Below are positions 1-23,844 of a stretch of 23,844 nucleotides of DNA, piece after piece. Both the position numbers and the translations under genes were made by a program. Source of the DNA: a virus; the IMG/VR virus record IMGVR_UViG_3300017751_000235, positions 1 to 23,844 of that record; one strand, written 5' to 3'. Each line of letters starts with the position of its first letter. The first letter of the stretch is position 1. Under the pieces are notes generated by a model, which had not been told where the DNA came from, ran no database searches, and saw nothing but the letters and a program-made list of their open reading frames with translations.

Positions 1-35
1 GAAAGCCGGCTAAAGAGTGAAGCCCTCCTTAATTT

Positions 36-121
36 GCTACTGTGGTGGAATTGGTAGACACGAGGGACTTAAAATCCCTTGAACAGTAATGTTCGTGCGA
101 GTTCGATTCTCGCCAGTAGTA
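36..121 (+). tRNA. tRNA-Leu (anticodon UAA)
   Basis: Full cloverleaf with the long variable arm typical of type II tRNAs. The 7-bp acceptor stem pairs 36-42 with 114-120 (one G-U at the end), and A121 is the discriminator. The anticodon stem is 63-67/75-79 and the 7-nt loop places TAA at 70-72. The variable arm has a GAAC/GTTC stem, and the T arm carries GTTCGATTC. No CCA is encoded, so the host or phage must add it. It reads UUA, the dominant Leu codon in the genes downstream, so it probably supports translation of this AT-rich genome. Confidence 0.95.
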
Positions 122-129
122 CAACTTAC

Positions 130-203
130 GGACTCGTAGCTCAATTGGATAGAGCACCTCCCTTCTAAGGAGGCGGTTATAGGTTCGATTCCTATCGGGT
201 TCA
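130..203 (+). tRNA. tRNA-Arg (anticodon UCU)
   Basis: A 74-nt cloverleaf. The acceptor stem pairs 130-136 with 196-202 (two G-U pairs) and A203 is the discriminator. The anticodon stem CCTCC/GGAGG (157-161/169-173) is strong and places TCT at 164-166. The T arm contains GGTTCGATTCC, and CCA is not encoded. It lies 8 nt after the Leu tRNA and 5 nt before the next tRNA, so the three are almost certainly one transcript. It reads AGA, which is nearly the only Arg codon used in the neighbouring phage genes. Confidence 0.95.
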
Positions 204-208
204 CTTAA

Positions 209-282
209 GGACTCTTAGCTCAGTTGGTTAGAGCACTTCACTCATAATGAATAGGTCATAGGTTCGAGTCCTATAGGGTCCA
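209..282 (+). tRNA. tRNA with CAU anticodon (elongator Met or Ile2)
   Basis: A 74-nt cloverleaf. The acceptor stem pairs 209-215 with 275-281 and A282 is the discriminator. The anticodon stem 236-240/248-252 has one mismatch at its outer pair, and the loop places CAT at 243-245. The D-arm and anticodon-loop wording resembles bacterial elongator tRNA-Met. The same CAU anticodon is also used by Ile2 tRNAs, in which lysidine modification switches reading to AUA, a common codon here. It lacks the three G-C anticodon-stem pairs of an initiator. Sequence alone does not settle Met versus Ile2. Confidence 0.9.
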
Positions 283-354
283 CCTTCTCTTCAAAATAGC
301 TTGGATTGCTAGTATTTATTACATATGTTTATACTTTAAAACTAAATTACTAGA
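283..354 (+). promoter_or_regulatory. AT-rich leader between tRNAs and first CDS, possible promoter
   Basis: It has TTG at 301-303 and TATGTTTA at 324-331, with 20 nt between them, a loose fit to the Bacteroidetes TTTG / TAnnTTTG promoter. TATTTATTAC at 313-322 resembles the TATTTATAA boxes but differs at one core base. Either could start transcription of the 355 operon. Confidence 0.25.
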
Positions 355-534
355 ATGGGTCATTACGAAGATACATTGGTTGAAGTCTACTATGAAGTAG
401 AAGAAAAAGGGTTAAAAGATGAATTTCATAAACAATTATATAAAATGAAATTCCAAAAAAAACACCGCCATAAATCTGTAAGGGAAAATTGGGAGTATGC
501 TTTATATAGAATAAAAGGTGGTAAATCAAAATAA
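355..534 (+). CDS. Small conserved-looking phage protein, unknown function
   Basis: A 59-residue ORF read directly from the sequence. It starts at ATG 355 (MGHYEDTLVEVYYEVEEKG) and ends at TAA 532-534. It has an acidic N-terminal half and a strongly basic C-terminal half (KMKFQKKHRHKSVRENW), as in small nucleic-acid-binding or adaptor proteins, but no family is recognised. It is the first protein gene after the tRNA cluster, with 72 nt of non-coding DNA in front. The next gene starts 10 nt downstream. AT-rich codon use (AAA, GAA, TTA) matches the neighbours, and the charged composition argues for a real gene. Confidence 0.65.
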   Translation: MGHYEDTLVEVYYEVEEKGLKDEFHKQLYKMKFQKKHRHKSVRENWEYALYRIKGGKSK

Positions 535-544
535 ATTTAATAAA

Positions 545-967
545 ATGATTAATATAGATAGTTTATTTAATCTCTTTCCTCCGTCTGATGATGGGAAGGA
601 TCAAGTAACTTACATTGACTTTGCAGACAAACCAGTTTATAAATTAGGAATGTATAAAAAACTAATATTAAATCATATCAATTTTAGAAAAAAAGTTATC
701 TCATTTTTTAAGGAAACCAATGATGAATTAAGTATTGAAGATATGGAAAGAGCTGGAGCTTTTGTAGTTTATAATAGAGCTTGGTTTTATATAAAAAATA
801 TTGATTTAAATAATGAGGATCACGTTGAATCTATATCAACTTATGGCGATGAAAAGTTAGAGGCAGCACTAGAATTAGGAATACAATACTTCCAGTCAAG
901 TGAGGAATATGAAAGATGCGCCCATCTATTAAAAATTCAGAAAAAAGTACAAGAATTTCTATTTTAA
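545..967 (+). CDS. Hypothetical helical phage protein, 140 aa
   Basis: Predicted soluble, mostly helical protein with no recognised domain. The start is taken as ATG 545 because it follows a TTTAATAAA leader like those of the neighbours. The frame can be extended to a GTG at 518, but that would overlap the preceding gene by 17 nt. The middle carries an aromatic, basic stretch (YKKLILNHINFRKKVISFF), and the C-terminal third reads like helical repeats (ELGIQYFQSSEEYERCAHLL). A 147-nt gap follows it, so it probably ends the first small operon. Function is unknown. Confidence 0.7.
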   Translation: MINIDSLFNLFPPSDDGKDQVTYIDFADKPVYKLGMYKKLILNHINFRKKVISFFKETNDELSIEDMERAGAFVVYNRAWFYIKNIDLNNEDHVESISTYGDEKLEAALELGIQYFQSSEEYERCAHLLKIQKKVQEFLF

Positions 968-1114
968 CTTGGATACCACAAAAATTCCGAGTACCTTCGA
1001 AATACGGGTTTTGAAGATATTTAGGAAAATATGGGAATGAGGGATGAAAAATATAGGGTGGATGGATAAGGAGGAATTCGTATATTACACATATAATAAT
1101 AAATAATTAACAAA
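968..1114 (+). other. Intergenic region with one hairpin
   Basis: The largest gene-free stretch after the tRNAs. It holds an imperfect hairpin at 995-1016 (CTTCGAAA / loop TACGGG / TTTTGAAG, 8 pairs with one G-U) soon after the upstream stop codon. It then has a purine-rich section with AAGGAGG at 1068-1074, which is not placed to serve any start codon, and an AT-rich leader before ATG 1115. It may hold a weak terminator followed by a promoter for the 1115 operon, but no clear U-tract or consensus promoter was found. Confidence 0.4.
995..1016 (+). terminator. Possible weak terminator or mRNA-end hairpin
   Basis: The two 8-nt arms are CTTCGAAA and TTTTGAAG with a 6-nt loop. The hairpin lies 28 nt after the stop of the 140-aa gene. 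No run of T follows it (ATATTTAGG comes next), so classical intrinsic termination is doubtful. It could instead protect a 3' end. Confidence 0.3.
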
Positions 1115-1312
1115 ATGGCATTTAGAAACAAAGAACTTATTGACAAGGGATTCACTAACATTAAAACAGGCGTTAGAACTCTAGATCTTATGGTATCCAG
1201 AGGTGGATCTAATGTAGATGATTTTAGAAAACAACTCAAACACGTTTATGAAAAAATAGAAGATTTAGAGAGTTTGGTTGAAAAAGAAACATCTCCACTA
1301 AGGAATGGATAA
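1115..1312 (+). CDS. Small helical phage protein, 65 aa, unknown function
   Basis: Starts at ATG 1115 after ATTAACAAA, a Bacteroidetes-style leader. The second half (FRKQLKHVYEKIEDLESLVE) has the heptad spacing of a short coiled coil, suggesting self-association or docking to a partner. No enzyme motif is visible. It opens a tightly packed run that continues through the 32-aa membrane ORF, the HD hydrolase, a second membrane protein and the sigma factor, so it is probably co-transcribed with them. Its stop codon overlaps the start of the next small ORF. Confidence 0.65.
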   Translation: MAFRNKELIDKGFTNIKTGVRTLDLMVSRGGSNVDDFRKQLKHVYEKIEDLESLVEKETSPLRNG

Positions 1313-1403
1313 AATATCTAACATATTAAAAGGCTTATCATTTACACTAGCATTTCCACTATGTGTAATTTACATTTTAATCACAAGTTTATTAAATAAA
1401 TAA
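1305..1403 (+). CDS. Very small single-pass membrane protein, 32 aa
   Basis: ATG 1305 lies inside the last codons of the 65-aa gene (ATGGATAA, different frame), and the ORF runs to TAA 1401-1403, just 5 nt before the next start. After a short MDKISN head, residues 7-30 are almost entirely hydrophobic (LSFTLAFPLCVIYILITSLL), a clear transmembrane helix, followed by NK. The overlap-start, the complete fill of the gap between two genes and the clean membrane helix support a real gene. Holin-like or membrane-anchor roles are possible, but nothing in the sequence decides. Confidence 0.5.
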   Translation: MDKISNILKGLSFTLAFPLCVIYILITSLLNK

Positions 1404-1408
1404 AAGTT

Positions 1409-2182
1409 ATGAAATTAACAGCAGAACAAATCCAAATGAATTGGGTTGAATTTATGAATAATATTGATACTCATATTTCATCCCCTCGTAAAGAACAATT
1501 AACTAAATTTTATGAAAAATATGCAGAGCGTATTATGCTTATGCCTGCTGCTCATAAAAAAGAATATCATTCTGCATTTCCTGGTGGTTATGTAGACCAT
1601 GTTAATAGAGTAGTTAGATGTGCTCTTAAACAATCTGAACTTTGGAAATCTGAAGGCTGTGATATGTCTACATTTACTACTGAAGAATTAGTATTCTCAG
1701 CTATTAATCATGATTTAGGTAAAATGGGTGATGCTAACCATGAAGCTTATATACCTCAAACAGATAAGTGGAGACGTGATAAATTAGGTGAAGATTATAT
1801 GTTTAATAAAGAATTAGCATTTTCAGCAGTCCCAGATAGAGGATTATTTTTACTTCAAGATAATGATATAAAATATACATTTAATGAGATGATAGCAATT
1901 CAAACTCATGATGGTTTATATGATCCAGCTAATGATAAGTATTTAAAAGGTTATATGCCCGAACAAAAACCAAGAACTTCACTACCATTTATACTACATC
2001 AAGCAGATATGATGGCAGCAAGGATAGAATTTGAAGTTGAATGGTTACCTAAATTTAAAAATAGCGTGGATGCTAGTAAGAAAAATTTTACATTGGACAA
2101 TAATAAAAAACCATCAACCAAAAATAAAGCTTTAGGTTCTATTCAAAGTGAGGGTTTAAAAAATATTTTTGATAAACTATAA
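1409..2182 (+). CDS. HD-domain phosphohydrolase
   Basis: A 257-residue soluble enzyme with the metal-binding order of HD hydrolases. H54 and H64 lie in a YHSAFPGGYVDHV segment, the HD pair is H101-D102 in NHDLGK, H167-D168 lies in QTHDGLYD, and H197 and D200 lie in HQADMMA. The YHxAxPGG...H start resembles the HD domains of YhaM/TraI-type proteins rather than long (p)ppGpp synthetases. Such enzymes remove phosphate from nucleotides, cyclic nucleotides or nucleic-acid ends; which substrate applies cannot be read from the sequence. The C-terminal 50 residues are Lys/Asn-rich and probably flexible. The stop codon overlaps the next start by 1 nt, so it is translationally linked to a membrane protein and then to the late sigma factor. 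The HD call is firm; the substrate is open. Confidence 0.85.
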   Translation: MKLTAEQIQMNWVEFMNNIDTHISSPRKEQLTKFYEKYAERIMLMPAAHKKEYHSAFPGGYVDHVNRVVRCALKQSELWKSEGCDMSTFTTEELVFSAINHDLGKMGDANHEAYIPQTDKWRRDKLGEDYMFNKELAFSAVPDRGLFLLQDNDIKYTFNEMIAIQTHDGLYDPANDKYLKGYMPEQKPRTSLPFILHQADMMAARIEFEVEWLPKFKNSVDASKKNFTLDNNKKPSTKNKALGSIQSEGLKNIFDKL

Positions 2183-2481
2183 TGGAAATTAACCCAACAA
2201 CTTTTTATATAATAACATCAATTTTAGGTGTAATTGTATTAATTTTAGGATATACTACTTTTAATTTACTTAAAAAAAATGAAAGAGCTGAAGATATAGT
2301 AGTAGGTTATTTACTATATCTAGATAAAATTTCTAGAGTAATTGAAATTGCTGATAAAAAAGTAAAAAAAATTGATATAAAGGGATCATTTGAATCTGAT
2401 GATGAAATAGGATTTTTCTTTAAACAAATAAAACAAATACAGGAAATTTTAAATGATTTTCAATTAAAAAGAGAAAAATAA
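2182..2481 (+). CDS. Membrane-anchored small protein, 99 aa
   Basis: One N-terminal transmembrane helix at about residues 8-29 (FYIITSILGVIVLILGYTTF), then a Lys-rich cytoplasmic-type tail of about 70 residues that looks helical (VGYLLYLDKISRVIEIADKK, and FFFKQIKQIQEILNDFQLKR at the end). The start ATG shares a base with the HD gene's stop (TAATG), and the sigma gene begins 3 nt after its stop. It could anchor a partner to the inner membrane; spanin or holin roles are possible but lack signature residues. The topology is clear, the function is not. Confidence 0.7.
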   Translation: MEINPTTFYIITSILGVIVLILGYTTFNLLKKNERAEDIVVGYLLYLDKISRVIEIADKKVKKIDIKGSFESDDEIGFFFKQIKQIQEILNDFQLKREK

Positions 2482-2484
2482 TAT

Positions 2485-3297
2485 ATGGATCACATAATAA
2501 GGCAAAAAAAATCCCAAAAACAAGGAAGAGTTTACTTTACAAAAGAAACCGAAGCAGCGATTGTTAAATACAATCGCTCTTCTGATAAAGATGAACGAAG
2601 TGATTTATACCAAAACCACATACATTGGCCTTTTTATAAACTTACAGAAAATATAATCCATACATTTAAATTTTACTATACAGATGGAGTTGAAAATTTA
2701 GAAGATTTACAACATGAGATAATGGTATTTCTTTTATCTAAAATTCACCTATTCAACCCAGAAAATGGTGCTAAAGCATATTCTTATTTTGGTACTATTG
2801 TTAAAAGATGGCTCATAGTATATAATCAGAAAAATTACGGTAAAAAAATTAATAATATATCAATACAAGATTTAAATCATTATTCCCAATTAGATACTTC
2901 AGATCCATCATTTATAATATCTAAAAATAGAGAGGGTGATATTGAAACTGTAATTGAAGATGAAGAATTCAGTAATAAAAATTTAAACGAAACTAAAAAT
3001 TATAAACATGAGGATCGTTTATCTATATTTGTAGATCAATACGTAGAGTATGTTACTGATAGAATATATGTGTTATTCCCAAAAGGAAATGATGCTTCAA
3101 TCGCTGATGCCATTTTAGAGTTGTTTAGAAAAAGAGACAATATAGATGTTTTTAATAAAAAAGCATTATACATTTACATTAGAGAAATGGTAGATGTGAA
3201 AACACCAAAAATAACCAAAATAGCTAATAAATTATATGGCATTTTTAAAGAAAAATACCTATTTTATTTAGAACACGGTTATTTTCCTCCAAAATAA
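2485..3297 (+). CDS. gp55-like late transcription sigma factor
   Basis: Directs host RNA polymerase to phage late promoters in T4-type phages. Residues about 16-120 follow the gp55 pattern: a short helix with YNRSS, then a sigma region-2-like core ending in a YTDG...NLEDLQHEIMVFLLSK helix, LFNPENG, then AYSYFGTIVKRW, the part that resembles the sigma-2 promoter-recognition helices. At 270 aa it is longer than T4 gp55 (185 aa). The extra part is an acidic middle (about 145-170) and a C-terminal helical region ending in KEKYLFYLEHGYFPPK, where gp55 proteins carry the sliding-clamp contact. It lies directly upstream of the virion block, 33 nt before the next gene, consistent with control of the structural genes. 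The family call rests on pattern memory; no search was run. Confidence 0.75.
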   Translation: MDHIIRQKKSQKQGRVYFTKETEAAIVKYNRSSDKDERSDLYQNHIHWPFYKLTENIIHTFKFYYTDGVENLEDLQHEIMVFLLSKIHLFNPENGAKAYSYFGTIVKRWLIVYNQKNYGKKINNISIQDLNHYSQLDTSDPSFIISKNREGDIETVIEDEEFSNKNLNETKNYKHEDRLSIFVDQYVEYVTDRIYVLFPKGNDASIADAILELFRKRDNIDVFNKKALYIYIREMVDVKTPKITKIANKLYGIFKEKYLFYLEHGYFPPK

Positions 3298-3310
3298 CTT
3301 CAAAAATACA

Positions 3311-3320
3311 TATTTATAAC
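3311..3320 (+). promoter_or_regulatory. Candidate late promoter box TATTTATAAC before the 114-aa gene
   Basis: TATTTATAAC sits in a 33-nt gap, 10 nt before ATG 3331. The same TATTTATAA occurs in the gaps before 6285 and 19344. Read on the other strand it is TTATAAATA, which contains the T4 late promoter box. There is no -35-like element, as in clamp-activated T4 late promoters. Which strand is transcribed is not proven. Position directly before a + strand operon favours +. Confidence 0.45.
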
Positions 3321-3330
3321 CAAAAACATT

Positions 3331-3675
3331 ATGGGACAATTAGATTCAAACGTTTTTGGTGACAAAACATTCTCAGATATTCTAGAGGAGATTTATAATA
3401 ACCAAAAGAAAAGAGACGCTCAAGTTGTTGCTTTGATTTCAGAACTTAAACCTTTAGTTCAAGAAATAGGAGATGCTACTCTTATAGTACCTCTTATTAA
3501 AGAATATATGGAAATAGGTGTTAAAAACGATGAAGCCTTAATTAAAATGGCTACTATCGTCCAAAGAGCACTTCAAAATGTAGATGATGATGGTGGGTTT
3601 GGTATAAGTGATGAAGAAAAAGAAGCACTTTTAGCTGAGATGGATAAATTAAATAATAAAGAAAAGGATGCCTAA
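3331..3675 (+). CDS. Small acidic helical protein opening the virion block, 114 aa
   Basis: Predicted all-helical acidic protein. It has an N-terminal FSDILEEIYNNQKKRDAQV helix, a central GDATLIVPLIKEYMEIGVKN segment and an acidic Glu/Lys-rich end. It looks like a conserved small protein of tail clusters, but no function is recognised; a chaperone or a minor baseplate/tail-assembly factor would fit. It is preceded by a TATTTATAA box and overlaps the next structural gene by 8 nt, so it is almost certainly the first gene of the tail operon. ATG 3331 is the only start in the gap. Confidence 0.7.
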   Translation: MGQLDSNVFGDKTFSDILEEIYNNQKKRDAQVVALISELKPLVQEIGDATLIVPLIKEYMEIGVKNDEALIKMATIVQRALQNVDDDGGFGISDEEKEALLAEMDKLNNKEKDA

Positions 3676-4900
3676 ACAAATAACAGGTTTACAATCATTA
3701 TCATCCACCTCAGCTATAAAAAGTCCAAAAGGAGGAATATTTCCAGCTAGGGTAAAAGTAGCTATTACAGATGATGCAACTCATCCTAAATTATTTCAAG
3801 AATTTGGGGAATGGAGTTCTATTGGTTGTTTATTTTTTGAAACTTTAAATAATCCCAATCAAAATCCTGTAGCTAGTTCTAATAGTTTTGCACGTCCTTT
3901 ATTTCCTAATAATTCTAACATACCCCTACATAATGAAATTGTTTACATTATAGGTTTACCTAGTTCTAATGTACAATCAAATGTAAATGAAATAGTATAT
4001 TATTATTTCCAAGCTGTTAATATTTGGAATAGTACCCACCATAATGCAATTCCTAATCCTATTTTAAATGATACTCTCCCTAAATCTCAACAACAAGATT
4101 ATCAACAAACCGAAGCTGGTACTGTTAGAAGAGTAACAGATGGTAGTACTGAAATAGATTTAGGCAATACATTTCAAGAAAAATTATCAATTAGAAATCT
4201 CCAACCATTTGAGGGAGATTTAATATACCAAGGTAGATGGGGGCAAAGTATTAGATTTGGTTCTACTGTTAAAAATTCAAATATTTCTAACCCTTGGTCA
4301 AAATCCGGAGATAATGGTGAACCTATTACAATTTTAAAAAATGGTCAACATGAAGAAGAAAGTGAACCCTGGATACCCCAAGTAGAAGATATTAATACTG
4401 ATAAATCTAGCATTTATTTAACTTCAACTCAAGAAATCCCAATAGATGTATCAAGTAAAAGTTATAAATCCTATTCTTCTTCTCCAATAGCTACTCCTTT
4501 ATTTAATGGAGAACAAATTATTTTAAATTCTGGAAGATTATTATTTAACTCAAAATCAGATTCTATATTATTTTCTTCCTTTGATACAATTAATTTAAAT
4601 GCTGTTAATAGTGTAAATATAGATACACCAAAAACAATAGTAGCATCTCCTGAAATTTACTTAGGAGATAAAAATGCAACAGAACCAGTAATATTAGGGA
4701 ATAAATTTTTAAATGATTTACAAAAACTATTAACTTCTCTTATATCATTATCATCAGCACTTTCAACTCCCATAGGCACACCAACACCTTTTGTTCCTAA
4801 TGCAGCTCTCCCGGGTCCTGCTACAGATACTTTTATTAAAGCCCAAAATATGCTTAATAAAATAGAAACATATAAATCTAAAGTAAGTAAGTCTAAATAA
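3668..4900 (+). CDS. Baseplate hub/spike-like structural protein, 410 aa
   Basis: Virion protein, probably at the centre of the baseplate. An N-terminal PARVKVAITDD...GEWSSIGCLFF part suggests an OB-like beta-barrel start. The middle is a conserved-looking patch (LQPFEGDLIYQGRWGQSIRF, NPWSKSGDNGEPITILKNGQ, then a DKSSIYLTSTQEIPI stretch). From about residue 270 come short beta-strand repeats (LNSGRLLFNSKSDSILFSS, then NLNAVNSVNIDTPK) that look like a beta-prism or spike shaft. A helical Ala/Pro/Leu end follows. It resembles gp5/gpV-type spike proteins without a lysozyme domain. It starts inside the end of the preceding gene and shares a base with the next. The spike assignment is by pattern and position, not by a catalytic motif. 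Confidence 0.6.
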   Translation: MPKQITGLQSLSSTSAIKSPKGGIFPARVKVAITDDATHPKLFQEFGEWSSIGCLFFETLNNPNQNPVASSNSFARPLFPNNSNIPLHNEIVYIIGLPSSNVQSNVNEIVYYYFQAVNIWNSTHHNAIPNPILNDTLPKSQQQDYQQTEAGTVRRVTDGSTEIDLGNTFQEKLSIRNLQPFEGDLIYQGRWGQSIRFGSTVKNSNISNPWSKSGDNGEPITILKNGQHEEESEPWIPQVEDINTDKSSIYLTSTQEIPIDVSSKSYKSYSSSPIATPLFNGEQIILNSGRLLFNSKSDSILFSSFDTINLNAVNSVNIDTPKTIVASPEIYLGDKNATEPVILGNKFLNDLQKLLTSLISLSSALSTPIGTPTPFVPNAALPGPATDTFIKAQNMLNKIETYKSKVSKSK

Positions 4901-6240
4901 TGTCAAAAGCTCTAAATAAATTAATTAACAGAACAGTTGTTAAAGTAGTTAAACAGACAGCTAAATTAGAATTAGCAGTTGATGCTCTTGCTGAAAAGTT
5001 TAAAGATTCTTGTCCTCCTAAAGATGAATTGTTAAAAATCGTCCAACAAAAAAATCAAATACAAACAGGTTTAGAGAACATAACAGCAGCATTTACCCCA
5101 TTACAGACAAATGCTAATATAACAAGTTCAACTATAGATGCAATTACAACCTCTGTTACTATAATAAAAACAATTCCTATCCCCACCGCAATAATCCCAC
5201 CATCTGGGGGAGTTGGGTTAGCTGTAAATGTTCTTACAATATTAGCGGACTCATTAGATAAATTAAGTGATCTCTTAAAAGGTGCCAAAGGTGCTTTAAG
5301 CGTAATTCCCGAAGTAGGAGGAACTATAACATCATCCGCAACTAAAGCTATTGATAGTTTACAACAATTAGATAGTTTAGTGAATGGGTGTATTCAAGAA
5401 TTAGCTGAAGATATGACTCAACAAGAAAAAAATAATCTAATTGCAGAAGTTGGAAATGTTTCAGCCACAGCTGGAGATTTTTCAAATTCAGGATTAAATT
5501 TAGCTAGTGAGGATGAATTATTATCTCAACTTTCTCCAAATTCCTCTAATCCTTATCTTTATCAAAGAGCAGGAGATGCAACTGCTGATTGGAAATTTAC
5601 AATAGAACAAAATGCTAATAATACACTTTCCTTCCCTCAAAGGAGAATTAAAATGGAAAATATAAATACTTCTGAAAGCAATATATATAGGGGAGTAGTT
5701 GTTTATAACACCAATAATAAAACTTGGTCATATAGTTCTTCTGTAAAAGTATTAATAAATGAAGCTAAATATAGAGTTGACACCCTGAACACAGGTTGGT
5801 GGAAAAATAATAATGACCAATATTCTCCACCATTACCAGATCAGTTAGGTGGTAGAGATGGTTATTCATTAATAATCCCTTCAGAATTATTAAAAATACC
5901 AGTAACATCAACAGCACCTATATTTAAATTTGGTACTATTAAAAAAACAGCTCCAAATCAAAAACTAGAACTTATAATGAGTACAGGTTATAAAAATGGA
6001 TCAAATTTAGGGAATGAGTATAGGGTAACAGTTTCAAGTGTTAAATCTGGGTCTACAGAATCTCCAAGAGTAAAAAGCTATTTTATAAAAGATAAAACAC
6101 CAGCCACAAACTCAGTATTTTTATTTACACCCGGCGAACCATCTTTAGGAGATTATAATGTTGTTATTACTATAGAAGATATTAGGTTTGGAACATCTGT
6201 AGATAATGCATCAGTACAATTAAGAACCATAAGAGTATAA
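4900..6240 (+). CDS. Tail/baseplate structural protein, 446 aa
   Basis: Two-part protein. Residues about 1-200 are helical, with long Ala/Thr/Ile-rich hydrophobic stretches (around TSVTIIKTIPIPTAIIPP and GGVGLAVNVLTILADSL) and coiled-coil-like helices (ALSVIPEVGG...AIDSLQQLDSL). Residues about 220-446 are beta-rich and Asn/Ser/Tyr-rich like phage baseplate proteins (DWKFTIEQNANNTLSFPQRR, WWKNNNDQY). The hydrophobic segments are interrupted by Pro and polar residues, so helical packing in a tail assembly is more likely than true membrane spans. It follows the spike-like gene with a TAATG overlap and ends 44 nt before the next gene. It could be a hub partner or short tape-measure-like protein; no family is firmly recognised. 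Confidence 0.6.
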   Translation: MSKALNKLINRTVVKVVKQTAKLELAVDALAEKFKDSCPPKDELLKIVQQKNQIQTGLENITAAFTPLQTNANITSSTIDAITTSVTIIKTIPIPTAIIPPSGGVGLAVNVLTILADSLDKLSDLLKGAKGALSVIPEVGGTITSSATKAIDSLQQLDSLVNGCIQELAEDMTQQEKNNLIAEVGNVSATAGDFSNSGLNLASEDELLSQLSPNSSNPYLYQRAGDATADWKFTIEQNANNTLSFPQRRIKMENINTSESNIYRGVVVYNTNNKTWSYSSSVKVLINEAKYRVDTLNTGWWKNNNDQYSPPLPDQLGGRDGYSLIIPSELLKIPVTSTAPIFKFGTIKKTAPNQKLELIMSTGYKNGSNLGNEYRVTVSSVKSGSTESPRVKSYFIKDKTPATNSVFLFTPGEPSLGDYNVVITIEDIRFGTSVDNASVQLRTIRV

Positions 6241-6269
6241 TAATCCGTTTAAAAAAAATAATAATTTAA

Positions 6270-6279
6270 TATTTATAAC
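6270..6279 (+). promoter_or_regulatory. Candidate late promoter box TATTTATAAC before the 115-aa gene
   Basis: Identical 10-mer to the one at 3311-3320, in a 44-nt gap after an A-rich upstream section, with its end only 5 nt from ATG 6285. If it is a T4-type late box on the + strand, transcription would begin at or within a few nt of the start codon, giving an almost leaderless mRNA for the gp25-gp6 operon. Confidence 0.45.
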
Positions 6280-6284
6280 AAAAA

Positions 6285-6632
6285 ATGAAGTCATCAGAAT
6301 TAAAAAAATTAATTAAAGAATCTGTAAGAGAAGCAATTCAAGAAGAATTGAAGGATATTTTATTAGAAGCTGTTAAGACTCCTAAAGTTACAACTATAAC
6401 ATCTGCACCATCAACAACCCCTGTTGTAGAACAACAAGTCCCACAACAACCTGTTATGAGTTCAGAACAAAAAAGAGAAGCATATCAAAATATTTTAGGT
6501 GATATGAGTGGACAATTTACATCTGCCCAAGTTCAACCTAAATTTCAACCTCAAGGAGGAGATTCAATTAATGGATCTCTACCCCCAGGAGAAGTTGATA
6601 TGTCCCAAATAGCAGGATTGATGAAAAAATAA
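6285..6632 (+). CDS. Small helical protein with Pro/Gln-rich tail, 115 aa
   Basis: The N-terminal 30 residues form a charged amphipathic helix (SSELKKLIKESVREAIQEEL, then KDILLEAV). A low-complexity Thr/Pro/Gln linker (about 31-60) follows, then a short helical AYQNILGDMSGQF part and a Gly/Pro end with VDMSQIAGLMKK. There is no enzyme motif. Helix-linker-helix proteins of this size in tail operons often act as assembly factors or adaptors, but that is inference. It is the first gene after the second TATTTATAA box and ends 3 nt before gp25, so it is co-expressed with the baseplate wedge proteins. Confidence 0.65.
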   Translation: MKSSELKKLIKESVREAIQEELKDILLEAVKTPKVTTITSAPSTTPVVEQQVPQQPVMSSEQKREAYQNILGDMSGQFTSAQVQPKFQPQGGDSINGSLPPGEVDMSQIAGLMKK

Positions 6633-6635
6633 TAA

Positions 6636-7043
6636 ATGGCTAGAATATTAAATAATAAATATCCAATTGATTCAATTAAGCGTAAAGCTGTTGGGTTTGG
6701 GTTTCCTTTAAATGGGCCTGCTGTTTTTGTACCTACATTTACAACAAGAGAACAAACCAAATCTAACCTAATTAATTATTTATTAACTAATAAAGGAGAA
6801 AGAGTATTTAATCCTGATTTTGGTGCTGATTTAAGAAATTTATTATTTCAAAATGTTGGTGATAACACAACAAGTGAATTACAAGCAATGATTCAAGGTG
6901 ATATTAATGTTTTTTTCCCTCAAATAGAAATAAAAAATATAAAATTTACATCTAACCCAGATACAAATTCAATTAATTTTATACTAACATATGCAGTTGC
7001 AAATTTTGGTATAACTGATGATATAAATATATTACTACAATAA
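6636..7043 (+). CDS. 25: Baseplate wedge protein, gp25-like
   Basis: A 135-residue member of the gp25/TssE family, which joins the baseplate wedge to the tail sheath initiation site. Visible signatures are the leader YPIDSIKRKAVGFGFPLN, the FTTREQTKSNLINYLLTNKG helix and the hallmark GERVFNPDFGADLRNLLF. A conserved beta ending (INFILTYAVANFGITDDINI) follows. Length fits T4 gp25 (132 aa). It begins at ATG 6636 after AAAAATAATAA and overlaps the gp6 start by 1 nt. The gp25-gp6 pair is a standard order in T4-like phages, supporting a contractile tail. Confidence 0.9.
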   Translation: MARILNNKYPIDSIKRKAVGFGFPLNGPAVFVPTFTTREQTKSNLINYLLTNKGERVFNPDFGADLRNLLFQNVGDNTTSELQAMIQGDINVFFPQIEIKNIKFTSNPDTNSINFILTYAVANFGITDDINILLQ

Positions 7044-8905
7044 TGGCTGATTTAAAAAGAGATATAAGATATGTTGATAGAGATTTTAATGATTTTAGAA
7101 ATGCATTAATAAATTACTCTAAAACATATTTTCCAAACACATATAATGATTTTACAGATACATCCACAGGTATGCTATTTATGGAAATGGCTTCTTATGT
7201 GGGTGATGTTTTATCATTTTATTTGGATAATCAAATTCAAGAAACATTTATTCAAAAAGCTAGACAGCAAGAGAATTTATACCAAATGGCTTATTTATTA
7301 GGTTATGAACCTAAAGTAACAACTGTAGCGACTGTAAATATTGATTTTTACCAACAATTACCTTCAAAATTAGAAGGAGGAGAATATGTTCCTGACTTTG
7401 ATTATTGTATGATAATCCCAGAAAATACTCAAATTACCTCTAACACAAATAGTAATATAAAATTTTTGATTGAAGATCCAATTGATTTTTCAGCCTCAGG
7501 ATCTTTAGATCCTACAGAAGTATCAGTTTATCAAGTATCATCTGGAAATCCAACATACTTTTTATTAAGAAAAACAAGAAAAGCCATATCAGCAACTATT
7601 AATAGTACAGATTTTACATTTGCATCTGCTAAAAGATTTGATACTCGAAACATTAATACTACTAATATTATAGGCGTTTTAGATTGCTTTGATAGCGATG
7701 GTAATGAGTGGTATGAAGTTCCAAATATGGCGCAAGAAAACGTATTTGATACGATAAGAAACACAAATGTAAATGACCCAACATATAATAAAGAGGCAGA
7801 TGCTCCTTATTTACTTAAATTACAACAAGTACAAAGAAGATTTGTAACAAGATTTATAAATTCAGGATCATTACAAGTTGAATTTGGAGCAGGTGCTACT
7901 CAAAATAATGATGAAGAGATAGTTCCTAATCCTGATAATGTAGGATTAGGTTTACCATTTGAAAGAGATAAACTTACAACTGCTTTTTCTCCATTAAATT
8001 TTATATTTACAAATACTTATGGTATAGCTCCTTATAACACAACTCTAACTTTTAGATATTTAACTGGTGGAGGGGTTGAATCTAATGTAGAAGCTGGTAC
8101 CTTAACAATTTTAAATGATTCTAATTTTACATTTATTAATCCAAACCTATCAAATACAGCATTAGCAAATCAAATATTCAATTCTGTCTCTTCTAATAAT
8201 CCTTTAGCAGCGGATGGTGGTCAAGACGGTGATACTGTTGAAGAATTAAGATTAAATGCCGTAGGTAATTTCCAAAATCAATTACGTACAGTAACTAAAG
8301 AAGATTATTTGATTAGAACTTTATCAATGCCCTCTAACCTAGGAACAATATCAAAAGCATTTGCAACCCCCGTAAAAATTAATGAATATAAACCAGGAGA
8401 ATTACCAACAATATTAGATTTATATGTTTTAACCTATGATACAAATGGTAATTTATCAACAGCTTCCAATTTAATAAAACAAAATCTATCAACATATTTA
8501 GCTGAATATAGAATGATTAATGATTCAATTAAAATTAAAGATGCTTTTATTATTAATATAGAAGTTACATTTGATATAATTGTATTACCTAATTTTAACA
8601 ATAATGAAACTATTACTAAATGTATTGAATCTTTAACTAACTTTTTTGCTACAGATAAATGGCAAATCAATCAACCTATTTTATTTAGTGATTTATATAT
8701 TCTTTTAGATAAGGTAGAAGGAGTACAAACTGTTAAAAATGTTAGTATAAAATGTTTATCTGATGAGGTTTTAGGATATAGTAATTATGCTTATGATATT
8801 GAAGGAGCTACAATTGATGGTGTAGTTTATCCTTCAATTGATCCTATGATTTTTGAAGTTAAATATCCTAATTCTGATATTAAAGGTAGAGTAGTACCAC
8901 TATAA
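7043..8905 (+). CDS. 6: Baseplate wedge protein, gp6-like (baseplate J)
   Basis: A 620-residue protein of the gp6/baseplate-J family that forms the ring of baseplate wedges. The N-terminal YVDRDFNDFRNALINYSKTY, the STGMLFMEMASYVGDVLSFY helix and the ARQQENLYQMAYLLGYEPK segment are characteristic. The J-type patch GQDGDTVEELRLNAVGNF...RTVTKEDYLIRTLSMP lies at about residues 393-432, followed by a beta/alpha region (INIEVTFDIIVLPNFNNNET). Length matches T4 gp6 (660 aa) closely. The start overlaps gp25 by 1 nt. It is followed after 11 nt by a structural gene of unknown role. Confidence 0.92.
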   Translation: MADLKRDIRYVDRDFNDFRNALINYSKTYFPNTYNDFTDTSTGMLFMEMASYVGDVLSFYLDNQIQETFIQKARQQENLYQMAYLLGYEPKVTTVATVNIDFYQQLPSKLEGGEYVPDFDYCMIIPENTQITSNTNSNIKFLIEDPIDFSASGSLDPTEVSVYQVSSGNPTYFLLRKTRKAISATINSTDFTFASAKRFDTRNINTTNIIGVLDCFDSDGNEWYEVPNMAQENVFDTIRNTNVNDPTYNKEADAPYLLKLQQVQRRFVTRFINSGSLQVEFGAGATQNNDEEIVPNPDNVGLGLPFERDKLTTAFSPLNFIFTNTYGIAPYNTTLTFRYLTGGGVESNVEAGTLTILNDSNFTFINPNLSNTALANQIFNSVSSNNPLAADGGQDGDTVEELRLNAVGNFQNQLRTVTKEDYLIRTLSMPSNLGTISKAFATPVKINEYKPGELPTILDLYVLTYDTNGNLSTASNLIKQNLSTYLAEYRMINDSIKIKDAFIINIEVTFDIIVLPNFNNNETITKCIESLTNFFATDKWQINQPILFSDLYILLDKVEGVQTVKNVSIKCLSDEVLGYSNYAYDIEGATIDGVVYPSIDPMIFEVKYPNSDIKGRVVPL

Positions 8906-8916
8906 AAATTATAAAA

Positions 8917-9423
8917 ATGCCAACAAGAGAAGAAACATTACAATTAGATACTCAAAATACAGTAAAGGGAACTCCTCCTTCACTGATTGATAGTTTTAAC
9001 CAAACTAATTTAGATACTCAAAACCCATTCCCCGAAGGTGGTCCAATTAATGATAAACCCTCAAATTTTGTCCAAAAATATGATTTATATAATCCTTATT
9101 TTGTTCAAGGTACTCAAGCTCAAGAATCTCAATTAAGTTCTTCATTAACTATAACAGGTTTAGATGTAGAAAGTAGTGAGGCAGGAGTAAAACAAGGAGG
9201 ATCAGGTGGGCCTAATAGGACTAATTCAACTAATATTCCTAGTGGACAGTATAAGGCTGTAGGTTCTTCTCCATTACCTCTAAGTCCAACACCTGGAGGG
9301 GCAGCATTAAAAACACGAGAAGGACAAGATAAAGATTTTACATTGAACGCTTATACACCTGAAAATACTTACATGCAAACCATGATAAAATTTAAAGATG
9401 AAGCAGAAAATAATTTAATTTAA
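8917..9423 (+). CDS. Low-complexity virion-associated protein, 168 aa
   Basis: Rich in Pro, Gly, Ser, Asn and Gln with no hydrophobic core, so probably largely disordered or extended. Recognisable pieces are two repeats of LDTQN near the N-terminus (residues about 9-36), a Gly/Ser/Pro middle, and a more ordered end (DFTLNAYTPENTYMQTMIKF, then DEAENNLI). It starts at ATG 8917 after AATTATAAAA and ends 4 nt before the next gene, in the baseplate operon. An extended linker or clamp between baseplate proteins would fit. No family is recognised. Confidence 0.65.
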   Translation: MPTREETLQLDTQNTVKGTPPSLIDSFNQTNLDTQNPFPEGGPINDKPSNFVQKYDLYNPYFVQGTQAQESQLSSSLTITGLDVESSEAGVKQGGSGGPNRTNSTNIPSGQYKAVGSSPLPLSPTPGGAALKTREGQDKDFTLNAYTPENTYMQTMIKFKDEAENNLI

Positions 9424-9427
9424 TAAA

Positions 9428-10573
9428 ATGGCTATATATAAAATATTCCCCGAAAAAGATTCAACTTTATATAGTTCTTATCCTAGTAAAAATACAGGAT
9501 TAGATCAAATAATTGAGGCTTCCACTTACCAACTAAACAGCTTAGGGCAAGCAAGTAGATATTTGATTAAATTCCCTACCAGTCAGATTTCTGAAATTAT
9601 TACAAATAAAGTTACTAATGGAGAATATAAAGTATATTTAAAAAATTTTAATGCTGTAGTAACAGGATTAAATTTAGATCAAAAATTAGAATTTTACCCA
9701 ACATCTGGTAGTTGGGGTATGGGGACAGGAAGATATAATGATTCACCTGAAGTAACAAATGGTGTTAGTTGGGTATGGCAGGACTATTCAGGATCTACTG
9801 AATGGCCAACAACAGGATTTGCAGAATATGTAACAGCTTCTTTCTCAGGAAGTCAATATGAAGGTGGGGGAAATTGGTATACAGGTTCTAATCTAACTTT
9901 AGATCCAGTTACCCAATCTCAAACATTTAATTATTCAGATATTAAAGATATAGTTATTGATGTAACAAATACAGTTGAAACATGGTATAGTTATTCTTTA
10001 GACCCAACAGTTGGATTTGCAAATGAAGGGTTTTTAGTTAAACAGCCAAAAGAAAATGAGTTTATTAACACTAAAGCTAATAATGCAACCTTTAGATTTT
10101 TCTCAATTGATACTAATACAATATACCCTCCTCAGTTAGAGTTTAGATATAATGATTATACATTCAACACAGGATCTTCTAAAAATACAATATTACCTCA
10201 AGTAGAAAGTTTTATATCAATATACAATAATCAAGGCACTTACTACTCAGAAAGTATTCCTAGATTAAGATTTGCAGCTATTCCAAAATATCCGGATAGA
10301 GCATTTTTAACAGCTTCTTTATATACTACAAATTATTATCTACCAGAATCACAATCATTATATGCTGTTAAAGATACAGAAACAAATGAATTTGTAATTG
10401 ATTTTGACTCAGAATATACAAGAATTAGTGCAGATGATACTTCAAGTTATTTTGATTTATATTGTAATGGTTTGGAACCTGAAAGATATTATACTATATT
10501 AGTTAAAACCGCTGTGGGTGGTGTAACTAAAGTATTTGATGAAAATATAATGTTTAAAATAGCTAAAGGATAA
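9428..10573 (+). CDS. Beta-rich baseplate/tail protein with DNRLRE-like N-terminus, 381 aa
   Basis: The first about 230 residues read like a DNRLRE-type beta-sandwich: IFPEKDSTLYSSYPSKNTGL, SRYLIKFPTSQI, then Trp-rich strands including WPTTGFAEYVTASFSG and VIDVTNTVETWYSYSLDPTV. Such domains occur in surface and carbohydrate-binding proteins. The C-terminal part is a second beta domain with short repeats around YYSESIPRLRFAAIPKYPDR. In position it takes the place of wedge or fibre-base genes that follow gp6 in T4. It starts at ATG 9428 (TTTAATAAAATGG) and shares its last base with the next start. Structural role is likely; exact location in the virion is unknown. Confidence 0.7.
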   Translation: MAIYKIFPEKDSTLYSSYPSKNTGLDQIIEASTYQLNSLGQASRYLIKFPTSQISEIITNKVTNGEYKVYLKNFNAVVTGLNLDQKLEFYPTSGSWGMGTGRYNDSPEVTNGVSWVWQDYSGSTEWPTTGFAEYVTASFSGSQYEGGGNWYTGSNLTLDPVTQSQTFNYSDIKDIVIDVTNTVETWYSYSLDPTVGFANEGFLVKQPKENEFINTKANNATFRFFSIDTNTIYPPQLEFRYNDYTFNTGSSKNTILPQVESFISIYNNQGTYYSESIPRLRFAAIPKYPDRAFLTASLYTTNYYLPESQSLYAVKDTETNEFVIDFDSEYTRISADDTSSYFDLYCNGLEPERYYTILVKTAVGGVTKVFDENIMFKIAKG

Positions 10574-11187
10574 TGGCAATAAAAAAATTAGATACTACAT
10601 CAACTACTACAAGGCAATCAATCTTAAACAGAAGGGTTTATGATAAAGATGCTTTTAATGATACAATTAATACGGATTTCACTGAATTAGTAAGTTCCCA
10701 AGATCCTTCTTTTTTTAGCTTAGATTTAGCTACTATAGGAGATTTTTTTGAACTATATGAAAGATTTTTTTATGAAATACCTAAACTTGGAGATACTAAT
10801 TCCCATTTGTATCTTGTTGAAACTAGTGGTGAATATATAGATTACGCCCCAAGGGAAGCAGAAATACAAGCTTTATTAGAAGAAATAGCAGATTTGAGAA
10901 CAGAAAATTTAGAACTTAGACAGGATTTTGCCAATGCTCTTGGAAACACAGAATTTGGGGGAAGTGATGATGGATCTGATAGAACTATATTAGATGCAGC
11001 AGGTCAAGAAGTAAGCCCTAGAGTAATTCCAAGTGGTGCGATAACACCTCCATCTGGAGGTGGAAATAATTCTGTACCATTACCACCCCCAAGTGGAGGT
11101 AGTGGTGGAGCATCTGGAGGTGGCGGAGGTGGAGGTGGAGGATCATCTCCAACTTTAGGAAGAAGAGGAAGTTCAAATCAATTATAA
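10573..11187 (+). CDS. Structural accessory protein with coiled coil and Gly-rich tail, 204 aa
   Basis: N-terminal about 90 residues are globular with conserved-looking aromatics (DPSFFSLDLATIGDFFELYE, FFYEIPKLGDTNSHLYLVE). A heptad segment (EAEIQALLEEIADLRTENLE, about 96-115) is a short coiled coil, probably for trimer or dimer formation. The last about 70 residues are Gly/Ser/Pro with a run of nine Gly, ending in TLGRRGSSNQL. It sits immediately before the giant tail gene and shares a base with the preceding gene, so it may be a connector or assembly partner of the giant protein. No family recognised. Confidence 0.7.
   Translation: MAIKKLDTTSTTTRQSILNRRVYDKDAFNDTINTDFTELVSSQDPSFFSLDLATIGDFFELYERFFYEIPKLGDTNSHLYLVETSGEYIDYAPREAEIQALLEEIADLRTENLELRQDFANALGNTEFGGSDDGSDRTILDAAGQEVSPRVIPSGAITPPSGGGNNSVPLPPPSGGSGGASGGGGGGGGGSSPTLGRRGSSNQL
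11094..11149 (+). repeat. GGT/GGA-rich codon repeat encoding poly-Gly/Ser
   Basis: A purine-rich tract of GGA, GGT and GGC codons inside the 204-aa gene, standing out as G-rich against an AT-rich genome. It is prone to slippage, and the many GG pairs could form a two-tier quadruplex. It encodes the Gly-rich tail of that protein. Confidence 0.7.
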
Positions 11188-11205
11188 AATAGTTTAGAGG
11201 AAAAA

Positions 11206-14200
11206 ATGGCAAAGAAAAATAACCCTTATAAAAATTATTCTAAACCTTTATCACCCCCAGTGATAGAGGTTAGTTCTAATATTGAAATAGGAAATATTAA
11301 TGTTAGTGCATCAACAAGATCTGTGCCTGTGTCAACCATCACAACAGAAGGATTTGAGTTTTCTAATTCACAAATAATTCCTGCTGAAATAATTAAAGGT
11401 ACTTTTGCTCCCCAAGATCCAAGTTCTTCTATTGAACTTTTTATTTATGATATTAATAAAAACATCATTGTAGAAAATTATAATTATGAAGGATGGGAAA
11501 TAACAGAGAATACTATCCCCCCAGTTGTACCAACAACATTTACGGATTCTGAAGGAATACAACAACAAGAAAACTCTACTGGATCCTTACCAACAAGCCT
11601 AGTACAAGTTAACCCTGCTGGAGATGCTTATGATTTAGGGGTAGATAGTGGAGAAATTTATACATTATATAATTTTCTTACTAATGAGTTAGGTTCCTCA
11701 AATAATAATACTTTTTATATAGCAGAAATATCTGGGGATAGAACTGAAGTTAGGTTAAAATCTAATACTATTAATAATTCTAAAATTATAGAAGGGTATG
11801 GACAATTAAAAAATAAATTAGCTTCAACAAGATATTTTGATGAATTTTATATTAACTTTTTTAATAATATTTACTCTGTAGGTATTAATTGTCTTTTAGA
11901 TGAAAACCCAAATGAGGGAATTTCTATTTTAATTAAAACTTTTTCTCCTATACCTGCTAATAGTAATGTAGGGGATAGTGTATATGTTGTTACTAAACAA
12001 AGTGAAACCTTAGCCTGGTCTGTAGATTTTTATGAAGATTTTTCTGATTTATTAGATAATGCTACTTATATTAAAGGACCTAATATTAATATTTCTTTAC
12101 AAGATTTAGTTAACAATTCTACCACTTTAAAATCACAAACAGATTTATTAAACACCCCCTCTTCAGAATCTTTAGATTCTGTATTAAATTATCTAAACCA
12201 AACAGGTGTAACAATTACACCTAATTATTCATATAATACTTTTAATGAATTTATTAACTTTTCTTCTGCTAAAGAAAGAATAAATAATTTTTATGAAAAA
12301 GTTTCACAAATTCAAGCATATCAAGCTGATATTGATATTATTGTAACAACCACAGGATCAAACCCTAATGTTAGTGCTATTTCTCAAAGTTTAGCTAGTT
12401 TACAAACAAATATTTCAAATTTAGTTGAAAATTTTGATGGATACGAAAATTATTTATATTATAATTCCTCATCATTTGCCTACCCTAAAACAGGATCAGC
12501 ATATCCTTATACTTTAATGCCTACTGGTAGTACAGAAGTAATAGAATGGATGGGTAGTGATGATGAAAATTCACAATATTATGGAGGCTACATATTATCA
12601 GCTTCATTATATGATGAAGATAATCAAAATTGGTTATGGTATACTATACCTTCATTCATTACTGAAAATTCTGAAAATGACGAGTATGTTTCATTTTCAA
12701 ACATGGTTGGTCAATCTTTTGATGAGGTTTGGTTATATACTAAAGCATTAAGTGAAAGATATAATACAACAAATAACCCAGATACAGGCTTACCTTTAGA
12801 TCTAGCTGCAGAAGCTATTAAAGGTTTAGGATTTGAAACATTTGGAAATAATTATGATAACCAAGATAATTTTATAGGTTTAATAGGTGAAGATAATGGT
12901 ACTTATGTACCCCCAACAGGTAGTGAATTAATTACTCAATACATAGCGGTTAATGGAGGTCAAATTCTTAATTATTGGGATATTGGATATTCATGGGATG
13001 ATTATGTTGAACAAATTTTAGACCCAGGATTTCCTTATGCTATAGATAAAGTAAGTAAAGAAATTTATAAACGTCTTTACCATAATATGGCTTACCTTAC
13101 TAAGAAAAAAGGTACAATTAGTGGTTTAAGACAGTTAATTAATATTTGGGGTATTCCAAATACTATTCTTCGAATTAATGAATTTGGAGGTAAAAATAGA
13201 GACAACACAGATGACTATGATTTATGGTATAAACGTTATAGTTACGCGTATACTCCAGTAGGTAATTCATACGCAGCAAGCTCATCGGTTAAAGTGCCTT
13301 GGATGCCATTACAACGTAATCGTGTAGCAGATAATGAATATATAGTACCAGATGGTATTGCCCTTAGGTTTAAAACTATTGGTCACCCATCTTCAAGTTT
13401 TGGAGGTTCTTATTACAGCCAATCAATAGCGGTTAAAAAATCAAACGGAACTGCAGATAATAAATTTGATTGGGGTATTAGTTTATTTTACGAAGATCAA
13501 CCCTCAGGTACATATTCTGGATCTAGTTTTAGTGATTATTATGATTATGGTAAGTTAAGATTTTATTTATCTGGCTCTACATCAGAAGGAGGAGTAGCAA
13601 TATCAGATGATATTGAATTACCATTCTTTGATGGAGGTTGGTGGACAGTATTATTACAAAGAAATACTCACGTTAGTGCTAGTGATCCTTCTCAATCAGC
13701 AACATATACTTTATTTGCTGCTAATAAATTAGATAATGGGTGGGATGGAAATTCAATTGGGTGGACAGGTTCGGTTAGTTTAAGTTCACAAGCACCTGAT
13801 TTCTTTGAAGGTTATGATGGTGGGTTTTATGAATCTGTTACTTATGATTTATCAAATCCTCCATCATCTTCATTAAATGACTCTTGGAATAAATTTGGAG
13901 TAACAGAACACGATGGTGTTTATGTTGGTGGTTACATATCAGGTTCTAATGTAGGAGTTAATGTATTAAATGAGGGAGGTAAAATATTCTCAGGATCTTT
14001 TCAAGAATTTAGATATTACTCGAATGATATTGAAAAAACTGTATTCAATGATTTTGTAATGAATCCTGAAAGTATTGAAGGTAATAACATTACAGGCTCA
14101 GAATCATCGTTTGATATTGTAAACTTTAGAGCACCATTAGGTAATGAATTAGAACACGTATTTACAGCATCAGCATTAACAGGCTATATAGAAGAAATAT

Positions 14201-17200
14201 CCTCTTCTCACCCTGCAATAACAGGATCAGCCCCTGTTTATATAGTAACACAATCTTTTGTAAACCCAGCAGATATATCATTAACATCAAGTTATGAATT
14301 TATTCATTATGAGTCTACAGTTAAAAGAACATATAGTAAAACAAACGTTGAAACATATTTCTTAGATCAACCTTCTATCGGAATTAGAAACAGGGTATCA
14401 AATAAAATACAAGTTGAAGATGGGGAAGTATACGGTAATGTATTATCAAAATACAGAAGTATTCAACAAAATTATTTAATTAGTGAAAGCTATACTGAAG
14501 ATATTTCAAGTTTAGAAGTTGGTTTTTCACCTCAAGATGAAGTAAATGATGATATAATTGCATCTTTTGGTTATGGTGTAATATCAGATACACTTGCAGA
14601 TCCAAGATTTGCTTTTAGTGGCAGTCAAACATATTACCCTAAATTAAGATCAATTGCAAATGATTACTTTAAAAAATATACAGAAGGAAATGTTTGGGAT
14701 TATTTAAGGTTAATTAAATACTTTGATAATTCAATATTTAAAGCCATTAAATCATATGTTCCAGCACGTACTAGTGTTACTACAGGTATTATAGTTAAAC
14801 AACATATGCTTGAACGTAATAGACGTGTTCCCATAACAGTTGATCCTAATACAATAATAGCATACACCCCAGAAGAAGAAATTGTAGTTGGAGGTCAACC
14901 TACACTTTCCGGTATGAATAGTCCAATTTCATATAGAAATTTGGAAATTACAGGAAGTATGGATATAGGTACTATAGAAGGTGGTACAGGAGGTGTTTTA
15001 GATATTTACAATGGAGAAGTAACACAGTCTGGTTGGTTTTATGGTAACACACAATTAGCTTATTCATCATTACTTCCTGGATCTTATCAAAACTTAGCGA
15101 CAGCTTTTGGTGCTTATAATAGCGTAAACGGTATTGAAATATCAAATTTTGGTTCAGGAACTGATAATAAAGGGATTAGATTAACAACTCCTTTAAAAAC
15201 AAGATTCCAATTCATGGCATCTGTTGATTCAGATTTTCTTTTACCAAATACTGGATTTCAGTTTTTAGTATCTTCATCACTTAGGGGTGAAATTGGATCG
15301 GATATAATATCCTCTGCTTCTTTATCTCCACTACCTACTACAATAGCAACTTCATCTTTCTATGAAATGCTTCCCGAAGAAGATATTTCTTTTTGGATAC
15401 GAGGTGTAAATAATGTAGGTGATCCTACTATTACTAAAATAAGAAATTTATTAGTCCAACCATACACAGAGGATATTGAAGTTATCAGTTTTCAATCCAC
15501 CCTATTAAACCCATATGTAACTCAATCTTGGATTGAAAGAGATAACACAATATCAGGTAGTGCTTTTAGAATACATAAATCACAAGAAGAATTTTATAAT
15601 GGTGAATTTAGTGGTAGTAATTTAACAGTTACAACTCAATCATTACTAGATAACCCATTCGCACCTTCACAAGTTTTAGATACTAGTTATGTGGTAGATG
15701 TATCTCAGAGTAGGGGAGCCTTTTCTTCTGATATAGGAGCGATTAACACTTATCCATCATTTTCATTACATACAAATGTTTTTGCATATCCAGCTGGATT
15801 GGCAGCTTCGGATATCCTTGATAATAATATAAAAGATTGGTTAACTTATGTATCAAGTTTACCACTACAAGAAAAATTTAGTAAAGCAGCTATATTCTTA
15901 CAACAATCTCAAATTGATTTTCAGAATTTTTTCATTTACAGTATATTATTACCTCCTTTAGCTTATAGAATAAATGATGAATCATTAGCAACAGTATCAG
16001 ATGAACCAAGAGATTTATTTGGGTTTAATAGTGCTAATCAATATCTAGGAGGAATTACAGATTATCCTTTACCACCAGTATCAGCAAGTGGATTTGATGG
16101 AGGACTTTATGCTAGTACAGCCGCTACTCCAGCATATGAATATAATAATATAGGTCCTTATTTTAAATTTGATATTTCAGGTTCAGGATTTATTACTAAC
16201 CCAACATTAGATTTTGCTAATTCAGGGTTAGCTGGTGGATTAGAAAGTAATATTATACTTTCCTCTTTATTAGGAAGTAGAGAATCTATAACCCTTCAAA
16301 ACAGAAGTGCGGGTGTTGATTTTAATTTCCTCGAATATAGAATGCCTAATGGTTCAACTAATGGTCAAAGACCTGTAAGATTTACTAGTACTGTAAATGT
16401 ATCAGCATCCCTTAATGTAGTAGATGCTGTTACAATGTCAATTTATGTATCTAATAATGATTTAACTTATAATGCCCCTGATACAACCTCAACAAAATTT
16501 GGAAATGGTGGTTGGTTAACAACCCAACAAAATAAAGCTTATGGGTTTGGGTATGGAAGTGGTAGTTTACTTATCCAAGGTACAACTTGGTCTGGATCTT
16601 CAGGTGATAGTGGTTATTGGGTTCCTTATGGTTTACTTTTTAATAGAAAGAATTATGATCAATTTGGAAATCTTATCGATAATCAAAATACTATAGCCAA
16701 TCTTCCTGATTTTGATTTTAGTCTTACAAATACACCAAGCTTAGGATTCCCAGCAGTAGAAGATTATAGTGGTTTACCTGGTAATTTATTTAGACAAAGT
16801 CTAAATAGTGTAGAGGGTGTAATTTCTATTAATGAAAAAATTAATACAGAATTTAAATCTATAGGATATTCTTATGATCCTAATAATTCAAGATTATTAA
16901 GTGGCTCAGTAACTCCTTTATGGCTGCCTAGTGGACCACAATCTTTACAATATGTGAATTTTAACCCACAATTACCCCCATTTGAAGATTTTTATAATAC
17001 TCCATTTAATGCATTAATTAATAATGTTACTCAAAGTAGACCAAATACTTATTTACAAGTAGTAGAGTATGAAGGAGGTTCATCAACAGGTTCATCAGGA
17101 GTACCTTCAAATGTTATACCTATCCAAAATAATAAAGCTATAAAGGCAGATATTCCTGATAGTTTTTACACTCAAAAATCATCAATCATTCCTAGATATT

Positions 17201-19287
17201 TAGGAAGTAGATTACAAAGTGCAAATTATAATACATTTACCCCTTCAGGAAGTCAAATTGAATATTTAAATGGATATCTTAGTGGAAGTTTATTTTCAGG
17301 ATCAAACCAAATTGGTCTTCAAGAAACTTGTTTTACAGCTGGAACACAAATAACTACTATGGTTTATAGTTCTAACAATAAAATATATAATAATACTAAA
17401 AATATAGAAGATGTAAAAGTTGGTGAAGCTATAGCAACATACAATGAAGATAGTGGAAAATTTGAAAGTGGGTTAGTAGGAGACTTAAAAATAAGTGAAG
17501 TAGAATCTATTATTAAATTAACATTTGATGATGGGAATGTTATTAATACTACATCTAAACACCCATTTTATGTTGAAGGAAAAAATTGGGTTATAGCTGC
17601 TGATTTAACTGTAGGTGATGTTTGTAAAACTAGTTATAACACTCAAACAACTATATCATTAATAGAAACAATAAATGAAACTACTACTGTATACAATTTA
17701 TTAAGTGTAGAACCTAACCATAATTTTTATGCTAATAATGTATTAGTTCATAATAAAAGTATAACTGATGTAGTAAGCCCTGGTTGGAATGGAGATAGCT
17801 CAAGAGGTACTATGAAGTCTGTAAATTCATCTGTAGGAACAATTTCTAAACATCCTATTTATTTTGCTCATTTTAAAACATCAAAACAAAATGAAGAGTT
17901 ATATGATACTTATACTTTTAGAGTTGATACACTTATTGAATGCCCGTTAGAAGATGTAACAGGAAATAAAGCCCCTCAATCCCCAGTAACTATAAAAATT
18001 GATGGTAGTAATGATAATTTAACGGATATTAGAAGTACTTTTGAAGTTGATAGAAAAGCATTAATAGCATATAATCAAGGTAAAGTTAAAAAATCAGGAT
18101 CGGTAGCTATTAATTATACTTCTTTACCAATAGGTAGTAATAAAATATATCAAGGAGGTTTAGAATATCAAGTAAAAGGAACAAGTCAAATTACTCCAAC
18201 AACCTATGCTCTTACTATGAGTTATAATAGTTCACTTTGGGCAGAACTCCAGGGAGTAATACCGGGTGTAAATATTGAGTCTCCTACTACATCATCCTAC
18301 TATTTAAGGGATGCGGCATTTCTTAATACACAAGGTTATCCTTCAGGTTCAGCTTTTAATTTTTTAACATCTAGTATAGAACCTGCTTTATATATAAGAG
18401 GAGGGGAAGGATATATTTCTTCTAGTGCTGGGATGGTAAATGGGGTTAATATCCAAGGACATTTACTTGGAATTGGAAATGGACTTAGTTTAGTAAATAA
18501 CTATAATAATTATGTTTCTAGAAGTATATTTTCAACAGGATCGTTTAATCAATTTAATAATGCCCCACTTCCTGGATTGCCTAATGTCCAAACTGCTACT
18601 TCTCTAAATCAAAGACTACCAGAAAATTATGCATCTAATATTGCAAATTATTTTACTCAAAATTATAATCTTTCAGGTATAGATACAAACATAGACTCAG
18701 GAAGTTTAGGAGGAATTACAACTTATGAAGATTTTAGCCAACCCACACACTTCCAAAAAGGGGATGAAATTAGAGTTATTTATAATTCAAATCCAAACTC
18801 CACTGAAACACCTAACTTTGTTACTCAAGATTTTACTATAGTAGATGATAGTCCTAATACAGATTATGAAAATAATATTGATGTTCCTGATGGTGAAGGA
18901 AATTTAATTTCTTCATCTGTTTGGACAATAAGCTCAGACGCATTTACCTTCTTTAAATTATACCCAGTTACACAATCACGGTTTAATTACGATAAACTAA
19001 TAGTTAACCCTGATCCAAGAACACTCGATTTACCAATTCCAGATGGAAAAATATATGGTTTTACACTTAGAAAAAGAATTCAAGCAGATGATAGAATAAT
19101 TGTTTATCAAGAAGCACCAACAGGATCAGAAGGAGTCAAAACAATATCACCTTCAGGGTATTTAATTCCTGATGATTTTTCAGATCAACAGAAAAGAAAC
19201 GTACAATCTATAATAAATAATTTAAGTGCTAAAAATGTATTTAGAGCTGATGAAGATAATGATACTAGAAGAGCACCTGAAGATTAG
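11206..19287 (+). CDS. Giant 2693-aa baseplate/tail protein carrying an internal Hint domain
   Basis: Modular virion protein. Residues 1-590 are beta/helical with no recognised family. About 594-665 (WDDYVEQILDPGFPYAIDKV, KRLYHNMAYLTKKKGTISGL, INIWGIPNTILRINEFGG) match a tail-protein-I/gp7-like baseplate patch. About 714-960 look like a LamG-type lectin fold (ALRFKTIG, GWWTVLLQRN, FQEFRYYS). About 1050-1205 hold a second conserved tail patch (LEVGFSPQDEVNDDIIASFG, YDN-type KYFDNSIFKAIKSYVPARTS, VKQHMLERNRR). Long beta-rich Ser/Gly/Asn regions follow. A 142-aa Hint domain occupies 2042-2183, then a 510-aa C-terminal part with YFAHFKTSK and FTLRKRIQADDRIIVYQE. T4 gp7 is about 1032 aa, so this is a large expansion or fusion. 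It starts at ATG 11206 after GAGGAAAAA, one of the few SD-like leaders here. Confidence 0.85.
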   Translation: MAKKNNPYKNYSKPLSPPVIEVSSNIEIGNINVSASTRSVPVSTITTEGFEFSNSQIIPAEIIKGTFAPQDPSSSIELFIYDINKNIIVENYNYEGWEITENTIPPVVPTTFTDSEGIQQQENSTGSLPTSLVQVNPAGDAYDLGVDSGEIYTLYNFLTNELGSSNNNTFYIAEISGDRTEVRLKSNTINNSKIIEGYGQLKNKLASTRYFDEFYINFFNNIYSVGINCLLDENPNEGISILIKTFSPIPANSNVGDSVYVVTKQSETLAWSVDFYEDFSDLLDNATYIKGPNINISLQDLVNNSTTLKSQTDLLNTPSSESLDSVLNYLNQTGVTITPNYSYNTFNEFINFSSAKERINNFYEKVSQIQAYQADIDIIVTTTGSNPNVSAISQSLASLQTNISNLVENFDGYENYLYYNSSSFAYPKTGSAYPYTLMPTGSTEVIEWMGSDDENSQYYGGYILSASLYDEDNQNWLWYTIPSFITENSENDEYVSFSNMVGQSFDEVWLYTKALSERYNTTNNPDTGLPLDLAAEAIKGLGFETFGNNYDNQDNFIGLIGEDNGTYVPPTGSELITQYIAVNGGQILNYWDIGYSWDDYVEQILDPGFPYAIDKVSKEIYKRLYHNMAYLTKKKGTISGLRQLINIWGIPNTILRINEFGGKNRDNTDDYDLWYKRYSYAYTPVGNSYAASSSVKVPWMPLQRNRVADNEYIVPDGIALRFKTIGHPSSSFGGSYYSQSIAVKKSNGTADNKFDWGISLFYEDQPSGTYSGSSFSDYYDYGKLRFYLSGSTSEGGVAISDDIELPFFDGGWWTVLLQRNTHVSASDPSQSATYTLFAANKLDNGWDGNSIGWTGSVSLSSQAPDFFEGYDGGFYESVTYDLSNPPSSSLNDSWNKFGVTEHDGVYVGGYISGSNVGVNVLNEGGKIFSGSFQEFRYYSNDIEKTVFNDFVMNPESIEGNNITGSESSFDIVNFRAPLGNELEHVFTASALTGYIEEISSSHPAITGSAPVYIVTQSFVNPADISLTSSYEFIHYESTVKRTYSKTNVETYFLDQPSIGIRNRVSNKIQVEDGEVYGNVLSKYRSIQQNYLISESYTEDISSLEVGFSPQDEVNDDIIASFGYGVISDTLADPRFAFSGSQTYYPKLRSIANDYFKKYTEGNVWDYLRLIKYFDNSIFKAIKSYVPARTSVTTGIIVKQHMLERNRRVPITVDPNTIIAYTPEEEIVVGGQPTLSGMNSPISYRNLEITGSMDIGTIEGGTGGVLDIYNGEVTQSGWFYGNTQLAYSSLLPGSYQNLATAFGAYNSVNGIEISNFGSGTDNKGIRLTTPLKTRFQFMASVDSDFLLPNTGFQFLVSSSLRGEIGSDIISSASLSPLPTTIATSSFYEMLPEEDISFWIRGVNNVGDPTITKIRNLLVQPYTEDIEVISFQSTLLNPYVTQSWIERDNTISGSAFRIHKSQEEFYNGEFSGSNLTVTTQSLLDNPFAPSQVLDTSYVVDVSQSRGAFSSDIGAINTYPSFSLHTNVFAYPAGLAASDILDNNIKDWLTYVSSLPLQEKFSKAAIFLQQSQIDFQNFFIYSILLPPLAYRINDESLATVSDEPRDLFGFNSANQYLGGITDYPLPPVSASGFDGGLYASTAATPAYEYNNIGPYFKFDISGSGFITNPTLDFANSGLAGGLESNIILSSLLGSRESITLQNRSAGVDFNFLEYRMPNGSTNGQRPVRFTSTVNVSASLNVVDAVTMSIYVSNNDLTYNAPDTTSTKFGNGGWLTTQQNKAYGFGYGSGSLLIQGTTWSGSSGDSGYWVPYGLLFNRKNYDQFGNLIDNQNTIANLPDFDFSLTNTPSLGFPAVEDYSGLPGNLFRQSLNSVEGVISINEKINTEFKSIGYSYDPNNSRLLSGSVTPLWLPSGPQSLQYVNFNPQLPPFEDFYNTPFNALINNVTQSRPNTYLQVVEYEGGSSTGSSGVPSNVIPIQNNKAIKADIPDSFYTQKSSIIPRYLGSRLQSANYNTFTPSGSQIEYLNGYLSGSLFSGSNQIGLQETCFTAGTQITTMVYSSNNKIYNNTKNIEDVKVGEAIATYNEDSGKFESGLVGDLKISEVESIIKLTFDDGNVINTTSKHPFYVEGKNWVIAADLTVGDVCKTSYNTQTTISLIETINETTTVYNLLSVEPNHNFYANNVLVHNKSITDVVSPGWNGDSSRGTMKSVNSSVGTISKHPIYFAHFKTSKQNEELYDTYTFRVDTLIECPLEDVTGNKAPQSPVTIKIDGSNDNLTDIRSTFEVDRKALIAYNQGKVKKSGSVAINYTSLPIGSNKIYQGGLEYQVKGTSQITPTTYALTMSYNSSLWAELQGVIPGVNIESPTTSSYYLRDAAFLNTQGYPSGSAFNFLTSSIEPALYIRGGEGYISSSAGMVNGVNIQGHLLGIGNGLSLVNNYNNYVSRSIFSTGSFNQFNNAPLPGLPNVQTATSLNQRLPENYASNIANYFTQNYNLSGIDTNIDSGSLGGITTYEDFSQPTHFQKGDEIRVIYNSNPNSTETPNFVTQDFTIVDDSPNTDYENNIDVPDGEGNLISSSVWTISSDAFTFFKLYPVTQSRFNYDKLIVNPDPRTLDLPIPDGKIYGFTLRKRIQADDRIIVYQEAPTGSEGVKTISPSGYLIPDDFSDQQKRNVQSIINNLSAKNVFRADEDNDTRRAPED
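17329..17754 (+). other. Hint (intein-like) domain inside the giant tail protein
   Basis: Residues 2042-2183 form a minimal Hint fold with no homing-endonuclease insert. Block A starts at C2042 (CFTAGTQITTM). A NIEDVKVGEAIATYNEDSGK segment follows, then block B with T-x-x-H in NTTSKHPFYVEGKNWVIAAD and LTVGD. Block F is TVYNLLSVEPNHNFYANNVL, and block G ends VLVHN (H2182, N2183). The next residue is K2184, not Cys, Ser or Thr. Canonical splicing needs that nucleophile, so cleavage at one or both junctions is the expected activity, as in bacterial intein-like and polymorphic-toxin Hint domains. Codon use equals the surrounding gene. Confidence 0.85.
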
Positions 19288-19318
19288 AATAATTTGGAAT
19301 AAAAATAAAAAATTCATA

Positions 19319-19328
19319 TATTTATAAT
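19319..19328 (+). promoter_or_regulatory. Candidate late promoter box TATTTATAAT before the 226-aa gene
   Basis: The third copy of TATTTATAA, here in the 56-nt gap after the giant gene, 15 nt before ATG 19344, with an A-rich stretch just upstream (AATAAAAATAAAAAATTCATA). It would drive the 226/352/318-aa structural genes separately from the giant gene. Confidence 0.45.
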
Positions 19329-19343
19329 TAAAATACAACAAAC

Positions 19344-20024
19344 ATGGGATATTTAAATAATCAGGTAGTAACAGTTGATGCTATCCTAACTACAAAAGGA
19401 AGAGAGCTCTTAGCAAAGGGTGATGGTTCTTTTAATATTCAATCATTTGCTTTAGCAGATGATGAAATCGACTATACTTTATACAATCCAGAAAACCCTT
19501 CAGGTTCAGCTTACTACGGTGAAGCTATTCAAAATATGCCTTTATTAGAAGCATTTCCTGATGAAACCCAAATGATGAAGTATAAATTAGTAACTCTACC
19601 AAGAGATACAGCTAAAATGCCTGTAGTTACAGCGGGTGTTTCTGTTATAAAAATGAAACAAACATCAACATTTACAGTTACACCTCAAACATTAAATTAC
19701 TTAGGTAATAATTCAGTACAAGAATCTTCAGGGTATTTATTTACTGTAAGTGATGTAAGGCAGTTTGCTACTACTAATGGAGTTGTAGGTCAAGGAGTAG
19801 CAACAGAGAATGCTCAAAGATTAAATGATGTTTCAATGCAGACAAATGGTACTAATGTATCTAGAACTGTAATTGGTTCTAGTTGTGTATTAACAGCAAC
19901 AGGAATTAACACATTGTATGGACAAGGTGGAAACTCAGCAAATACATTATATAGTACACTAACAGTAATTGGTAGAGATTCAGGAGCAAGAATTCAAGTT
20001 CCAATTCAAATTACCAAAACATAA
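19344..20024 (+). CDS. Conserved-type tail/virion structural protein, 226 aa
   Basis: The N-terminus reads like a widely shared T4-like phage structural family: MGYLNNQVVTVDAILTTKGR, ELLAKGDGSF, then FALADDEIDYTLYNPENPSG, and EAFPDETQMMKYKLVTLP. The C-terminal half is a beta domain (TLTVIGRDSGARIQVPIQIT) that looks like a small Ig-like or decoration fold. The exact role is not known to me; a neck, tail-completion or baseplate-periphery protein would fit. It is the first gene after the third TATTTATAA box and is followed after 10 nt by two related structural genes. Confidence 0.75.
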   Translation: MGYLNNQVVTVDAILTTKGRELLAKGDGSFNIQSFALADDEIDYTLYNPENPSGSAYYGEAIQNMPLLEAFPDETQMMKYKLVTLPRDTAKMPVVTAGVSVIKMKQTSTFTVTPQTLNYLGNNSVQESSGYLFTVSDVRQFATTNGVVGQGVATENAQRLNDVSMQTNGTNVSRTVIGSSCVLTATGINTLYGQGGNSANTLYSTLTVIGRDSGARIQVPIQITKT

Positions 20025-20034
20025 TTAAAAAGAC

Positions 20035-21093
20035 ATGGCATTAGCAAATACAAATAACATAGCAACTTTTTCCCCTTTAGACCAAGGAGATTTACTAATT
20101 AGTACTGAGAATGTAACAAGTACTGTGTGGTCAAACAATACACCTACTATAACTGAATATTTTACTTCATCAGTTCAAGTTAATAGTGCTACTGGTCAAT
20201 TCTACTACAATATTTATTTTGAAGAAGAAACTACAGGATCCGTACAATTTGCTATTGCTTATTGTGATGCTGATGGTAGTGGTAGTTTATTATATAATCC
20301 AAATGTAGATGGTTTATCCCCAACAAGAACAAATTATGGTCAATATAGATCATTAATTTTAGGAGATGAAGAATCTAATTTTGTATTTGGTAATCAATCA
20401 TCATCATATTTTTATGCTCTACCAGTAGAAAGATCAGGATATAAAGAAGAATTACTTCCTGGGGTAATGACATTAGCTATATCAGGTTCAACACAAACTT
20501 TATATCTTACGGATGATAGTAAATTAGGTGGAGCTGCAGTATTTTCCGAAGCGGGAAGAATTTATAACTTAGTAACAGGATCAGCAGGAAATGTTAACAC
20601 TGATGTTAATGATAATGGTTGGTCTGAAAACTCAGGATCATATGGTTGGTTTATGCCAGATATTGGAACCATATTATTAAATGGGGAAGCTATAGATGGT
20701 AGATTTGTTGATGGTGGTGTTAATTTAGGGACTGGTAGAAATACAAATGCTGAAGATAACAACCCAGAAAAATTATATACTGCTTTAGAAATGGGAGGTC
20801 TAACATCAGTCTCACCAGGATGGACTTTAAATTCAAATGAACAACTATCATCTGATTTTATATTCTGTAGAGCAAAAAGCCAAAACTTTAATTATTCAAC
20901 AAACCCATCATTTATATCAGGTTCAGATGGAGCTGTATTATATGATTCATTTATTAACGATCCTCAAGTATATATTACTACAGTAGGTTTATATAATGAT
21001 AATCAAGAATTAGTAGCAGTAGCAAAACTATCTAGACCATTATTAAAAGACTTTACAAAAGAATTACTTGTAAGAATCAAGTTAGACTTCTAA
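20035..21093 (+). CDS. Virion structural protein, 352 aa (paralogue A of a tandem pair)
   Basis: Beta-rich Ser/Gly/Asn protein. The last 50 residues hold YITTVGLYNDNQELVAVAKL followed by SRPLLKDFTKELLVRIKLDF. The same ending, with changes, closes the next gene, so the two proteins share a C-terminal domain by duplication. The N-terminal part starts LANTNNIATFSPLDQGDLLI and has beta strands such as GQFYYNIYFEEETTGSVQFA. Probably part of the same tail or baseplate-periphery assembly. It starts at ATG 20035 after AATTAAAAAGAC and is separated from the next gene by only 3 nt. Confidence 0.75.
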   Translation: MALANTNNIATFSPLDQGDLLISTENVTSTVWSNNTPTITEYFTSSVQVNSATGQFYYNIYFEEETTGSVQFAIAYCDADGSGSLLYNPNVDGLSPTRTNYGQYRSLILGDEESNFVFGNQSSSYFYALPVERSGYKEELLPGVMTLAISGSTQTLYLTDDSKLGGAAVFSEAGRIYNLVTGSAGNVNTDVNDNGWSENSGSYGWFMPDIGTILLNGEAIDGRFVDGGVNLGTGRNTNAEDNNPEKLYTALEMGGLTSVSPGWTLNSNEQLSSDFIFCRAKSQNFNYSTNPSFISGSDGAVLYDSFINDPQVYITTVGLYNDNQELVAVAKLSRPLLKDFTKELLVRIKLDF

Positions 21094-21096
21094 TGA

Positions 21097-22053
21097 ATGA
21101 GTGCTTGGAAACAATTCACAACCAAAGATGTTACAATAACATCATTTATAGCAGATAAAGGATTCTCTTTTACGGGAGGGGCTATTACTGGATCTGAAAA
21201 TGGGATCAATATTTACTGTGGTAGAAATGTCCATTATACATCATCTGCAAACCTCCAAACTGGATTTGAATATTCATCATCTAGAAATTCAGTATATAAT
21301 AGCGCTAAACAACTTTATTATAAAAATTACTTATCTTCAAGTATAGGAGATTTTGCTAATACAGGGAGTATAGTACCTGGTGTAACTCGAGAAGATGATG
21401 TTTTACAAGGTCCTATAAATGGTACTTTATATGATAATTATCTTCAATCAACTTTACTTCAACAAAGATATTTCCCAACTGGAAGTGGGAATGAAATAAC
21501 TACTATATCAATACCAACTTATTTATATGGAGAAAAAATAATCCCATATACTTTTGAATTTACTTATACAGGATCTGTTCTTGTAAATAACGGTGCTCCT
21601 CTTTTCCTATCAGATGATGGAGATGGTAACATTATTAGTGGTTCAGATAGTACAGTAGTAGGTCAAATATTTTATTCTCATGGTATTGCAGTTTTTACTA
21701 CCCACAGTTGTGAAAAATTAGGAAATTTAATTCAATTTAATCCTAATTCACTAAACCAAACACATATTAATTTTAGTTCATCACTTACTATATATGAACA
21801 ACAATATAAATGTACAATAGCTGAAAATGAATTTGGATCTTCAACCAATCCAACATTATTAACCCAATCAATAGAAGGAGCTGCTAATGATTCTTACTAC
21901 CCTTATGCAACAGCTTCATTTTTTGAACCTTACATAACTTGTGTGGGTTTATATAACGGGGCTAAAGAATTAGTAGCTGTAGGAAAATTATCATTTCCTC
22001 TACCAGTTTCACAATTCACCGATACCACTGTTATAGTAAATTTCGACGTATGA
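21097..22053 (+). CDS. Virion structural protein, 318 aa (paralogue B of a tandem pair)
   Basis: Begins MSAWKQFTTKDVTITSFIAD and is beta-rich, with many Ser/Tyr/Asn. Its end (EPYITCVGLYNGAKELVAVG, then KLSFPLP...VIVNFDV) aligns with the end of the preceding protein, marking a shared C-terminal module. The rest differs strongly, so the pair may bind each other or different partners through variable N-terminal parts. The start follows TAATGA directly after the preceding stop, and the end overlaps the nuclease gene by 4 nt (ATGA). Confidence 0.75.
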   Translation: MSAWKQFTTKDVTITSFIADKGFSFTGGAITGSENGINIYCGRNVHYTSSANLQTGFEYSSSRNSVYNSAKQLYYKNYLSSSIGDFANTGSIVPGVTREDDVLQGPINGTLYDNYLQSTLLQQRYFPTGSGNEITTISIPTYLYGEKIIPYTFEFTYTGSVLVNNGAPLFLSDDGDGNIISGSDSTVVGQIFYSHGIAVFTTHSCEKLGNLIQFNPNSLNQTHINFSSSLTIYEQQYKCTIAENEFGSSTNPTLLTQSIEGAANDSYYPYATASFFEPYITCVGLYNGAKELVAVGKLSFPLPVSQFTDTTVIVNFDV

Positions 22054-22499
22054 TAAATTGGCAATATCAAGAGCAAGATATTACAGACATCTCTCAATTT
22101 CCTGATGATACTTATGGGTTTGTTTATAAAATAACTCATTTACCTACAGGAAAATCTTATATAGGTAAAAAAATTCTATATTTTACTAGAAAAGTAAAAA
22201 TGGGAAAAAAAGACTTAAAACAATATGAAGGTGTTGTAGGACGTAGACCCTCTTATAAATTAGCAATTAAAGAATCCGATTGGAAAGGATATTGGGGTTC
22301 AAATAAAGAACTAATAGAATTAGTTAAAACAGAACCTGAAGAAAATTGGGAAAAATGGATTATTAAAACTTGTCCTACCAAAAAATTGTTAACATATTAC
22401 GAAACAAAATATTTATTCATTTATCAAACCCTAGAAAAACCCGATGAGTTTTGGAATGATAATATTTTAGGAAAGTTTTTTACTAAGGATTTCAACTAA
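22050..22499 (+). CDS. GIY-YIG-family endonuclease
   Basis: A 149-aa protein with a GIY-YIG catalytic layout: Y26 in GFVYKIT, YIG at 37-39 (KSYIGKK), R47 ten residues after Y37, E118 in TYYETKYLF, and N136/N138 in FWNDNILGKF. The Y-to-R spacing matches I-TevI. A Trp-rich stretch at 78-103 (DWKGYWGSNKELIELVK) is typical of Seg/Hef-like phage nucleases. There is no separate DNA-binding domain, so specificity is unclear. It is translationally coupled to the last tail gene by an ATGA overlap, with the primase following after 38 nt. It may be a free-standing homing endonuclease or a nuclease used in host DNA breakdown or repair. The family call is firm, the biological role open. Confidence 0.85.
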   Translation: MINWQYQEQDITDISQFPDDTYGFVYKITHLPTGKSYIGKKILYFTRKVKMGKKDLKQYEGVVGRRPSYKLAIKESDWKGYWGSNKELIELVKTEPEENWEKWIIKTCPTKKLLTYYETKYLFIYQTLEKPDEFWNDNILGKFFTKDFN

Positions 22500-22502
22500 A
22501 CG

Positions 22503-22535
22503 TTGATATCTAAAATTAGTTATGTATATTATTAC
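22503..22535 (+). promoter_or_regulatory. Possible promoter for the primase operon
   Basis: The 38-nt gap before the primase has TTG at 22503-22505 and TATATTAT at 22525-22532, 19 nt apart. This is similar in spacing to Bacteroidetes-type promoters (TTTG ... TAnnTTTG), but the -7 element matches only in part. No TATTTATAA is present, consistent with an early or middle rather than late gene. The evidence is weak. Confidence 0.25.
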
Positions 22536-22537
22536 CT

Positions 22538-23470
22538 ATGGTAAATGAACTACTTATTAATTTAGTTAATTCTGTATTAGGAACTGGAAAGAGAACAGCT
22601 AGGGGTAATCAAGCTCATACGTGTCCTTTTTGTAACCATCATAAACCTAAGTTAGAAATCAATTTTTCAGAAAATAAAAAAGGATATAATCCATGGCATT
22701 GCTGGGTTTGCAACAAAAAAGGTACTAGAATATCTTCTTTATTTAAACAAACCAAAGCTACACCCGAAAAGTTTACTGAATTATATAAGTTAATAGGCAA
22801 TGAAACTGAAAGAAATATAGTTGTCACTCATAAAAATTTAAAACTCCCAGAAGAACTTCAACTATTTAAAGATATAACTACATCTAATATTGAAGGTAGA
22901 AGGGCTTTATCATATTTAAAAAATAGAGGTATTACTCAGGATGATATAGATAAATATAATATTGGGTATTGTACATCAGGTAGATATCAAAATATGGTAA
23001 TTATCCCATCTTATGACGAACAAGGAATTTTAAACTATTTTACAGGTCGTTCATTCGAAAAAGAACCATATGTGAAATATCGTAATCCAGAAACATCACG
23101 TGATATTATACCATTTGAATTGTTTATAAATTGGAAATTACCGTTAGTACTATGTGAAGGACCCTTTGACGCTATAGCTATTAAAAGAAATGCTATACCA
23201 TTATTAGGTAACAACATACAATCTAACTTAATGAAAAAAATAGTAACATCAACAGTAGAAAAAATATATATAGCATTAGACAATGACGCGTTAAAAAAAT
23301 CAATTAAATTCGCTGAAAAGTTTATGAATGAAGGTAAGGAAGTTCATCTTGTTGAACTTGAAGGAAAAGATCCTAGTGAAATGGGTTTCACCCAATTCAC
23401 AAATTTAATTCAAAAGTCATCTCCACTCACTCAATACGCCTTAATGGAGAAAAAATTATCATTAATATGA
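22538..23470 (+). CDS. DNA primase with zinc finger and Toprim domain
   Basis: A 310-aa primase that makes RNA primers for lagging-strand synthesis. The N-terminal zinc ribbon has C29-x2-C32 (TCPFC) and C55-x2-C58 (WHCWVC). A linker domain follows, with an RALSYLKNRGITQDDIDKYN segment like DnaG-type primases. The Toprim motifs are E207 in CEGPFDAIAIKR and D248-x-D250 in ALDNDA, then VHLVELEGKDPSEMG. Length is close to T4 gp61 (342 aa). ATG 22538 is chosen as the first in-frame start and leaves the zinc ribbon intact. Its stop overlaps the next start (ATGA). This gene begins a replication module after the virion block. Confidence 0.88.
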   Translation: MVNELLINLVNSVLGTGKRTARGNQAHTCPFCNHHKPKLEINFSENKKGYNPWHCWVCNKKGTRISSLFKQTKATPEKFTELYKLIGNETERNIVVTHKNLKLPEELQLFKDITTSNIEGRRALSYLKNRGITQDDIDKYNIGYCTSGRYQNMVIIPSYDEQGILNYFTGRSFEKEPYVKYRNPETSRDIIPFELFINWKLPLVLCEGPFDAIAIKRNAIPLLGNNIQSNLMKKIVTSTVEKIYIALDNDALKKSIKFAEKFMNEGKEVHLVELEGKDPSEMGFTQFTNLIQKSSPLTQYALMEKKLSLI

Positions 23471-23844
23471 ATAAAAGAAATATTAAAAAATCCTATAATA
23501 GGGTATTAGAAATCTCTGCAGATTCAAAACAAATTACTTTACCAGATTCACGCTATTATAGACGTAATGGTGAGTATTATCCTTCAATTACCTATGTTTT
23601 AGGTACTTATCCAAAAGGTAAATTTTTTGAAGATTGGTTAAAAAAAGTAGGATATTCTGCTGAATATATTGTAAGAAAAGCTGGGGAAGAAGGTACACAA
23701 GTACATGAAATGATTGAAGACTATTTAAATGGTAAAGAATTAAATTTTTTAACCAATGGTCAACCTATGTACAACCCAGATGTATGGCAAATGTTTTTAC
23801 GTTTTGTTGATTTTTGGGAAGAGTATAATCCTACATTAATTGAA
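23467..23844 (+). CDS. PD-(D/E)XK (Cas4/RecB-type) nuclease, cut by the window end
   Basis: Only the first 126 residues are present; the frame is open to the last base. It reads YYPSITYVLGTYPKGKFFED, a pattern common to phage Cas4-like exonucleases (YPSVT-type). A GEEGTQVHEMIEDYLNG segment follows, with H80 and E84 of the RecB-family motif I. The catalytic D/ExK residues lie beyond the window, so activity is unconfirmed. It starts at ATG 23467, overlapping the primase stop as ATGA, so it is coupled to the primase. This places it in recombination or DNA end processing with the replication genes. Confidence 0.75.
   Translation, partial: MNKRNIKKSYNRVLEISADSKQITLPDSRYYRRNGEYYPSITYVLGTYPKGKFFEDWLKKVGYSAEYIVRKAGEEGTQVHEMIEDYLNGKELNFLTNGQPMYNPDVWQMFLRFVDFWEEYNPTLIE

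What the first reader, a model, noticed from the sequence alone, without database searches (positions are those of the whole stretch)
17329..17754. Hint domain in a phage tail protein that cannot splice normally: possible autoproteolytic tail maturation
Seen: residues 2042-2183 of the giant gene have Cys1, the T-x-x-H block B, an HNF...VHN end, and no endonuclease insert. The next residue is Lys, not Cys/Ser/Thr. Known: Asn cyclisation (needs the His-Asn pair present here) and N-S acyl shift (needs Cys1, present) can each cleave without the +1 nucleophile, as in intein-like and toxin-type Hint domains. Inference: the 2693-aa protein may be cut into about 2041 and 510 residues, with or without loss of the 142-aa Hint. 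Conserved-looking structural sequence lies on both sides (IPRYLGSRLQSANYNTF before, YFAHFKTSK after), so the domain sits inside an ordinary tail region. Self-cleavage in an assembling baseplate would be an unusual timing or release step.
Basis: partly seen in the sequence, partly recalled or inferred. Interest (0 to 1): 0.75.

Follow-up and report, generated by a model that had tools for sequence, protein, structure and literature searches.

The report
Self-cutting domain in phage tail protein
A marine-type phage carries, inside a very long tail protein, an intact intein-like self-processing domain of the sort that usually cuts its host protein rather than splicing it cleanly, and it belongs to a large, apparently undescribed phage family in which the residue after the cut site is almost always lysine or arginine.

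Summary
Confirmed. Residues 2042-2183 of the 2693-aa ORF (window 11206-19287) form a complete, endonuclease-free Hint domain: Cys1, block B TxxH, terminal His-Asn, then Lys. Sequence, predicted structure (pLDDT 94) and fold comparison put it in the Hint superfamily, closest to A-type bacterial intein-like (BIL) domains (2lwy, 6y75/6tmm), slightly above true inteins. Three relatives of the tail protein (L003, L112, L247) carry the same Hint at the same point, all with +1 Lys. Many other relatives lack it, with flanks that join cleanly (L092, L045), so the Hint is an insertion in a length-variable loop. In the wider phage family 65 of 70 non-redundant Hints have Lys or Arg at +1 and none Cys/Ser/Thr; many end the protein as ...VHNK-stop, some in tandem arrays. 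Most likely the domain cuts the tail protein into about 2041 and 510 residues, with or without minor religation; whether virions contain cut protein is untested. The C-terminal part is structural, not a toxin. New here: phage virion setting, basic +1 rule, array architecture.

The parts
11206..19287 (+). Giant tail/baseplate-region ORF, 2693 aa, host of the Hint domain
   Evidence: synteny with immuto phage baseplate cluster; residues 36-664 and 1075-1219 align to immuto gene 161 (E 2e-72)
17308..17784 (+). Whole insertion relative to Hint-less homologue L092 (residues 2035-2193): 5' linker QIGLQET, Hint, Lys, 3' linker SITDVVSPG
   Evidence: alignment of 16 homologues; junction listing
17329..17754 (+). 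Hint domain, residues 2042-2183, A-type BIL-like
17329..17331 (+). Cys1 (C2042), N-S acyl shift nucleophile
   Evidence: Cys in all four tail-loop members and all 70 family Hints
17551..17562 (+). Block B T2116..H2119 (TSKH)
   Evidence: T in 65/66, H in 66/66
17695..17697 (+). Block F:4 position, Asn2164 (VYNL) where most +1-Cys/Ser/Thr inteins of the comparison have Asp
17749..17754 (+). Penultimate His2182 and terminal Asn2183 (Asn cyclisation)
17755..17757 (+). +1 Lys2184
   Evidence: Lys in window, L003, L112, L247
17308..17328 (+). Variable 5' linker, absent from Hint-less homologues
17758..17784 (+). Variable 3' linker, absent from Hint-less homologues
17785..19284 (+). C-terminal structural region after the Hint (residues 2194-2693), conserved in Hint-less homologues, so not a toxin cargo

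Best explanation
The element is an A-type bacterial intein-like (BIL) domain inserted in a length-tolerant loop of a giant phage tail protein. Mechanism inferred from the known chemistry of the class: Cys2042 takes over the acyl group of Thr2041 (N-S acyl shift); Asn2183 cyclises and frees Lys2184. With no Cys/Ser/Thr at +1 there is no branched intermediate, so thioester hydrolysis and Asn cyclisation give mainly cleavage into about 2041 and 510 residues, with the 142-aa Hint left on one piece or released; a minority may be rejoined when the amine of Lys2184 attacks the thioester. As the loop tolerates anything from a few to over 100 residues in relatives, the two halves probably stay together non-covalently (inference). 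Shown here: domain, intact catalytic set, class-like fold (predicted), +1 Lys, insertion site, purifying selection. Not shown: any cleavage or religation, or a benefit to the phage.
For: PT-HINT and Intein_splicing above cut-off. AF2 model of residues 2038-2188 pLDDT 94; best folds are BIL domains: 6y75 Z 22.4 and 2lwy Z 21.4, true inteins 20.1 or less, BILs also first in Foldseek and in a profile search of PDB sequences. Cys1, block B, His-Asn kept in all four tail-loop members. dN/dS window vs L003: Hint 0.28, flanks 0.44 and 0.22, linkers about 1.1 on few codons. Empty sites in L092, L045 and others. Class definition and activities from PMC4031507, PMC7664689, PMC7765530, including that BILs sit in variable regions of non-conserved proteins.
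Against: No biochemical evidence at all. The Z-score gap between BILs and inteins (1-2 units) is small. Hint persistence could reflect a structural or neutral role. dN/dS between window and L112 is less clear (Hint 0.61). Some BILs are poorly active in splicing (Magnetospirillum BIL did not splice until +1 was mutated, PMC4031507).
Confidence: 0.68

Rival explanations
1. Catalytically silent Hint: the domain folds and decorates a surface loop but does not cut in the phage; conservation reflects folding or binding.
For: The same loop in L110 carries a 100-odd residue insert that is not a Hint, so the site accepts decorations.
Against: Cys1, TxxH and His-Asn are kept in all four members although flanks are only about 46-53% identical between window and L112; a silent domain need not keep all of them.
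Confidence: 0.17
2. Ligation rather than cutting: the N-terminal thioester is resolved by an amine (Lys2184 side chain or alpha-amine, or a Lys of another virion protein), making a spliced, branched or cross-linked tail protein, as BIL2 of Tetrahymena joins ubiquitin-like domains through a Lys isopeptide.
For: BIL2 is among the two closest solved structures and is reported to form an isopeptide with a Lys (PMC8616854); Lys at +1 dominates the phage family.
Against: Arg, a poor nucleophile, replaces Lys in 16 of 70 family members, so the side-chain amine at +1 is not essential; many family members end at that Lys, leaving no C-extein to join.
Confidence: 0.12
3. Pretoxin-type processing: the Hint releases a C-terminal toxin or effector from the virion protein.
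For: Pfam's best family is PT-HINT, found in polymorphic toxins.
Against: The 510-aa C-terminal region is conserved in Hint-less homologues as part of the same structural protein and matches no toxin family.
Confidence: 0.02
4. A true (class 1) mini-intein that splices normally with an unusual +1 residue.
For: Intein_splicing model matches above cut-off.
Against: +1 Lys lacks a nucleophilic O or S; block F:4 Asp, common in the Hints with +1 Cys/Ser/Thr here (38 of 58), is absent in all 87 Lys/Arg members; site is a variable loop, not a conserved active site.
Confidence: 0.01

Closest known systems
A-type bacterial intein-like (BIL) domains, e.g. Clostridium thermocellum BIL (2lwy)
   Same: Hint fold (Z 21.4, rmsd 1.4 over 134 residues), Cys1, block B TxxH, His-Asn end, no +1 nucleophile, about 140 aa, variable-region location
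   Different: Phage virion protein rather than a bacterial protein; +1 nearly fixed as Lys/Arg across the phage family; activity untested
Tetrahymena BUBL1 BIL2 (6y75, 6tmm)
   Same: Closest fold by VIA-align (Z 22.4, tied with 2lwy within about 1) and top profile match
   Different: BIL2 lies between ubiquitin-like domains and is reported to make Lys isopeptides (PMC8616854); no such partner is known here
PT-HINT (PF07591) of polymorphic toxins
   Same: Best Pfam match, same HN-terminated Hint
   Different: C-terminal part here is a conserved structural region, not a toxin
Phage inteins with the same C-terminal block (loci L017-L044)
   Same: Very similar C-terminal block NHNFYANNILVHN
   Different: They carry Cys or Ser at +1 and mostly Asp at block F:4
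Tail-fibre S74 intramolecular chaperone
   Same: Another self-cleaving module of phage fibres; in L151 a Hint ending VHNK directly precedes an S74-like domain (phrog_6121 E=7.3e-14; Pfam S74 below cut-off)
   Different: Different fold and chemistry; not present in this gene

Membership tests
Hint superfamily | Hint fold | tested here: met
   AF2 pLDDT 94; the 50 rows shown by VIA-align are BILs, inteins and Hedgehog Hint, Z 15 or more
A-type BIL | Nucleophile (Cys) at position 1 and block B TxxH | tested here: met
A-type BIL | C-terminal His-Asn | tested here: met
A-type BIL | No Cys/Ser/Thr required at +1 | tested here: met
   +1 Lys in window and three homologues
A-type BIL | 130-155 aa, no homing endonuclease | tested here: met
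   142 aa; length range as given in PMC9185962
A-type BIL | Located in a variable region of a non-conserved protein | tested here: met
   loop PRY..AHFK varies from 41 to 231 residues among homologues
A-type BIL | Closer to solved BILs than to inteins | tested here: met
   margin small
A-type BIL | Autocleavage, with or without low-level splicing | not testable with these tools
   needs expression or virion proteomics
Class 1 intein | +1 Cys/Ser/Thr | tested here: not met
   +1 Lys
Class 1 intein | Insertion at a conserved functional site of the host protein | tested here: not met
   variable loop
Pretoxin HINT system | C-terminal toxin domain | tested here: not met
   C-terminal region conserved in Hint-less tail proteins; no toxin family match
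Hedgehog-type Hog domain | C-terminal Hint followed by a sterol-recognition region | tested here: not met
   followed by 510 residues homologous to the tail protein of Hint-less phages
Tetrahymena BIL2-type Lys ligation | Isopeptide bond formed with a Lys | not testable with these tools
   Lys at +1 present; chemistry untested

The most novel reading that the evidence does not exclude
Phages use a dedicated subfamily of BIL domains, marked by a basic +1 residue and often strung in tandem or placed at the very C-terminus, as built-in ligases: the thioester they make on a virion protein is captured by a lysine amine, covalently joining or capping structural proteins without an external enzyme; the tail-loop Hint would then rejoin or cross-link the baseplate rather than merely cut it.
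Probability: 0.1. Interest if true: 0.85.

Novelty: new variant of a known kind. Interest (0 to 1): 0.55.

Why it matters
If active, this would be intein-type self-processing built into a phage virion, giving a directly testable maturation step. The wider pattern may matter more: a large phage family of Hint domains whose +1 residue is nearly always Lys or Arg, often as the last residue of the protein or as the whole linker between two Hints. That constraint does not follow from known splicing or cleavage chemistry and can be tested with short constructs.

Tried and rejected
Normal intein splicing: rejected on +1 Lys and the variable-loop site. Pretoxin cargo: rejected because the C-terminal part is conserved in Hint-less homologues. 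Hidden continuation after VHNK-stop in the C-terminal Hints: in L004-L016 the stop is followed by a new gene start, and I saw no long open continuation in another frame that would suggest a frameshift. Structure of the host region (residues 1960-2330) failed, pLDDT 39.8, so the loop's exposure is not shown structurally. A gene split at the Hint point in cultured relatives: immuto phage has a 1265-aa gene for the N-terminal part and a weakly similar 403-aa second gene (E=5e-6 in a single comparison), but that boundary is not at the Hint. One versus several gains of the Hint: the flank tree needs two changes, one origin not excluded. A second Hint in the same contigs as the tail-loop Hints: none found in the L112, L003, L002 or L247 records, which may be fragments. 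Literature on Hint domains in phage tail proteins: none found in the open-access text searched; the original BIL papers of 2003 and 2004 are not held, so what they list at +1 could not be checked.

Full report
Observation. The window is a 23,844-base virus record. ORF 11206-19287 encodes 2693 aa. 17329-17754 is residues 2042-2183, in frame, starting CFTAGT and ending VLVHN, followed by Lys. Pfam gives PT-HINT (E=4.6e-11) and Intein_splicing (E=1.8e-10), both above their cut-offs. The gene neighbourhood is a contractile-tail cluster: the ORF at 7043-8905 matches baseplate wedge families, and order and content match Flavobacterium phage immuto, whose gene 161 aligns to residues 36-664 and 1075-1219 of the giant protein.

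The insertion. Scans with flanks and with a junction alignment found some 50 loci of the same tail protein, with some duplicates. Four kinds of sequence carry a Hint at the same point: the window (with near-identical L002), L003, L112 and L247. The other homologues read across this point do not. In the closest clean empty site, L092 reads TPSGSDIVYLTGELSGSTISGSI-WEGDSNFGTMKS where the window reads TPSGSQIEYLNGYLSGSLFSGSN-QIGLQET-[Hint]-KSITDVVSPG-WNGDSSRGTMKS. The loop between PRY and AHFK runs from 41 to 231 residues across homologues, and in L110 it holds a long non-Hint insert. The linkers on both sides of the Hint differ between the four members, while the Hint itself is conserved. A tree of the flanks (20 rows) needs two changes of Hint presence and does not exclude a single gain. 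Window against L003, dN/dS is 0.28 in the Hint against 0.44 upstream and 0.22 downstream; against L112 it is 0.61 against 0.53 and 0.44.

The domain. A 66-row alignment (its rows chosen to begin with Cys and end in His-Asn) shows block B His in 66 and Thr in 65. The AF2 model has mean pLDDT 94. Nearest folds are Tetrahymena BIL2 6y75 (Z 22.4) and C. thermocellum BIL 2lwy (Z 21.4); the best true intein has Z 20.1. Foldseek and a profile search of PDB sequences also rank BILs first. Reviews define A-type BILs by the His-Asn end and the lack of an obligatory +1 nucleophile, state that they mainly cleave but can splice by attack of the freed amine on the thioester, and that BILs lie in variable regions (PMC4031507, PMC7664689, PMC7765530). 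Every sequence feature of the class that could be tested is met.

The wider family. A scan with the Hint alignment kept the best 80 of 300 confirmed viral loci, with more present. Among 70 non-redundant full-length Hints ending in His-Asn, +1 is Lys in 49 and Arg in 16, and never Cys, Ser or Thr; Lys plus Arg make up 7% of the same proteins. The query ended in that Lys, so a mild bias is possible, but the scan patterns did not include it. In 37 of the 70 the protein stops within three residues after His-Asn, in 27 of them right after the Lys. Others are tandem arrays of two or three Hints with linkers as short as one residue. In a broader set, block F:4 is Asp in 38 of 58 Hints with Cys/Ser/Thr at +1 and in 0 of 87 with Lys or Arg (Fisher p about 1e-20, which also counted two rows without His-Asn). 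F:4 Asp is thus absent where the +1 nucleophile is absent, as expected if its job is tied to that nucleophile (my reading). Why the residue should be basic is unexplained; Arg argues against an obligatory side-chain amine.

Mechanism. Most likely N-terminal thioester plus Asn cyclisation giving cleavage at one or both ends, possibly with some religation. All steps are inferred from the class. The loop's tolerance of length makes it plausible that the cut protein still assembles; the model of that region was too poor to show it.

Verdict. A real, intact, probably active A-type BIL-like domain in a phage tail protein.

Noticed in passing
L188, L169, L166, L153 (positions): Proteins of the kind that begin MKGTxFSADF..R(L/I)xE(I/L)NTDT in L004-L016, with up to three tandem Hint domains at the C-terminus joined by one- or two-residue linkers that begin with Lys or Arg and ending VHNK near the stop; the N-terminal part has no Pfam match.
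   Followed up: partly
L151 and L314: Hint ending VHNK followed by SDIRLKEN/SDARLKRN, which looks like the S74 tail-fibre chaperone (L151: phrog_6121 E=7.3e-14, Pfam S74 below cut-off), so two self-processing modules side by side.
   Followed up: partly
L170, L176, L163 third Hint: Terminal Hint copies that have lost the His-Asn end (VLVSDESDT), probably degenerate.
   Followed up: no
L209-L211 (Nostoc): Cyanobacterial proteins with a related Hint, Lys at +1 followed by a glycine-rich stretch.
   Followed up: no
window 22050-22499: GIY-YIG endonuclease of the SegE type (PF19835 E=2.5e-25) beside the tail genes, a possible homing endonuclease.
   Followed up: no
window 36-284: Three tRNA genes in a row (Leu, Arg, Met) at the start of the record.
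   Followed up: no
L214:12782-13993 (immuto gene 162): Separate gene weakly similar to residues about 1935-2050 of the giant protein, suggesting the giant ORF joins parts that are encoded apart in cultured phages.
   Followed up: partly
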